Origin: Sorangiineae bacterium MSr11367 | GTDB lineage: Bacteria; Myxococcota_A; Polyangia; Polyangiales; Polyangiaceae | Reading direction: 5' to 3' | NCBI GenBank assembly: GCA_037157805.1 | Contig: CP089983.1 | Location: 13,541,707 to 13,605,706 of the forward strand | DNA length: 64,000 nt | Shown: piece after piece, positions 1 through 64,000 of the stretch | Layout: every line of letters starts with the position of its first letter | Numbering within the stretch: position 1 is the stretch's first letter | Notes under the pieces: generated by a model | The model's input: only the letters and a program-made list of their open reading frames with translations | The model's database searches: none | What the model was told of the DNA's origin: nothing | Made by a program: the position numbers and the translations under genes

Positions 1-98
1 GCGAGAATCTCTCGTATTGGCCCGCGACCGGTGAACTCTGGCTCATCAACGAGCAGCTTCGTGAGCGCGTGACCGTGCACATTCCGTGGCCGGGTTGA
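1..98 (+). CDS. 3' end of an unknown gene (partial)
   Basis: A reading frame is open from the left edge and ends at TGA 96-98. It gives about 31 residues, with the pattern ENLSYWPATGELW near the start and ending in WPG. The window cuts off everything upstream, so the product cannot be named. It lies 24 bases before the GH2 lipoprotein on the same strand and could be in the same operon. Codon use fits the neighbours. Confidence 0.5.
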   Translation, partial: ENLSYWPATGELWLINEQLRERVTVHIPWPG

Positions 99-122
99 TT
101 CGTTGAGGGCTAACGTGCGGGC

Positions 123-2753
123 GTGAGCTCGAGATTCCTTCGCAGTGTGCTTGCAGGTGTGACGGTTCTCGTGGCGGCCTGCACGTGCGCTACCGGTCGC
201 GACGATGGTCTGGTCGCGCGCGGAAGCGCGCTGACCCTTTCGTCCGGCTGGTTTTTGCAGGACGTGGCGAAGGTGCCCGAGTCCGGCGCGACGATTTCGC
301 AGGTGGGTTACGCGCCCTTGGGTTGGTATGCGGCGACGGTCCCCGGCACGGTATTGACGAGTCTGGTGAACGACGGTGTCTACCCCGAGCCGCTCTACGG
401 AGAGAACAACCGGCCCGACAAGATTCCCGAAAGCCTGTGCCGTACTTCGTATTGGTACCGCACCGAGTTCCACGTTCCACGCGTGCGCGCCGGAAAACAC
501 GTTTGGCTGAACTTCGAAGGCATCAACTACACGGGCGACGTTTGGGTGAACGGGCAGCAGGTCGGCACCATCGAGGGCGCCTTCGCGCGCGGCATCTTCG
601 ACGTGAGCGGTTTCGTGGAGCCGGGGGAGGACGCCGCCGTCGCCGTTCTCATTCATCCGCCGCCGCATCCCGGCGATCCGGAAGAGAAAACCATCGCCAC
701 CGGCGCCGGGGTGAACGGCGGCGTCCTCGTGCAGGACGGCCCCACGTTCCTTTGCACCATCGGATGGGACTGGCTGCCCGGCATCCGCGATCGCAACATG
801 GGCATCTGGCAAAAGGTGACGCTTTCCACCACCGGGCCCGTGAAAATCGAGGATCCCTTCGTCACCTCGGACCTCCCGCTTCCGCGCACCGACTCGGCGG
901 ATCTCGCGCTGGAGACGACGCTGCACAACGTCACCAATACGCCGCAAACCGGCGTGCTTCACGGGACGTTCGACGGCGTGCACTTCCAGCGCAACGTCAC
1001 CCTCGAGCCGAACGAGTCGCGCACCATCAAGCTAGGCGCCGACACGGTGCCCGAGCTCCACGTGCTGAATCCGCGACTATGGTGGCCCAATGGCTATGGG
1101 CCACAAAACCTGAATACGATGAACCTCCGCTTCGACGTCGTGGCGGGCGGCGGCGATGGCAAGACGTCGGACCGGCGTGACGTCACCTTTGGCATTCGCG
1201 AAATCAGTTACCACGTGCCAGGGACCGAGAACCTCACCCTGTCGGTCAACGGCGTGCCGGTCATCGCCAAAGGTGGCGATTGGGGCTTGGACGAGGGCAT
1301 GAAGCGCATTCCGCGCGAACGCCTCGAGGCCCAGGTTCGCATGCACAAGTTGGCCAATTATACGATGATTCGCAATTGGGTCGGCCAGAGCACGGGCGAA
1401 GACCTTTACGACCTTTGCGACCAATATGGCCTTTTGCTCTGGGACGAGTTCTTCCAGCCGAACCCGTTCGATGGCCCGAACCCGGACAACGTCCCCCTGT
1501 ATTTGGCCAACGTGCGCGAGAAGGTGCTTCGCTTTCGGCATCATGCGTCCGTGGCGCTTTGGTGCGGGCGCAACGAGGGCGATCCCGAGCCGGCGGCGAT
1601 CGACGAAGGCATCCAGCGCATCATGTCCGAGCTCGACCCGCAGCGCCTCTACCAGCCCAATTCGTCCGACGGGCGCGGCGTTCGCTCGGGTGGGCCGTAT
1701 TCGTGGCGCGAGCCGCGCAAGTTCTACGAGTTTCCGCCGGAGGAGGCCTTCAAGACGGAAATCGGCAGTGTCTCGATACCGACGTTGGAGGCCGTGCAGG
1801 CGATGATGCCGGAGAAAGACTGGCATACGATCAATGACGATTGGGCCGAGCACGATCTCGCGCGGGGCGCGCAACAGGGGCGCGACGATCCTCGAATGTA
1901 CGCGGACGTTCTGACGAAGCGCTACGGGGCTTGGTCCGATCTCGGGGGCTTCGTGCGGCGCGCCCAGTTGATGAACTACGAAGCGTACCGCGCGATGTAC
2001 GAGGGGCGCTTCGCCAAGCTTTTCGCGCCGACGACGGGCGTCATCACCTGGATGAGCAATCCCGCACAACCGAGCTTCGTGTGGCAGCTGTACAGCCATG
2101 ACCTGGAGCCGAATGCCTCGCTCTTTGCCGTCCGCAAGGCGTGCGAGTCGGTTCATATTCAAATGAACCAAAACGACTTCCACGTGATGGTCATCAACGA
2201 TGGCACTCGGGCGGTGCCCCATCTGACGGCACACGTTCGCGTCTTCAACTTGGATGGAACCTTGAAGTCGGAGAGCCAAACCCCGGTGGTCGCGCGCCCC
2301 TCGTCGGCGACCGACGCGGGTGCCATCACCTGGCCCGCGGGCCTATCCCCCGTGCACTTCGTAAAGGTCGAGCTTCGCGATGCGCAGGGCCGGGTCCTGT
2401 CGGACAACTTCTACTGGCGAGCCCTCCCCGAGCACCCCGACGACTTTACCGCGCTGGACACGCTCCCGGTTGCCGCGCTGACCATGAACATCGCGCGTCA
2501 CGATGCGCAAGGTAAGCTGCTGCTCGACGTGACCCTGTCCAATCCCACCAACACCGTTGCCCTCATGGCCCACGTCCAACTGCGCAACGGGCGCACGAAT
2601 CAGCGCATTCTGCCGGTCTTCTACAGCGACAACTACATCTCCTTGTTGCCGGGCGAGACGCGCACCCTCACCGTCGAGGCTTCCGCGAACGACCTCGGCG
2701 GCGACGCCCCGCGCATCGCACTCGATGGCTGGAACGTGACCAAGGCGAATTAG
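123..2753 (+). CDS. GH2-family exo-glycosidase lipoprotein (exo-beta-glucosaminidase / beta-mannosidase type)
   Basis: The 876-residue protein begins at a GTG and has a lipoprotein signal with a VAAC lipobox (Cys20), so it is probably anchored in a membrane and faces outward. A jelly-roll sugar-binding domain (about 60-240, with the GH2 pattern GDVWVNGQQVG) is followed by an Ig-like domain and a TIM barrel (from about 390). In the barrel, CGRNEGDPEP places the acid/base at Glu485, and the KTEIGS pattern places the nucleophile at Glu546. C-terminal beta domains follow. The layout matches exo-beta-D-glucosaminidases and mannosidases of GH2. It probably trims chitosan-like or mannan oligosaccharides, but the exact sugar cannot be read from sequence. 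Both catalytic residues are present and the length is usual for the family. Confidence 0.85.
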   Translation: MSSRFLRSVLAGVTVLVAACTCATGRDDGLVARGSALTLSSGWFLQDVAKVPESGATISQVGYAPLGWYAATVPGTVLTSLVNDGVYPEPLYGENNRPDKIPESLCRTSYWYRTEFHVPRVRAGKHVWLNFEGINYTGDVWVNGQQVGTIEGAFARGIFDVSGFVEPGEDAAVAVLIHPPPHPGDPEEKTIATGAGVNGGVLVQDGPTFLCTIGWDWLPGIRDRNMGIWQKVTLSTTGPVKIEDPFVTSDLPLPRTDSADLALETTLHNVTNTPQTGVLHGTFDGVHFQRNVTLEPNESRTIKLGADTVPELHVLNPRLWWPNGYGPQNLNTMNLRFDVVAGGGDGKTSDRRDVTFGIREISYHVPGTENLTLSVNGVPVIAKGGDWGLDEGMKRIPRERLEAQVRMHKLANYTMIRNWVGQSTGEDLYDLCDQYGLLLWDEFFQPNPFDGPNPDNVPLYLANVREKVLRFRHHASVALWCGRNEGDPEPAAIDEGIQRIMSELDPQRLYQPNSSDGRGVRSGGPYSWREPRKFYEFPPEEAFKTEIGSVSIPTLEAVQAMMPEKDWHTINDDWAEHDLARGAQQGRDDPRMYADVLTKRYGAWSDLGGFVRRAQLMNYEAYRAMYEGRFAKLFAPTTGVITWMSNPAQPSFVWQLYSHDLEPNASLFAVRKACESVHIQMNQNDFHVMVINDGTRAVPHLTAHVRVFNLDGTLKSESQTPVVARPSSATDAGAITWPAGLSPVHFVKVELRDAQGRVLSDNFYWRALPEHPDDFTALDTLPVAALTMNIARHDAQGKLLLDVTLSNPTNTVALMAHVQLRNGRTNQRILPVFYSDNYISLLPGETRTLTVEASANDLGGDAPRIALDGWNVTKAN

Positions 2754-3091
2754 TTGGCAGCCAAATCCCAAATCCCGCCCTCGAAATTCCCGCTCCTGCT
2801 CCACGCCAGGAGCGCGCAGCTCATTGCGGTCGTGAAGGCTGCGTGGATCCTTGACCCGAAGTTTCGCGATCAGGCGATGCGGGTGGCAAAGACTATTGCG
2901 CAGAACGCGGCCGGATGGGGAGGCGTCTCGCGGGCGACCGCACCCGTCTTTGCTATCGGGCGGGGTGAAACGGCGGCAGCGGCCGCTGCCATCGAGCTGG
3001 CCATCGTCGTCGTCGCCGACGATCGGCGATCGCGGAACGGTTAGGTGCGCTGCTCGCGTGGCTTTGGCCGGTGAGCGATCCATCGCCGTGA
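2754..3091 (+). pseudogene. decayed four-helix-bundle (S23/IVP-like) ORF
   Basis: Reading from a TTG at 2754, residues in the middle follow the four-helix-bundle pattern: RDQAMRVAKTIAQNAAG corresponds to the family's DQLRRA...S.A.N.AEG, and FAIGRGETAAAAAAIELA to its second half. The frame stops at TAG 3042-3044. Shifting by one base near 3021-3026 restores a typical last helix (AIAERLGALLAWLWPV) up to TGA 3089-3091, so a single base has been lost. The ORF begins inside the left inverted-repeat arm and ends just before the right arm. The intact relative at 61121-61411 has the same placement. Family assignment is by eye; the frameshift is seen directly. Confidence 0.6.
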
Positions 3092-3143
3092 GCGAGGCCA
3101 TCGGGCGTGGAGCAGGAGCAGGAGCGGGAATTTCGAGGGCGGG
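2774..3143. repeat. inverted-repeat element 1 (arms 2774-2807 and 3104-3143)
   Basis: The left arm (34 bases, starting CCCGCCCTCGAAATTCCC) is the exact reverse complement of 3104-3143, except that the right arm carries one extra GGAGCA hexamer. Outside the right arm, a GGAATTTGGTTTGAGGG unit occurs twice (about 3162-3206), and a weak partner (CCAAATCCCAAAT) lies at 2761-2773. The arms enclose the decayed four-helix-bundle ORF. As RNA the whole unit could fold into a long stem with a coding loop of about 300 bases. Confidence 0.8.
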
Positions 3144-3216
3144 TCTTGGAATTTGGGGTTTGGAATTTGGTTTGAGGGGTCTGGAATTTGGAATTTGGTT
3201 TGAGGGGGAGCGGCGC

Positions 3217-3525
3217 TTAATTTGGCTGCGCAATCTGGTAGTACAGCGGTCGCGAGGCGCCGCATTGCATGCACGTGACGCGCGCCACGCGGAGACGGTG
3301 GCCGTCGTGCTCTTCGGCGGTGTGCTCGTCGACGCGCACGCTGGCGCCGCAGAGGGCGCAGGGCAGGGCGCGGGCGTGGGCTTCGACCACGGAGGCGGAA
3401 ACGACGACGACTGGGCGCTCGGGGGCGCCGCCCGGTTCGAACGTGGCGATTTTCCATTTGTCGCGCACCAACTTGGCGGTGGTGCGTTCGCGGGCGCGTC
3501 GTTCGGTTCTCGATCGCTTCGTCAC
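3217..3525 (-). CDS. small zinc-ribbon protein of unknown function
   Basis: The 102-residue protein starts at GTG with a very basic N-terminus (KRSRTERRARERTT). It has two CxxC pairs, CALC near residue 56 and CMQC near residue 86, which suggests one bound zinc in a ribbon fold. The function is not recognised; a nucleic-acid or protein-binding role would fit but is inference. It is divergent from the SMP-30-like lipoprotein across about 90 bases. The stop lies right beside the end of inverted-repeat element 1. Confidence 0.6.
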   Translation of the reverse strand: MTKRSRTERRARERTTAKLVRDKWKIATFEPGGAPERPVVVVSASVVEAHARALPCALCGASVRVDEHTAEEHDGHRLRVARVTCMQCGASRPLYYQIAQPN

Positions 3526-3616
3526 CCTGCGCAGTCTAGCATTGTTGACGTGGGCTCATCCCATCGTGAAATCTGTTTCACTGGTATCACCTGTGGACGG
3601 CGCTACGTTGGCGAGC

Positions 3617-4594
3617 ATGAGTTCTCTTGGTAAATCTCTTTTCCTCGCCTCGCTCCTTGCTCTGGTCGCCTGTTCGTCGGACGACGATACGGCAACCCCG
3701 CAGCTACTCCCCCTCACGGTGGCTTCCTTCGATGCGGCCCAAGGTCAGCTTCCCGAAGGCATCGCCATTCGCCAGGGCACCGTATACGTAGGCTTTGCCC
3801 CGGTGGGCACCATCGCGCGCGTCGACCCCGCGACGGGCGCGTTTCAGCGGTTTGGCCAATTGCCTGGCCCCTCGTCGCCCACCTCCGGTTTCATGACCGG
3901 CCTTGCGTTCGACGCGCAAGGCTCGCTCTATGCGGCGTTGGTCTCCCTGACCGCCGACGTCAAGTCGGGTATCTACCGCGTTGGCAAGGACGGCGGCGAC
4001 GCCACGCTCTTCGCCGAGCATGCGGACATGAAATTCCCCAATGGCCTCGAATTCGACGCGGGCGGCGGCCTCTGGGTCACCGACTCGGCCAAGGGCGCCA
4101 TATTTCGAATCGCGAGCGACGGCACAGTCTCCTTGTTCTCGGATGATCCGATCCTCAAAGGCCAGGCCGGCTTCTGTGGCCCCGGCACGAGCGCAGGGTT
4201 CGAGATCGGAGCCAACGGCATCGCCCTCGGCTCGAACGTCGTGTACGTCGCCAACAGCGACAAGGCGAGCGTCGTCGAAATCGCCATCAACGCGGACGGT
4301 TCTCCCGGCCCCACGCGCACCGTCGCCGGCCCCGACTGCGAGCGGCTCGGCGGCGCCGATGGACTCGTGCGCGCGCCGAGCGGATCGCTCTTCGTGGCGG
4401 CCAATCGATTGAATCAAGTCGCAGCCGTCGAAACCAACGGCAACGTCGGCCTGCGCTGGCGCGGGGCACCGCTGGATTTTCCGGCGAGCCTCGCCATCTC
4501 CACGGACAACACCTTGTGGATCACGAGCTTCGCCCTCGCGAACGCCAACGCCGGCACGAACCCGAAACCGGCCCTCGTTCGCTCGCCTTTCTGA
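3617..4594 (+). CDS. SMP-30/gluconolactonase-like beta-propeller lipoprotein
   Basis: I chose the ATG at 3617 because it opens directly into a lipoprotein signal (lipobox LVAC, Cys19), although the frame is open further upstream. The 325-residue protein has repeated propeller blades of the type GLAFDAQGSLYAAL, GLEFDAGGGLWVTD and GADGLVRAPSGSLFVA, as in SMP-30/NHL-type propellers. Such proteins bind or hydrolyse small molecules such as lactones at a metal centre; I cannot assign the metal ligands with certainty. It is convergent with the astacin gene, with only six bases between stops, so transcription probably runs through. Confidence 0.7.
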   Translation: MSSLGKSLFLASLLALVACSSDDDTATPQLLPLTVASFDAAQGQLPEGIAIRQGTVYVGFAPVGTIARVDPATGAFQRFGQLPGPSSPTSGFMTGLAFDAQGSLYAALVSLTADVKSGIYRVGKDGGDATLFAEHADMKFPNGLEFDAGGGLWVTDSAKGAIFRIASDGTVSLFSDDPILKGQAGFCGPGTSAGFEIGANGIALGSNVVYVANSDKASVVEIAINADGSPGPTRTVAGPDCERLGGADGLVRAPSGSLFVAANRLNQVAAVETNGNVGLRWRGAPLDFPASLAISTDNTLWITSFALANANAGTNPKPALVRSPF

Positions 4595-4600
4595 ACGGAA

Positions 4601-5494
4601 CTACGGATACAGCCTGGCCACGGCCTCGAGGTCGCCCGGGCTGAGCCCATCGCGCTGGCCGATGGGCTGACCATTCTGTGCCACGATGGTCGGCTGGCCG
4701 TTCTTCGAGAAGGCATACGGGCCGTAGTGCATGATGGAACGGTAGTCGTACGAACCGATGTCGTCGCCGTCGGAGACGTGCTGCTCGAAATTGTGCTCCA
4801 TGCCGGAGGTGACATTTTCCATGTTGATGCTCACGTGCTCGTTGCGATCTTCGCGCGACTGCTCGTGCCATAGGCCCACGGCGTGGCCAATTTCGTGAAT
4901 GGTCGCGCCGGTGCCGCAACCTTCTGCCAAGTTGATGTACTGCACGCCGCCTTTGCGTCCGACCGTGGAGTTGCACCCGTCGCCTGCACGGAATTGAATG
5001 TAGTCACGGTATTGGCGCTGGTTTTCCGGCGTGCGCTCCACGAAGGTGAGCGACGTGTTCTCCCGCCAATGGGCAATGGCATCGTGCACGCGCTGCACGT
5101 TGGGCAGACTTCCGTCGATGGTGTAGGCGACCACCTTGTTCTTCCATCGGCGGTTCTTGCCCGGGATGGCGACCCCCTGCGGCGTTACGCTCTGTCCGCG
5201 AAGAATGCCCGTCGGCAGCAATTGCTCCCCGGTGCGGTCGAGCAGAATGTCGCCTTCGAAAACCGCCTCGCCGTTCACTTCGGAATATTGAATCTTCTGC
5301 AGCTCCCCGTTGGGCCCGAGCGGGAAATATCCAGTCTTCACCGGAGCGTCCGCGGGCACCGCCATTTCGGCCGCGGATTGCGTATGTTCGGCCGATGTTT
5401 GCGCGGTATTCTCGGATGCAGAACCTGCGCTGGAGCACGCGGTGGCGGCCATGGCCAGAATTGCGACCATGGATGCAGATAGAATTTTATGCAT
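4601..5494 (-). CDS. astacin-family (M12A) zinc metalloprotease lipoprotein
   Basis: From the ATG at 5494, the 297-residue protein has a lipoprotein signal (ATAC, Cys20), a pro-region of about 100 residues and a full astacin domain. The zinc motif HEIGHAVGLWHEQSR supplies His200, Glu201, His204 and His210, and the Met-turn SIMHYG gives Met255 with the family's Tyr257 ligand. It is therefore probably an active secreted or surface endopeptidase, fitting the predatory lifestyle of myxobacteria. The upstream extension of the open frame lacks a signal sequence and is rejected. The roughly 180 bases upstream are visibly AT-richer than the surroundings and probably hold the promoter. Confidence 0.9.
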   Translation of the reverse strand: MHKILSASMVAILAMAATACSSAGSASENTAQTSAEHTQSAAEMAVPADAPVKTGYFPLGPNGELQKIQYSEVNGEAVFEGDILLDRTGEQLLPTGILRGQSVTPQGVAIPGKNRRWKNKVVAYTIDGSLPNVQRVHDAIAHWRENTSLTFVERTPENQRQYRDYIQFRAGDGCNSTVGRKGGVQYINLAEGCGTGATIHEIGHAVGLWHEQSREDRNEHVSINMENVTSGMEHNFEQHVSDGDDIGSYDYRSIMHYGPYAFSKNGQPTIVAQNGQPIGQRDGLSPGDLEAVARLYP

Positions 5495-5677
5495 ATCGAA
5501 TCGCCCTCGTTTTATTTGGTCGAAGCGTTGTCGTTTCCTTCCCGTCATTCGGGAGGCGTATACGAGGATATGGCCAAGCGTCTCCGATGTCATCGCTCGG
5601 GACGCCATATTCATGATTCGTGATTCGATATTTCGGATCGATATTCGAAAATGATACCGATTATGAAATTGATGTGC

Positions 5678-6400
5678 TTACGGCGCCGAGGCTACCGCGG
5701 CTCGAATCGCTGGTAGCAGAACACTCCGCGGATATCGCTGTTCGAATCGCGTCGCGCGTCGTTTTGCGTCATCGGTGCGCTGGAGCATGAGTAATGCTTG
5801 AACGGACAACGCCTCGCGCTCTTCCGCGAGCAAGCCCGCGGGAAATCGCGACTTGTGGCGATCGGTCGCGCGCAAAGCTTCTTCGCCCTCTCCGCGATTC
5901 AATGCCGCACGTGCGACATCGAGCAGCGGCCGCTCTCCCGCCAATTGACGGCTCGAAGGCAAGGTCGCGGTGGAGGACGCGCTCGGCGTCTGCGGTGCGC
6001 GCTCGTCGGGGATCTCCAACGCCACGCTCGCCGATGGAGAAGACGTCGGCGCCGGTGGTGCGGCGCGATCGACATAGACGATTTGCGTCGCGGGTGGCGC
6101 ATCATTCTTTGCGCCGAAGAAAAGGCGCATGCCCAGAGCGCCCGCCACCAAGCCGAGCGCGAAGATCCCCAGCACCGCGGCGATGCGCCCGACGCGCGTG
6201 CGCCTGCGCGGGCGCAGCATGGCACCGGACAAGCGGTCTTCTCCGCCGCCGCGCTCCCCATCGTCGAATCCGCCGCCACCGATGGACCGCTCGAGCCGCT
6301 CCCACGCGCGCTCCTCGGCGCCCCGCGGCGGACCCTCGGCATGGCGTTCCGAGCGGACCAGACGTGCCAGCGACGGCGTCAAAGGCTTCGGCTCTTTCAT
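5678..6400 (-). CDS. single-pass membrane anti-sigma-type partner of the ECF sigma factor
   Basis: The 240-residue protein starts with ATG overlapping the sigma factor stop (ATGA). It has a cytoplasmic N-terminal part with many charged residues, one membrane segment near residues 72-92 (IAAVLGIFALGLVAGALGM), then a Pro/Ser/Ala-rich linker and a helical, TPR-like C-terminal region (ARAALNRGEGEEAL, ALSVQALLMLQR). Coupling to an ECF sigma gene and this topology suggest it holds the sigma factor at the membrane and releases it on an envelope signal. No zinc-binding ZAS motif is seen, so this is inference from context. Confidence 0.6.
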   Translation of the reverse strand: MKEPKPLTPSLARLVRSERHAEGPPRGAEERAWERLERSIGGGGFDDGERGGGEDRLSGAMLRPRRRTRVGRIAAVLGIFALGLVAGALGMRLFFGAKNDAPPATQIVYVDRAAPPAPTSSPSASVALEIPDERAPQTPSASSTATLPSSRQLAGERPLLDVARAALNRGEGEEALRATDRHKSRFPAGLLAEEREALSVQALLMLQRTDDAKRRATRFEQRYPRSVLLPAIRAAVASAP

Positions 6401-6975
6401 CGTCCACCTCGCCGTGCGCCACGCGAACGTTCTGCCGATTGCACGGCGGCCGCAAACTCCTCACGCGCGACACGAAGTCGCGAATACGCCGTATGCAGCG
6501 GGACCCCGAGGGAGGCGGCGATCTCGTTCATCGGCACCTCGTCGATCTCGTAAAGGATGAACACCGCGCGGCGATCGAGCGCGATGCCTTCGAGCCCGAT
6601 CGCTGCGAGCCTTTGATCTTCCGCGCGCTCGAGAAGCTCGTCCGCGGCCGGTCGAGGATCGGCGGATTCGTCACCGTCGAACGACGAACGAAAGCGGATG
6701 CGCGCCTGCTTGCGGTAGTCCGACGCAAAGCGAAACGCGAAGGCGAAGAGCCACGGACGGATCGGGCGCGCCGGATCGTAGGTGTCGAAGCGACGATGTA
6801 CGGCGAGGAAGACCTCGTGCACCACATCGTCCAAATCGGCACTGTCTACGCCGAGGCGTCGCAGCGATGTCCAAACGTAGCGAAATTCAGCCGCAAAAAG
6901 GCGCCGGAAAGCATCGTCCCGCGCGTGTGCGACCTCCATCCCTTGGTCTTGGAGGATGCATACGGCTTTTGTCAT
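6397..6975 (-). CDS. ECF-type RNA polymerase sigma-70 factor
   Basis: The 192-residue sigma factor has region 2 (around residues 20-90, with DLDDVVHEVFLAVHRRFDTYDP and RPWLFAFAFRFASDYRK) and region 4 (VPMNEIAASLGVPLHTAYSRL helix-turn-helix). It lacks regions 1 and 3, as expected for an ECF factor. The ATG at 6975 overlaps the stop of the outer-membrane-type gene upstream (ATGA), and its own stop overlaps the anti-sigma start. This gives a tightly coupled three-gene operon. The family is clear; the target genes are unknown, though the upstream envelope protein may be in its regulon. Confidence 0.9.
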   Translation of the reverse strand: MTKAVCILQDQGMEVAHARDDAFRRLFAAEFRYVWTSLRRLGVDSADLDDVVHEVFLAVHRRFDTYDPARPIRPWLFAFAFRFASDYRKQARIRFRSSFDGDESADPRPAADELLERAEDQRLAAIGLEGIALDRRAVFILYEIDEVPMNEIAASLGVPLHTAYSRLRVAREEFAAAVQSAERSRGARRGGR

Positions 6976-7988
6976 AGATTCACGAGCAGCCCGAGGAGGA
7001 CGCTGCCTGTGATGGCCGGCTGCGTGTAAACCGTGCGCCCGTCGATGCGAAATTCGGGGCGGGTCATGGGCATGCCCACCTCGGTGGCGCTGAACAGCGC
7101 GAGGGGCCCCGAGAGGTCCAGCTGCACCCCGAGTCGCGCGCCGCCGCTGGCGAAGAACGTCGAGGTGGATCGCGGCCCCACGATGCTGCTGGAGGATCCG
7201 CTGAGCATCCCCAACGAGACCACGGGGCACAGGAACGCGGGCCCTGCGTGGAAGCACGGCACGAACGAGCCGAGCACGACATTCGACGAGACTTGCCCTG
7301 CCGGCGCAACATCGGTGGAGGTCGCAAGATCGGCGCGCCCCTCGACGGCGACGGAAAAGGTCTTCGCGCGCAGACCGACGAACGCAGACAAGCCGAACGA
7401 CGCGGCCGGTTCGACACCAAATGCGCCAATGAAGGTCGTTCCCACGAAGGGCCGTGTGCGCGGTGTCGGCGGGGTCACCGGCTCGCGCGGCTCCTCGGCC
7501 ACAGGCGGCGGTGGCGGGGCTGGAGCCGGTGTGGGAGCCGGCGGAGGCGTGCTGGCCAGGTTGACCACGTTGGCATCTGCGTCGGGGGGCGGTGCCGATC
7601 GGGTCAGGCTCAAAGGATCGATGGCGATGCTCACCGTGAGCGCCATTGCCGCCACCACGTCCTCGCAGCGATCCGTGCGCTCGGCGAGGGCGCGGGTGCC
7701 GCGCTCGATGCCGTTTTCATCGAGCAGCTCGACCTCGCCGCGGTAGAGCCCCGCGACACGCGTGACCCGGGCCACGATGGTGACCGGCGCCGTGTGCCGA
7801 AAGGGCTCGTAGCCCAGGCGCGCGGCCACGGCGGTTCGCAGCGCCTCCTCGTCGGGGCATGCCGTCGCCCCCGCACTGCGCACATAGACGAGGCGCGCCG
7901 TCGGATTCGCATGCGCGGACGCACCGAACAGGAAGACCCCGACGCCCAACCACAAGGAAAAAAGCCGCGTGTTGCCCAAGCCGCCCAC
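6972..7988 (-). CDS. secreted or outer-membrane protein of unknown function, first gene of the sigma operon
   Basis: Starting at the GTG at 7988, the protein (338 residues) begins with a clean signal peptide (FSLWLGVGVFLFGASAHA). A globular N-terminal domain with two cysteine-containing stretches follows, then a proline-rich linker (PPPAPTPAPAPPPPP), and then a C-terminal half with alternating hydrophobic strands ending in LLVNL, like a small beta-barrel. Periplasmic domain plus linker plus barrel would suit an envelope sensor. An upstream ATG at 8030 is possible but would overlap the divergent proS start. No exact family is recognised. Confidence 0.6.
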   Translation of the reverse strand: MGGLGNTRLFSLWLGVGVFLFGASAHANPTARLVYVRSAGATACPDEEALRTAVAARLGYEPFRHTAPVTIVARVTRVAGLYRGEVELLDENGIERGTRALAERTDRCEDVVAAMALTVSIAIDPLSLTRSAPPPDADANVVNLASTPPPAPTPAPAPPPPPVAEEPREPVTPPTPRTRPFVGTTFIGAFGVEPAASFGLSAFVGLRAKTFSVAVEGRADLATSTDVAPAGQVSSNVVLGSFVPCFHAGPAFLCPVVSLGMLSGSSSSIVGPRSTSTFFASGGARLGVQLDLSGPLALFSATEVGMPMTRPEFRIDGRTVYTQPAITGSVLLGLLVNL

Positions 7989-8028
7989 GAGTATATCGCG
8001 ACAAGCACTGTGGTAAGGAGCACCAATC

Positions 8029-9741
8029 ATGCTCTTTTCGCGAGCTCTCCTCACGACGGTCAAAGAGGCGCCCGCCGATGCGGCCAATGTGAGTCACCTG
8101 CTGCTCACCCGCGCGGGCTTCATCCGGCGCGTGGGCGCCGGCATGTACGACTTTTTGCCGCTCGGCCTTCGTGTGCTTCACAAGATCACACGCATCGTGC
8201 GCGAAGAGATGGATCGCGCCGGTGCGCTGGAGGTCCTCATGCCTGCGCTCCTTCCGGCGGAGTATTACAAAGAAAGCGGTCGCTGGGACGGCTTTGGCGA
8301 TACCCTCTTTCGCCTGAAAGATCGCAAGGGCAGCGATCTTCACCTCGGCCCCACGCACGAAGAAATCGTGACCGACATTGCGCGCCGCGAAATCCGCAGC
8401 TACCGCGATATGCCCAAGAATCTTTACCAGATTCAAACCAAATTCCGTGACGAGCCGCGTCCGCGCGGTGGTCTTTTGCGCACACGCGAGTTTCTCATGA
8501 AGGATGCCTACTCCTTCGACATTTCGGAGGAGGCGGCGCTCTCGAGCTTCGAGCGCATGCGTGTCGCGTACTGCCGTATTTTCGATCGCATGGGCCTGCA
8601 GTACCGCATGGTCGCCGCCGATTCGGGGGCCATGGGCGGCTCGTTGAGCGCCGAATTCCAGGCCCTCGTGGAATCGGGGGAGGATGCCATCGTCGCCTGC
8701 GGCACATGCGATTACGCCGCCAATGTCGAAATCGCGACCGCGCAATCATTGCCCTCGCCCGACGGCATTCCGCTGGAGGCGCTGCAACAGGTCCACACTC
8801 CCGGCAAAGGCTCCATTGACGATGTGACGGCGTTCCTCGGCATCGGCCCGGGCCAGATGCTCAAGTCGCTCCTCTACGTCGGCCAGCACGGCGAGATCGT
8901 CATGGTGGTCGTGCGCGGGGATCACGCGGTGAACGAAGTGCGCTTGGCGCGTGCCCTCGGCGTGGCGGAGGTGTCCCTCGCCGCCGAGGCCGACGTCAAA
9001 AATGCGACGGGGGCGGCCGTCGGCTTCGCCGGGCCCACCACCTTCCAGGGGCGCATTTTGGTCGATCGCGCGGCCTCGCACGTGCGCAACGGCGTCGCCG
9101 GCGGCAACGAGACCGACTACCACATCATGGGGGTCAACTTCGGGCGCGACTTCACCGGGGACGTCGTCGACGTGCGCCTCGCGGCCACGGGCGATCCCTG
9201 TCCGCGCTGCAGCGGTGGAAAGCTTGGCTCGTACCGGGGCATCGAGGCCGGGCACATCTTCGTTTTGGGCACGCACTACGCCACGAAAATGGGGGCCATG
9301 TTTAGCGACGAGCGCCAGGAGAACCATCCCATTTGGATGGGCTGTTACGGCATCGGTGTCTCGCGCCTGGTGGCGACGATCCTCGAACAGCACCACGACG
9401 ACAACGGCATGCGGTGGCCCAAGGCCATCGCGCCCTACGACGTGTACATCGTCACGGTGGGCAAGGATGCGCCGGTGCTCGAGGCGGCGCGCAAACTGCA
9501 CGATGCGCTCGAAGAAAGCGGCGCCTCCGTGCTTTGGGACGACCGCGACGAGCGCCCCGGTGTGAAGTTCAAAGATGCCGACCTGCTGGGCATTCCGCTG
9601 CGCGTCACCCTCGGTGCCAAGGCGCTCGCGGCGGGCCATGTCGAATTGAAGCCGCGGAGCGAGCCCGATCCGAAAAAGGTCGAGCTCATCCCCGTGGCTT
9701 CCGCCGTCGAGACGATCCGCGCACGCGTTCGCGGCGCCTGA
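8029..9741 (+). CDS. proS: prolyl-tRNA synthetase
   Basis: This 570-residue class II synthetase charges tRNA-Pro. It has motif 1 and 2 features (LGPTHEEIVTDIARREIRSY, FRDEPRPRGGLLRTREF), the insertion (editing) domain characteristic of long bacterial ProS (about 230-380), motif 3 (GCYGIGVSRLVATILEQ) and the anticodon-binding C-terminal domain. The start has a good ribosome site (AAGGAG). The stop directly abuts the stop of azoR on the other strand with no spacer. Confidence 0.97.
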   Translation: MLFSRALLTTVKEAPADAANVSHLLLTRAGFIRRVGAGMYDFLPLGLRVLHKITRIVREEMDRAGALEVLMPALLPAEYYKESGRWDGFGDTLFRLKDRKGSDLHLGPTHEEIVTDIARREIRSYRDMPKNLYQIQTKFRDEPRPRGGLLRTREFLMKDAYSFDISEEAALSSFERMRVAYCRIFDRMGLQYRMVAADSGAMGGSLSAEFQALVESGEDAIVACGTCDYAANVEIATAQSLPSPDGIPLEALQQVHTPGKGSIDDVTAFLGIGPGQMLKSLLYVGQHGEIVMVVVRGDHAVNEVRLARALGVAEVSLAAEADVKNATGAAVGFAGPTTFQGRILVDRAASHVRNGVAGGNETDYHIMGVNFGRDFTGDVVDVRLAATGDPCPRCSGGKLGSYRGIEAGHIFVLGTHYATKMGAMFSDERQENHPIWMGCYGIGVSRLVATILEQHHDDNGMRWPKAIAPYDVYIVTVGKDAPVLEAARKLHDALEESGASVLWDDRDERPGVKFKDADLLGIPLRVTLGAKALAAGHVELKPRSEPDPKKVELIPVASAVETIRARVRGA

Positions 9742-10320
9742 TCATGCGGCCACCTGCGCTGCCGCCGGGACGAGCGCGGCGACGTGGGCGCGGGCCGCGG
9801 CCAACGACGTCTCGCGCACCTCGCGCATCGCGAGCCCTTCGGCACGGACGAATTCGATGTCGCGGATGCCCACGAAGCGAAGCACCGTGTCCAGATGCCC
9901 CTCGTGCATCTGCACCACGGGCGAGCCTTCGTAGACGCCACCGCGCGTGGCGACCACGTAGGTCTTCTTGTCGGGCACGAGCCCTTCGACGCCGGCGGGG
10001 CCGTACTTGAACGTCTTTCCGGCGATGAGAACGTGGTCGATCCACGCTTTGAGCCCGCTCGGAATGGCGAAGTTGTAGAGCGGCGCACCGATGACCACGA
10101 CGTCGGCCGCTTTGAGCTCGTCGATCAGCGCGTCGATGAGCGACTCTTCGCGCTTCTGCGATTCGCCATCGATGTGCGGCAGAGGATCGCGGGCCAGGTC
10201 CCGGTAGGTCACCTGAAGGTCGGGATGACCCGCGCGGTAGCCCTCCACGATGGAGCGGGAGAGCTCGCGGGAGACGGAGGAGGAACCGAGGATGCTGGAA
10301 TCGAGGTGAAGAAGATTCAT
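9742..10320 (-). CDS. azoR: FMN-dependent NADH-azoreductase
   Basis: The flavodoxin-like fold protein (192 residues) has the AzoR pattern: LHLDSSILGSSSVSREL at the FMN phosphate loop, PLYNFAIPSGLKAWIDHV in the middle and VVATRGGVYEG near the flavin ring. It reduces azo bonds and quinones with NADH. The ATG at 10320 is preferred over 10329 because AGGA lies eight bases upstream of it. It is divergent from a LysR regulator, a common arrangement in which the LysR controls the reductase in response to quinone or electrophile stress. Confidence 0.9.
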   Translation of the reverse strand: MNLLHLDSSILGSSSVSRELSRSIVEGYRAGHPDLQVTYRDLARDPLPHIDGESQKREESLIDALIDELKAADVVVIGAPLYNFAIPSGLKAWIDHVLIAGKTFKYGPAGVEGLVPDKKTYVVATRGGVYEGSPVVQMHEGHLDTVLRFVGIRDIEFVRAEGLAMREVRETSLAAARAHVAALVPAAAQVAA

Positions 10321-10375
10321 GTCCATCATCCTGCACCGGGCACCAAAGCTTCGTTAGATACCCGATTTGGGATAG

Positions 10376-10397
10376 ATTGTTCTATCAATAGGACAAT
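10376..10397. promoter_or_regulatory. 22-bp imperfect palindrome between azoR and its LysR gene
   Basis: ATTGT-n-CTAT-nn-ATAG-n-ACAAT pairs in 9 of 11 positions and ends on the LysR start codon (ATG 10396). Its position between divergent genes and its symmetry suggest the operator of the LysR protein. Binding so close to the start would fit autorepression. Seen directly; function inferred. Confidence 0.55.
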
Positions 10398-11316
10398 GTA
10401 CGACCTCAACGATCTCTACTTTTTCGCGCAGGTGGTGCAGCGCGGGAGCTTCACCAAGGCGGCGCGCGCCATCGGTGTTCCCAAGTCGCGCCTCTCGCGG
10501 CGGGTGGCGGAGCTCGAGACCCGCCTCGGTGTGCGGCTGCTTCAACGCACCACGCGCCGTCTGTCGCTCACCGACGTGGGGAGCAAGTACTACGAGCAGT
10601 GCCAGTCCATGCTCGCCGCTGCCCAAGCCGCCGAGCAAACGGTGGAGAACCTCACCGCGGAGCCGCGTGGCCACCTTCGCGTCACCGCGCCGCTCGGCAT
10701 CGCGCAGGACGACGTTGGCGTGCATCTGAGCAAGTTCCTGCGCGCGTACCCACGCATCCGCATGGAGCTCGTCACCACCAACCGTCGCATCGATCTCGTC
10801 GAGGAAGGCGTCGACGTCGCGCTGCGTGTCCGCCCGCGCGCCGAGGAAGATCCGCACTTGGTCACGCGCCACCTGCGCATCTCCCGCGCGTTGGTCGTGG
10901 CCTCACCCGCGTTCCTGAAACGATACCCGGGTATCGAAGAGCCAGAAGACCTACGCGAGGTGCCGGCCCTCGGCTTCGGCACGCGCATGACCACCCTGCA
11001 CTGGGTGCAGACCGGCCCGGGCGGCGCGCAGTCCACGGTGGAGATCGCGCCGTACTTCTTTTCCGACGACTTCATCGTGTTGAAGTACTTGGCCCTCGAT
11101 GGCCTCGGCGTGACCTTGCTGCCCGAGGTGAACTGCAGGCAAGAACTCGCGCGGGGGCAGCTCGTGCAGGTCCTGCCGGAGTGGCAGTCCGACACGGGCA
11201 TCCTGCACGTGGTCTACCCCACGACCCGCGGCCTCTCCCCCACCGTGCGCGCGTTCATCGACTTTCTGGTGAAGACCCTCGGAGAGACTCACAAGCCTTT
11301 GCAGCCCAAGGCCTGA
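10396..11316 (+). CDS. LysR-family transcriptional regulator, likely controlling azoR
   Basis: The 306-residue protein has the N-terminal winged helix (LYFFAQVVQRGSFTKAARAI followed by SRLSRRVAELETRLG) and a periplasmic-binding-like effector domain. It resembles the AaeR/DsdC-like LysR branch that often neighbours quinone or azo reductases. The ATG at 10396 was chosen because the helix-turn-helix starts at once; a much longer open frame upstream runs through azoR antisense. Its last 28 bases overlap the 3' end of the convergent protein kinase gene. Confidence 0.9.
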   Translation: MYDLNDLYFFAQVVQRGSFTKAARAIGVPKSRLSRRVAELETRLGVRLLQRTTRRLSLTDVGSKYYEQCQSMLAAAQAAEQTVENLTAEPRGHLRVTAPLGIAQDDVGVHLSKFLRAYPRIRMELVTTNRRIDLVEEGVDVALRVRPRAEEDPHLVTRHLRISRALVVASPAFLKRYPGIEEPEDLREVPALGFGTRMTTLHWVQTGPGGAQSTVEIAPYFFSDDFIVLKYLALDGLGVTLLPEVNCRQELARGQLVQVLPEWQSDTGILHVVYPTTRGLSPTVRAFIDFLVKTLGETHKPLQPKA

Positions 11317-14000
11317 CGCCGCTCCTTGGCCGTGTGGGCCGAGCTCGAACGCGGCTTCGCCTCGCCCCAGCGTTGAACGACCACGCCGTAGGCTTTGCAT
11401 GCGCCGTCCTTGTCGCCGGTGTGTTCCTTCGCGTCGCCGAGCCACAGATGGGCGCGCGTGTTCATGAAGGGTTGCTCCAGGACGTGGCAGCTTCGGGTCA
11501 TCGGCTCGAAGAGGGGCACGGCCTCGGCGTGTTCGCCGACCAACTGCCCCACGTGCCCTTGCAGCGTGTCCGTGAGAAGGGTCAACGTGGCCGGCTGCTC
11601 GAGCGAGCCCGCGAGGGGAACGGGCGGCGGGCGCAAGCTCCAGGCCTCCGCCGCCATCTCGCGCGTCTCGGTTGCCTCGCCCCATCGAAGCGCCCACGCC
11701 TGGCGCTTGTCCAAGGTGGAAAGCGCGCCCTTTTCCCAGGCGTCGGTCAAGGTTCGCCAGCGCTCGCGCGGCATTCGGCCTTGCCGCAGCAAGGTGCCGT
11801 ACATCATCGGATCGTAGGGCATGGCGCTCCAGAAGCCCTCCGTCCAGGCGTCCTTGCGCCGCAAGAATTGCTCGGCCGCCTCCGCCGCCTGCGCGGGGCG
11901 CCCCGTCTCGGTGTAGAGCTCCACCTGCATCGCGGCGGCGCGCGCGTGGTCGAACAAGGTCGCCGAGTCCTCGATGCGGGCGACAAACTCGGCGACGAGC
12001 TTTTCCAGGTTGAGAAAATCGCCCCGCAACGCGGCGAGCGACGCTCGGTGGAAGACGTAGAGCGCATCGCGGCTCTCTTCGTGCGTGTTGTTGCGCCAAT
12101 GCTGGAGCGCGGTCTCCACCGTCTCCGCCGGCGCACCCTCCGAGGCGAGCGCGTTCGCGAGGTGGCGGTACGCGCCCGAACTGCGCGGCACATTGGTGAT
12201 CCATTGCCGCGCCGAGGTGACGGCCTCGCCGCATTGCCCGCGCGCGCTCAAGATGCGGATGCGATCGAGCAGGCACTCGCCCGAGCCCGGCGCCACGCGC
12301 ATGCACTGATCGAGCGCGTTCATCGCCTCGTCCGCACGCCCGAGGCGCAGAAGCGCGCCCGCTTCCTGCTGCCACGCCTCGCCGTACTTCGGATCGACGG
12401 CGATGGCCCTTCGCGCGAAATCGATGGTGCGCTCCAGCGCCAACGCGTCCAGCGCAAGAAAGGTATGCGCCATGGCCGCGAGGGTGAGCATCTGCGCATC
12501 GCGCGGGTAGCGATCTACGGCCGCATCGAAGCGGCGCGCCGCCTCCTCGCGGTTCGCCGGCTCCTGCCCCACGAGCGGAGCCCAGGCATCGAGCAGCACG
12601 CGATCGCGCTCGCTCAATGAATCGCGCATGGACATGACGCGACGGAACTGCTCGCGTTCTTTCGTCACGGTGTAGCGGAAATACGCGGTGACGAGCAGCT
12701 GCAGCTGCACCTCGGGGCACATGGGATCGGCCGCCGCGGCTTGCTCGAAGGCCGGGCGCGCGAGCTCCCAGGTGGCCTCGCGCTGGGCGGCCAAGCCTTC
12801 GCGGTAGCGGATCTCCGCCGTCTTGTTGCACGAAGGCGAAAGCGGCAGCGCGGTCACCGGCATGTCCGAGGCCGGCGTTTTCGGCGGCGGCCCGAGCACC
12901 GGTGGCGGAGGAGCCTCGTGGGGCGACCGAAGTGAGAGCGCGCCGCCCGCCGCCCCGACGACCGCGAGTGCGACGACCCACGTGCGGGGTGAACGCAGCC
13001 TCGGGCGCCGCCATTTTGGCTTGGCCGTGGTCTCGGGCGGCCGGACTCCGAGCAGCCGCGGATCGACCAGCTGGGCATCGGCCGTCGCCGTTTGCAGGGG
13101 CTCCGCGGCCCCTGCCGCCTGATTCAACGCCGCGGCGATGTCGCCCATCGAGGGGTAGCGATCCTCGGCGCGCTTGGCCAGGGCGCGGTCGATGACCTGC
13201 GCCAGCTCGAAGGGGACGTTCGACAGAGGCTTCGCCACCACCCGGAGCACGGCCGTGGCCAGGGCCGTGGTTCCCCGCGACTCGGGCCATGGCATCTGGC
13301 CGCTGAACAGCTCGTAGGCCACCACGCCCCACGCGAATTGATCGGCGCGCCCGTCGAACGACTCGCCGCGGATCTGCTCGGGGGCCATGTAGCCCGGTGT
13401 CCCCACGACGGTGGAGCCCGAGGTGCCGACCCCGCCACCCTCCGACCAGGACGCGTGCGTCGAGCGCGCGATGCCGAAATCGAGCACCTTCGCACTGCCG
13501 GTGTCGTCGCGGATCATCACGTTGTCGGGCTTCACGTCCCGGTGGACAAGGCCCTTGGCATGCGCCGCGGCCAGCGCCTCCGCCACCTCGGTCATCCACC
13601 GCAGCTTGGTGGGGAAGGGGAGCGCGGCGCCGATGAACTCGCGCAAAGGCCGCCCCTCGACGTACTCCATCGCGATGAACGGGATGCCTTCGCGCACCCC
13701 CACGTCGTGAATGGCCACCACGTGGGGATGGTTCAACGCCGCCGCCGCCCGGGCCTCGTGCAGGATGCGGGCGGAGGGGGCGTCTGCGGATTCCTGTTCG
13801 TCCTTGCGGAGCACCTTGAGGGCTACGCGTCGCTGCAGGCGCAGATCGAAGGCGCGAAACAGCTCCCCCATGCCCCCCGAGGCGATGCGCTCCTCCAGCG
13901 CATAGCGCGCACCGAACACGATGCCCGGCTGCAAGGCGATCTCCGGGCGATCTCCAGCGGCCGCCGTGATATCCGTCTCGCTAGGGGCGTCGCTGTGCAT
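11289..14000 (-). CDS. membrane Ser/Thr protein kinase with C-terminal TPR-like region
   Basis: The 903-residue protein carries a complete PknB-type kinase: Gly-loop SGGMGE near 41-46, Lys62, HRDVKPDN with Asp155, DFG 174-176 and the activation end GTPGYMAPEQ. A membrane segment follows at about 340-357. About 540 further residues of helical repeats (AARRFDAAVDRYPRDAQML, RAIAVDPKYGEAWQQEAGA) look like TPRs or a degenerate TPR array. This is the classic myxobacterial kinase-TPR layout, with the tail probably sensing partners outside the cytoplasm. The ATG at 14000 starts the recognisable protein; the open frame further upstream overlaps the divergent gene and is not used. Confidence 0.92.
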   Translation of the reverse strand: MHSDAPSETDITAAAGDRPEIALQPGIVFGARYALEERIASGGMGELFRAFDLRLQRRVALKVLRKDEQESADAPSARILHEARAAAALNHPHVVAIHDVGVREGIPFIAMEYVEGRPLREFIGAALPFPTKLRWMTEVAEALAAAHAKGLVHRDVKPDNVMIRDDTGSAKVLDFGIARSTHASWSEGGGVGTSGSTVVGTPGYMAPEQIRGESFDGRADQFAWGVVAYELFSGQMPWPESRGTTALATAVLRVVAKPLSNVPFELAQVIDRALAKRAEDRYPSMGDIAAALNQAAGAAEPLQTATADAQLVDPRLLGVRPPETTAKPKWRRPRLRSPRTWVVALAVVGAAGGALSLRSPHEAPPPPVLGPPPKTPASDMPVTALPLSPSCNKTAEIRYREGLAAQREATWELARPAFEQAAAADPMCPEVQLQLLVTAYFRYTVTKEREQFRRVMSMRDSLSERDRVLLDAWAPLVGQEPANREEAARRFDAAVDRYPRDAQMLTLAAMAHTFLALDALALERTIDFARRAIAVDPKYGEAWQQEAGALLRLGRADEAMNALDQCMRVAPGSGECLLDRIRILSARGQCGEAVTSARQWITNVPRSSGAYRHLANALASEGAPAETVETALQHWRNNTHEESRDALYVFHRASLAALRGDFLNLEKLVAEFVARIEDSATLFDHARAAAMQVELYTETGRPAQAAEAAEQFLRRKDAWTEGFWSAMPYDPMMYGTLLRQGRMPRERWRTLTDAWEKGALSTLDKRQAWALRWGEATETREMAAEAWSLRPPPVPLAGSLEQPATLTLLTDTLQGHVGQLVGEHAEAVPLFEPMTRSCHVLEQPFMNTRAHLWLGDAKEHTGDKDGACKAYGVVVQRWGEAKPRSSSAHTAKERRQALGCKGL

Positions 14001-14033
14001 CCTCGATTTTCGATCATACAACACCTTCGGTTC

Positions 14034-15476
14034 GTGTACGTCGTTGCGGCGAGCGTGGTCCTCCATGCGAGCTCGGCGCACGCAGACACGGTGCCGGCCA
14101 TCACCAGCAGCGATTACGGGCTTGACCTCTTTCAAGGGCCCGTAACCACGGCCAGTCGGGTCATCGGAATGGGCGGCGCATATACTGCGCTCGCGGAGTG
14201 GTGCGAGGGCGAATACTCCAACGCCGCATCCCCCGCCGTTCGCGCCCCCTACAGCGTAGGAAAACGAGAACTCGACATATGCTTCGGCTTCACCAACCCC
14301 GGCGCCTTCTCGGGAAACGACTTCGAAAATCGAGGCGCGCAGTTCTCCTCGTTGCCAACCCGTTTCACCAATGCCACGACGTTCAATTTGGGCCTTCAAC
14401 TTCAATATGGCCCATTCGGGGGGACCGTCGTTTACGACCAATTGCACGTCGGGCTCGAACAATCGGGGGGTAAAAGCGACATCTCTGCCGTCATCGAGCG
14501 TGTGACCGGCTCGCTCGCGAGTTCCTTCTCGAACGATCAGCTCTTGTTCGGTGTGGGATTCCGCACGGTGGCCTTCAACTTGAACCAGGCCACCGGCGAT
14601 GGGAACGTGGTCGGCGGCAACGAAACGACCCTGGTCTCGCGCACGGGGGCGGGCACCCAGTTCGGCATGATCTGGAAGCCGCGGACCTTGCCCTTCCGTT
14701 TCGGTGCGACCTGGCGCTCGGAGCTCGTGGTGCGCGAAATCCAGGGCATCACCCAGCTCCCCGACGGTTCCCAAGTGGCGGGCGGGCGCATCCTGCCGAG
14801 CCATCTGACCGTGCCTTGGGAGATCGAAATCGGCACCGCGCTCGAGCTCGGGCGGCGGCCGCTCAATCCTCCGCGGGTGGGCGACGCCGTGCTCGAGGAG
14901 CAGGTGCGCGCCCGTTACGACGAGCGCCGGCTCGCGCGGGCCACTGCCTACGCGGCGGAAATCGCCCAGGCCCCGGAAGCGATGCGCGAGCGTGTGCGCC
15001 GCGGTCTGGAGTTGCGCGAGCTTCATCTGCAGAACGAGGAGGAGGCGGCCATCGGGCGCGAGATCGAGGGCTTTCTCCGCGCGGAAAAGGCGCAAGCGGC
15101 ACTCTGGGATCGCCATCAGATGCTGCTTTTGGCGAGCGTGCTCGTGACGGGCCCGGCACCCAACTCGGTGGGTATCGCGGACTTCGTGGCCCAGCGACAT
15201 GCCTCGTCCGGAGAGAACACCGTGCTCTCCGTGCGCCTTGGCTACGAGACGGAGGTCATTCGCAACTGGCTCACCGTCCGCGGTGGCACCTACCTCGAGC
15301 CAACGCGCTTCGTGGACAGCTCACCACGCGCCCATTTCACCTTGGGCACGGACATCCGCCTCTTCCGCTTCAACCCCTTGGGCATCTTCGGCGACGACCC
15401 CTGGCGCCTCCGCCTCGCCGCCGACCTCGCCCCCCGCTATTTCAACTGGGCATTCGCGTTTGGGAAATACCATTAG
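14034..15476 (+). CDS. outer-membrane barrel-type protein with a charged helical insert
   Basis: From a GTG at 14034 the product (480 residues) has a short signal peptide ending SSAHA. Many alternating strands follow (FNLGLQLQYGPFGGTVVYDQ, LLFGVGFRTVAFNLN) and a strand-like C-terminus ending FGKYH, which fits a beta-barrel in the outer membrane. Between about residues 285 and 365 lies a strongly charged helical stretch (VRARYDERRLARATAYAAEI, RRGLELRELHLQNEEEAAIG) that is unusual inside a barrel. No family is recognised. It is divergent from the kinase gene and its TAG stop lies in the left arm of a perfect inverted repeat. Confidence 0.6.
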   Translation: MYVVAASVVLHASSAHADTVPAITSSDYGLDLFQGPVTTASRVIGMGGAYTALAEWCEGEYSNAASPAVRAPYSVGKRELDICFGFTNPGAFSGNDFENRGAQFSSLPTRFTNATTFNLGLQLQYGPFGGTVVYDQLHVGLEQSGGKSDISAVIERVTGSLASSFSNDQLLFGVGFRTVAFNLNQATGDGNVVGGNETTLVSRTGAGTQFGMIWKPRTLPFRFGATWRSELVVREIQGITQLPDGSQVAGGRILPSHLTVPWEIEIGTALELGRRPLNPPRVGDAVLEEQVRARYDERRLARATAYAAEIAQAPEAMRERVRRGLELRELHLQNEEEAAIGREIEGFLRAEKAQAALWDRHQMLLLASVLVTGPAPNSVGIADFVAQRHASSGENTVLSVRLGYETEVIRNWLTVRGGTYLEPTRFVDSSPRAHFTLGTDIRLFRFNPLGIFGDDPWRLRLAADLAPRYFNWAFAFGKYH

Positions 15477-15587
15477 AGAGTTCACAGGAAGACGGGAAGA
15501 CGGGAAGGTTGAGAGGGTTTTCCGTTCGTCACGGTTTCCGACAATCAAAAAAAACTTCCCGTCTTCCCGTCTTCCTGTGAACTCTCT
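15475..15587. repeat. inverted-repeat element 2, empty (arms 15475-15507 and 15555-15587)
   Basis: Two perfectly complementary 33-base arms are separated by a 47-base loop. Each arm holds a tandem GACGGGAA unit plus AGAGAGTTCACAG. The left arm begins inside the stop codon of the upstream gene and the right arm ends three bases before the stop of the convergent oxidoreductase gene. It could stop transcription from both sides, but arms this long and perfect exceed a normal terminator and match the architecture of elements 1 and 3, here without an ORF. Confidence 0.85.
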
Positions 15588-15590
15588 CTC

Positions 15591-16511
15591 TCATCTCGAT
15601 CGTGCGATGGCCTCCACGATGTGTTCGCAGAGTTCGTGCGTGCGTAAGGCATCGCGGGCCGAGAGGATGGTGCCCGAGCGCACGGCATCGAGGAAGATTT
15701 GGCAGGCTTGTTCGAGGCCGCGCTGCCTGGATACCGGGACCCACTCGCCGCGCCGGTGCATCGTGGGGTGGCGGTCGTGGTCGACGACGTCGGCGATTTG
15801 AAGCACCTGACGCTTCGCATCTGCGCCGGAGACTTCGAGGACTTCCTCGGTGGAGCCGCTGACCCGATTCTGTACACCCAGCGCGGTGAAGCCTGCGCCG
15901 GAGAGGGTGAGGACGACGTGCTCGAGCCGTCCTTCGTGAACGCGCGCACGCACGTCGACGTGTTCCACTTCGCCCGGCGCGAAAAAGCGCAGCGTATCGA
16001 CCACGTGAACGAAGTCGTCGAAGATGGCCGTGCGCACGTTCTCCGCGCAGCCGCGCCGGTGTTTCTGAAACACCACGAGATCCCGCGGCCGCTGTCGCGC
16101 TTCCACGTAGGCCGGGGCGTAGCGGCGATTGAATCCTACGAAGAGCGATAAGCCGCTCTTCTCGGCCAATTCGACCAAATGGCGTGAACCCTCCAGCGTG
16201 TAGTCGAGCGGCTTGTCGACGTAGACGTGCACGCCCGCCTGGAGCAATCGCGCCACGATTGGCACGTGCTGATCGGTGGATGCGTGCACGAACGCGGCCT
16301 GCAGACCGCTATTAACGAGGGCCTCCAAATCCGTGTAGCGGTGTGCGATTCGGTAAGCCGCGCCAATGCGGTCCAATTTGGACGCGTCGCGGGTCATCAG
16401 CCGTACGTCGAGCCCCGGCAGCGCCGTGAGAACCGGCAGATACGCCTTCTGGGCGATGTCGCCCAGCCCAATGATGCCAACCGCCAAGGTGTCGCGTTCG
16501 GTCGTGTTCAT
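15591..16511 (-). CDS. Gfo/Idh/MocA-family NAD(P)-dependent oxidoreductase
   Basis: The 306-residue protein opens with a Rossmann motif (VGIIGLGDIAQKAYLP) and carries the family's EKP-type motif as VYVDKPLDYTLEG. The conserved Asp/His region around FDDFVHVVDTLRFF follows in the C-terminal domain. These enzymes oxidise or reduce sugars, inositols or related polyols. The substrate cannot be read here. I chose the ATG at 16511 because the Rossmann strand begins 11 residues later; the longer open frame adds only a short unlikely leader. Confidence 0.85.
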   Translation of the reverse strand: MNTTERDTLAVGIIGLGDIAQKAYLPVLTALPGLDVRLMTRDASKLDRIGAAYRIAHRYTDLEALVNSGLQAAFVHASTDQHVPIVARLLQAGVHVYVDKPLDYTLEGSRHLVELAEKSGLSLFVGFNRRYAPAYVEARQRPRDLVVFQKHRRGCAENVRTAIFDDFVHVVDTLRFFAPGEVEHVDVRARVHEGRLEHVVLTLSGAGFTALGVQNRVSGSTEEVLEVSGADAKRQVLQIADVVDHDRHPTMHRRGEWVPVSRQRGLEQACQIFLDAVRSGTILSARDALRTHELCEHIVEAIARSR

Positions 16512-16597
16512 TTCGTGTGATCCGGGACTACACCATCCGGACATTCCAAGGAATCAGTAGGGCATGAGGCTTCCTTAGCTTTTTCGTGGGTGAATTC

Positions 16598-16963
16598 ATG
16601 ATGTCGCTGGCGCGATTGGTAGGGATCGCTTCGATTGGCACCGCGTGCCTGGTCGGGTGCTCCAGAGGGTACGGGCTGAACGGTTCTCCGCTGGCGAATG
16701 CCGGGGCACCTCAGACCGTGCCGCTTGGTTCGACCGTCACGCTCGATGGTTCCCGCAGTTGGGATCCGGACGGCGACGACATCTTCTTCTTCTGGAGCGT
16801 GGCCAAGGAGCCCGCAGGCAGCTCGCTTGGCGAAATTCGAGAGACGACCCCGACGGTGAAGATCCATCCCGCGGTGGCGGGCGAATACGAGATTCAGCTC
16901 GTCGTGACCGATTATCGCAATTCCGCCGTCGGTATTTCAGAAGTGAAAATTACGGTTACCTAA
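16598..16963 (+). CDS. small lipoprotein with one PKD domain
   Basis: About 121 residues: a signal with lipobox LVGC, then one PKD fold (ANAGAPQTVPLGSTVTLDGS, SWDPDGDDIFFFWSV, AGEYEIQLVVTD). PKD domains are extracellular binding modules common in surface proteins. It is followed 85 bases later by a three-PKD lipoprotein with the same signal style, suggesting tandem duplication. ATG at 16598 or 16601 are equally possible starts. Confidence 0.75.
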   Translation: MMSLARLVGIASIGTACLVGCSRGYGLNGSPLANAGAPQTVPLGSTVTLDGSRSWDPDGDDIFFFWSVAKEPAGSSLGEIRETTPTVKIHPAVAGEYEIQLVVTDYRNSAVGISEVKITVT

Positions 16964-17048
16964 GCTTGGCTTCATTTTATCCGATCGCAAATCGGATATC
17001 GCGACATGTACCGGGGGACACTTGCTCTTCTTTGGAGGCATCAAAAAA

Positions 17049-17987
17049 ATGACGACTTATTTTGGTAAGGTTGCTGCTTGTGCATTGCTTGGAACCTTGG
17101 TTTTGGCCGGATGCAGCAACGACGACGACGACAATAAGGCGCCCGTCGCCAACGCCGGGACGGCGCAATCGGTCAAAGTGAATCAGAAGGTCACGCTCGA
17201 CGGCTCGAAGAGCAAAGATCCGGACGGCGACAAACTCACGTTCAAGTGGGCAGTCACCAAGCAGCCGCAGGGGAGCACGCTCAAGATCGAGGAGACGACG
17301 GACAAGCCGAGTCTCATGCCGGCCGTTCCCGGCGAATACGAGATCGAGCTGACCGTGAACGATGGCCAGGCTTCGGCGAAGGCGTCGGTGAAGGTCACCG
17401 CGTCGGCCGAAAGCCAGAATGGGAAGCCGACGTCCAGGGCCACCGGCCCCTCCAAGGTGCTCGTGGGCGCCAACGTGGCGCTCGATGGCTCGCAGAGCTC
17501 CGATCCGGATCAGGGCGACACGCTGACCTACAAATGGAACCTGGGGAAGCCCCCGAGCAGCACCGCGGCGCTCTCTGCGGCGAACGTGGCCAAGCCGACG
17601 TTCAAGGCCGATCTGGCCGGTGAATACATCGCTTCGCTCATCGTGAACGACAGCAAAGCGGACAGCACTGGGGTCGAGGTCAAGGTCAAGGCGGTGGCCA
17701 CCAACGCGAAGCCGGTGGCCAATGCGGGCACCGCGCAAAACGTGGCCGTGGCCGCGACGGTCACGCTCGACGGCAGCGCGAGCACCGATTCCGACGCGGG
17801 CGATGTGCTGACCTACAAGTGGACCGTCAAGTCCAAGCCGGCCAGCAGCGCCGCGGCCTTGAACGACGCCACCGCGAAGAAGCCGACCTTCACGGCCGAC
17901 AAGGCGGGCGAATACGAGTTCGAGCTCGTGGTGAACGACGAACTCGAAAATAGCGCGCCCGTCACGGTGAAGGTCACCGCGCAGTAG
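17049..17987 (+). CDS. lipoprotein with three PKD domains
   Basis: The 312-residue protein has a lipobox (LAGC) followed by an acidic linker (SNDDDDN) and three PKD repeats. Each repeat shows the pattern A.AG..Q.V.....VTLDGS.S.D.D.GD.LT.KW and ends near GEYE.EL.VND. The acidic Asp-rich stretch after the lipidated Cys may keep it in a particular membrane or send it to the surface. The ATG at 17049 is preceded by GGAGG-like TTGGAGGC. Probable surface adhesion or scaffold role, inferred from the domain. Confidence 0.85.
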   Translation: MTTYFGKVAACALLGTLVLAGCSNDDDDNKAPVANAGTAQSVKVNQKVTLDGSKSKDPDGDKLTFKWAVTKQPQGSTLKIEETTDKPSLMPAVPGEYEIELTVNDGQASAKASVKVTASAESQNGKPTSRATGPSKVLVGANVALDGSQSSDPDQGDTLTYKWNLGKPPSSTAALSAANVAKPTFKADLAGEYIASLIVNDSKADSTGVEVKVKAVATNAKPVANAGTAQNVAVAATVTLDGSASTDSDAGDVLTYKWTVKSKPASSAAALNDATAKKPTFTADKAGEYEFELVVNDELENSAPVTVKVTAQ

Positions 17988-17991
17988 TCGT

Positions 17992-19296
17992 CTATCCGCC
18001 GCCGAGCACGTGCTCGTGCGAGGCTCGAACGAGAAGGCGGGCGCGCTCGACGTCGGCGACGAGACGCCCGCCCCGCTTGAGGACGCGCCCGGCCACGAAC
18101 ACCGTGTCGACGTTGCCGGGATGCGCGGCGAGCACGATGGCGTCGGCCGGAGAGCTCACCGGGGCGAGGTTGACGTCGGTCGCGCGGAGCAAGACGATGT
18201 CCGCGGCTTTGCCCGGCGTCAGCGAGCCTGTGCGGCGATCCAACCCGGTGGCGCGCGCACCCTCGAGCGTGGCCCATCGTAGAACGTCGCGCGCCGACAC
18301 CGCCGGAAGGCGCGCATCGCGGCGATGCATGGCGAAGGCGGTGCGCATCGGCGTGAACATGTCGCTGGCCGCGGCGGTTTCGCTGTCGACGCTCAAGCTC
18401 GCGGTAAGGCCAGCCGCCAGCATGCGCCCGAGGGTCGGCGCGGCGAGCCCGCTCATTCCGAGCTCGATTTGCGGGGAAACCGAGACGGTGACGCCGTGAT
18501 CGGCCAGGAGCCGCAACCCCTCGTCCGTGGCCCCCGCCGCATGGACCGCGGTGATGTCGGGACCGAGCAAGCGTGCCGCGTGCATCCGCTCGATGCCGCG
18601 ATTTTCCGGACCCGGTTCCCCACCTCCCACGTGCACGGTGATGCGCAACCCAAGCTCGCGCGCGAGCCCGAAGTCATCGACCGTGGCGGCGTCGCTGCTG
18701 AAGTCTGGGCCGCTCGCGGCCATGGCCAAGGTGACCAAGCCATCGTCGCTGGTGAACCTCTCGCGGCGCAGCCTCCGAATGTCCGCCGGGTGCCGTCGCC
18801 CCGCGGGATCGACCCCGGGCGGCAGCTCGGTGAACGCGGGACCGTGGCCAAAGATGGCGCGAAGCCCCGACTCGGTGAGCGCGGCGATGGCCGCGTCGGC
18901 GTGGGCGGGCGTATTCTGGATGTGCGACCAGTCGAGCAGCGTGGTGATCCCGCTGTCGATGGCCGAGAGTGCACCCAACAGCGTGCCGGCGTACACATCC
19001 TCCGGACGCGTGCGCCGTCCGGTCGCGAACAGTGCCTGCGTGACGTAGTCCTGAAGCGACCAGTCTCCGCCACGGTGCCGGAGGGTCGTCTGCCACGTAT
19101 GCCGATGGGTGTCGACGAAGCCCGGGAGCACCAGCATGCCGGCTGCGTCGAGCACCTCCGCACCGTCGGCCTCGAGCACGGGCGCGATGGCGGCGATCGC
19201 TCCGTTTTCAATGAGAAGATCGCCGCGCGGAAGGTCGGCCGCACGTTCGTCGGGGCGGACGATCCAGCCGCCGCGGATGAGGGTTCGTTGCGTCAT
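17992..19296 (-). CDS. amidohydrolase-family deaminase or hydrolase (cytosine deaminase / 8-oxoguanine deaminase type)
   Basis: The 434-residue metal-dependent hydrolase has the HxH motif (DTHRHTWQ, His64 and His66) at the start of the barrel, a later metal His (TVHVGGGEPG), VHAAG, and the Asp in SVDSETAA. The C-terminal part contains the typical composite beta domain motif (TGSLTPGKAADIVLL). This is the TrzN/8-oxoguanine-deaminase branch that acts on heterocyclic amines or aromatic amidines. The exact substrate is unknown. Its neighbour on the same strand is a LysR regulator. Confidence 0.85.
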   Translation of the reverse strand: MTQRTLIRGGWIVRPDERAADLPRGDLLIENGAIAAIAPVLEADGAEVLDAAGMLVLPGFVDTHRHTWQTTLRHRGGDWSLQDYVTQALFATGRRTRPEDVYAGTLLGALSAIDSGITTLLDWSHIQNTPAHADAAIAALTESGLRAIFGHGPAFTELPPGVDPAGRRHPADIRRLRRERFTSDDGLVTLAMAASGPDFSSDAATVDDFGLARELGLRITVHVGGGEPGPENRGIERMHAARLLGPDITAVHAAGATDEGLRLLADHGVTVSVSPQIELGMSGLAAPTLGRMLAAGLTASLSVDSETAAASDMFTPMRTAFAMHRRDARLPAVSARDVLRWATLEGARATGLDRRTGSLTPGKAADIVLLRATDVNLAPVSSPADAIVLAAHPGNVDTVFVAGRVLKRGGRLVADVERARLLVRASHEHVLGGG

Positions 19297-19350
19297 GATA
19301 GAAACCCCGCAGTGTAAAGGATGAATGAAAGCTTTCTGAAAAGCTTTTTA

Positions 19351-20301
19351 TCAAATAGATCCGGCCCGCGCCCTCGTCAAGCCGTGCCCGGCGTGGTTAG
19401 CCCGAGCGATCTCGGCAATGATGCCGCGGAGCCAGCTCTGGGCGGGGTGTGCATCGTTGCGTCGGTGCCATGCGAGGACGAAGGTCGTGATCGGCAGGGC
19501 GAGCGGTGGTTCGAAGACGCGGAGCGGAAAGCCGTGGAAGGAGTGCTCCACCACGCCTTTCATGAGCGTGGCGATCAGGTTGGAGGAGGCCACGATGCTC
19601 GGCGCCGCGAACATGTGCGGCAGGGAAATGCCCAATCGCCGCGATAGCCCGAGTTCGGCGAGCTTTTCATCGACGTGGCCGCGCCGGTCTCCCTCGGGGG
19701 AGACCAACAAATGCGGAAACGTGAGGAAGCGTTTCAACGTCACCTTCTTGGCCAGCAGGGGGTGACCCTCCCGCACGACGCTCACGAAACGCTCCGGATA
19801 AAGCGGCTGGCTGAGAATGCTGGCCCCCCAACGCGCCGGAACGCCTACCGCCGCGTGCGCCGCCCCGCTTTCGAGGAGCTCTTCGGCCTGCTGCCGATCG
19901 GTGAAGCCTCGGACGTGCAGCACCACCCCCGGAGCCTCCGCCTCGATGCGTCGCATGAGACGCGGCAAGAGCACGAACGCCGGATGGTCGGACAACGCGA
20001 GGGTAAACGTCGCCGTCGAAGCTGCGGGCTCGAAGGTCTGCGTGAAGTCGAGTGTGCGCTGGATCTGCGCGAGGGCGTCGGACAGCGGCACGCTCAGATC
20101 GAGCGCCCGCGGCGTGGGCTGCAGCCCCGTTGGACTGCGGACGAAGAGCTCGTCGTGAAAGAGCGCGCGCAGTCGGGCGAGCGCGGCGCTCATGGCGGGC
20201 TGGGTTCGACCGATCCGCGCCCCCGCCCGCGTGACATTTCGTTCGGCCATGAGCGCGTCGAACGCAACGAGCAGGTTCAAATCGATGCCATGCATATCCA
20301 T
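19351..20301 (-). CDS. LysR-family transcriptional regulator
   Basis: Starting at the ATG at 20301, the protein (316 residues) has the winged-helix DNA-binding domain (LVAFDALMAERNVTRAGARI, TQPAMSAALARLRALF) and a substrate-binding domain of the NodD/PcpR-like branch (GFTDRQQAEELLESGAAHAA). It is divergent from a DoxX gene, so it probably controls DoxX, and it could also control the downstream amidohydrolase. The ATG at 20295 is an alternative start. Confidence 0.9.
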   Translation of the reverse strand: MDMHGIDLNLLVAFDALMAERNVTRAGARIGRTQPAMSAALARLRALFHDELFVRSPTGLQPTPRALDLSVPLSDALAQIQRTLDFTQTFEPAASTATFTLALSDHPAFVLLPRLMRRIEAEAPGVVLHVRGFTDRQQAEELLESGAAHAAVGVPARWGASILSQPLYPERFVSVVREGHPLLAKKVTLKRFLTFPHLLVSPEGDRRGHVDEKLAELGLSRRLGISLPHMFAAPSIVASSNLIATLMKGVVEHSFHGFPLRVFEPPLALPITTFVLAWHRRNDAHPAQSWLRGIIAEIARANHAGHGLTRARAGSI

Positions 20302-20318
20302 GTCGTGGATGTGCGAGC

Positions 20319-20334
20319 ATATCAATTATCGATT
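20319..20334. promoter_or_regulatory. AT-rich candidate operator between LysR and DoxX genes
   Basis: ATATCAATTATCGATT stands out as AT-rich and partly symmetric in the 110-base divergent spacer. It matches the loose T-n11-A plan of LysR sites. Only a weak case can be made by eye. Confidence 0.3.
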
Positions 20335-20412
20335 GGGAAGATGATCGGGCCGTACCTAGCTTCCTTCGTGTCGGGCACGGAAAACCGACCTTGAACAGGA
20401 GCTACTGGAGCC

Positions 20413-20901
20413 ATGAACGCATTGCGTGCAAACCCGGCCGTTGCCCTTCTCGTTCTTCGCGTGGGGCTGGGCCTGAGTCTTTTCCTTCGACATGGCGTGG
20501 AGAAGCTCACCGGCTTCTCCGAGATGGCCACTCGCTTTCCCGACCCTTTTCACATGGGGCGCGTGCCAAGCCTGGTCATCGCACTCTTGTCGGATGCCGT
20601 GGCTTCGTTGCTCATCGTTTCCGGGGCGGGAACGCGGTTCGCCGCAGCCTACGTGGCAGGCAACGTCGCGGTGGCGTGGCTCTTCGTGCACCACCTGGAG
20701 TTCTTCGGGCCCCAGGCCGAGCACGGAGAGCTCTGCGCCCTCTACGTCTGCGGTGCGCTGACCATCGCCCTCGCGGGCGCCGGCCCGTACAGCGTCGATG
20801 CGATGCTGCGCCGTCGCGCCGGCGCAACCGAGGGGTTGGCTGCAAACGCCACGACGCTCTCTCGGAGGAGTGGGGCGGCGGAGCCCCCCACAACCTATTG
20901 A
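20413..20901 (+). CDS. DoxX-family membrane protein
   Basis: The 162-residue protein has four hydrophobic helices and the DoxX pattern: LLVLRVGLGLSLFLRHGVEKL in helix one, VIALLSDAVASLLIVSG, AAAYVAGNVAVAWLFVHH, and ALYVCGALTIALAGAG with PYSVDA. DoxX proteins are small quinone-interacting or redox-linked membrane proteins; the role in this strain is unknown. The C-terminal 25 residues after DAMLRRR are low-complexity and may be disordered. Confidence 0.85.
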   Translation: MNALRANPAVALLVLRVGLGLSLFLRHGVEKLTGFSEMATRFPDPFHMGRVPSLVIALLSDAVASLLIVSGAGTRFAAAYVAGNVAVAWLFVHHLEFFGPQAEHGELCALYVCGALTIALAGAGPYSVDAMLRRRAGATEGLAANATTLSRRSGAAEPPTTY

Positions 20902-20909
20902 ATACTGTC

Positions 20910-20999
20910 TGGCGGAGAGAAGGGGATTCGAACCCCTGGTACCCTTGCGGGCACACCTGATTTCGAATCAGGCACCTTCGGCCTCTCGGTCATCTCTCC
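20910..20999 (-). tRNA. tRNA-Ser (anticodon CGA)
   Basis: Read on the minus strand, the acceptor GGAGAGA pairs with TCTCTCC. A D arm follows (TGACCGAGAGGCCGAAGG), the anticodon loop sits in CTGATTCGAAATCAG, there is a long variable arm as in class II tRNAs, and the T loop is GGTTCGAATCC. The anticodon is CGA, reading UCG. The 3' CCA is encoded (GCCA at 20913-20910). Confidence 0.95.
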
Positions 21000-21040
21000 G
21001 CCGGCCACATTCGTCGATTCACCAAGGCATTGTCAAGGCT

Positions 21041-22024
21041 CTACAGCGCTCGTGTGTGCAAGATGTCTTCGGCGCTGCTGGCGATGGTCTCGGCGAGGCG
21101 GTCGATGGGCAGGTCGTTGGGGTCGTCCCCGAAGGGATCCTCGATTTCCACGCCGATCTCGTCGATGCCGATGAGGGCGAAGGCCAGGATGGCGCTGGCC
21201 GCCGGCGTGTACCACCTCGTCGCGTCCGCCATGGCAAAAGGAACCGTGACGGTGAAGAGCAACACCGCCAGTTTAATGTGCTGGGCGTACGCGAATGGAA
21301 TGGGGGTGCGGACGATGCGTTCGCACCCGCCGAGGGCATCGAGGAGCGCGGTGATGTTCGGATCCAGCAGCAGGACGTGATGCGGTGCGAGCACGCCGCG
21401 GCGGCCGAGGTCCTCGATGCGCTGCGAAAGGAATGTGGCCACCACGGGCGCGCGCGCCTTTTTCGGCTCCAGGATGGCCCGCTCTTCGGGGGTGAGCCGG
21501 TCGCCCAGGGCAGCCAGGTCGCGCTGGGAGCGCAGGCTTTGCACCGCAAGCGCGAAGAACGCGCTCAGGTAGCGTTGGACGTCGTCGACCACGCGCTGCA
21601 CCTCTGGCTCCTGACGGCTGCCCGCGAAAGCCGCCATCTGGCGTGCCAGATCCCGCGATCGATTGACCATGATGCCGAGCAGCTTTCGCCCTTCCCAGTA
21701 GCGGTCGTAGGAAGCATTGGTCCGAAAGACCAAGAGCAACCCGAGCGCGACGCCGATCAGGGTGTGGGCAATCGCCGGGATCTTGAACCCGACGCTGGCG
21801 TTGAGCCCCGCGGCCAAGAAGCCGACGACGCCCACGATGAGCACACGACCGAGAAGCCGTGGGCCGATGGTCCCGCGAAAGCGGAAAGCAACCGCGAGCC
21901 AGTTTTTCGCCTCGTAGTCGATCACGCTCGAGCGTTGCGTTGAACGGCGCGCCTCTGTCAAGAGAGTGTAAGCGAGCTCATCTTCACGTGGTGGTGAAAG
22001 GTGGCGTTGCCATTGCGCGATCAC
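21041..22024 (-). CDS. bestrophin-family (YneE-like) chloride channel
   Basis: The 327-residue protein has the bacterial bestrophin signature RTNASYDRYWEGRKLLG after the first membrane pair. Further helices (HIKLAVLLFTVTVPFA, PAASAILAFALIGIDEIG) and the conserved IEDPFGDDPNDLP follow near the C-terminus. Bestrophins form pentameric anion or cation channels in the inner membrane. The start is a GTG with little room for the promoter before the NRPS leader on the other strand. Confidence 0.92.
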   Translation of the reverse strand: MIAQWQRHLSPPREDELAYTLLTEARRSTQRSSVIDYEAKNWLAVAFRFRGTIGPRLLGRVLIVGVVGFLAAGLNASVGFKIPAIAHTLIGVALGLLLVFRTNASYDRYWEGRKLLGIMVNRSRDLARQMAAFAGSRQEPEVQRVVDDVQRYLSAFFALAVQSLRSQRDLAALGDRLTPEERAILEPKKARAPVVATFLSQRIEDLGRRGVLAPHHVLLLDPNITALLDALGGCERIVRTPIPFAYAQHIKLAVLLFTVTVPFAMADATRWYTPAASAILAFALIGIDEIGVEIEDPFGDDPNDLPIDRLAETIASSAEDILHTRAL

Positions 22025-22178
22025 TGGACGCGATCATGTTCGCCTTCTCGTAAACGCCATTCATCGTTCGCGATTGTCACATATCCGATTTGGAAATGTG
22101 GTCATTGTGACAGCCCCACGCTGTGCACTCCGAATACACAGCTTGAAGGACATCTCGTTTCGCCCTACCTCGGGTCGA

Positions 22179-25100
22179 ATGGCTCGGCATCGCGCGGTGC
22201 ACGAATTCAATCCACCGGAAACTACATATCCAAAAGAAAAATCGCTCTATCAGCTTTTCGAGGAGCATGTGCGGCAGCATCCGCAGCATGTCGCCGTGCG
22301 TTTCGGGAATGAGGCCCTGACCTATTCTGAATTGCACGAGCGCGCCGAGTGCCATGCGGCGCGGCTGCTGGATCTCGGTGTGACGCCGGGCATGCCGGTG
22401 GCGATGATCACCGAACGTTCGCTGGAAATGGTGGTGGGCATCTGGGCCATTTTGCGGGCGGGCGCCGCCTACGTGCCCATCGATCCCGAGTATCCACGGG
22501 AGCGGATTCAATCGATCCTGCGGGATAGCGGGGCGCGCATCCACGCCACGGTGTCGTTTTTTGCGCGCGACGCGAGTCCAGGGCGAGCGGCCCTTCCTCC
22601 GACCGGGCCGGCCGTCGGGCCTGCGTACATCATGTACACGTCCGGCTCGACGGGGGCACCCAAAGGGGTCGCGGTGGCGCATCACAACGTGATCCGAACG
22701 GTGGTTCGAACGAATTACATCGATATCCATACGCGGGACTGTATTTTGCAATTGTCGAATTACGCCTTCGACGGTTCGGTGTTCGACATTTTCGGCGCAT
22801 TGCTCAACGGAGCCACGTTGGTATTGCCCCAACGGGACGACGTCGGTGATCCCGAGCGGCTCGCGGCCCTCATCCGCGGGGCGGGCATCAGCGTGCTGTT
22901 CGTCACGACGGCGCTGTTCAACGCATGCATCGACTACGATCCGTCGATCTTCGGTCCCGTGCGAAAGGTGTTGTTCGGCGGCGAGCAGGTTTCCGTCCAA
23001 CACGTGAAAAAAGCATTTGCGCACCTGGGGCCCGGACGACTGATTCACGTGTACGGCCCCACGGAAACCACGGTGTTCAGCAGCGCGCACGCGGTCGAGC
23101 GCGTTGGGGAGACGGTTCCCATTGGGAAGCCGCTGGCCAATACGCGCCTCTACGTTCTCGATGCGAACCAAGAGCCGAGTCCAATCGGCGTGCCCGGTGA
23201 GCTGTACATCGCAGGGGAGGGCGTGAGCCGGGGCTATTGGAACGACGCAGAACTGACGCGGGATCGGTTCGTGCCGGATCCGTTCGTGGCCCAAGGCGTG
23301 ATGTACAAGACCGGGGATCGGGTGAAACAGCAAGAGGACGGGGAGCTCGTCTTCCTCGGGCGGGCCGACCAGCAGGTAAAGCTGAGAGGATTTCGCATCG
23401 AGCTTGGCGAGATCGAGGCGCGCCTGCTGGAGCACCCGCAGGTGCAGCAATGCGCGGTGGTGGTGAAGGCGCAACGTCTCGTTGCATATGGGACGTCTGC
23501 CGAGGTTTTGGACGGTGACGCGTTGAAAGCGCATCTTCGTACATCGCTGCCCCATTACATGATTCCGGATCGGTGGGTGCAACTGCCAGCTTTGCCCCTT
23601 ACCGCGAACGGAAAGGTCGATCGGAAGAAGCTCGCCGCGGACGCGGACGAACGGCCTCGCTCGACGCGCGGGGGCGCGCGCACCGCGCGCGAGGAGGCGC
23701 TGCATCGGATTTTCGCCGACGTGCTCGGCGTGCCCGAGGTGGGGGCGGAGGAAGGCTTTTCGGACATTGGCGGCAATTCTGTCAACGCGATCACCCTGGT
23801 ATCGCGGTTGAAGCACGCGGGATTTCCCGTGACCACGCGAGACATTCTGCACTGCCAGACCATCGAGCGCCTGTTGAAGGAGGTATGGCCCACGCCGTCC
23901 CCGGCGCCCGCTGCCCTGAACGATACAGGCTCGGGTCTGCGACCCTTGGAGCAGCTCGACATCGGTGCCGTGCGGCGCCTCTTGGACGAGTCGTTGGCGC
24001 ACAATGGGCGCGTCATCACCGGCGCGTCCGTGTCCAACGAGTATCCGCTTTGTGCCATGCAACAGCTGCAGATTCGCTTCCGGACGCCGGCTTGCTTTGC
24101 CATGTGGCCGCTCGAGCGGGCGGTGGATCTTCCCACCCTGCAGGCGGCCTATGGCGCTTTGACCGCGCAGCACGGGTTGCTTCGAAGCGTGGCCGTCGAA
24201 TCGGGCGAACGGCACGTCTGGCGCGAATACGACCACCGTGCAGACGAAGCGCCGTCGATCCCGGTGATCGACCTCGCCGAGCACTCCGGCACGCCATCCG
24301 CCGTGAGGGCGTTGGTCGAGCAGGTCGCGACCCGCGTGTACGAAGCTTCGCAAATACTCCACCAGCTCGTTTTGGTGCGACGAAATAGGAACGAGCATTT
24401 CCTGGTGTGGGTGGTGAGCCACGTGATCTTCGACAAGGTCACCCAAGAGATCCTCACGAGTCACCTGATTCGCCATTACGAGGACGTGCTTCTCGGGCGG
24501 CCGCCCTCGCGCACCAGGTCCTCCCCATCGTTCGAAGATTATACGCGTCAATTGGCCCGTGGCCCGCAGGGGATCGGCGCGTCCGACATCGTACGATCGT
24601 TCCGGCTCGACGATTTCTACGAGGCCAAACAAGAGACGAAACGCCTGGTGTCGGCGACGGGAACGGAGTCGGCGACCAATTTTACCATCGTGCTGCCGCT
24701 GCGGAGCGGCTGGCACGTGGAGAATGCCTTCGAGGTTGCACTCGCCGTTCATGCCAAAGGCCTCCAGCGCTATCTGCATATGGACGAACTACCCTTGCTG
24801 TTCGTGACGGAGGGGCGTCAGTACGAAGGCCAGCGATATTACGATACGGTGGGAGAATTCACGGATATCGTTCCCCTCTTGGTGGATGCGCGCCCACCCT
24901 CGACGGAGATCCTTCAGTCCGTCGCGGGCCGGTTCGATGTGCTGAAACGACACAATGTGAACTTCTTGCATCTGCTGTTGGATCCCACCGCGCGGGCCTC
25001 ATGGCCCGACGTAGGCCGGCTCATGGACGCGGGAGATGGTTTCGAGCACTTCGACATTCTCATGTTCAATTTCCTGGGCAACGTGGACGATGTCCCCGTC

Positions 25101-25268
25101 GAGGAGACTTTTCGGGTGGAGCCGCATCCATTGCCCATTCAAACCCTGCTCAACGGCATCACCAGCGTATCTTCCGATACGATGGTTTGCGCGTTTCGCA
25201 CGAGCTGCGCGGTGGACGTTGCTCGAATTCGAGCTTGCTTCGAACAGGCCGCGTCGGAGTTGCCCTGA
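22179..25268 (+). CDS. nonribosomal peptide synthetase, loading module A-T-E-like
   Basis: From ATG 22179, 1029 residues. A domain (about 20-485) has IMYTSGSTGAPKG, NYAFDGSVFDIFG, VYGPTETT, YKTGD and the end motif NGKVD. The pocket residues read D198 G199 F202 F241 L265 G267 V291 V299 F300 K479, matching the isoleucine code DGFFLGVVYK as I recall it. The carrier domain (505-570) has attachment Ser534 in GGNS. The last domain (about 615-1029) is a condensation/epimerization-type fold whose HHxxxDG reads SHVIFDK (His748 and Asp752 kept). It also has TVGEFTD and FNFLGN as in E domains. The layout resembles GrsA. A TTG at 22074 is a less likely start. Confidence 0.9.
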   Translation: MARHRAVHEFNPPETTYPKEKSLYQLFEEHVRQHPQHVAVRFGNEALTYSELHERAECHAARLLDLGVTPGMPVAMITERSLEMVVGIWAILRAGAAYVPIDPEYPRERIQSILRDSGARIHATVSFFARDASPGRAALPPTGPAVGPAYIMYTSGSTGAPKGVAVAHHNVIRTVVRTNYIDIHTRDCILQLSNYAFDGSVFDIFGALLNGATLVLPQRDDVGDPERLAALIRGAGISVLFVTTALFNACIDYDPSIFGPVRKVLFGGEQVSVQHVKKAFAHLGPGRLIHVYGPTETTVFSSAHAVERVGETVPIGKPLANTRLYVLDANQEPSPIGVPGELYIAGEGVSRGYWNDAELTRDRFVPDPFVAQGVMYKTGDRVKQQEDGELVFLGRADQQVKLRGFRIELGEIEARLLEHPQVQQCAVVVKAQRLVAYGTSAEVLDGDALKAHLRTSLPHYMIPDRWVQLPALPLTANGKVDRKKLAADADERPRSTRGGARTAREEALHRIFADVLGVPEVGAEEGFSDIGGNSVNAITLVSRLKHAGFPVTTRDILHCQTIERLLKEVWPTPSPAPAALNDTGSGLRPLEQLDIGAVRRLLDESLAHNGRVITGASVSNEYPLCAMQQLQIRFRTPACFAMWPLERAVDLPTLQAAYGALTAQHGLLRSVAVESGERHVWREYDHRADEAPSIPVIDLAEHSGTPSAVRALVEQVATRVYEASQILHQLVLVRRNRNEHFLVWVVSHVIFDKVTQEILTSHLIRHYEDVLLGRPPSRTRSSPSFEDYTRQLARGPQGIGASDIVRSFRLDDFYEAKQETKRLVSATGTESATNFTIVLPLRSGWHVENAFEVALAVHAKGLQRYLHMDELPLLFVTEGRQYEGQRYYDTVGEFTDIVPLLVDARPPSTEILQSVAGRFDVLKRHNVNFLHLLLDPTARASWPDVGRLMDAGDGFEHFDILMFNFLGNVDDVPVEETFRVEPHPLPIQTLLNGITSVSSDTMVCAFRTSCAVDVARIRACFEQAASELP

Positions 25269-25270
25269 CC

Positions 25271-28200
25271 ATGGCATCGAATGGAAAATACCCGCTTACC
25301 CCTTCGCAGCAGCGGATGTGGATCATTCATCGATTGAATCCGGACAGCACGGCTTACAATTCCCCCGTCGTTCGGACCATTCGCGGCAACGTGGATCCCC
25401 GACGGCTGGAGCGGGCTTTTCTGCAGCTGGTGCAGCGGCACGAGCAGCTCCGCGCGGCCTTTTTCCTGTGGGAGGGCGAGCCGGTACAAGAGATTCACGA
25501 CGTTTCGTCGTTCGAATTGACCTACGTCGAGGGCGTGGCCGCCACGGACGTCCCGAAGAAGATTTCGGACTTCATAAGGCCTTTCTCGCTGGACCGGGCG
25601 CCCCTGTTGAGGGCCGCGCTCTTTCGCCTGGAGGCCGGCTCCTCGCACGTCCTCGTCCTGGACCTGCACCACATCGTTTCCGATCTTCGGTCGGAGGACA
25701 TTCTCGTTCGCGATCTGTTTCGGCTTTACCACGACATGTGGCTTCCGGAACTGGGCGCTCCCTACAAAGCGTACGCGGAGTGGCTGGCGGCGCACGCGAC
25801 GGCGGCCGAGTTGCGGCTCGAGGAGGCCTTTTGGCTCTCGAAGTTCGCGGGGGAACTTCCCGTGTTGCAACTCCCGGTCGATCGTCCAAGGCCTCCCGTA
25901 TTCGATTTTCGCGGAACGATTCGCCACTTTCCCGTGGGGCAAGAACGGTCCGACGCTTTGCGTGCGTTTTCGGGCGCGCACGCGATGTCGCTGCGCGACA
26001 TGGCGCTCACGGCTTTGTTCGTGCTGCTGGCCAAATACAGCTTTCAAGAAGACATCATCGTCGGTGTGCCCCACGAGGTCCGGCGTGCGGAGGACATGGC
26101 GGAGCTCGTGGGCTTGTTCATCAACACGTTGCCGATTCGCGCGCACGTTCATCCGGACAAGGTCGCGCGAACGCTGCTGGCGGAGGTTCGCGACGATGCA
26201 TGCGAAGCGCGGCGGCACTTTCTCTACGACGTGCGCTACCTCGTGGAAAAGCTGCAGCCACCGCGGGATCCGAGCCGGAATCCTTTGTACGACGTCTTGT
26301 TCTTCCATCATCGCCTGCACACGGCGACCTACGGGGAGCTCGAGGTGGCGCCCCGCGATTTCGTTCACGACAAGGCGGAGGTGGACCTGACCTTCGGTCT
26401 GCTCGAAACCGATGACCAACTGAGTTTTACCATCGAATACGCCACGTCCTCCTTCGATGCCGCGACCATCGAGCGGATGGCCGCGCACTACCGGCGCGTG
26501 CTCGATCGGCTCGTCGGCTCGCCCGATGCACGGCTCGGCGATCTGGATTTTCTCTCGACCGAGGAGCGGCAGCAATTGGCGTCGTTCAACGAGACGGCAC
26601 GCGCCTACCCTTGGAGAACGATCGATCGGCTCTTCGAAGAGCAGGTCGCGCGGACTCCGGATCATCCTGCCATCCGATATCGAAACGAGACGCTCTGCTA
26701 TCGGGAACTCGACACGAGAGCCAACCGCGTGGCCAACATGCTGCGAGCCCGCGGCGCCGCTCCGGGCGACGTGGTGGCAGTGTTCGCGCACCCCTCGGTC
26801 GACATGATCGCGGGTCTGTTGGGCATTCTCAAGGCCGGGTGCGCCTACCTGCCCATCGAGCCGAGCCTCCCAGCCGAGCGCGTCGCACACATGCTGCAGT
26901 CAGGCGGGGCGAAATTGTTGCTGGCGCAACATGACCTTGCGGCGCGCTACAGCGCGGACCCGTGGCGAGCACCGGGGGAACGCGAGCCGACGGCCCTGGC
27001 CTGTGTGCTCTACACCTCCGGCTCGACGGGCCACCCAAAGGGTACCCTGGTGCGGCACTTCAATGTCGTAAGGACCCTCGAAAATGCCAATTACCTGACG
27101 GTGCGCCCGTCGGACCGGCTGCTCCAACTGGCAAGTTACGCATTCGACGCCTCGCTGTTCGAAGTCTTCGGGGCGCTGCTTCATGGCGCGACCCTCGTCG
27201 TGGCGGACGAGGACTCGCGGCGCGATCTGGGGGGCATCGCAGGGCTGCTTTGCGAGGAACGCGTATCCGTCGCCTTCATGACGTCGGCGTTGTTCAACGC
27301 CATGGTGGACGAGAAGCTGGACGCGATGACCGGCCTGCGCAAGATCCTCACCGGCGGGGAGCGCGCCTCCGTCCATCACATGCGCAAAGCCTTGGCGCGC
27401 CTCGGCCCGGGCAAGTTGCTGCACATGTATGGACCCACGGAGAGTACCGTCTTTGCGACGTATTACCCCGTCGACCATGTGTCCGAGGATGCCACGGGCA
27501 TCCCCATTGGATACCCATTGTCGAATACCAGGGTTTCCGTTTTGAACGGCCGCTCCCCCGTGCCCGTGGGCATGGCGGGGGAGCTGTGCATTGCGGGGGA
27601 CGGCCTCGCCGCGGGGTATTTGGATCAAGCCCTCACGGAGCAGAAATTCGTCTCCATCTTGGGCGAACGGGTGTACCGCACGGGGGATATCGCGAAGTGG
27701 CGAGACGACGGTGCCCTCGAGTTCATCGGCCGAAAGGATCGGCAAACGAAGATCCGCGGCATGCGCATCGAGCCCGAGGAGATCGAGGCCGCGCTCCAGA
27801 GCCATCCCGGGGTGAAGGCGGCCGTCGTGCTCGTTCGCGAGGATGCGCGGGGCGACAAATATTTGCAGGCTCTTTATGCCGTCATGGCCGGCGGCGCCCC
27901 CACACCCGACGAGCTGACCGCGTACGCGGGTCGCCGCTTGCCGGCCTACATGGTCCCGGCCTCCGTTGCCATGGTGGAGTCTTTTTCCCTCGATGCCAAT
28001 GGCAAGATCGACCGCCGACGTTTGCCGGTACCCGCCTTGGCGCCGGCGATGGGTGAGGTCGTGCAACCACCCGTCACGGAGGTGGAGAAGGCGATAGCCG
28101 CCATTTGGAGCGAGCTTTTGAATCCGTCGCACGTGGATATCCACTCGAGCTTCTTCGAAAGCGGTGGGCACTCGTTGAGCGCGGCGATTCTGTCCAGTCG

Positions 28201-31200
28201 GATCGAGCAAGCTTTGCACGTGCCCCTTTCGCTGCGCGAGGTCTTCGAGCATCCCACGATTGCGGGGCTCGCGGCGCGCGTATCGAGCAAGTCGAGGGGG
28301 CACTCCCAGACTCGGGTGCCGCGCAGCGAGATGCGGACGCACTACCCACTGAGCTTTTCCGAGCGCATGGTGTACGCGCACCAACACGCGACCAATGGGA
28401 ATCATGGGTACCACTCCATCTTTCCCATGCTCGTCGAGGGCGCCCTGGACGCCGAGCAACTGGAGCGCGCACTTCGCGCGGTGGTGCAGCGGCACGAGGC
28501 GTTTCGGAGTGCGTACGTGCTCCAGGACGGCGTGCCGGTCAAAAAAGTGTTGGACAAGGTCGACCTTCATCTCGCACGCGAAGAGGGGACGGAGGCCGAT
28601 GTCCCGGCGATCGCCTCGAGGCTCCGGGAAGCGTACGACCTTGCCACGCCGCCGCTCTTCCGGGCGTGTCTGCTGACCTTGGGACCTGAGCGGCACGTGC
28701 TCGTACTGGCCAATCATCATATCGTCTCGGACGGCGTCACCGAAGCTTTGCTCATGCGCGAGATTGGCCAGCTCTATCGGGGCGAGCCGCTCGACCCGCG
28801 CCCCTTGCAGTACAGGGATTACACCGTATGGCAGCAACGCCAATGGGAGGAGGGGCGGTATCGGGCGCACGAGCACCACTGGCTCGAGCACCTGAAAGGG
28901 CCATTGCCGCTGCTGGAGCTGCCGCTCGATCGTCCGCGACCTTCCGAGGCGAGCTTCGAGGGCCATACCGTGGCCGTTCGATTGGACGCGGAACGGACGC
29001 GCCAACTCCGCGAGCTCGCGGCGGCGCACCAGACGACGTCGTTCGCGGTCCTCTTTGCCGCGTACACCGTGTTGTTGCACAAGTACTCCGGGCAAGAAGA
29101 CGTGATCGTAGGCGTACCCGTCGCCAACCGCCTGCACCCGGATCTGCAGGCCATCGCGGGAATGTTCGTCAACATGATGCCCTGGAGGAGTCGCCCCACG
29201 GCGAACGTGCCCTTCGCGGAGTACCTCGCGGGCATCAAAACGGCCGCGATCTCCGCGTTCGAATGCCAGGATTACCCGTTCGAGCGCCTCGTGCACGCCT
29301 TGCAAGTGGAACGGGACCCCTCCAGAAACCCGATTTTCGATACCATTTTCGTATTTCAAACCACCGGCCCCGCCGTCCTGGACATCGAAGGTTTGCACAT
29401 TGCGCCCTATCCAGTGCCCGACGCGTCGGCAAAGGTGGATTTGACCGTCGAGGCGTTCGAATACGCCAACGAAATGCATCTGTCGTTCACCTACGCCACG
29501 GCTCTCTTCGAGGAGGACACCATCCGGCGCGTGGCGGAGTCCTTCCTTTGCTTGCTGTCGGACATCGTGGCCCACCCAGAAAAGCCGCTTCGCGCGCTCG
29601 CCTGGCTCACCGAGGCCGACGCCGCCCGGTTGATTCATGCATTCAATCCTCCCGCCACGGCGTATCCCCGAGAGAATTCGCTGTATCAACTCTTCGAATC
29701 CTGCCTGCAGCGGCATCCACGGCACATTGCCGTCCGCTTTGGCGACGCCGCCCTGACCTATGAAGAATTGCACGCGCGTGCCGAGTCCCTCGCCGAGCGG
29801 CTCGTGGAGCTCGATGTGACCCCGGGCAGGCCCGTCGCGATGATGACGGAGCGCTCGCTGGAGATGATTGTCGGCATTTGGAGCATTTTGAGGATAGGGG
29901 GCACCTACGTTCCCATCGACCCCGGCTACCCGCAAGAAAGGGTTCAATCGATCCTGCGCGATAGCGGAGCGCGCGTATGCCTCACGGCGGCCATGATCCG
30001 CGAGGCGGATGCGCGCCCGGGCAGGTCCCACGTTCCACCGGTGGGGCCGCCCAGCGGACCCGCGTACATCATGTACACCTCCGGTTCGACGGGTACCCCC
30101 AAGGGGATTGCGGTTTCGCACCACAATGTGACGCGAACGGTGATGCAAACGAATTACCTCGTCATCGAACCCGAGGATAGGATTCTGCAGCTGTCGAATT
30201 ACGCCTTCGATGGGTCGGTGTTCGACATTTTTGGAGCATTGCTCAACGGCGCTACCTTGGTACTGCCCCGAGCGGAAGACGTCACCGATCCCGAGCGATT
30301 GGCCGCATTGATCCGCGAGTCCGGCATCAGCGTGTTGTTCCTCACCACGGCGTTGTTCAACGCATGCATCGACCACGATCCGTCGATTTTCGCGCCGGTG
30401 CGAAAAGTGTTGTTCGGCGGCGAGCAGGTTTCCGTCCCCCACGTGAAAAAGGCATTCGCCCATCTGGGGCCCGACAGGCTGGTTCACGTGTACGGCCCGA
30501 CGGAAACGACCGTGTTCAGCAGCGCCCATCGGATTGACCGCGTTGGCGAAATGGTCCCCATTGGACGTCCACTGGCCAACACGCGCGCCTACGTTCTCAA
30601 TGCAAACCTGGAGCTGAATCCCATCGGCGTACCCGGAGAGCTGTACATCGCGGGGGAGGGGGTGAGCCAAGGCTATTGGAACGATTCGGAATCGACGCCC
30701 GCGCGCTTCGTGCCCGATCCGTTCGTGCCCGGTGCGATGGTGTACAAAACCGGGGACCTGGTGAAATGGCAGGAAGACGGAGAGCTGCTCTTCATCGGGC
30801 GAGCGGACCAGCAAGTGAAGCTCAGAGGATTTCGCATCGAGCCCGGCGAGATCGAGGCACGGTTGCTGGAGGATCCTCGGGTGCAGCAGTGTGCCGTGGT
30901 GGTGAAGGGCGATCGGTTCGTCGCGTATTGCACCTCGTTGGTGCCGCTCGACGGCGCGGCGCTGCGGGCGCACCTCGAGAAAACGCTGCCCCATTACATG
31001 ATTCCGAATCGGTTCGTGCAGCTGCCGAAGCTGCCCCTCACCGGCAGCGGAAAAATCGATCGTCGAAAGCTCTCGACCTTGTCGGAACCGCCGGCACATG
31101 CCGTCACGGTCGCCGAACCGCGAACCCCCGTCGAGGCGTCGCTGGCGGCCGTGTGGTGCGAGGCGTTCGGCCTGGATACGGTGAGCGTGCACGACAACTT

Positions 31201-32734
31201 CTATGCACTGGGCGGACACTCGCTGAAGGCGCTGCAGATCGTAAGCCTGTTGCAGAAGCGCGGGCATGCCCTCTCGGTGAGCGATCTCTTTCGCCATCCG
31301 ACCATCCGCGAGCTCGCGGCGGGCGCCGTGCGGACGCTGGAAGCCAAGCCGAACGCGGATGAACCGGCGAGTGTGGGCCCGGGGGACGGCATTTCCTTGT
31401 CGGCCGTCCAACATCGCTTCTTCCAGCGTGACTTGGTCGATCGCGATATTTTCAATAGCCCCTTTCTCGTGGCGTTGAACGAACCCGTTGCGCCGGCGCT
31501 CCTCCAGCAGGCCGTGCACGGAATCCTTGAAAGGCATCCCATCCTCACGGTTCGCTTCCAGGAGCACGCCCCTGGCCGATGGCGGCAGCATTATCGGGAG
31601 CCCGACCCAGGGCAGTACTTCCTTCGGGTCGATCTATCGAGCATTCCCGTGCCGGAGCACGACGCCACCATTTCCGCGCACAGCGCCGCGCTGCAGCGTC
31701 GATTCTCGATCGCCGAAGGGCATTTGTGCAGGGTGCTGCTCTTCGAGAATTACCAGCATCGGCGCGGGCAAGTGATTCTCTTCTTGTTCCACCATTTGGT
31801 GTTCGACGGCATCTCTTGGGAGGTTTTCACCGACGAGCTTCAGCGGCATTGCCGAAACGAGCCGATTCCGGGCCGGCGCAGCACCTCGTATGCCGAATGG
31901 TCTCAGCGCTTGGAGCGCTACGCCCAGGAACGTAGCTTTGCCGAAGCCGCCGCCCATTGGCAGGGAGTGGTGTCGCGCGGGCAGCCCTTTCTGCCGGATG
32001 AAATGCCCCGCCCGTATGCGCTGCAAAAGGAAATGGTCCATCACGTCACGCGACCCCTTCGCAGTGCGGCCGACGTGTCCACGTTGCATCGTGCGGTCCA
32101 GTTTTACCAAGCGAACGCCTTTCATCTCGTGCTCGCCGCGTTTTGCTGCGCCTGCCGCGATCTCCAGCCGCGCACGTCGTTGCCGCTCTACGTGATGAGC
32201 GCCCAGCGCGAGTCTTTTTTCGACGACGTCGATCTTTCGCAATCGGTGGGATTCTTCGCGGGGGCCTATCCTTTGTGCATCGATATGTTGCCCGATGGGG
32301 AGGTTCCCGTTGTCGCGCAAGACGTCAAGAATGCGCTCCTGGGTGTGCCCAAAGGAGGACTCGACTATTTCGTTTCGAGGTTCATGCCGTCCTTGGTCGG
32401 ACGGTACGATGGCTTGGAGCACGCGTACCCCATGCTGTTTCATTACGTGAACCAGGAGCGCGCCTCGAGCGACTTTTGCACGCCGCTGCCATTGCCCGTG
32501 GGGTTGACCCACTCGCCGGACAATCCCTCCGCATACCTGGTGAACGTGACCGCGGCCCTGGATCCCGGCGGCCTGCAATTGACCATTTACTATAGCCAGG
32601 CCCACTTTCGTGCCGGCACCATCGAGGCGCTCTCCATGGCCTTCGAACGACACCTCCAACGGCTCGTCCAGCACCTCGTCCAGCACCCCGTCCAGCACCT
32701 CCAGACGGACGATCATCAGAGCGCGGCTCAATGA
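25271..32734 (+). CDS. nonribosomal peptide synthetase, C-A-T-C-A-T-E-like
   Basis: 2487 residues, two bases after the loading protein. C1 (1-440) has HHIVSDL (133-139). A2 (about 455-935) has TSGSTGHPKG; its pocket reads DAFFLGMVF, closest to a leucine code. The T2 attachment is Ser968. C2 (about 1020-1450) has intact HHIVSDG (1149-1155). The A3 pocket reads DGFFLGVVF, identical to the loading module and predicted Ile. The T3 attachment is Ser1984. The last domain has HHLVFDG (2174-2180), SQSVGFFAG and LFHYVNQ, an E-type plan. No thioesterase or reductase follows. The tail has a VQHLVQHPVQHLQ repeat. Its TGA overlaps the next ATG. It would extend a loaded D-Ile by Leu and Ile; how the chain is released is not visible. 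Confidence 0.92.
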   Translation: MASNGKYPLTPSQQRMWIIHRLNPDSTAYNSPVVRTIRGNVDPRRLERAFLQLVQRHEQLRAAFFLWEGEPVQEIHDVSSFELTYVEGVAATDVPKKISDFIRPFSLDRAPLLRAALFRLEAGSSHVLVLDLHHIVSDLRSEDILVRDLFRLYHDMWLPELGAPYKAYAEWLAAHATAAELRLEEAFWLSKFAGELPVLQLPVDRPRPPVFDFRGTIRHFPVGQERSDALRAFSGAHAMSLRDMALTALFVLLAKYSFQEDIIVGVPHEVRRAEDMAELVGLFINTLPIRAHVHPDKVARTLLAEVRDDACEARRHFLYDVRYLVEKLQPPRDPSRNPLYDVLFFHHRLHTATYGELEVAPRDFVHDKAEVDLTFGLLETDDQLSFTIEYATSSFDAATIERMAAHYRRVLDRLVGSPDARLGDLDFLSTEERQQLASFNETARAYPWRTIDRLFEEQVARTPDHPAIRYRNETLCYRELDTRANRVANMLRARGAAPGDVVAVFAHPSVDMIAGLLGILKAGCAYLPIEPSLPAERVAHMLQSGGAKLLLAQHDLAARYSADPWRAPGEREPTALACVLYTSGSTGHPKGTLVRHFNVVRTLENANYLTVRPSDRLLQLASYAFDASLFEVFGALLHGATLVVADEDSRRDLGGIAGLLCEERVSVAFMTSALFNAMVDEKLDAMTGLRKILTGGERASVHHMRKALARLGPGKLLHMYGPTESTVFATYYPVDHVSEDATGIPIGYPLSNTRVSVLNGRSPVPVGMAGELCIAGDGLAAGYLDQALTEQKFVSILGERVYRTGDIAKWRDDGALEFIGRKDRQTKIRGMRIEPEEIEAALQSHPGVKAAVVLVREDARGDKYLQALYAVMAGGAPTPDELTAYAGRRLPAYMVPASVAMVESFSLDANGKIDRRRLPVPALAPAMGEVVQPPVTEVEKAIAAIWSELLNPSHVDIHSSFFESGGHSLSAAILSSRIEQALHVPLSLREVFEHPTIAGLAARVSSKSRGHSQTRVPRSEMRTHYPLSFSERMVYAHQHATNGNHGYHSIFPMLVEGALDAEQLERALRAVVQRHEAFRSAYVLQDGVPVKKVLDKVDLHLAREEGTEADVPAIASRLREAYDLATPPLFRACLLTLGPERHVLVLANHHIVSDGVTEALLMREIGQLYRGEPLDPRPLQYRDYTVWQQRQWEEGRYRAHEHHWLEHLKGPLPLLELPLDRPRPSEASFEGHTVAVRLDAERTRQLRELAAAHQTTSFAVLFAAYTVLLHKYSGQEDVIVGVPVANRLHPDLQAIAGMFVNMMPWRSRPTANVPFAEYLAGIKTAAISAFECQDYPFERLVHALQVERDPSRNPIFDTIFVFQTTGPAVLDIEGLHIAPYPVPDASAKVDLTVEAFEYANEMHLSFTYATALFEEDTIRRVAESFLCLLSDIVAHPEKPLRALAWLTEADAARLIHAFNPPATAYPRENSLYQLFESCLQRHPRHIAVRFGDAALTYEELHARAESLAERLVELDVTPGRPVAMMTERSLEMIVGIWSILRIGGTYVPIDPGYPQERVQSILRDSGARVCLTAAMIREADARPGRSHVPPVGPPSGPAYIMYTSGSTGTPKGIAVSHHNVTRTVMQTNYLVIEPEDRILQLSNYAFDGSVFDIFGALLNGATLVLPRAEDVTDPERLAALIRESGISVLFLTTALFNACIDHDPSIFAPVRKVLFGGEQVSVPHVKKAFAHLGPDRLVHVYGPTETTVFSSAHRIDRVGEMVPIGRPLANTRAYVLNANLELNPIGVPGELYIAGEGVSQGYWNDSESTPARFVPDPFVPGAMVYKTGDLVKWQEDGELLFIGRADQQVKLRGFRIEPGEIEARLLEDPRVQQCAVVVKGDRFVAYCTSLVPLDGAALRAHLEKTLPHYMIPNRFVQLPKLPLTGSGKIDRRKLSTLSEPPAHAVTVAEPRTPVEASLAAVWCEAFGLDTVSVHDNFYALGGHSLKALQIVSLLQKRGHALSVSDLFRHPTIRELAAGAVRTLEAKPNADEPASVGPGDGISLSAVQHRFFQRDLVDRDIFNSPFLVALNEPVAPALLQQAVHGILERHPILTVRFQEHAPGRWRQHYREPDPGQYFLRVDLSSIPVPEHDATISAHSAALQRRFSIAEGHLCRVLLFENYQHRRGQVILFLFHHLVFDGISWEVFTDELQRHCRNEPIPGRRSTSYAEWSQRLERYAQERSFAEAAAHWQGVVSRGQPFLPDEMPRPYALQKEMVHHVTRPLRSAADVSTLHRAVQFYQANAFHLVLAAFCCACRDLQPRTSLPLYVMSAQRESFFDDVDLSQSVGFFAGAYPLCIDMLPDGEVPVVAQDVKNALLGVPKGGLDYFVSRFMPSLVGRYDGLEHAYPMLFHYVNQERASSDFCTPLPLPVGLTHSPDNPSAYLVNVTAALDPGGLQLTIYYSQAHFRAGTIEALSMAFERHLQRLVQHLVQHPVQHLQTDDHQSAAQ

Positions 32735-33618
32735 AAATATTCGAATTTTGCCCATTTTTCAACGAACGTAAAATCGCAGAGCTGAAGGTCAAGGAGGCCG
32801 GCTACTGGATCGACGAGGTCCATTTTTGCGAGGCCAACAAGACGTTCAGTTACGAGGACAAACCGTTCAACTTCGATAGGGCGCTCGTCGGCAGCAAGGT
32901 CAAATACCATCGCCTGCAGGCCGAAGAGCACTTCGAGCCTCTGCGCCCGGAGGCATCGTATTACCACCCGGATACGTGCAAGGCCGAGCTCTTCGATGAA
33001 TGGTACTGGCACCTGCTGGCGCACAATGTTGGGTATTGCAACGAGGCCGTGCAGCGCAATCGTTGCAGCCTTCTGAAGGACATCGTGGGGGACGACGACA
33101 TCGTCATTCTTTCGGACGTCGACGAATTCCTGGACAGTCGCTTGGCCGATCGCATCGTCGACACCGTGAAGCGCCATCAGGTCATCTCCGTGCGCCTCCA
33201 CTTTTCGGTGTTCTACCTGAATCTCTTTTGCGACAAGAGCCACGGCGCGAACGATTTCAGCTACCGCACCTACGTGATGACCGGCCGCTATTTCCGAAAG
33301 ATGCCCTTCACCGCCGACTACCTGCGCAAGAAGGGGATCTCCGAGGGGCTCTTGCAAACCGTGCACTGCCCCGAGGGCTTCATGGGCTTCCACCACTCAT
33401 GGTTGCAGCATGCAAGCAATGCCTTCGACAAACTGAAGGCCTTCGAGGCCAACGTCGCCGACAAAAACCTCATCCGAAGCGACTTCGCCGAACGATGCAT
33501 CCGCGACATGCGGCTGCCCTATATCGACGCCAACCTGTACGTCGCCAACGACAAGCCGTTCTTACGTTCCGTCCGGGAGTCGGACACCCAGGGCCTCTGG
33601 TACGGCGAGGCGCCTTAG
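32731..33618 (+). CDS. GT17-family glycosyltransferase-like protein
   Basis: The 295-residue protein opens with MKIFEFCPFFNE, where the family has its nucleotide-sugar loop. It carries the DxD-type metal motif in LSDVDEFLDSRLADRIV and the later FHHSWLQHASNAFDKLKAF region. This plan matches family GT17 (beta-1,4-GlcNAc transferase type), as seen in some bacterial surface-polysaccharide loci. It starts in the stop codon of the large NRPS (ATGA), so expression is coupled. It may attach a sugar to the peptide or to an unknown acceptor; this is inference. Confidence 0.75.
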   Translation: MKIFEFCPFFNERKIAELKVKEAGYWIDEVHFCEANKTFSYEDKPFNFDRALVGSKVKYHRLQAEEHFEPLRPEASYYHPDTCKAELFDEWYWHLLAHNVGYCNEAVQRNRCSLLKDIVGDDDIVILSDVDEFLDSRLADRIVDTVKRHQVISVRLHFSVFYLNLFCDKSHGANDFSYRTYVMTGRYFRKMPFTADYLRKKGISEGLLQTVHCPEGFMGFHHSWLQHASNAFDKLKAFEANVADKNLIRSDFAERCIRDMRLPYIDANLYVANDKPFLRSVRESDTQGLWYGEAP

Positions 33619-33638
33619 GCAGGTCCAACCAAACTTAG

Positions 33639-33725
33639 CGGAGAGAAAGGGATTCGAACCCTTGGTGAGCTTGCACCCACACATGATTTCCAATCATGCA
33701 CCTTCGGCCACTCGGTCATCTCTCC
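33639..33725 (-). tRNA. tRNA-Ser (anticodon GGA)
   Basis: Minus strand: acceptor GGAGAGA with TCTCTCC, D arm TGACCGAGTGGCCGAAGG, anticodon loop in ATGATTGGAAATCAT (anticodon GGA, reading UCC/UCU), long variable arm and T loop GGTTCGAATCC. The 3' CCA is not encoded (genomic bases are CTA). It lies 20 bases after the glycosyltransferase stop, and its acceptor end resembles that of the tRNA-Ser at 20910. Confidence 0.95.
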
Positions 33726-33792
33726 GTTGCCTTGCGGCGGACCGCTCAGCGGCACGACGTCTAGCACACCGTTTGCGGCTAGGGCAGAGGGA

Positions 33793-36111
33793 TCATCGCC
33801 CCCACGCTTTTAGGGCGCCCCCCGCCTTCGTATCCAGGGTGACCGGTTCCCGCGGGACCGGGGTCTCGCCGGGCTCGTGCAGGATCGCGAAAAGCATTCG
33901 CTCCAGGGCCTCCGTGGCCAGGGGGTGCGTGGAGCTCACGTCCGCGATGCACGCCGGCTCGATCAGCACGTCGCACAGATCCTCGCGCCGATCCGACCCG
34001 CGCAGCACGAAATTTCCCAGGCGAAGCGCGTAGCGGTTGCCCGACGTGGCCAGCAGCGGCCGCCCCGACTCGGGAACCGAGCCGGCGAGGGTGCGGTACA
34101 GATCGACCCCGCGGAAATAGCTCGACGGCGAAAGCGCCAACGCGTTGGCCATCGAAGGCGCCAAATCGACATCGGCCGTCGGCGCCTTGACCCGCCGCCC
34201 GCCCGAAAATCCCGCCGGGGGAACGACCACCAGGGGAACCCAGAGGAGAGGCTCTTCGGGCGGCTCGCCTTCGCCGAAGGGAACATGGCTCGGGCTATGG
34301 CCGATTTCATCGACCGAAAGATCGCCCGTGACGAACAACGTCGTGTCCGCGTCCCGTCCGGTCCGGCGCAACGTCGTCAAAAGGCGCCCGAGGGCAGCAT
34401 CGTGCGCCGCCACCGCGTGCGAGTACAGGGCCCACGTTCGGGCCCGGTCGGTGTCGCCGAAATGAATCGCCGGCGGCACGTGGCGCGCCTTCGAAAGCAG
34501 CTCCGCGGCGTGCTTCGGGTCGATGCTTCCCGTGTAGCCCGACGGTTCGAGCCCTTTGAGCTCCTCGCCGGTGATGTCCCACGGCGGGTGCCCTCCGCGC
34601 GCATGGATCACCACGAGGAAGCGATCGCCCTTGTGCGCCTCGATCCACTCGGCGGCGTCGTCGAACACCCGGGTGGCGAGCACGTCTTCGTCCGGTCCGT
34701 GCGCCACGAAGGTGCCCCAACCCCGGTCGAACCCGAACAGGGCCGACGTCAGGGGATTCGCCGTGAACATCGCACTGACGACCCCGGCCTGCCGCGCCAC
34801 GTCCGCAATGGTCGTCACGCCCTGGGGCAGCCGCGCGTCGAAGTCGTTCACCCCGTTCGCGCGTCCCGTGCGTCCGCTGAGCATCGCGGCCAGCGCGGCA
34901 TGCGACAGGGTACTCGTCGCGCGGTGCGCGTCGAAGACCAGGCCGCGCGCGGCCAGCCCCGCGAGCTCCGGCGTGGGAAGTACGCCGCCGTAGAGCGACA
35001 GCGTCTTCGGCTGCAGCTCGCCGAAGACGACGAGCACCACGCCGCGCCCGTGCGGAGCCGGCGGTGCGTCCGGGGCTTTCGGGGCCACGATGCCGGGATC
35101 GCCCAGCAGCACACGCGCTCCCGGCGTCGCGCGGATCACCTCGACTTGGAACGCGCCCACCGTGCCGGTGACCGGCCGACCCAGATCGCCCAGCAACGCC
35201 TCCGCCTTCGTCCACGAACCCCCGTGCGCGGAGAACGTCGTCTCGGCGATTTTCCCGGTGCGATCGCCGATCACGCTCATGCGAAGCTCGGCGTCGCCCT
35301 TGCCCGCGATGCCGGCAAACGCCTGCGCCGTGCCACCCTGCGGGATCCATCCCGTGCAGCGCACGAAGCCAGGGGCCCGCAGCGAAAGCGCCCGCCGCGC
35401 CACTCCATCGAGGGTCGGATTGGCGGTCACGTCGTTGCGGGTCGGGGCGGCGTAGTTGGCGTCCGGTTCGCCCCGACCGATATGGATCCAATCGATCTCC
35501 GCGTAGGCCTCGCCCGCCGCGGCTTTGGGCACCCCGTTGAAGCGCAGGAGCAGCTCGTTGCCGCCCGTGGTGGTCAGCTCGCTCGAGCCGCGCGCCGTGA
35601 GGATCTTCGTTTCCCCTTTGGTGAGGCGCCAGTTTCCGACCGGCTTGCCATTCAGGTAGACGCTGATCGATTTGGCGGCGCCGCCACGCACGCGCGCGGC
35701 GACGAAGGAGTCGGCGGCCTCGGGATTCTCCGGCTTGTCGCCGAAGTCGCGATCGAGCGCGACGAACTGCAGGGTGGCGGCCTTCTCGCGAAAGCGCGTC
35801 CAGGTCGCGCCCTCGCGTTCGAGCGTTTCGGGCGTGGGGCGGCTCATCGCATGCGCGCCGTAGCGCCCACGCGTGCTCGCGTCGCCCAGGTCGAGCAAGA
35901 TTCCGCGATGCCCCAGGGTGCAGCCGTCGAGCTCCACGGCATCGAGGGATCGCGGCGGCCCCGCGGGGGTGGACGCGGGGGCATTCGAAGCGGTCGGCAC
36001 CGTGGCCACCTCCGTCGATGGCTCCGCGCGCCCGCAGCGATCGCAGGCCGCGCACGTAGAGAGCGCGACCATCAACGTGGCGCCGTGCGCGACTCGCTTC
36101 GCGTGGATCAC
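33793..36111 (-). CDS. sulfatase/alkaline-phosphatase-fold lipoprotein with degraded active site
   Basis: The 772-residue protein starts at ATG 36111 with a lipoprotein-like signal (Cys rich CAACDRC). The first ~330 residues are beta-rich (two jelly-roll-like pieces, SISVYLNGKPVGNWRL). After about residue 350 comes a sulfatase-like fold (VVLVVFGELQPKTLSLYGG, ATSTLSHAALAAMLSG, VVIHARGGHPPW, TLFVTGDLSVDEIG, PLVVVPPAG). The expected metal and catalytic residues are largely missing: the first Asp pair reads FGEL, the CxPSR-type motif reads LSHAAL, and the DHGE motif reads GDLS. It is likely a binding or structural homologue; function unknown. Confidence 0.7.
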   Translation of the reverse strand: MIHAKRVAHGATLMVALSTCAACDRCGRAEPSTEVATVPTASNAPASTPAGPPRSLDAVELDGCTLGHRGILLDLGDASTRGRYGAHAMSRPTPETLEREGATWTRFREKAATLQFVALDRDFGDKPENPEAADSFVAARVRGGAAKSISVYLNGKPVGNWRLTKGETKILTARGSSELTTTGGNELLLRFNGVPKAAAGEAYAEIDWIHIGRGEPDANYAAPTRNDVTANPTLDGVARRALSLRAPGFVRCTGWIPQGGTAQAFAGIAGKGDAELRMSVIGDRTGKIAETTFSAHGGSWTKAEALLGDLGRPVTGTVGAFQVEVIRATPGARVLLGDPGIVAPKAPDAPPAPHGRGVVLVVFGELQPKTLSLYGGVLPTPELAGLAARGLVFDAHRATSTLSHAALAAMLSGRTGRANGVNDFDARLPQGVTTIADVARQAGVVSAMFTANPLTSALFGFDRGWGTFVAHGPDEDVLATRVFDDAAEWIEAHKGDRFLVVIHARGGHPPWDITGEELKGLEPSGYTGSIDPKHAAELLSKARHVPPAIHFGDTDRARTWALYSHAVAAHDAALGRLLTTLRRTGRDADTTLFVTGDLSVDEIGHSPSHVPFGEGEPPEEPLLWVPLVVVPPAGFSGGRRVKAPTADVDLAPSMANALALSPSSYFRGVDLYRTLAGSVPESGRPLLATSGNRYALRLGNFVLRGSDRREDLCDVLIEPACIADVSSTHPLATEALERMLFAILHEPGETPVPREPVTLDTKAGGALKAWGR

Positions 36112-36117
36112 GGGGAC

Positions 36118-38604
36118 CTACGGTTCGATGGTCGATGCATTCGGCGCGTGTAGCAGCTCCGTGGCTGCGAGGTCCATGTCCGTCATCGGAGCATGGGTCG
36201 CGGCAACGGCTTTGACGCCCGCATCTTTCGTGCTCGCTTCCTTGGCCTTGCTTCGCGCCGCGATCGGTAGGGTCGGTGCGGACACGACGGCCGTGGGCGT
36301 CGTCTCCGTCCGGGCCGGGCCGTCGTCGCGCGACTCGAACATCGGCGCGGGCACGGCACCGCCGCCGGCGGCCGCAACGGGCGCCGAGGCCTGCGCCGGC
36401 GCACCCGTGGCCAAGCGTGCCCCGAGGGCCGCGATCGCCACGACGCCGAAGAGCCCCATGCTGAACCAGCGCCGCTCGCGCTTTTTTGGTGGCGCGGTTC
36501 GCGCGGGCACGGGCTTCACGACCGACGTCATCGGCGTGACCGACGAAGCGCCCATCGATTCGATCAGCGCCACGTTGGACGACGAAGGCTCGGGCTCGGC
36601 CGCCGGAACCGGCTCGGGGCTCGCTTCGGCCGCGTCCTCGGCGTCCGCCGCTTCCGCAAGCGGCGCGGCGAGCTTCTCGCTGGATTCCATGCGCAGTGCG
36701 CGGTCCACGGAGGGCCGGAGCAGATCTTCCCCTTGCACGCCCCGCACCTCACGCACGGCACCGCGTGAGGCCAGATCGAGCAGCGCCGACTCGAGCATCA
36801 CGGGATCCACATTCCCGCGCAGCAGCACCTGCCGAGGCGACTCGCCGGCGGCCACCCGCTCCACGAGGCGCCGCACCGGCTCGGGCGTCGCGCCGAGGTA
36901 CCCGGAGATGATCTCCGAGTCCACCGTGACCTTCGTCACCGACAGAACACGCGCCCCCGACAAGAGATGCGCGGCCCCGCGCGCGTTCGCGATCGGCTCG
37001 GCGATCTGCGCCCGCAAGGTGCCCAAGAGCTCCGGCTCCAGCGGCTCCTCGCTCGGCGACACGTGAAAGCGCCCGGCCCACACGCCGAGCATGGCCGCCA
37101 TGGCGCGGCTTCCTCGAAGGACGCTGCCATCGGGGGCGGTGCGCCACGCACGGCATGGCACGCCGTCGCGGATCTCCAGCTCGTACACGAAGGAGGCATC
37201 GCGCAGGCATACGTGCGACTTCGGCCGCGTGCTGCATACCAATTCGAGCAGCGAACGCACGGTCAGCCCATCGAGCCGCCCGCGCACCTCCTGCCGCCCG
37301 CGAAGCCGCGCCTCGATGCGCGCCCGCGGCCACAGTGCCTCGCGCACCCGCGCGAGAATCGCCCGCGCGTCGCTCTCTTTGCGCAGGTAGCCCGCCGCCC
37401 CGGCGCCGAGCTCGCGCACGCGCTGGAGCATGTCCTCTTTCCACGAGAGCAGGATGACCGGCGTATCGCGCAGCGCCACATCCCGCGCCAGAAGGCGCGT
37501 CAGTTGAAAGCCATCCAGCTTGGGCATGAGCACGTCGCTCAAGATCAGATGCGGCGCCGTCTTGTACGCGAGCTCCAGGGCCTCCGCGCCGTCGCGCGCC
37601 TCGGAGACCACGCAGCCCGTCGTGCGCAGCAGGTCCGCGATGAACCAGGTGACCCCCGGATCGTCGTCGGCCACCAGCACGCGACGTCCATCGAGCCGCA
37701 CGTCCGCCGCTGCCCCGCGCCCGCGTGAAAATGCGCGATCCGCGCCGGCTACCTCGCCGCCCGTCGTTTCCTCGTCGGCCTTGTCGGCCGGCTTTTCCAC
37801 CTTGGCCACGGCCTCGGGCAACGTGATCTTCACGGTCCGCCCGCGGTGCTGATCGGCCGCCTCCAGGCACGCTTGGAACAGCGCTTCTTCGCCGGCCGGT
37901 TTCTTCAGCGTCTTCGCCACGCCCAGCGCGATGAATCGCGCTTCTTCCGAGGCCTGCTCGAAGCGCCCGAGCACCACGAGCGGCAGGAGCTCGGCCCGCT
38001 CGAGCAGCGTTTCCACCAGCTCGTCGGCGCCTTCGATGTCGCCGTCGACCACGACCACATCGGGGTTCATCTCTTGCGCGAGGACGGCGGCGTACGTCGC
38101 ATCCGTGGTGCGTTCGCACTCGAACGACGCCTTGGAGCCGGTGGCCTCGGAAATGGCCATCGCAATGGCGTCTTCGCCCACGACCAGCGCCGTGTGGGGG
38201 GCCTCGGCCTGCACGCTCGGCGCACCGCTTTCGTCGGCCGCGCGCCGGGAGGAGACGTCTTCCCAGGCCAAAACCGGCAGATCATCCAGCAGGCGCCCGA
38301 TCTCGTCGAGGTCGCCTTGCGACAGCGCGCCATTCGGCCCCATCCGGTCCAGAATCGACTCCGCCCGTGCAATCGCCACGCGCGTGGAGTCGAAGTGAAG
38401 CAGCCGCGCCGCCGTACCGATGGCGTGCAGCCTGCGCCGCACGTCATCGCGCGGCCCGCGCGCCTTCGGATCCGCCTCCAACGTCCCGAGCGCCGTGCGC
38501 ACGTCGCCGGCTTTTCGTCCGAGGGTACCGACGAAGTCGGCCTCCATACCGCCGAGCCTTCCGCTCGCCGCGCCCGTCAGGTTTGGCTTCGCTGCACCCA
38601 TCAT
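36118..38604 (-). CDS. membrane-anchored multi-receiver signalling protein (HPt-like, pseudo-receiver, receiver, DUF4388-like)
   Basis: 828 residues from ATG 38604. A helical N-terminal region (about 30-115) has an HPt-like stretch (RLHAIGTAARLLHFD, His60). Residues 137-250 form a receiver fold without a usable Asp pocket. Residues 308-425 form a true receiver (VLVADDDPG, phosphoacceptor Asp357 in SDVLMPKLDG). The switch Thr is replaced (LLSWKED). A domain at about 440-560 (GRLDGLTVRSLLELVCSTRP) resembles the PATAN/DUF4388 domain of motility regulators. A membrane segment at about 735-752 follows a Pro/Glu-rich linker. Probably a membrane-docked relay protein. Confidence 0.7.
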   Translation of the reverse strand: MMGAAKPNLTGAASGRLGGMEADFVGTLGRKAGDVRTALGTLEADPKARGPRDDVRRRLHAIGTAARLLHFDSTRVAIARAESILDRMGPNGALSQGDLDEIGRLLDDLPVLAWEDVSSRRAADESGAPSVQAEAPHTALVVGEDAIAMAISEATGSKASFECERTTDATYAAVLAQEMNPDVVVVDGDIEGADELVETLLERAELLPLVVLGRFEQASEEARFIALGVAKTLKKPAGEEALFQACLEAADQHRGRTVKITLPEAVAKVEKPADKADEETTGGEVAGADRAFSRGRGAAADVRLDGRRVLVADDDPGVTWFIADLLRTTGCVVSEARDGAEALELAYKTAPHLILSDVLMPKLDGFQLTRLLARDVALRDTPVILLSWKEDMLQRVRELGAGAAGYLRKESDARAILARVREALWPRARIEARLRGRQEVRGRLDGLTVRSLLELVCSTRPKSHVCLRDASFVYELEIRDGVPCRAWRTAPDGSVLRGSRAMAAMLGVWAGRFHVSPSEEPLEPELLGTLRAQIAEPIANARGAAHLLSGARVLSVTKVTVDSEIISGYLGATPEPVRRLVERVAAGESPRQVLLRGNVDPVMLESALLDLASRGAVREVRGVQGEDLLRPSVDRALRMESSEKLAAPLAEAADAEDAAEASPEPVPAAEPEPSSSNVALIESMGASSVTPMTSVVKPVPARTAPPKKRERRWFSMGLFGVVAIAALGARLATGAPAQASAPVAAAGGGAVPAPMFESRDDGPARTETTPTAVVSAPTLPIAARSKAKEASTKDAGVKAVAATHAPMTDMDLAATELLHAPNASTIEP

Positions 38605-38676
38605 GCTTTTGGCCGTTATCAGAGCTGCCGAGAGTGGGCCAAATGATCGGCGATCTTGACATATGCTTCGGGTGAC

Positions 38677-39888
38677 ATGGCCAGCCCGCCCCCGCTTCGG
38701 TTCCGCCAAGCCCATGAAGACGACATCGGACGCCTGCTCGACATCCAACTGGGCGCGTTTCCCGACTCGCGCAGTTTCGAGGCGCGCAAGCGCCACCTGC
38801 AGCAGCGCATCTTCGGTGACTTCGGCGATCTGTACGTCGCCGCCCACGGCAGCCAGCTCCTGGCGCAGGCCTTCGTCTACCCGATCCAAGGTTGGTTCGG
38901 TGGCCGCCGCGTTCCACTCGGCGGCATCGCCAGCGTGGCCGTCGCGGCCGAGGCCCGCGGTCGGGGCGTGGCCCGCGCACTGCTCGAGCACGTGCATGAA
39001 GTCTCGCGCGCCCGCGGCGATGCGCTGACCCTCCTGTACGCCTTCCGCCACGGCTTTTACCGCCGCCTCGGGTACGCCGCCGTCACACCGATGGTCCGGC
39101 TGGAGGTGGCGCCGTCGGCCATCCCCGAGGCGTGGGTGACCGCGGCACGCGGTGCCTTCCGCATCCTCGACCGTGACGATCGCGAGGCCCTCGTGCAGAT
39201 GTACGAGCGCGCAGCCCTTCGCGCGACCGGCTGGCTTCAACGGCGTCCGCTCGCCTGGGAGCGGTGGCTGCTCGACGATCGCCGTGCGTGGTTCATCACC
39301 AACGACCGACGCGGTTACGTCTCGTGGTCCCTCGAGCAGAGCGAAGACCACGCCGCCACGCACCTGGTCGTGCGCGACGTGGTGGCCGAAGACGATGCCA
39401 CCTGGCGGCTCATTTGGGGCCTTCTCGGTGCGCAAAAGGACCAGATCCACGCCATCGACGTCTCCGTGACCCACGACGATCCCGCGGTGCATGCCCTCGT
39501 CGACGTCGACGCGAACCGCTTCGGCACCGAGCGCGTCGAGCATCCGCTCGGCACCGTGTACGCCGGCCCCATGGTGCGCGTGCACGGAGTGGCCACCGCG
39601 CTCGAAGCGCGTGGGTACGCTGCAGACGGTGAGCTCGTCGTTGGGGTCGCCGGACACGAGTCGTACGCACTCGAGGTGCGCGGCGGCACCCCGCGCGCGA
39701 CCGTCACAGATGCACCGTGCGATCTCCTCTTCTCGGACGCCGCGATCCTCAGTAGCGTCCTTTACGGCGCCGTCCGTCCTTCGCAGCTGACGCGCACCGG
39801 GCTCGTGACCGCCCGCGACGGCGGAAGCCTCGCACAGGCCGACCTCCTTCTGGCCCTCCCCGCGTTCCACGCGCTCGATCCGTTCTGA
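38677..39888 (+). CDS. Eis-like GNAT N-acetyltransferase with SCP2-type C-terminal domain
   Basis: The 403-residue protein has a GNAT core with acetyl-CoA loop VAAEARGRGVARALLEHV, then a second, weaker GNAT half (about 145-285) and a C-terminal sterol-carrier-like domain (RGGTPRATVTDAPCDLLFSD). The order GNAT-GNAT-SCP2 is that of Eis proteins, which acetylate amines on antibiotics or peptides and form hexamers. Start ATG 38677 was chosen over an upstream TTG. It lies divergent from the multi-receiver gene. Confidence 0.85.
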   Translation: MASPPPLRFRQAHEDDIGRLLDIQLGAFPDSRSFEARKRHLQQRIFGDFGDLYVAAHGSQLLAQAFVYPIQGWFGGRRVPLGGIASVAVAAEARGRGVARALLEHVHEVSRARGDALTLLYAFRHGFYRRLGYAAVTPMVRLEVAPSAIPEAWVTAARGAFRILDRDDREALVQMYERAALRATGWLQRRPLAWERWLLDDRRAWFITNDRRGYVSWSLEQSEDHAATHLVVRDVVAEDDATWRLIWGLLGAQKDQIHAIDVSVTHDDPAVHALVDVDANRFGTERVEHPLGTVYAGPMVRVHGVATALEARGYAADGELVVGVAGHESYALEVRGGTPRATVTDAPCDLLFSDAAILSSVLYGAVRPSQLTRTGLVTARDGGSLAQADLLLALPAFHALDPF

Positions 39889-39899
39889 GAATCCCTCCC

Positions 39900-40796
39900 A
39901 TGCCGTCGATGCCGTCGATTCCGCCGCGTTCCTCGCAGCCCTCCCGCCCTCCGTCGCAACCGCCTCCGCCGCACGAGCCCGAGTTGCCGCAGGCTTCACG
40001 CCTCACCCGGTTTGGAAGCGCCGTGGGCGTCGCGTTGGTGGCGTCGGTGCTCGCGTCGGGGCCTGCGGCGATGCGCGTGACCAGCTCCCTCGAAGCGCGC
40101 GGCATCTGGCCCGGCCTCGCGGCGGCCACCTTGGTGCCGATGATCGTGTCGGTGCTCACCCTTCGCCAGGCACGTGTGGGGCTGCGGGCATTTTCCCTGG
40201 GCGACGGGCGCAAACGCACGTGGTCGCTCTTCCTCTGGGTGGGCTTCGTCTTCTTCACCCTGCTCGCGTTCGGCGCGCTTTTGCGGGCGACCACGCACCA
40301 CCATGCCTTGGCCGGCGCCACCTTCGCCATCCTCACCGGCGTGGCCGCCATCGTCCTCGTGCCCATCTCCCTTCGCCTCGGATCCATCGCCGCGCGTTGG
40401 CAGACCGAGAATCGGCGCGTGCTCCTCGCGGCCTTCGTCGTGGCGCTTCTCGCGGGTGCTCTGGGGATCATGCTCGTGCTTGCGCGCATCCTTCCGGGCG
40501 GTGCGTCAGGCGCAACCCCCGCCGTGTCCGCCAACTTGGTCGACGTGCTGGCGTTCGCCATGGCCGCCCTGCTCGCTTCCAGGCCGGAATTCGAAGCGCG
40601 CCGAACCCTGGCGCTCTTCGGCCCGCCTGTGGCGGCGGCCCTCTTCATCTTCGGGGTGCGCTACCTCGCGGCGTCGCCCACCATTGGCACCACCGTCGAA
40701 CAACGTGCCCCGGCGTTCGGTCCTGCGGTCTCCATTTTGGCTGCGCCCGACCGCGGCCAAGAATCAGGAAGCACAGGTCGCGCCCAGCAACGTTGA
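39900..40796 (+). CDS. polytopic membrane protein of unknown function
   Basis: A Pro/Ser-rich N-terminus of 35 residues is followed by about seven hydrophobic helices (SAVGVALVASVLASG, PGLAAATLVPMIVSVLTL, TWSLFLWVGFVFFTLLAFGA and so on). No family motif is recognised. It sits 11 bases after the acetyltransferase and ahead of the BI-1 gene on the same strand, so a shared transcript is likely. Confidence 0.65.
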   Translation: MPSMPSIPPRSSQPSRPPSQPPPPHEPELPQASRLTRFGSAVGVALVASVLASGPAAMRVTSSLEARGIWPGLAAATLVPMIVSVLTLRQARVGLRAFSLGDGRKRTWSLFLWVGFVFFTLLAFGALLRATTHHHALAGATFAILTGVAAIVLVPISLRLGSIAARWQTENRRVLLAAFVVALLAGALGIMLVLARILPGGASGATPAVSANLVDVLAFAMAALLASRPEFEARRTLALFGPPVAAALFIFGVRYLAASPTIGTTVEQRAPAFGPAVSILAAPDRGQESGSTGRAQQR

Positions 40797-40829
40797 CGCC
40801 GTGCCACGCATTGTTACCTTGGTGGCGCG

Positions 40830-41588
40830 ATGTATGAAATGAACCAGTATTCCAGGTCGTATGGCGCAGCGCAGGTTCGCTCCCCGGAATCGGTGGCGAG
40901 TTACCTGCGGCGCGTGTACCTGCTTTTCACCGGTGGCGTTTTCTTCGCCATCGCCGGCGCGCTGGGCGCGCTCTACCTCGGTGAGCCGACCGTTCTTCAC
41001 GGACGCGGCGGGGTCGCCCTGGAGCTGCCTCCCCTCGTAGCCTTTGGGATGCAGCATTGGATCATGATGCTGATCATGTACATCGGTGCGTTTTTCGCAG
41101 CCTCCGCGCTGCGTATGCGCCCCGGCATCAACGTGGTCGCGCTCTTCGGCTACACGACGATCACGGGCATCTTCCTCGCGCCGACGCTCTTCTACGCGCA
41201 GCTCATGGCCTCGCAAGGCGCCACGTTGGATGCGTCGCCCGTGCGTGACGCGTTCCTGCTCACCGGCCTCGCCTTCACCGGCCTCTCCGGCTACGTGCTG
41301 GTCTCGCGCAAAGATTTCTCGTTCCTGGGGGCCGCCCTCAACATGGGCTTCTGGGTCATCCTCGGCGCGATGATTCTGGGCATCTTCTTGCACTCTGCCG
41401 TGTTCCAACTGGCGATTGCTAGCGTCGGTGTCCTCCTGTTCTCGGGCTACATCCTCTACGACACGTCGCGCATGCTGCACGACCGCTCCGAGAACGACGC
41501 GGTCGGTGCCGCGCTCCGTCTGTTCCTCAACGTCGTGAACCTGTTCCTCTTCCTGTTGCGCATTCTGTCCTCGTCGCGCGAGCGCTGA
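40830..41588 (+). CDS. Bax inhibitor-1 (BI-1/YccA) family membrane protein
   Basis: The 252-residue protein has seven transmembrane helices and the family pattern: RRVYLLFTGGVFFAIAGAL, INVVALFGYTTITGIFLAP, and the signature near helix 6-7, FSGYILYDTSRMLHD with acidic pair residues in the C-terminal part. These proteins are pH-dependent ion or calcium leak channels, or protease (FtsH) modulators in bacteria. Length and helix number are normal for the family. Confidence 0.9.
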   Translation: MYEMNQYSRSYGAAQVRSPESVASYLRRVYLLFTGGVFFAIAGALGALYLGEPTVLHGRGGVALELPPLVAFGMQHWIMMLIMYIGAFFAASALRMRPGINVVALFGYTTITGIFLAPTLFYAQLMASQGATLDASPVRDAFLLTGLAFTGLSGYVLVSRKDFSFLGAALNMGFWVILGAMILGIFLHSAVFQLAIASVGVLLFSGYILYDTSRMLHDRSENDAVGAALRLFLNVVNLFLFLLRILSSSRER

Positions 41589-41615
41589 GGCCTTTCCGAA
41601 AGCCGAGACATCATC

Positions 41616-42461
41616 ATGGGCGTTCGCCGCCAGGTTTGGGCCGCGGGTATTCTTCTCGCGACCGTCACTGCGGGCGACGCCCTCGCAGAAACGCCGCAAG
41701 CAAGTTCGGTCCCCCAAGCGGGATCTCGAGCCCCGTCCCCCGCAGTGCCGTCCGCGTCTTCGTCGCGGCAGCAGCAGGGCACGGGGCTCGCTGTTCTTGC
41801 GGGTCGCGACGCGGCCGATGCCGCGTGGCCGCTGGCCCAGCAACTTTACGCGCGTCCTTCGCTTCGTCCCCTGGGGCTCGACGAGGCACGCGCCCGCGTT
41901 CTCGCGGGGGAAGACCCCGCCGCCGACGCCCCCACCGATGTTCGCGAGCTTGCCGAAACGCGCGATGCCATCCGCGGGGAAGATGCGCCTTCGCGTCAGC
42001 TTCTCGCATCCATCGCGCGTCAGCTTCACGTGCGCGGCATCTTGGTCGTACGGCTCCCGGTCGAGGCGGTGAGGCCCAACCCGACCGCGCGCGTCTTTCT
42101 GGCCGATGCCGGGACGTTCGACGCGGCGAGTTACGCGCCGGATGCGCCACCCGCCAACGGTGCCGGCAAGGGAGAAAAGTGGAACTGGTCCGGCACGGTG
42201 GGGTCGCTCGACCGCGCCTACGGTGTGCTTTCCGCGCCGGCGGCATCACCGGCCCCCGCACCGCGCGCCGCTGTGGCCGCGAGCCCTGCGGGTGAGCCGG
42301 CGAACCGCGACGGCGGACGTGGAACGAGTCGTCCGTTTTATGCCTCGCCCTGGTTCTGGGGTGCGATTGGGGTTGCCGCCTTAGGTGGAGTCGGAATCTT
42401 TTTCGCGACACGAGACGGGAGCAACGACACGATCCATCTTCAGATGCAGGTACCTCGATGA
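41616..42461 (+). CDS. secreted membrane-anchored protein of unknown function
   Basis: 281 residues with a signal peptide (AAGILLATVTAGDALAE), an alanine/serine/proline-rich low-complexity stretch, a small helical domain (VRELAETRDAIRGEDAPSRQLLASIARQL), and a C-terminal hydrophobic segment (FWGAIGVAALGGVGIFFATR) that could anchor it. Such N-signal, C-anchor proteins are frequent in myxobacteria and often regulated with peptidases. Its stop overlaps the next gene's start (ATGA), so they are coupled. Confidence 0.65.
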   Translation: MGVRRQVWAAGILLATVTAGDALAETPQASSVPQAGSRAPSPAVPSASSSRQQQGTGLAVLAGRDAADAAWPLAQQLYARPSLRPLGLDEARARVLAGEDPAADAPTDVRELAETRDAIRGEDAPSRQLLASIARQLHVRGILVVRLPVEAVRPNPTARVFLADAGTFDAASYAPDAPPANGAGKGEKWNWSGTVGSLDRAYGVLSAPAASPAPAPRAAVAASPAGEPANRDGGRGTSRPFYASPWFWGAIGVAALGGVGIFFATRDGSNDTIHLQMQVPR

Positions 42462-43615
42462 GACGTCTGCCGTTCCTTGCGCGTGTATTTTTCCACGTGC
42501 GGTTCTTTGCGTTGACCCTCGCCGTTCTTCTTTCCCTCGCCATCGCGCGGCCTGCGATCGCGGGGGAGCCCGTGGTCAGCGCCCCTCGGGACGCGCCCCT
42601 CGTTCTCCAACCCAACGTCGTCAAGATTCCTCCCGTCCCTGTCTCCTATTCGGACAAGGATCTCGGCTGGCTCCACCTCCGTTACGTGCCCAACGCGCAC
42701 GAGCGGCTCGAGCCTATCTTGCGTGAAGCCGAGGAGATGAAGGCGCAACTGCGCGACTGGTTCGGCACCCCGGTTCTCGATCAGGTCGAGGTGCGCATCG
42801 CCCGCACGCCCGACGAGATGGCCGCGCTCGCGCCCGACGGTCTCCCGCCGCCGGCTTATGCCACCGGCGTCGCCTATGCGCCGCTGCACCTGGTCCTGCT
42901 CTCGCTCTCCGCGCCGGAGGCCAGTGTGGAGGCGCCCGATCTCCGCGAGGTCTTTTTCCACGAGCTGGTGCACGTCGCGCTGTACGACGCCGTGGCGGGT
43001 CGGCACGTGCCGCGTTGGTTCAACGAAGGCCTGGCGATCCACGTCTCGGGCGAGAGCCGGTTCGTTCGCCTGCGCACGCTCTGGGAGGCGACGCTCTCGC
43101 GCCAGACCATCCCGCTGGCCGACCTCGATGCGGCGTTTCCGCAGGATCGCTACGAGGTGAGCATCGCCTACGCCGAGTCCGCGGACTTCGTGCGCTTCCT
43201 TCTTCGCGACGCGGATCGCGTGCGCTTCGCGTCGCTCATCGAGCGCGTGCGCAACGGCACCGCGTTCGATCGCGCGCTCGCCGATGCCTACGGCACCGAC
43301 CTGCGCAAGCTCGAGTACCAGTGGCGCGAGGAGATCGCCAAGCGCTACACCTTCCTGCCCGTGCTCACGAGCGGCTCGCTCCTATGGGTGCTCGTCTTCG
43401 CGGCGCTGGTCGTCGGCTACATGCGCAAACGCAAGCGCAACAAGGCCATTCTCGAACGGTGGGAACTCGAAGAAGCCGCGCTCGACGCGGCCAAAGCCGC
43501 CGCCGCGGCAGCTGCCGTCGCCGCCGAAGCACCCGCCTCGGAAAAGCAGATCGCCCCGCACCCGCCCGGCCTTCCGCGCATCGAGTACGAAGGCCGCTGG
43601 CACACGCTTCACTAG
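42458..43615 (+). CDS. peptidase-MA-like zinc metallopeptidase, membrane-anchored
   Basis: The 385-residue protein has an N-terminal membrane or signal helix, an HELVH zinc motif (FFHELVHVALYDAVAG) and the downstream glutamate in WFNEGLAIHVSGE. This is the gluzincin arrangement of the peptidase MA family. A second hydrophobic helix near residue 307 (GSLLWVLVFAALVVGYM) and a Lys/Ala-rich tail follow. It is therefore an envelope protease, probably facing the periplasm, coupled to the anchor protein upstream. The substrate is unknown. Confidence 0.82.
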   Translation: MRRLPFLARVFFHVRFFALTLAVLLSLAIARPAIAGEPVVSAPRDAPLVLQPNVVKIPPVPVSYSDKDLGWLHLRYVPNAHERLEPILREAEEMKAQLRDWFGTPVLDQVEVRIARTPDEMAALAPDGLPPPAYATGVAYAPLHLVLLSLSAPEASVEAPDLREVFFHELVHVALYDAVAGRHVPRWFNEGLAIHVSGESRFVRLRTLWEATLSRQTIPLADLDAAFPQDRYEVSIAYAESADFVRFLLRDADRVRFASLIERVRNGTAFDRALADAYGTDLRKLEYQWREEIAKRYTFLPVLTSGSLLWVLVFAALVVGYMRKRKRNKAILERWELEEAALDAAKAAAAAAAVAAEAPASEKQIAPHPPGLPRIEYEGRWHTLH

Positions 43616-43625
43616 CCGCGCGAAT

Positions 43626-46600
43626 TCATTGGAACAGCCAAAATACCGCTTCCATCGGAGCCAGCGTGAGATCGTCGACGGTGGTGGCGTTGGGCATGTT
43701 TTGGGTAAGTTGCTCGGTGGAACCCAGCAAGCGTGTGCGTGTGATGCCGGTGGCTCGCTTGTACGGCGTGAGATCGGCGTGGATGGTCTGCGGCACCTCC
43801 GACACGTTCAGTGCGATGAGCAAGTCCCCATTGTTGCCGCTCCGCGCGCCCGTGGGAACGGATGCCCCCAGATCGATGGCGTTCTTTTGCGGCTGTAGGA
43901 TGTAGGGCTCCAATTTGGCGATTAGGCTGTAGGCATTGGACATCGATTTCCATGCCTCCGCCTGGGGTCCTACCGCGGAAATACCGGTGGACACCTTCTC
44001 CCCCGGTTTGCGTGCGGACGGGGGATCGTAGTGATACACCCGCGTTCCCGCCGCGCCGCGTAGGACGGCATAGACGATTTGCGCGGTCGTCTGCGCTGCG
44101 GGGGTTCCTTCCAACCAAGAGCGTGTCTCGGCCTGCAACGAATCGATCTCCGGGGCCGTTCTGCCGGTAATCGGGGCCGGTTCCCGAAATGATCATCATG
44201 TTTGCGCCCCCTGGGAGATAGGCGCCGCGACGGCCCAATGTGGCGACGTCCATCCCATCGGCCACCTCGAACATGGATCCACCGTATGGATAGGCGCGAC
44301 GCTTGGCCCAAAACGTCCAGTAGGTGCCATTGTAGTCGGAGAGCCGCGGATCGCCCGTCCAGCCTTTTACCTCGCCGGGGGAGGAGCGTCCAAGGGCCGT
44401 CCAAGTGACGGGGGGACGGCCGCCCGGCGTCGAATTCATGGTATTCATCAATTGTAGGAACCCATCGTTTCGAACGCCTTGGTCGACCATGGGGCTCGGG
44501 GAGCTGGCTACGACGGGGTGGTAGTTTGGGGGGAGCTCGTAACTACCAATCAGGCCGCTCGCCGCCGAGGACCCGCTGGCCTTGCCCGAGAACATGATTT
44601 CGGCGATGCCGCCGCGATCGTCGTTCGTGCGATAGGTGCTGTTGATGGTGAATCGCAAGGAGCGGACGTTGGAGAACGTCGGTCCTGTCCCCGCGTCGGC
44701 CCTGGGAAAGAATTCCCCGACGTTCGCCGGTATCACCGGGTCACCGGGTTCCGGCGCCTTGGCCAGCACCGCGGAGAAGCCGGCACCGGCATTTGCACCG
44801 CGCCAGGTGATGCCGCCGGCCGGCGGCGCGAGGGCATTGTCCGCCGATGTCTCGATGGTGAAATCCTTGACCCCCGAATCGATCATCCCGGCCTCGTAAT
44901 AGTTCCAAATACGGATGCCATCGACATCGTAAGCCTGATCGGGCAGGACGATGATCAGCTGAGCGTTTCGCGCTGCGCCCATCACCCCGGTGGTCCCTGC
45001 CAGCCACATGGACCTTGGATCGCTGTCGTGGAGGATCTCGCCGTCCTGTCTCAAGCTCACCCCGTTCAGCTGAATCCCCCTCCTGTCCGTCGTATGCGAT
45101 GGTCGCGTGAGCCATCGGTCGTCCGTGGGGGTCCCTGTTCCGTACCAGGTCATGGTGATCTCGTCGGACATGTCGATGCCGATCACGTTGTGTCTCTTGG
45201 CCCATTCGAGCACATAGGGAATTCTCTGCTTCGAGTCGGATGCGTAGATACTGTTGTAAGCTTCCGACGGCTGGCGCGTGATGGAATCGGCGGTCAGGTA
45301 GATGTTGAGATGGTTGTCCATCGCCGCTTGGGCGGTCTTGGTGGTCAAATCGTCATTTTTGGTCCGCCACGTGGTTGCGTCGAGGTACGGGCTGTCCGTG
45401 CAGGAAAACGGTGCTCCGGCGCCGGCGAGGGGGACTGTCAGTCCCGTGGGGCCTGCGTCAGGGTAGTCGCACGCATTGAAATAGAATTCCGTCTCCAGGC
45501 TATTGAGGCTGGCTTGTTGCATCGCGGGGCCCAAACCGCGATCGTGTTCGAACGCCCCCGGCGCGGTGTGCATCAAGATGCGCGGGAAGAGTGACGGACC
45601 GGGGGTGTAGTGCGTCACGATCCCCGCCCCGCGGGTGAACTGCGGAGCGTCATGGGACGCGCGAACTTCGACAAGGGTCGTCGCGGTGAAATCTCCTAAT
45701 TTCGCCGTGATGGTCGCAAAGCCCGGGCTAACGCCCTGGACGGTTCCCCCAGCCGCCACCGACGCCACCGACGCGTCCGAGCTGGTGAGCGTGGCCGGCG
45801 GCGAAGGCGCGGCATTCGTGCCATCCGGATACACGAGCCGAGGAGAGAGCTCGGCCGTTTCGCCGGGGGTCACGAAGGCATGCTTGAATTTCGCACGCAG
45901 ATCCATCGCTCGCCGTCCACCGTCCGGCAGAGGAGTCGAATTGAACGTGTGAATCGTCACCTGCGTGGCGCCGAGGACACGCTCCTCCCCGCCGCCGTAT
46001 GCACGAACCGTCGCGTAAAGTTCGTGCACGCCATCCGAGAGCCGTGTCGTGTCCAGCGGAATGCTTACCGGTGATGTGCTCGAGTAAGTTGGGTACTCGA
46101 TGCCCGAATCGACCTGGCATGGCGTGGGTAGACCATCGGCGTAACAATCGGTCCCCCAGTCCTTTCCGTCGACGTAGAAGAGCCACATATAGGCGCGGCC
46201 AGGGGGAAGAGCGGGCAGATCGTCCACGCCTACGGTCCAATCCACCTGGCCATGCAACGTTTGCGTCGGATCGGGTGAAATGAGCCTCACCGTGTCGGGT
46301 CCATTGGCAATTTTGAATGGCACCACGGCCGTTCGCCCCAACTCGTTGCCTGCCCCGTCCCGCGCCACCGCTTGCAGATTCGCGAACCCGTCGAACCAAT
46401 TGGCCGTGTGCCAATCGAATTCGTACTGGGGCCCATTGGTCAACGGGAGAACCGGCGCCTGATTGGCAAAAATCGGCTTCCCATTGAGCAGGTATTCGAC
46501 GCTCGCCACCCCTTGCAGATTTCCGGTGGACACTCGAAACTTGGTGAGGTCTCGGATGCCCGCATCGGACGAAGCCGGTGAGAGCAATACGAAGTTCGTG

Positions 46601-47685
46601 CTTTTCGGCACGATCGCATCGAGCGAGATGTTGTCGAGGAAGACTTCCGGTGCATCGCCCTGCCATCCCCGGGTCAATCCGAAGCCCGGGGACACGGAGA
46701 CCGGTCCGGTCAATCCCGGTGCTTGCATGCTGGGTTGATCGAATGAAAGGGTGTCTGGATTGCCCACGGCGTTTCCGTTCAGAAAATAGCGAAACGTAGC
46801 GTGTCCCGTATCGTCCGACGAATCGGCGAGGGAGCCCCCATTGGTGGTTACATCGACGCGAACCTGCAGCAGCGCCCATCGATCGACGACCGAGGACAAA
46901 TCGACCTGACGCATGCCGAGACCCCCGGGCGTGGTCAACCCATAGTGAGTTGCCGGGCCAGCGATACGCTGCAAGGAGGCCTGCGGGCGAATGCCGTAGT
47001 TCGCGCCTTCGTGCGTAGGCGCGTAGACCTGGGCCGAAATGACGAAGCTCCGCCTCGTGTCCCGATTTTGAACGATGGGAACGGTGGCTTGATACGCATC
47101 CTCGGAGCGAACGGCCGACCCGGGATCGGCCGGCCCGATGCTGCCGTCCCAATGGGCGCCTTCTATTGGAGGGCTATCTTGACCGACCCGCGGCGCCTTG
47201 TTGGGCTGGAATCGGCTATGTCCAAGCCATAGCGCCGTGCCATCGAACGGGGTGCCATCGGCAAGCGCAACGCCGGATGCAGGCACGCTGGTCGGCAATA
47301 CGGCGCTGACCTGCTCGTGATGCGCGCCGTCGTTCTTGTAGGCAATCTCGTACACGCCTGCGTGCTGTCGTTCGGCCCCGTCGAAGAAGCGAAGACTGCT
47401 CCCGGGCGGATCTCCCAGCGACCCGACGACGAGCATCCCGGTTCCCTGCAAGCCGTCGCTCGTGCTGCCGGGATTGCCGAACGTGAATGTCGTGTAGTTT
47501 TCCCCCACTTGCTCGCCGGGGTCCAAAAACGCTCCCCCGTCAATCGCCGATGCCCGCGCGCGCGGAGGGACCTCGTCACCTCCGTCCTCGTAGCTGGCAC
47601 ACGCGCCCGCATAAGCCGCCCATGCGCCTGCCACGAGCATGGCCGCGCTCAACGTCCAAATGGAACGCTCCGCAGAAAGATGCAT
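43626..47685 (-). CDS. large secreted carbohydrate-active-like lipoprotein, broken by one frameshift
   Basis: From ATG 47685 (SD GGAGG upstream), about 1350 residues if the frame is repaired. Order: lipoprotein-like signal (YAGAC), a LamG/jelly-roll-like domain (about 50-330), an Ig/linker region, a BIG2-like domain (TSSDASVASVAAGGTVQGVS), then a putative TIM-barrel-like catalytic region (GLGPAMQQASLNSLETEFYF, HNVIGIDMSDEITMTWYG) and a discoidin-like domain (DVDGIRIWNYYEAG). At 44152-44155, in a run of four G on the plus strand, one base too many shifts the frame. Removing it joins the tail that ends at 43626 (MEAVFWLFQ). Real decay or an assembly error cannot be told apart. Confidence 0.6.
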
Positions 47686-48269
47686 GACTTTCCCTCCGTC
47701 ATGAATGCGTGATCCATTCGTCAAGCAACGAATGTTCCGCTCTGAGGAGTGCGGTATTCCGTCGTAGAGCCGTGTGCGCCGTGTTGCACGTTGCGGGTAC
47801 AACGTTGCGAATGCAACACGCTGGTGATCCCGCCACCGCTTCCGAATGTCCGTAAGCACATACTGGGATGTTCGCGACGAACCTTTCATCCATGTTAATT
47901 TCGAAGCGAACCTAACACCGTGCATTTCGGGTTTGTATTGGTCGTGCCTGGCAATGATCCAATGGCGATTGTCGGATTGAACATCTTCTGGCTCTAAATC
48001 GATTTTGCCGATCGGCCGCCCGTACAATCGGGCCGGCGATTCAATCGATCGCTTGCTTGAAATTTCGGAACGTGGATCGCAAGATGCCGATCGCGATACG
48101 GAGTTGGTGCACATCGCTTCGTCGAGCGCACCGTTCGGGACTTCGCTGGAAGAATACGCCCTCGCGCGAGCGTAGGTTTGCGTCTGTCATTTCGATAGTG
48201 GGAGGTCACTCGCTGTGCCTCCTCGAGCCAACATTCAGAGGTGGGGAGATATGGGCATCGAAATCCACC
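47686..48269. other. 584-base divergent intergenic region
   Basis: This stretch lies between the giant secreted protein and the porin, which are transcribed apart from it. It is lower in G+C by eye than the genes. It has no convincing ORF, but near 47782-47820 there is a cluster of GTTGC repeats (separate entry). The rest probably contains both promoters and a long leader for the porin; nothing else can be identified. Confidence 0.6.
47782..47820. promoter_or_regulatory. GTTGC repeat cluster, candidate operator
   Basis: GTGTTGCA and TGCAACAC form an 8-base inverted repeat. Between them, GTTGC recurs at 47784, 47791 and 47805, spaced by 7 and 14 bases, with the reverse copy at 47814. The periodicity suggests cooperative binding of a regulator about 100 bases upstream of the giant secreted protein gene. 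Function is inferred from position and symmetry. Confidence 0.45.
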
Positions 48270-49637
48270 ATGAAGTTCAAATCTTCATTTCGATCGACTG
48301 CGCAGAGGAGCGCGCGTTCGCTCCTGTTTCTCGCGGTGTTGTTTGCCGCAATTCGCAATGCCGCGGCGCAGGAGCCAGTGCCGCCGTCTCCTTCTCCGTT
48401 GCTGCCGCCGTCCGAGGTCGAAGAGCGCATGCGTGCGCTCGAAACGAAGCTCGCGGCGATCCAAGAGAAGGACGAAAAACGCAGCAAGCTCCTCGAGTGG
48501 CTCGAGCACCTGAGGATCAGCGGCTACCTTCAACCGCAGCTCATTTGGCAGTCATTCAACGATGCGGCGTCGCCAAACGTCGGTGCAGGTAATTCGCCGG
48601 GGCTACCTGGGGGTATCGGTCCCAACTCCACCATTGCAAGACCGGATGGGACGACGACGAACCCGGACTTCTTCCGACTTCGCCGCGCGCGCTTGAAGAC
48701 CGAGGTGATGCCGAGCGAGTACGCGAAATTCGTCTTTGAAATCGACCCTAACCTTGCTGGCGGTACGGCGGTGGGAACCGGCACGATCGCGAAGAACACC
48801 GAAGCGGTGGCGATCATCCCCTGGTCGAAGGACGTGCGGACGGAAATTGGAATGGGCATTTTCAAGATACCGTTTGGCAACGAGCTGCTTCAGAGCGATG
48901 CCGACCGTCCTTTCATCGAGCGAGGCTGGGCGGAGCAAAATTTTACGCCCGGTGAATTTGATACCGGTGTCCGCGCCTACACCACCGCGCTGGAGAAGAA
49001 ACTCACCGTGCAAGCCGCCGTGGTCAATGGCGTGACGGAAGGTGAGCGAAACTTCACCATCGTTCCCGACTTGAATCGGGGAAAAGACGTGGTGGGGCGC
49101 GTCAACCTCAATATCGGACCCGCGGACGCCGGCGTGAGCGGCGTCGTGGGGGAGGGCGCGGTCGTGGATAGTGCGGCGCTCCGGTTCCAACAGTACCGCC
49201 GCTGGGGCGTGAACTTCGAAGCCGCGGTACACCATCCATTCGTGAAGAGCCTTGGCACAACGAAGCTTTCTTCGGAGTTGGTCCTCGCGCACAATCTCGA
49301 TCGTGGCGTCCGCTACGCGTTTGCGCTGCCGACAATCACTACGAACGACGGTGGAAATGTGGGCAGCCACGACGAGCGCGCCCTCTTCGTGCGGCTCGAG
49401 CAGGACTTTTCGAAGTGGTTCACGCTCGGTCTGCGCTACGACATGTACACGCCCGACTCGGCCCAAAAGAACAACGCGCGCGATACGTACAGCACGGTCT
49501 TCGTGGTGCACTTCACCAAAGGCCTTCAGCTGATGCTCGAATACGATCACGCCATCGACAACGTCCATCGCCCGGGCGCCAGCGCCCCGTCGAGGCACAT
49601 CGAGTCGTTCTCGAGCGTACTCCAGGTTCGGATCTAA
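48270..49637 (+). CDS. porin (phosphate-selective porin O/P-like)
   Basis: The 455-residue protein begins with a signal peptide (LLFLAVLFAAIRNAAAQ). A short coiled coil follows (EVEERMRALETKLAAIQEK) that may act as a periplasmic anchor, then a barrel with many strands (FFRLRRARLKTEVMPSEYAKF, IGMGIFKIPFGNELLQ, LMLEYDHAIDN). The pattern, including the R-rich inner strand and the C-terminal VLQVRI, matches porin O/P proteins that take up phosphate or anions. ATG 48270 was chosen as the first Met before the signal. Confidence 0.8.
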   Translation: MKFKSSFRSTAQRSARSLLFLAVLFAAIRNAAAQEPVPPSPSPLLPPSEVEERMRALETKLAAIQEKDEKRSKLLEWLEHLRISGYLQPQLIWQSFNDAASPNVGAGNSPGLPGGIGPNSTIARPDGTTTNPDFFRLRRARLKTEVMPSEYAKFVFEIDPNLAGGTAVGTGTIAKNTEAVAIIPWSKDVRTEIGMGIFKIPFGNELLQSDADRPFIERGWAEQNFTPGEFDTGVRAYTTALEKKLTVQAAVVNGVTEGERNFTIVPDLNRGKDVVGRVNLNIGPADAGVSGVVGEGAVVDSAALRFQQYRRWGVNFEAAVHHPFVKSLGTTKLSSELVLAHNLDRGVRYAFALPTITTNDGGNVGSHDERALFVRLEQDFSKWFTLGLRYDMYTPDSAQKNNARDTYSTVFVVHFTKGLQLMLEYDHAIDNVHRPGASAPSRHIESFSSVLQVRI

Positions 49638-49652
49638 GGTCGTGCCGACAGT

Positions 49653-50402
49653 TCAGTAGCCGTGGCGCGCGCGTAGATCCGGGAGAACGGCGGTGATGGC
49701 GTCGCGCGATCGATCGCGCAACGCGCCGAGGTCCTCGGCCGTCAGGTTCTCCGTCGGAATGGGCTCCAGGATCTTGGCGCAGGCATGCCCGCGCGCGATC
49801 CAGGGCGCGGTTTTCGGCCGCAGGTCTTTCGTGCCGGCGACCGCAATGGGCAGGAGCGGCGCCTTGGTGCGGATAGCCAGATCGAAGGCCCCGTCGCGGA
49901 AGCGCATCGCGTCGTCGTTTCGGGTGCGCGTACCCTCGGGGAAAATCATGATGGAGATACCCGCCGCGATGGCGCTCTCGCATTCGGTCATCATCGTGCG
50001 CACGCTCGAACCGTCGCCGCGACGAAGCGCAATGTCCCCGCCGAAGGTCAGCGCCCAGCCAATGAGCGGCGTCTTGAACAATTCCTCTTTGGCGACCCAC
50101 CGCATGTCCCACGGAAGCCAAGCCAGGAGAAAAGGATCCGCCTCCGAGGGATGGTTCGCGACGACCACGTGCGCCTTGCGTTGGATGTCCGGCGGCGGCT
50201 CCCCCTCGATGGTGAACTTCCAGAGCGGCGTGAGCGAGCCGGCCGTGCGCCCCAGACGGCGCATCCACCGCCCCGGTTCGCGCTGCGTCACATCGCCGCG
50301 GTGCCGCAAATGCGAGGCCGCCATGATGGGCAGAAATGCCGTGACGCACGTCACGAACTCCAGGTGTGTGTAAATCCCCAGGGCCGCATCGCGGATCTTC
50401 AT
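49653..50402 (-). CDS. 1-acyl-glycerol-3-phosphate acyltransferase (PlsC family)
   Basis: The 249-residue protein has the two PlsC motifs: NHPSEAD (catalytic NHxxxxD variant, with His and Asp) and FPEGTRTRND, plus the hydrophobic N-terminal helix (IYTHLEFVTCVTAFLPIM). It makes phosphatidic acid from lysophosphatidic acid at the inner membrane. The stop faces the end of the porin gene with 15 bases between. Confidence 0.88.
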   Translation of the reverse strand: MKIRDAALGIYTHLEFVTCVTAFLPIMAASHLRHRGDVTQREPGRWMRRLGRTAGSLTPLWKFTIEGEPPPDIQRKAHVVVANHPSEADPFLLAWLPWDMRWVAKEELFKTPLIGWALTFGGDIALRRGDGSSVRTMMTECESAIAAGISIMIFPEGTRTRNDDAMRFRDGAFDLAIRTKAPLLPIAVAGTKDLRPKTAPWIARGHACAKILEPIPTENLTAEDLGALRDRSRDAITAVLPDLRARHGY

Positions 50403-50456
50403 GCGAGGCCCGGGGAATTAGCGCGCCGCCGGCGACGTTCGTGTCACGATCTTGCC

Positions 50457-51164
50457 ATGTCTTTGCGCCGGGCCGCTTCGCGTCTGTTCGTGACGACGTG
50501 CGTTGTATGCGCGATCGTGGCCCTCTTTCGACAGGGTTGGGTGCCCGCCGCCGTGAGCCCCGTTCCTTCCCTCGACCTGGAGGCACCCTCGGACTGGTTC
50601 GTCGACTGGCAACTCGCCGCGTTGAAGCGGGATCGCATGGCGTGCGAACGCATCCTGCGCCAACCGTGGGTGGACGCCACACCGGTCGCCGATCGTCCGC
50701 TGGAGGGTGGCTGCGGCTGGGAAAACGCCGTTCGCTTCTCCAAGATGGGCGACGTGAGCATCTCCGTCGACCGCCTCTCGTGCGAGGAGGCCGGCGCCTT
50801 CGCCTTGTGGATCGCCCGCGACGTGCAGCCGCTGGCCGAGTCTTTTCTCGGCCGCCGCGTTCGCAGCATCGGCCACATGGGGACGTACGCGTGCCGCAAC
50901 GTCGTGGGCACGCGCTTCGGGGGCTTTCTGCGCAGCGAGCACGCCTCGGCCAACGCGATCGACATCGGCTCGTTCACCTTGGCCGACGGACGCACCGTCA
51001 GCGTGGCCAAGCATTGGGGTGGCGACGGCCCCGAGTCGCGTTTCCTCCACGCCGTCCACGATGGCGCTTGCCGCTACTTCCGCGTCGTCTTGGGCCCCGA
51101 CTACAACGCCGCGCACCGCGACCACTTCCACTTGGACCGCGGCCCCTTCCCGGGTTGCCACTAG
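50457..51164 (+). CDS. extensin-like peptidase-fold protein
   Basis: The 235-residue protein has one N-terminal membrane helix and an extensin-like C-terminal domain. The conserved metal and catalytic pattern is seen in SEHASANAIDI (His, Asp) and HRDHFHLD (His-x-His), as in LAS-type (VanY/MepA-like) peptidoglycan peptidases. Several Cys residues could form periplasmic disulfides. It probably trims or binds the cell wall; direct activity is not proven. Confidence 0.78.
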   Translation: MSLRRAASRLFVTTCVVCAIVALFRQGWVPAAVSPVPSLDLEAPSDWFVDWQLAALKRDRMACERILRQPWVDATPVADRPLEGGCGWENAVRFSKMGDVSISVDRLSCEEAGAFALWIARDVQPLAESFLGRRVRSIGHMGTYACRNVVGTRFGGFLRSEHASANAIDIGSFTLADGRTVSVAKHWGGDGPESRFLHAVHDGACRYFRVVLGPDYNAAHRDHFHLDRGPFPGCH

Positions 51165-51171
51165 CGCAAAT

Positions 51172-52524
51172 CTAGCCGAGTCCGTGCTCGTTCAGCTTGT
51201 TGTACAGCGTGCGTCGGCTCACGTTGAGCAGGCGTGCTGCCAAGGTGCGGTTGTTCTTCGCCTGCGCGAGCGCCCGGATCAGCGCCTCTTTCTCGGCGGC
51301 CACGCGGTGCGCGTCCAAAGACGGCCCCTCGGCCTCGCGCCTTGGCGCCAAGAGCGATGCACCGGCCGTCGGGAGTTCGCGCTCCACGTCCGCGTTGCCG
51401 ATGGTCGTGCCCTCGGTCAACACCACGAGGCGCTCCATCAAGTTTTGCAGCTGCCGCACATTGCCCGGCCACGCGTACGCGCGCAGGGCATCGATCGCCG
51501 CGCCGTCGAGATTCATGCCCGCCTTGCCATTGGCCTGGCCTAATGTTTTCACGAAGTGCCGGGCCAGCGCTTCGATGTCCTCGGGGCGTGCGCGCAAGGG
51601 CGGCACGTGAACGGGGACGACGTTGAGCCGGTAGAACAAGTCCTCGCGGAAGTCGCCCTTGGCGATCATCGCCTCGAGATCGCGGTGGGTGGCGGCGACG
51701 AAGCGCACGTCGACCTTGATGGTCTGCGTGCCGCCCACCCGCTCGAATTCGCGCTCCTGCAGCACGCGCAGAAGCTTCACCTGCACCTGCGGCGTGATGT
51801 CGCCAATTTCATCCAGGAAAAGCGTGCCGCGGTGGGCTAGCTCCACGCGTCCCGGCTTGCGCGCCTGTGCGCCGGTGAAGGCGCCTTTCTCGTAGCCGAA
51901 AAGCTCGCTCTCGAGCAGCGCGTCGGGCAGCGCCGCGCAGTGCACCCGCACGAAGGGCTGCTCCTTGCGTGCGCCCTGCTCGTGAAGGGCGCGTGCGACC
52001 AGCTCCTTGCCGGTTCCCGTCTCGCCTCGAATGAGAACCGTGGCCGTGCCCGACGCCACCTTGCGGATGGTGCTCAGCACCTGGTGCATCGCCGGCGAGC
52101 TGCCCACCATCGCGCCTGTCTCGGCGGTCAGCGGTGGTGCACGCCCTGCGTCCGGCTTCGCATGCGCGAGCGCCTTCTCGACGACGAAGAGGATCTCCTC
52201 GCGCTGAAACGGCTTGAGCAAGAAATCGCGCGCGCCCGCTTTCATGGCCTCCACGGCCAGCGGCACCGAACCGTGCGCCGTGAGCAGGATGACCGGCAGC
52301 TCGGGGAAGGCGACCTGGAGCCTCCCCAGCAGGTCCATCCCGCTCATGCCGGGCATGCGAACGTCGGAGATCACCACGTCGAACGCGCGCGCCTCGAGCA
52401 GCCCGAGGGCCTCCTCTCCGGAGGTGGCGTGGTGCACTTGAAAGCCGTCGTGCTCCAAGAGCGCGGTGAGCACCTTCCCCACGGCGATGTCGTCCTCCAC
52501 GACGAGCACGGACTGGTCCCTCAT
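51172..52524 (-). CDS. NtrC-family sigma-54-dependent response regulator
   Basis: The 450-residue regulator has a receiver (phosphoacceptor Asp54 in SDVRMPG), a AAA+ domain with GETGTGKE (Walker A), the GAFTGA sigma-54 contact loop and [10 protein letters not shown] (Walker B), and a Fis-type helix-turn-helix at the end ([17 protein letters not shown]). It activates sigma-54 promoters when phosphorylated. ATG 52524 is the first start in front of the receiver. It is divergent from a histidine kinase, its probable partner. Confidence 0.95.
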
Positions 52525-52626
52525 GCCACGAGCATCGGCCGAAGAGCGCGAGTGTGCAATCCTCTGCACGCGTCGGAACCCCATTGCCCATCCACGTGCC
52601 CGTGCCCATGCCTGTGCCCGAACATC

Positions 52627-52649
52627 CTGCAATGGCCTAGCCATTGCAG
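52627..52649. promoter_or_regulatory. palindromic sigma-54-type promoter serving both directions
   Basis: CTGCAATGGC-CTA-GCCATTGCAG is a perfect inverted repeat with a 3-base centre. On either strand it reads TGGC-n7-TTGCA, with GG and GC exactly ten bases apart, the -24/-12 signature of sigma-54 promoters. It lies between the NtrC-type regulator (minus) and the kinase (plus). On the plus strand the predicted start would be about 12 bases after C52647, close to the kinase ATG at 52667. Confidence 0.6.
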
Positions 52650-52666
52650 TTCGTGCCCGAACCCCT

Positions 52667-54178
52667 ATGCCGCCCTCGATCGATTTTCGCGACGTCACCT
52701 TCATCGCCGCCTCGGTCGGCCACCTCGCGTTGGCCATCCTCTGCGTCTCGCGTGGCGGCATCCGCGGCCGCCGAGGACCGCTCGCCTTTCCCCTGGCGCT
52801 CCTCGCGTTCGACCTCTTTGGTTGGTCGTTTGCTGTATTTTGCAACCATTTCATGCCCAGCGCCGCATGGCGCGCCATGGACGCCGTGTTGTCGGCGCTC
52901 GCACCGCCGGTGGTCCTGCACGTGGTGCTCGCCTTCGTGGGCCAGCTGCGGGTGCGCCGCCTTCTCGTGCGCGGGCTCTACGCGGCCTATGCGCTCTTTG
53001 CGCTTTCGAGCATCGCGACGGCGTGGGTCGAGTCGTGGGCGTGGGCCGCCATCTTTCTCGCGGGCTGGCTGCCCACGTTCGGGTATGAAGTGTGGCTTCT
53101 CGTCCGGCACCTTCGGTCCAGCGGCGATGCCGACGAGAAGGCGCGCACCCGCTTGATGCTCGGCGCGCTGCTCGTGGGTGGGGCGTTTGCCTCCACGGAT
53201 CTGTGGCACGACGCCGGTGTGCCGCTGCCACCGCTCGCGCCCATCGGCACCTTGCTCGCGACCGCGCTGGTGGCCGTGGTGGCGCTCCGGTTCCGCCTCT
53301 TCGAGCGCAACCTCGGTGCGATCACCTCGCTCTACGCCGTGTCCGTATCCGTGTGCGCGGTGCTCCTGTACCTCACGCTCTTCCAGGGCCTGCGCGGGAA
53401 CCTGCCCGCGATGACCTTCGGCGTCACCGTCGTGACCCTCCTTCTCACCGCCTTCGTGCGCGAGGCGAGCAGCTCGTTCTCGAGCTACCGCGAGCGGGTC
53501 GAGCGGCTCGCCGTGATGGGGCGTTTCTCCGCGCAGATGGCGCATGACCTGAAAAACCCGCTGGCGGCGCTGGTGGGGGCCGTGCAGTTGCTCGAGCTCG
53601 ATGCGGGCTCCCGCGCTTCGGGGCGCGACTTTCACGCCCTGATCCTCGAGCAGGCGGAACGCATCCGCGGCATCGTCGACAAGTACGAGCGGCTCGGCCG
53701 GGTCGAGCCCGTTCGCTCGCGCGTGCAGCTGAACGATCTCGTGAAGCGCGTGACTGCCCTGCAGCCGCATGCCGCGAGCGCCCGCGAGCTGAAGCTCGAG
53801 CTGGAGCTGGACCTCGATCCGGCGCTGCCCGACTGCGAGCTCGACCCGGATCTGCTCGCCGGCGCGCTCGAGAACCTGGTGCGCAACGCCGTCGAGGCGA
53901 TGGACGGCGGCGGCTCCGTCGTCGTTCGGACGCGGGTCGATGGGCATGAAGGCGCCGAGGCCTCGCTGATCCTGGCCGTCGCCGACACGGGCGCGGGGAT
54001 GGACGCGCGGCAGGTCGAGCGCGCCTTCGACGACTTTTACACGACGAAGGCCACCGGAAGCGGGCTGGGGCTCCCCTTCGTTCGGCGCGTGGCGCTCGCG
54101 CACGGCGGGGACGCTTCGCTCACGAGCCGACGCGGAGCAGGCACGACCGTCGAGATTCGTCTGCCGCTGGCGTGCTAA
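52667..54178 (+). CDS. membrane histidine kinase, partner of the NtrC regulator
   Basis: The 503-residue kinase has an N-terminal membrane region with about seven hydrophobic helices, then a HisKA domain with the phosphoacceptor His293 (MAHDLKNPLAALVGAVQL). An ATPase domain follows with the N box (ENLVRNAVEAM), DTGAGM and GSGLGLPFVR. It phosphorylates a response regulator, most likely the adjacent divergent NtrC-type protein. The 7TM-like sensor suggests detection of a lipid or membrane-state signal. The start could be further upstream. Confidence 0.88.
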   Translation: MPPSIDFRDVTFIAASVGHLALAILCVSRGGIRGRRGPLAFPLALLAFDLFGWSFAVFCNHFMPSAAWRAMDAVLSALAPPVVLHVVLAFVGQLRVRRLLVRGLYAAYALFALSSIATAWVESWAWAAIFLAGWLPTFGYEVWLLVRHLRSSGDADEKARTRLMLGALLVGGAFASTDLWHDAGVPLPPLAPIGTLLATALVAVVALRFRLFERNLGAITSLYAVSVSVCAVLLYLTLFQGLRGNLPAMTFGVTVVTLLLTAFVREASSSFSSYRERVERLAVMGRFSAQMAHDLKNPLAALVGAVQLLELDAGSRASGRDFHALILEQAERIRGIVDKYERLGRVEPVRSRVQLNDLVKRVTALQPHAASARELKLELELDLDPALPDCELDPDLLAGALENLVRNAVEAMDGGGSVVVRTRVDGHEGAEASLILAVADTGAGMDARQVERAFDDFYTTKATGSGLGLPFVRRVALAHGGDASLTSRRGAGTTVEIRLPLAC

Positions 54179-54188
54179 TTCCAGAGAG

Positions 54189-57100
54189 GTGCCGCTTTCC
54201 GGACCGCTCGACCGCATCCTCGCGCTGATCGCCGTGCTCCGCACGCGCGCGGATGCGCTGCGCGACGGGGTGTACATCGCGGTCTGCCTGCTCTTCATGG
54301 CGGGCATCCCCGGAAGCGCCGTTCGCCCCATCGTCTACGAGCGCGTGGCGCCGCCGGTGCCGGAGACCATCCGCGATCGCGACGCCGCCCTCGACGTGGA
54401 CGTGCGCACCAGCGAAGGCGAACGCCTGCCGTACGCGCGCGTGCGGGCGCTGGCCGTCATCGACGGGCGCGTCCATGCGGCAGGGGAGGGGGTCACCAAC
54501 GCCGACGGCTTCGTGCACATCGAGCGTCTACCGCGCGCCGAGCATTGGGTGCTCGCGGATGCGCCGGGCCGTGCGCGGGCGGCAACCACCGTGGTGCTGA
54601 CCCAGGGAGCGCGCAGCGTCGTGCTGACCTTGGAGCCGGAGCATTTCCTGGAGCTCGACGTCAAAGACGAGCGCGGTGGCGGCCTCGCGGGCGTCGAGAT
54701 CGAAGTCACCGGCCGCGATCCGCTCCCCGTCGGCGCCCGCACCGACTTGGACGGCCACGCGCGCGTGGGCCGTTTGACCCGCGGGCCGTACGTCGCCACC
54801 GCGCGCTTGCCCGGCCTAGAGGAAGTGACCCAGCGCGGACTGCTCGAGGGCTCCACGGCGCACTTCGTACTCCGCCGTCTTGGCGTCATCATCGCGCGCG
54901 TGCGCGACGGCGGCGAGCCTGTGCCCGGGGCGCGCGTGCAGATCAGCGGCGCCACCCTTTGGCCGCCGCGCGCCGCGGAGACCGATGCCAGCGGGCAGCT
55001 TCGCATCGCGTCCCTCTCCGCAGGCACCTATGCCTTGCGCGCCAACCGGGGCGATCGCGTCAGCGCCATCGAGTTCGACGTCGCCGTGAACGGCGGCGAC
55101 GAGCGCGAGGTCGAGTTGAACCTCGAGCCAGGCTTCCACGTCGCCACCCGGGTCATCGAGGGCGACCAAGAGGGCGCGAGCGATGCCATCCCCATTGCCG
55201 GCGCCCGCGTCACCTTGGTCGAGGGCGGACTCTCGCCCTTTCCCATCGAGGGCGTGACCGATCGCGATGGGCAAGCGCGCCTCGGCCCCATCGCCCGCGG
55301 ATCCGCCGCGCTTTCCGCGCGCGCCGACGGCTACGTCGCCCGCGGCGGCATCCCCGTGCCCGAGGCCCCGAGCGGGCCCGTGGTGATCGCCCTCCCGCGC
55401 GGGGGCACGGTCATCGGCCGCGTGGTCGACACGCGCGGCTTTCCGGTGGACGGCGCCACCATCGTCCTCTTCGGCACCGACTTCCACGGCGCGCCCATCG
55501 ACGACGACCCGCGCCGTACCAGCTTTCGCGATGCGCACTTCAGCGCAACGCTCGCCGGCCCGCGGCCGCTGGTTCCCGCCGGCGAGCTCGGGGTCATGCC
55601 CGGCCCCGTGCCGCCCATCCCACGCGCGACGGATCCCGCTCCCGGCGTGGCCTCCATGTCGGTGACCGATCCCTCGGCCAAGCCACCCGAACCCTGGGTC
55701 ACGCGCGCCGATGGAACCTACCGCGCCAAGCCGGCGACGCCGGGGCGCATCCGCGCGCTGGTGCGGCACCCGCAATACGTCGAGGTGACCAGCGACGTCG
55801 TCACCCTGGCCTCGGGCGGCGAGGTCCGCATCGACGTGGTGATGCACGCCGGCGGCTCGCTCGAAGGCCACGTCGTCGATGCCCGCGGCCACGCCATCGA
55901 TGGTGCTCGCGTTACGGTGAGCGCCGTTCGCGGCGGGCTCGAACGCGCAACGCGCACCATGGCCGATGGCAGCTTCGCCTTCGCCTCGCTGCCCGAGTCC
56001 GTCGGCCTCACCGTCACGCGCGACGACAACCCGGGCTCGCCCAGCGTCAACCTGCCGCTGAGCATCCCCGACGGCCAAAAGCGTGAAATCACGGTCACCA
56101 TGCCCGATCCACGCCCGGCTCTTCGCGTCCGCGTGAACGACGATCGCGGCTACGCGCTCGACGCCGTGCAGCTCTCCGCGAGCTCGCTCGATCCCGATGC
56201 CCCGCTGCGAAGCACGGCCTACACCGACGCGCGCGGCGACGCGAGCATCCCCGGTGCGCGCGGTGTGGCCATCCGCCTCGAGGCCCGCGCGCCCGAGCGC
56301 GCGCCCACCATCGTCACCGTCGACGCCGACGCCGTCGAACCCGTGATCGTGTCCCTTGGCCGCGCCGAAAGCGCGACCGGCGAAGTGCGCAGCAGCCGCG
56401 GCGATCGCCTGCAAGACGCCGAGATCGTGCTCTACACGGAGATCGGCGCCCGCCGCACGCGCAGCGATGCCGAGGGCCTCTTCACCTTGGGCGAATTGTC
56501 GCCCGGCCCGGCGCGCTTGGTGGTGCGCGCCGCCGGCTATGCACCCGCGGAGCGAGCCGTCTCCATCGCGAAATCCGGCGGCAATCGACCCACCGCGCTC
56601 GCCCGCGTCGAGCTCAAGGCGGAGGGCTCGGTCAGTGGTACCGTGGTCGACGCGCAAAATCGACCCGTGCAAGGTGCACGCATCGCCCGCGACCAGGTCC
56701 CCACGTACCTTGCCATGGGGGCCACGCCACGCGGCATGGCCGTCTCCGATGCGCAGGGACGCTTCCGCCTCGGCGAATTGGAGGAGGGGGCGGTGACCTT
56801 GGAGGCCTTTGCGCCCGACGTGGGCCGTGTGCGCCTGGACGGCGTTCGCATCGTGGCCGGGCGCACCACCTCGGGCGTCGTCCTCGCGTTCCCGCGCGAC
56901 GGCGAAAAGCGCGACGCCGTCTCCAGCCCCGACGCGGCCGGCGTCGCGGTCACCTTGGGCACCGACGACGACAACGGCGCCATCGTGCTCGCCGCCGTGG
57001 CCGAGGGCAGCGCCGCCGAGCGCGCCGGCCTTGCCCCGGGCGACGTGGTCGTCGAGGTCGATGGCGCCGCGGTGCACACGATGCCCGAGGCGCGCGCCAA

Positions 57101-57197
57101 GCTGCAGGGCCCGGCCAACCTCGACGTCATCATCAAGTTGCGCCGCGGCGACACGCCGCTCACCGTCCGCGTCGCCCGCGAACCGGTACGGCGCTAG
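54189..57197 (+). CDS. large repeat protein with carboxypeptidase-regulatory-like domains and a C-terminal PDZ domain
   Basis: The 1002-residue protein has a membrane segment near residues 28-45 and then at least eight Ig-like regulatory-type domains. They share the pattern G.V.D..G.P..GA.V....  ...T..DG.. ....L..G.Y (LEGHVVDARGHAIDGARVTV is one). A PDZ domain ends it (AAERAGLAPGDVVVEVDGAAV). This suggests an outer-surface or periplasmic protein that binds polymers or protein ends. GTG 54189 has a ribosome site (AGAGAGG) and follows the kinase stop by 10 bases, so it may belong to the same transcript. Confidence 0.72.
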   Translation: MPLSGPLDRILALIAVLRTRADALRDGVYIAVCLLFMAGIPGSAVRPIVYERVAPPVPETIRDRDAALDVDVRTSEGERLPYARVRALAVIDGRVHAAGEGVTNADGFVHIERLPRAEHWVLADAPGRARAATTVVLTQGARSVVLTLEPEHFLELDVKDERGGGLAGVEIEVTGRDPLPVGARTDLDGHARVGRLTRGPYVATARLPGLEEVTQRGLLEGSTAHFVLRRLGVIIARVRDGGEPVPGARVQISGATLWPPRAAETDASGQLRIASLSAGTYALRANRGDRVSAIEFDVAVNGGDEREVELNLEPGFHVATRVIEGDQEGASDAIPIAGARVTLVEGGLSPFPIEGVTDRDGQARLGPIARGSAALSARADGYVARGGIPVPEAPSGPVVIALPRGGTVIGRVVDTRGFPVDGATIVLFGTDFHGAPIDDDPRRTSFRDAHFSATLAGPRPLVPAGELGVMPGPVPPIPRATDPAPGVASMSVTDPSAKPPEPWVTRADGTYRAKPATPGRIRALVRHPQYVEVTSDVVTLASGGEVRIDVVMHAGGSLEGHVVDARGHAIDGARVTVSAVRGGLERATRTMADGSFAFASLPESVGLTVTRDDNPGSPSVNLPLSIPDGQKREITVTMPDPRPALRVRVNDDRGYALDAVQLSASSLDPDAPLRSTAYTDARGDASIPGARGVAIRLEARAPERAPTIVTVDADAVEPVIVSLGRAESATGEVRSSRGDRLQDAEIVLYTEIGARRTRSDAEGLFTLGELSPGPARLVVRAAGYAPAERAVSIAKSGGNRPTALARVELKAEGSVSGTVVDAQNRPVQGARIARDQVPTYLAMGATPRGMAVSDAQGRFRLGELEEGAVTLEAFAPDVGRVRLDGVRIVAGRTTSGVVLAFPRDGEKRDAVSSPDAAGVAVTLGTDDDNGAIVLAAVAEGSAAERAGLAPGDVVVEVDGAAVHTMPEARAKLQGPANLDVIIKLRRGDTPLTVRVAREPVRR

Positions 57198-57213
57198 CTC
57201 GAGTCGCCCGTGT

Positions 57214-57579
57214 TCAGTGCTCCCGCCGCAGCGTCATCCGCTTTCCCTCGAGCACCGTCCACTGCATCGTGTCGTCGTCCACGAACACGAAGGTCTGCGG
57301 CTCCTTGGCCCCGTCGTACTCCGTGATCACCACCACGGTGTTCTTCTCTTGGCGCACCACCTTGAAGGCGCTGCTCGATTGGTCGCCGGGCGTCTTCACG
57401 GAGACTTTGCCGTCGCGAAATTCCATCTCGGTGGCCGTGGCAAACGCCGTCGCCGCCGCTTCCTGCTCGGGGGCCACCCCCTGCACTTTGGTGCCGCGCC
57501 AGTGCCCTTCGAGCTTCTGCTCGCCTGATTTATGACAGCCTATGGCGAGGAGAAGAATGAGAACGGTCGCGCGACGCAC
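57214..57579 (-). CDS. small lipoprotein of unknown function
   Basis: 121 residues with a short signal and lipobox (LAIGC, Cys15). A beta-rich domain follows (EGHWRGTKVQG, NTVVVITEYDGAKEPQTFVF, DTMQWTVLEGKRMTL). The strand layout resembles small beta-barrel lipoproteins but no family is recognised. It is divergent from the membrane protein at 57606 across 26 bases. Confidence 0.6.
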   Translation of the reverse strand: MRRATVLILLLAIGCHKSGEQKLEGHWRGTKVQGVAPEQEAAATAFATATEMEFRDGKVSVKTPGDQSSSAFKVVRQEKNTVVVITEYDGAKEPQTFVFVDDDTMQWTVLEGKRMTLRREH

Positions 57580-57605
57580 ACGGCGAAGTCTACTTCGATT
57601 GCGCT

Positions 57606-58115
57606 ATGTCTAAAAGCGTGGCCGAGAAGCGTCGTCTCCCTGTCTTGAACAGCGCTCCGCAGGAGCCGCCCCCGGATGAACGCCCCGCGTGGCATTGGGC
57701 GGGCTTCGGCGTGGTCATCATCCTCGCCGCCTGGCTACCGCTGGCGTACGTCGCCGAGTTCCTCAAAGGTCGCGCCATCCGCGTCTTTCTGGGCCCCGTC
57801 GAGAGCGAGGACCAAGCGACCCTCGCCATCGCCGCGCTCTCTTCGGGCGACCGCGCGCGCCTCACCGCCGTCCTCGTTGGCCTCTCCGCGACGGCCCTCG
57901 CCGCGGGATCGCTCGCCGGCGGCTACGTCGTCGGGCGCTGGAGCGACAAGGCCGGATGGCGCGAATCGTCCGCCGCAGGCGCCGCCGTTGGAGCGCTCAC
58001 CGGCATGCTGGCGCTCGCATCGGGCGGCTCGCCCACGGCCTTTTTGCCGGCACTTCTCACGATGGCCATGGCCGGCCTCGGCGGCTCCTGGGGCGCCCGC
58101 CGCAAAACGGCCTGA
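57606..58115 (+). CDS. small membrane protein of unknown function
   Basis: 169 residues with hydrophobic helices near residues 30-50 (HWAGFGVVIILAAWLPLAYV) and after residue 85, where glycine-rich membrane stretches dominate (AAGSLAGGYVVGRWSD, AGAAVGALTGMLALASGG). No family recognised. It precedes miaE on the same strand with 48 bases between. Confidence 0.55.
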   Translation: MSKSVAEKRRLPVLNSAPQEPPPDERPAWHWAGFGVVIILAAWLPLAYVAEFLKGRAIRVFLGPVESEDQATLAIAALSSGDRARLTAVLVGLSATALAAGSLAGGYVVGRWSDKAGWRESSAAGAAVGALTGMLALASGGSPTAFLPALLTMAMAGLGGSWGARRKTA

Positions 58116-58163
58116 CCTGACGCGAAGACGGGCGGCGCCCGACGTGCTAATTCGCCCGAACCC

Positions 58164-58769
58164 ATGTTTTGCTTGAAGGTGCGGAGCGACGCGGCCTGGG
58201 CCAAAGAGGCCGTCGCCCATTTCGACAAGGTCCTCGTCGACCACGCCCACTGCGAGATGAAGGCGGCGTCGAATGCGCTGTCCCTCGCCGCGCGCCATCC
58301 GGACGATCTGGCCCTGGTGCGCGCGCTCACCGACCTCGCGAAGGAGGAGCTCGACCACTTCCAGCGCGTGCTCGCCATCCTCGAGGAGCGCGGCATCGCG
58401 CTGGGCACGCCCGAGGTCGACACCTACGCGGCCGAGCTGCGAAAGGCCTCCAAGGAGCGCCCCCCGGGCTGGCCCGTCCTGGTCGATCGCCTCCTCGTCG
58501 GTGCCCTCATCGAGGCGCGTTCGTGCGAGCGGTTCAAGCTTCTCCTGGGCGAGCTCGACCCCGAGCGCGAACCCGAGATGCATGCATTCTACAGCGAGCT
58601 CTTTGCCGCCGAGGCGCGTCATTATCGCACCTTCTGCGATCTGGCCATTGCCGCCGGCGGCGTCGCCCAGGAGGCGGTGGAGGCGCGGCTGGAGCACCTG
58701 AGCGTCCTCGAGGGGCGGATCGTTTCTCGATTGGCAAAAAACGAGTTTCGCGGCTTCATTCACGGATAA
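58164..58769 (+). CDS. miaE: tRNA-(ms2io6A)-hydroxylase
   Basis: The 201-residue diiron enzyme hydroxylates the isopentenyl side chain of the modified adenosine at tRNA position 37. It shows the ferritin-like ligand sets: DHAHCEMKAASNAL, LAKEELDHFQRVL, IEARSCERFKLLL and EARHYRTF. Length and motif spacing match MiaE. Its stop (TAA) shares one base with the start of the next gene (TAATG), so they are coupled. Confidence 0.92.
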   Translation: MFCLKVRSDAAWAKEAVAHFDKVLVDHAHCEMKAASNALSLAARHPDDLALVRALTDLAKEELDHFQRVLAILEERGIALGTPEVDTYAAELRKASKERPPGWPVLVDRLLVGALIEARSCERFKLLLGELDPEREPEMHAFYSELFAAEARHYRTFCDLAIAAGGVAQEAVEARLEHLSVLEGRIVSRLAKNEFRGFIHG

Positions 58770-60160
58770 TGAGCTCGTTCTCGGGAGGGCCGGACCTCGG
58801 CGACATTTTTGGCCTCGACCGCGACGTCGAGCGCGCCTACCGCGCCTGGCAGACGTGGCGCCTCACCCTGCGCGCCGATCCGGAGGCCCACGCGGACGAG
58901 GACGTCTTTTTGCTCTCGTCCCATCGTCGCGTCGCGACCAAGTCGCTCTTCGACGGTCTCGCCGCCCAGGCGGATCCCGCCGGCGCGCACGAGGGCCTGC
59001 GGCGCTGGATCGCCTTTCTCCTTCAAGCGCGCAACACGCACGACGCGGACGTTTCCCTCGCCCGCGAGGCCGCCTCGCGCGAGACGCCGGTGCAAAACTT
59101 GGACGAGGGACGCCGCGTCAGCTACCGCGAAGCTTGGCGCGGCGTGGTGGGTGAGACGGCGCGGGGGAAGGCCATCGCGTGGTTCGATGCGGCAGCTGCC
59201 CGCGGCCCGGCCATGGCGGCCCCCCGCCGTGAACGGCGCGCGCGCCGCGAGGAGGTGCTCCGCCGCCTCGGCCTCGAGGGCGAGTCCGCGCTGGTGCCCA
59301 AGGAGCTCTCCGTGCAAGGCGCCCTCGCCGAAGCGATCCTCGCGGCCACGCACGATCTGGCCGACGCCTTCCTTCGCGACGAGCGAAAGCAAGAGGGCGC
59401 GGACGCTCCCCATCCGGTCGACGCCATCCGCATCGCCCTCGCCCGCGGCGCGCGCGAGGGATGGCCGGCGCGCCTCTCCCCGCGGTGGCTGCACGAGCTG
59501 TTCGGCGGATGGCTCACGGGCGCCGCACGCTTCGAGCTCGGCCCCCTGCCGGCGGCCATCTCCGGCGCCAGCTTCGTGCGCGCACTCGAGATCTTCGGTC
59601 AGAGCTTTCGCCGCACCTCGTTCGAAACCCGCCCCACGCTCCCCTTTGCCCTGCGCAGCGATCCGCACTTCGTCGACGTGCACCGCACGGGGGCCCTCAC
59701 GGCCTCGCTGGCTGCATCGCCGCCCTTCCAACGCCGCGCGCTCGGACTGGGCAAGGACGGCGCGCTTCTCCAAGCGCGCACCCTCGGCAAGACGCTGCTT
59801 TTCACCCTTCGGCTGAACGCGGCGCGCGTTCTTCTCGGGGCACCCACCGCGGACGGTGCAACCTGGGACGACGTGACCGCCCGCCTTTTTGGGGCCCCTG
59901 CCGCCCGTTCCCTCGCCGGCGCCTGGCCCGAATGCCGCGACGACGAAGGGGCCCGCCTCGTGGGGTCGGCCACTGTGCTGCCCTGGTTGCGTACCTTGGT
60001 CGACGAATTCGACGAAGATTGGTTCTTCAATCCGCGCGCGTTCGAAGCTTTGCGCGCGAGAACGTTGTACCCTGCACGTGCATGGACGGAGGGGGAAGCA
60101 GTGGATCCATCGCAAACCGCACGCGACATCGGTCGCCATTTCGAGGAGCTATTCGGGTGA
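58769..60160 (+). CDS. conserved-looking cytoplasmic protein of unknown function, coupled to miaE
   Basis: 463 residues, largely helical, without a signal or membrane segment. The N-terminal half contains a charged region (REAASRETPVQNLDEGRRVS). The C-terminal half has a small globular core (GASFVRALEIFGQSFRRTSF, RSDPHFVDVHRTGALTASLA). I do not recognise a family or catalytic site. It overlaps miaE by one base and the following gene by four, and may therefore act in the same process. Confidence 0.6.
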   Translation: MSSFSGGPDLGDIFGLDRDVERAYRAWQTWRLTLRADPEAHADEDVFLLSSHRRVATKSLFDGLAAQADPAGAHEGLRRWIAFLLQARNTHDADVSLAREAASRETPVQNLDEGRRVSYREAWRGVVGETARGKAIAWFDAAAARGPAMAAPRRERRARREEVLRRLGLEGESALVPKELSVQGALAEAILAATHDLADAFLRDERKQEGADAPHPVDAIRIALARGAREGWPARLSPRWLHELFGGWLTGAARFELGPLPAAISGASFVRALEIFGQSFRRTSFETRPTLPFALRSDPHFVDVHRTGALTASLAASPPFQRRALGLGKDGALLQARTLGKTLLFTLRLNAARVLLGAPTADGATWDDVTARLFGAPAARSLAGAWPECRDDEGARLVGSATVLPWLRTLVDEFDEDWFFNPRAFEALRARTLYPARAWTEGEAVDPSQTARDIGRHFEELFG

Positions 60161-60996
60161 GACGCACCGCTTTCCTCCTGTCTGCCGCTGTCCTCACCCT
60201 CTCCGCGCTGGCGGCCTCGGATCGGGTTTTCGCCGCACCACCCCCCGAGAAACCCTCTCCTTCCCGTGCTGCGGGGCCGCAGCTTCCGCTCTTGCCGAGC
60301 ATCCCGCGCGTCCGCGTGGAGGTGGCGAAGGCCCACATTCTCGTCGTCCAAGACGTGAACCTGCCCCGCGGCAATTGGCGCGGGGGCGATCTCGAGTTTT
60401 TCGTCGCCTACGGCGCCCCGGGCGCCCCGTTCGCGTTCGACGCGCACTTGATGGCCGTTCCCGACGGCGCCCTCGAGCCGGAGACCGAGGAACGCGGCAC
60501 CCCCGTCGCCGTCGAACGTGCGATCCGCCGCCCGCCGAACGCCAACGTCTACCTGCTCCTCGGTCGCCCGCAGATGTCCGGCGCCATCGTGCACATCAAG
60601 GAGGCCGATTTCCGCCGCGCCCTGGGCACCCGCAGCATGGCCGCTCTTCGCCTGCGCACGGTCCTTCCGCTCCCCGAGCTCGACGCCCTCACCGGGCGCG
60701 AAGTCCTCGTGCGCCTCGGCACCGAGGCCGGCAACCCGCTCACCTTGGGCCGCCTGCAAGTCGCCTCCATCGAGAAGGACGTCACCCTCGAGCACGCGGA
60801 GGCCCACCTTTGCGGCAAAGACGCTGACCCGTATCCGCTGGCCATCGCCATGCGCCCGAGCCCCACGGGCTCCTTCCAGCGCGCCACCCCCGACCCCAAA
60901 GCCCCCTCCAAGGGCACCGACGCCCCCACCGCCCCCGTCCTCGCCGTCCGCCATTCGACCGACGACGTGTGCATCCGCTTCTGGACGAAGGACTAA
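60157..60996 (+). CDS. secreted protein of unknown function, coupled to the gene upstream
   Basis: 279 residues beginning with GTG in the stop of the previous gene (GTGA). A signal peptide (FLLSAAVLTLSALAASDRVFA) and a proline-rich start are followed by a beta-rich body (VEVAKAHILVVQDVNLPRGN, GREVLVRLGTEAGNPLTLG). No family is recognised. It probably acts in the periplasm or is anchored to the envelope. Its end lies about 25 bases before the long inverted-repeat element. Confidence 0.6.
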   Translation: MRRTAFLLSAAVLTLSALAASDRVFAAPPPEKPSPSRAAGPQLPLLPSIPRVRVEVAKAHILVVQDVNLPRGNWRGGDLEFFVAYGAPGAPFAFDAHLMAVPDGALEPETEERGTPVAVERAIRRPPNANVYLLLGRPQMSGAIVHIKEADFRRALGTRSMAALRLRTVLPLPELDALTGREVLVRLGTEAGNPLTLGRLQVASIEKDVTLEHAEAHLCGKDADPYPLAIAMRPSPTGSFQRATPDPKAPSKGTDAPTAPVLAVRHSTDDVCIRFWTKD

Positions 60997-61021
60997 CGCG
61001 CTAAGCGCCCGCCAACCTCCT

Positions 61022-61507
61022 CTACGTCAACGTCAGACGTTTGACGTTGACGTCTGACGTTGACGTTGACGGCGACGGCGACGTAGACGACATGACGTAG
61101 TCGTCGTCCTTGACGAAGCCGTGCGCAACGGCGTCGCCCGGGAGGCCGGTGTGCCCAAAGGGCACTCGGCGCTGCTCGATCAACTGCGTCGTGCGGCGCT
61201 GTCCGTACCTCTCAACATCGCCGAAGCCGCGGGGCGAAGCTCGGAACGGGACGGTGCGAGGCACTACGCGATCGCACGGGGTTCCGCGATGGAATGTGCT
61301 GCGGTCATCGATGCACTGCACGTTCTCGGAGCCGTGGAAGCGGAAGAGCATGCTCGCGCCGTGGGGCTGCTTGAGCGGTGTGTCGCGATGCTGACCAAGC
61401 TTTGCCAGTGACGTCAACGACGACGACTACGCTTTGTCGTCAACGTCGCCGTCGCCGTCAACGACCACGTCAACGTAAGACGTCAACGTCAACGTAAGAC
61501 GTCAACG
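61022..61507. repeat. inverted-repeat element 3 with an intact four-helix-bundle ORF
   Basis: Core arms 61065-61115 and 61412-61462 (51 bases each) are complementary with about five mismatches. Both are made mainly of GACGTT/GACGGC-type hexamers. Outside them, more copies of GACGTCAACGT-like units run on either side (61022-61064, 61463-61507), also facing each other. The right arm begins directly after the ORF's stop codon and the ORF begins at the inner edge of the left arm. Arm plus ORF plus arm would fold as a long hairpin in RNA or cruciform in DNA. Confidence 0.85.
61121..61411 (+). CDS. four-helix-bundle protein of the S23/IVP (23S rRNA intervening sequence) type
   Basis: The 96-residue protein carries the family signature LLDQLRRAALSVPLNIAEAA followed by an aromatic/small-residue repeat (HYAIARGSAMECAAVIDAL) and a final helix (LLERCVAMLTKL). 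Proteins of this family are found inside 23S rRNA insertions in other bacteria and related ones help diversity-generating retroelements. Here the gene lies between inverted arms and no rRNA is near. GTG 61121 is the only start in range; the first helix is short compared with the usual family length of about 115-120. Confidence 0.8.
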   Translation: MRNGVAREAGVPKGHSALLDQLRRAALSVPLNIAEAAGRSSERDGARHYAIARGSAMECAAVIDALHVLGAVEAEEHARAVGLLERCVAMLTKLCQ

Positions 61508-61510
61508 CTC

Positions 61511-62602
61511 TCAGGGCGGCGGGTACGGGTCCGAGTTGGTCATCCCGGTATCGTCGCGGGAGTCGGAGTTGTTGCCCTTGGGATCGACGAAGTACTTCAG
61601 CCCGATCGAGAACAGCGTCATTGGCTGATCGGTCGCGACGTCGCGGCGACCGCTGATCTCGACGCTCCATTTCTTGTCGAGGTAGCCGATGCCGGCGGAC
61701 ACCGAGTGGGCGCGCTGGCCGGCGTCGTAGCGGTAGCCTGCGCGCAGCGGGACGTGCTCCATCACCACGAACTCGCCGCCGAACATCAAGCGGCCCCGCG
61801 TGCCCTTCCACGTCGTGAAGTCGGCCAGGGCGTTGGCCTCCAGGGTGAAGAGTTGCGGTCGCATGTACCCGACGCCGCCGGCCAACGTCGTCGGCGCGAG
61901 GGCGGTGCCCGGGTTGGTCAGGTTGTGCCCGACCAACCCGAAAAAGAGACCGGGCACCGGCTGGACGGTGACGCCCGCATCGAAGGTGAACTGGCTGAAA
62001 AGCGGATCCCCGCGGGTCCCATCCGAGACGTAGCTATCGCGGAAAGGCCCGCTCGCGACGCTCTGGTTCACCCGCAGGTAGCGCCCCGTGACGCCGATGG
62101 AAATCTGATCGCCCAGCGGTAGCGCAAGGGCGAGCCGCAGATCCGTCCACTGGCGGCGGGCGCCATCGGGATCGAGCTGGGACCACACGCCCCCGAAGGC
62201 CCCCGAGACCTTGCTCGTCGACGAATCGGCGATGGCGCCGCCGAAGTTCGTGCGCCGCGCGTCCGGTGAGAACGTGGCCAACGCTTCGAAGTGGTACACG
62301 CGCGTGTACGGCAGGTTCGCGGGGTTCAGCCACAGCGCCGTCGTCGACGTACCCGTCGCGTTCTGGGCGCCACCCATGGCCACCGAGCGAGGGCTCTGGA
62401 CCTCGCCCAAGTCGTAGCCTTGTTGCGGCGTCGTGGACGACGGGTCGGCGGCGGCTGTTGCGGCCATGGTCAGCACCGATGCAAGCGATGCGAACGAAGC
62501 TGCGCGCACCGCGTTCGAGTGACAACTTGTACGACCACGCGGCTTCTGCAGCGACCGGTCGCGGGCGGACTTTTTTGACGTGAGCGAAGAGGTGAACGGC
62601 AT
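61511..62602 (-). CDS. outer-membrane transport/secretion-type barrel protein (PorV/FadL-like)
   Basis: The 363-residue protein starts at ATG 62602 and has a basic N-terminus, then a signal region (FASLASVLTMAATAAAD). The pattern SVAMGGAQNATGTSTTALWLNPANL follows, similar to the N-terminal plug of PorV/PorQ and FadL-type proteins. About 14 strands come next, ending at GLKYFVDP. It probably sits in the outer membrane; transported cargo is unknown. Confidence 0.75.
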   Translation of the reverse strand: MPFTSSLTSKKSARDRSLQKPRGRTSCHSNAVRAASFASLASVLTMAATAAADPSSTTPQQGYDLGEVQSPRSVAMGGAQNATGTSTTALWLNPANLPYTRVYHFEALATFSPDARRTNFGGAIADSSTSKVSGAFGGVWSQLDPDGARRQWTDLRLALALPLGDQISIGVTGRYLRVNQSVASGPFRDSYVSDGTRGDPLFSQFTFDAGVTVQPVPGLFFGLVGHNLTNPGTALAPTTLAGGVGYMRPQLFTLEANALADFTTWKGTRGRLMFGGEFVVMEHVPLRAGYRYDAGQRAHSVSAGIGYLDKKWSVEISGRRDVATDQPMTLFSIGLKYFVDPKGNNSDSRDDTGMTNSDPYPPP

Positions 62603-64000
62603 CGGAAGCGAGCTGTAGACCTCCGACGTCAACCGCGATCGGCGGGGGTCCGTGTTAGCTGGCGCCGACCCTAACAAGGTCCCTTCCCATAAGCAATTCC
62701 CGCGAAAATACGCGGGAAGCGCCCACTCTTGACAGGACGATCCACGAGAAAAACGCATGACTCACTGGTCCCATCGGAGGGGGGACGAGCGTTTCAGCCA
62801 TCATTTTCTATATTTACGTGCCACCGCCCCTACCGGAAAGCGTGCGAGCGACATTTCACAGGTGATCTACACCCAATAAAGCCGTGTCATTTCACGCACT
62901 TTGGTCGTTCGTGCACATCGCCGTGGACGAGCTCGAAAAAGCGATGCTAGGAGCATGGTTCGCGTTTCGGACGCGGTGCTGTCACGCCGTTGCCCTTTTG
63001 ACGCGATCGCTAGAGCTTTCGAATCTGTTCAGCTTTCCGAACCCGTTCCGAGACCTGTAGCGTTCTTGTTCCCGCCGACCGATGGATCAAGGTCCATGGG
63101 GTTAGCAGGGACTCTTTTGTCTTGGCTTCAAAATCACCAGTCCATGCCTCCCCAATCGTAGTGGGGGGGGCTCCGTTGGTGAGTGCGCTGTTGAGTGAAA
63201 GCCGTGCAAGAAGGATGCGCAGCAAACCCGCGTAGCAAAGTGATGCATCGTTGGAAGTTCCCCGCGCGTTCTCGCGGGCTGATTGGTGTCCGCGTCAGCG
63301 GATCGTGCCGGTACCTCGCATGAGAGCGAGGTCAGACTCTGGGAGGGGTTCCGCAGCAACGAAACTTTGGGAGAACGATTTACTCGCCAATGTTTTTTCG
63401 ATACGGACGCTCCAGTCGCCTTCGAGGAGTGATCAGCTTCGGCGGTCCCGCAGCCTGTGTGTTGGGCAGGGTGGGGGAGTCGAGCCTGACAAGCCTGAGG
63501 GACGGAGGGGGAGGGAGGGACGTTCTGCCAGGCTGCACATGGCGGAGTCGTTCCCTGAAGCCCGCACAGCGGGGACGACACCTGTCAATTCAGGCAATTC
63601 AGCGGGGGAATCAACGATGAACGCGATTGTCCACAGCCTGTGGATAATTTGTTGGGAAACGTGCGCGTGCTGCGCGTGAAGGGATTTCGTGCGGCGTAAG
63701 TGAGAGCGGAAGTGACAGAGTGATTCTGAAAATGGCCGGGTCCGTTCGATTTTGCGGACAAACCACGAGAGCTCGAACGTAGATCGCAGAGTTCGCGTGG
63801 TTTTTGGTATCTGGCCCCTCTGAAGGCGTATCGTGCCGGATCCTTGTCACCCACGGTCACGTGCGGTGGAGGGAACCTTCGCGTGCATGCAAGAGGAAAC
63901 ACTCTTCGCCGCCAGGTTGATTCGAAGCGAAACGTCCGGCGGGGTGGGGCCGACAAATGAAGACGAGCCTAAGCAACGCAGGAGCGGGTGACGGGAACCG
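62603..64000. other. 1.4 kb without a convincing gene
   Basis: All open frames here are short, have poor codon bias and no recognisable domain, and the G+C content is lower by eye than in the genes. A pair of inverted DnaA-box-like sequences lies at 63627-63647 (separate entry). The end of the window cuts the region, so a promoter, a replication-related site or a decayed element remain open possibilities. Confidence 0.5.
63627..63647. other. head-to-head pair of DnaA-box-like sequences
   Basis: TTGTCCACA (one mismatch from TTATCCACA) at 63627-63635 faces TGTGGATAA (exact reverse complement of TTATCCACA) at 63639-63647, three bases apart. Such pairs occur at replication origins and at DnaA-controlled promoters. 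No dnaA, rpmH or dnaN gene is visible in the window, so the role is open. Confidence 0.45.

Follow-up and report, generated by a model that had tools for sequence, protein, structure and literature searches.

Dispersed and polymorphic hairpins with a resident S23/IVP-family gene in a Sorangiineae genome and its relatives

Results

The window, a 64,000-nt stretch of DNA analysed here as a whole, contains at positions 61,022–61,507 a hairpin whose family is dispersed and polymorphic and includes a conserved resident gene. The gene encodes an S23/IVP-family protein, and the copy in the window probably represents a mobile hairpin element in decay. Below, L002 denotes the window element and G000 the genome carrying the window, a single 13.6-Mb contig with the window at its end. 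The features of the element are as follows.

61030..61115, no strand: left arm, made of GACGNN hexamers (repeat search, TRF; score against shuffles)
61070..61120, plus strand: open frame upstream of the ORF, in the place of the absent helix 1, without ATG, GTG or TTG (frame 61070–61408; sequence and alignments)
61121..61411, plus strand: S23/IVP-family ORF of 96 aa with a GTG start, without helix 1 (PF05635, TIGR02436; three-helix model)
61412..61502, no strand: right arm (repeat search, TRF)

The sequence-only reading had described an S23/IVP-type ORF that is flanked by inverted arms of GACGNN hexamers and located outside rRNA, and these points were borne out. Ungapped arms were found at 61055–61115 and 61412–61472 (61 nt, 89% complementary) in an inverted-repeat search of the window; with gaps allowed, they extended to 61030–61115 and 61412–61502 (92 columns, 84%). 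The complementarity score between upstream and downstream sequence was 106, while none of 60 dinucleotide shuffles scored above 28, and TRF detected period-6 arrays in both arms. Rfam yielded no rRNA match at L002 and a single sub-threshold match, to a microRNA model, while Pfam named no domain in the two ORFs taken as the neighbours of the element. The ORF exceeded the curated cut-offs of both PF05635 (E = 3.5e-18, 66.2 bits, cut-off 33.8), its sole Pfam match over the cut-off, and TIGR02436 (E = 6.4e-19, 68.2 bits, cut-off 24), so the HMM search places it in the S23/IVP family.

The description of the ORF as an intact four-helix bundle had to be abandoned. In alignments, relatives start about 25 residues earlier, and the extra part corresponds to one helix. 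The frame of the window ORF is open from 61070 to 61408, yet ATG, GTG and TTG are all absent before 61121, and the first part of this open frame, with the first codons of helix 1, is covered by the left arm. The predicted structure has three helices (pLDDT 89.7, residues 1–8 below 50), as opposed to four in the predicted structure of the Sorangium relative L163 (pLDDT 95.4). Since helix 1 is absent and the model has three helices, the window copy is not intact.

Other hairpins in the window

Two further elements of the window had been read as sharing the same plan. This held for element 1, which combines arms of 93% complementarity with a divergent S23-like ORF; the ORF had no Pfam match but was picked up at E = 1.1e-15 when 780 open stretches of at least 40 aa were searched with a profile built from five relatives. 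It did not hold for the likely element 2, a hairpin that has a loop of 41 nt and lacks an ORF; we assumed that this hairpin was the one meant, as the earlier reading gave no coordinates.

2761..2802, no strand: left arm of element 1 (42 nt, 93%)
2817..3014, plus strand: S23-like ORF stretch of element 1, divergent and C-terminally short (profile E = 1.1e-15, frame residues 22–87; open frame 2754–3041)
3115..3156, no strand: right arm of element 1 (42 nt, 93%)
15475..15587, no strand: hairpin with an 8-base unit and no ORF, probably element 2 (repeat search, TRF)

ORF-less hairpins with the 8-base unit GGGAAGAC were observed at 15475–15587 of the window and in L143 (1309–1400), L145 (10292–10437) and L146 (19507–19656). 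Three of fourteen 20-kb samples of G000 held one such hairpin each, in addition to the one in the window, so G000 is likely to contain very many members of the family. S23 copies between GGGAAGAC arms were not seen in the window and the fourteen samples.

S23 genes between inverted arms

PF05635 matches numbered 12 in G000 and 19 in G002, a sister genome of the same genus, with none in the sister genome G001, and were present in 115 of 183 genomes of the order. We scored the arms of S23 loci as the best alignment between the 400 nt upstream and the reverse complement of the 400 nt downstream, and compared each score with those of 60 shuffles; loci too near a contig end (8, 1 and 10 in the three samples) were left unscored. 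Inverted arms flank S23 genes far beyond chance: scores above all 60 shuffles were obtained for 26/50, 16/41 and 52/70 loci in three samples that share at least nine records, the third drawn from public genome records, whereas none of 640 control positions in three genomes reached a score of 36. About half of the loci in the first two samples had no significant arms. Loci above the shuffles among the public records came from Sorangium cellulosum So ce26 and So ceGT47, Pelagicoccus mobilis, and metagenome bins labelled Acidobacteria, Planctomycetota, Desulfovibrionales and Parachlamydiales; the Minicystis rosea locus was not above its shuffles. Hexamer arms were also seen on two of three S23 contigs (L205, L218, L239) of a metagenome bin labelled Klebsiella pneumoniae, a label that may be wrong.

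The arm repeat unit differs among most S23 loci. Its period was six in 57 of 81 distinct arms, seven in 11 and another value in three, with no significant period in the remaining 10; this set leaves out nine second-fetch loci and one arm shorter than 24 nt. The strand running into the hairpin was A-poor and T-rich (p = 1.5e-5, same set). Its AT skew was negative in 57, positive in 19 and zero in six of 82 distinct arms, a set leaving out the nine second fetches.

An architecture that we call type B, present in G000 and G002, consists of S23 genes with a conserved upstream hairpin and outer hexamer arrays. Judged from their substitutions, related S23 genes are under purifying selection: dN/dS among 17 type-B copies had a median of 0.11 and was below 0.5 in all 136 pairs. 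Three pairs of such type-B genes in G000 are arranged head to head about 0.9 kb apart (L003/L008, L005/L009 and L010/L011); each gene lies behind a long conserved hairpin, and outer hexamer arrays flank the pairs on one side or both.

Arms dispersed without the gene

The window element is not unique to its locus. Elsewhere in G000, seven places match its arms with E values no higher than 1.5e-10, and two more do so weakly. At six of the seven stronger matches the arms form an inverted pair; the loop is 10–23 nt long in five of these, whereas in the sixth it spans 124 nt and contains another palindrome. At L061–L063 and L067–L069, an inverted pair was either absent or unrelated.

We tallied the places occupied by five further arm families. 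Matches up to 700 nt apart were counted as one place and the resident copy was included; the tallies were drawn from 124 listed rows, excluding rows that match across two families, and are lower bounds. Arms of the CGTGAT family, whose S23-bearing copy is L013, occupy at least 19 places in G002, 10 of them seen as inverted pairs, and at least seven in G000. The G001 matches to these arms, at one place, were discarded, as they look by eye like a His-rich coding repeat. L163 arms were found at at least five places in So ce26, and L164 arms at at least 13 places in So ceGT47 versus one among the matches listed in So ce26; the L163 and L164 proteins are 83% identical, while their arm repeat units differ. 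Similarly, L124 arms occupy at least 12 places in G180 versus two listed in G181. L115 arms do not fit this own-copy pattern: they occupy at least 14 places in G181, the home of their S23 copy, but also at least 13 in G180.

As arms recur in the form of ORF-less hairpins in the same genome, the family comprises a gene-bearing copy and its satellites. One hairpin, L074, retains the first and last residues of the S23 ORF (by eye) and is, on this sequence evidence, a deletion derivative; no S23 ORF was seen by eye in the loop of L284. In L290 and L299 (G000) and at six CGTGAT places in G002, unique ends are outermost and hexamers central, opposite to the order in the S23-bearing L013.

With so many hairpins devoid of an ORF, S23 could be a passenger: hairpins moved by an unrelated enzyme would have trapped it in some of their loops, as mere cargo or as a gene useful to the host. 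The GGGAAGAC family, common in G000 with no S23 copy between its arms seen, fits such a reading, and the S23 fold is not known to have catalytic activity. However, S23 is placed between such arms at many loci in several phyla, and no other sequence was so placed at the 640 control positions. Purifying selection on S23 also speaks against a passenger, as does the greater richness of the CGTGAT, L164 and L124 arms (though not of the L115 arms) where their own S23 copy resides. We therefore consider the passenger reading doubtful.

Empty and filled sites in sister genomes

Twelve G000 sites were compared with G001 and G002. In G001, both flanks were found at eight sites, and none of these eight held a hairpin of the same family: the window, element 1, L001, L057 and L059 sites were closed up, p2 and p3 held about 1 kb of other sequence, and the L055 site carried a hairpin of another family (L267). 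A state could be assigned in G002 at 11 of the 12 sites, all but L055. The element 1, L070 and p1 sites were empty (p1 by eye), whereas L001, L006, L057 and p2 were filled by the same kind of element, p2 with one S23 gene instead of two. An array without an ORF was present at p3, and remnants of arms at the window and L056 sites; these remnants allow loss as well as gain. The site orthologous to L059, which holds a GACG hairpin in G000, holds a CGTGAT hairpin in G002 (L265) and nothing in G001 (L268). The different families at the L059 and L055 sites may reflect hot spots or the overwriting of one family by another. No target duplication was seen at the empty sites, which are too diverged for junctions to be placed.

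Taken together, the dispersal of the arms in G000 and the element-free sites in sister species support the earlier suggestion of a mobile inverted-repeat unit. A reading without mobility, by which tandem arrays grow in situ beside S23 and become inverted via slippage and recombination, could draw on the outer arm parts of L216, homogenised separately in each arm, and on the ORF-less array at p3 and the remnants at the window and L056 sites in G002. Such growth is hard to reconcile with the spread of a single arm family over many unlinked places of a genome and with the traceless G002 sites of element 1, L070 and p1, and we regard it as very improbable.

Arm evolution and RNA pairing

For 29 pairs of elements of our own choosing, the left and right arms were compared jointly between the two members. 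Among the 21 gene-bearing pairs, concerted changes outnumbered one-sided ones in eight, equalled them in two and were fewer in 11. The eight include L163/L164 (30 concerted, 13 one-sided), L115/L124 (16 and 1), the window copy and L216 (21 and 7), and L025/L026, both from G002 (13 and 8); in the remaining four pairs the margin was one or two. L224/L185 exemplifies the shortfall, with one concerted and 12 one-sided changes. In the other eight pairs, which combine the window copy and gene-less copies from G000 with one another, 0–2 concerted changes stand against 9–14 one-sided ones; this contrast is suggestive only, given the lower divergence of these copies and the uncertainty of aligning repeats.

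Arm mismatches on the sense strand comprised 139 G-U and 154 A-C (p = 0.41) over 91 loci, nine of them second fetches. Because mismatches show no preference for G-U, upkeep of the arms by sense-strand RNA pairing is not favoured, which weakens the proposal of an RNA hairpin kept for cutting by RNase III. The corresponding reading is an element of the intervening-sequence (IVS) type, whose hairpin acts at the transcript level, where RNase III would cleave it and the need for RNA pairing would maintain its arms. Its appeal lies in anatomy, which equals that of the Coxiella IVS, described in the available part of the report as having a 28-bp terminal stem and an S23p ORF in the loop (PMC4990558), and in the RNA folding of the window element (z = -10.8). 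Apart from the balance of G-U and A-C mismatches, ORF-less satellites at many places argue against it. In 16 further S23 loci, Rfam gave neither rRNA nor anything else at the gathering score; the Rfam scan that covered L002 gave 15 sub-threshold matches in 10 loci, 13 of them to microRNA models. We judge the IVS-type reading unlikely.

Protein fold

The predicted L163 model matched 2GSC (TM 0.91) and 2RLD in Foldseek searches. It also resembled Avd, which partners the reverse transcriptase of diversity-generating retroelements (DGR), and chains of the DGR ribonucleoprotein (4DWL and 8UB7 chains), at TM 0.70–0.80 and Foldseek E values of 0.1–0.9. This likeness concerns the four-helix fold; unlike Avd, S23 in G000 has no reverse-transcriptase match within 0.7 Mb. 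Six residues (Q39, R42, N50, E53, E76 and D82 in L163 numbering) were invariant in 20 relatives. 2GSC, a relative of solved structure, is reported as a homopentamer in the part of the literature source available (PMC4990558). It is plausible that the S23 protein binds its own stem.

Candidate enzymes

No catalytic enzyme was found, and neither Y1 transposases nor reverse transcriptases track the elements. Y1 counts in G000, G001 and G002 (3, 0 and 9) run parallel to those of S23 (12, 0 and 19). A Y1 transposase (RAYT) was nevertheless rejected as the mover: tandem-hexamer arms were present at 0/12 Y1 loci of the genus, of which L249 and L252 have other kinds of inverted repeats, and a Y1 match, seen in 86 of 183 genomes, is lacking in the S23-bearing Sorangium genomes G162, G164 and G165. 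Reverse-transcriptase matches (four in G000, three each in G001 and G002) were dismissed likewise, as they occur in the S23-free G001. In G000, 0/4 lay within 0.7 Mb of any of the 12 PF05635 matches; the reverse-transcriptase loci were scanned for three type-B motifs.

The Y1 transposase gene of L252 (G002) is flanked by a CCGGC palindrome (1059–1108 and 1845–1894; reverse complement of the locus end), and a similar palindrome lies at 805–912 of L058 (G000), in the loop of a GACG hairpin. This is apparently an ordinary REPIN-RAYT system beside the S23 hairpins.

Discussion

We see about an even chance that these elements form a family of mobile (foldback) hairpins on which the S23 protein acts, with the window unit as a decaying copy. 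The complete form would consist of a long inverted repeat, with arms made up mostly of tandem 6–7-mers, and an S23/IVP four-helix-bundle gene in its loop. The protein would bind hairpins of its own family once these are folded, in the form of either single-stranded DNA or RNA, and would promote in trans their copying into new intergenic gaps, with cutting and joining presumably left to host or other enzymes. Snap-back copying, in which one arm occasionally serves as the template for the other, might also take place, and would preserve the complementarity of the arms while the repeat unit changes.

Miniature inverted-repeat elements (MITEs) and foldback elements likewise include deletion derivatives that retain their ends, and long inverted arms of short tandem repeats; of the features of MITEs, terminal inverted repeats, short non-coding copies and insertion polymorphism are all present here, while the parent differs in having no transposase. 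The REPIN-RAYT system also combines a gene-bearing copy with many dispersed hairpins that carry its ends, according to the part of the report available (PMC3116915). In contrast to that system, the elements described here have a helix-bundle gene instead of an HUH/Y1 transposase, and their ends are long arrays of 6–7-mers rather than short tagged palindromes. CGTC-tagged palindromic repeats are similarly dispersed without a known dedicated transposase, but are short REPs, and the accessible part of their description does not mention an S23 gene (PMC3733652).

A close anatomical counterpart is the 23S IVS of Coxiella burnetii, about 0.4–0.5 kb long, whose complementary ends form a stem with an S23-family ORF in its loop, as given in the part of the source available (PMC4990558). 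Unlike it, the elements here lie outside rRNA, have tandem-hexamer arms that vary by locus and are accompanied by dispersed ORF-less satellites. The same source, as far as available, describes the origin of rRNA IVSs as unclear and the function of S23/IVP proteins as unknown and notes that a mobile origin of IVSs has already been proposed (PMC4990558). In a literature search that reached few subscription papers, we found no description of S23 genes that are carried by hairpins elsewhere than in rRNA.

More broadly, and as a tentative possibility, S23/IVP proteins may be dedicated trans-acting factors of widespread, so far unrecognised mobile hairpins that have no transposase of their own and whose arms are copied from each other while folded. 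The 23S IVSs would then be copies that landed in rRNA and were tolerated through RNase III.

The pattern of a gene with satellites gives the S23 protein a testable substrate, namely its own arms, and suggests how rRNA intervening sequences could have originated. The pattern is also relevant to palindromic repeat families for which no transposase is known, such as those described in the available part of an earlier report (PMC3733652).
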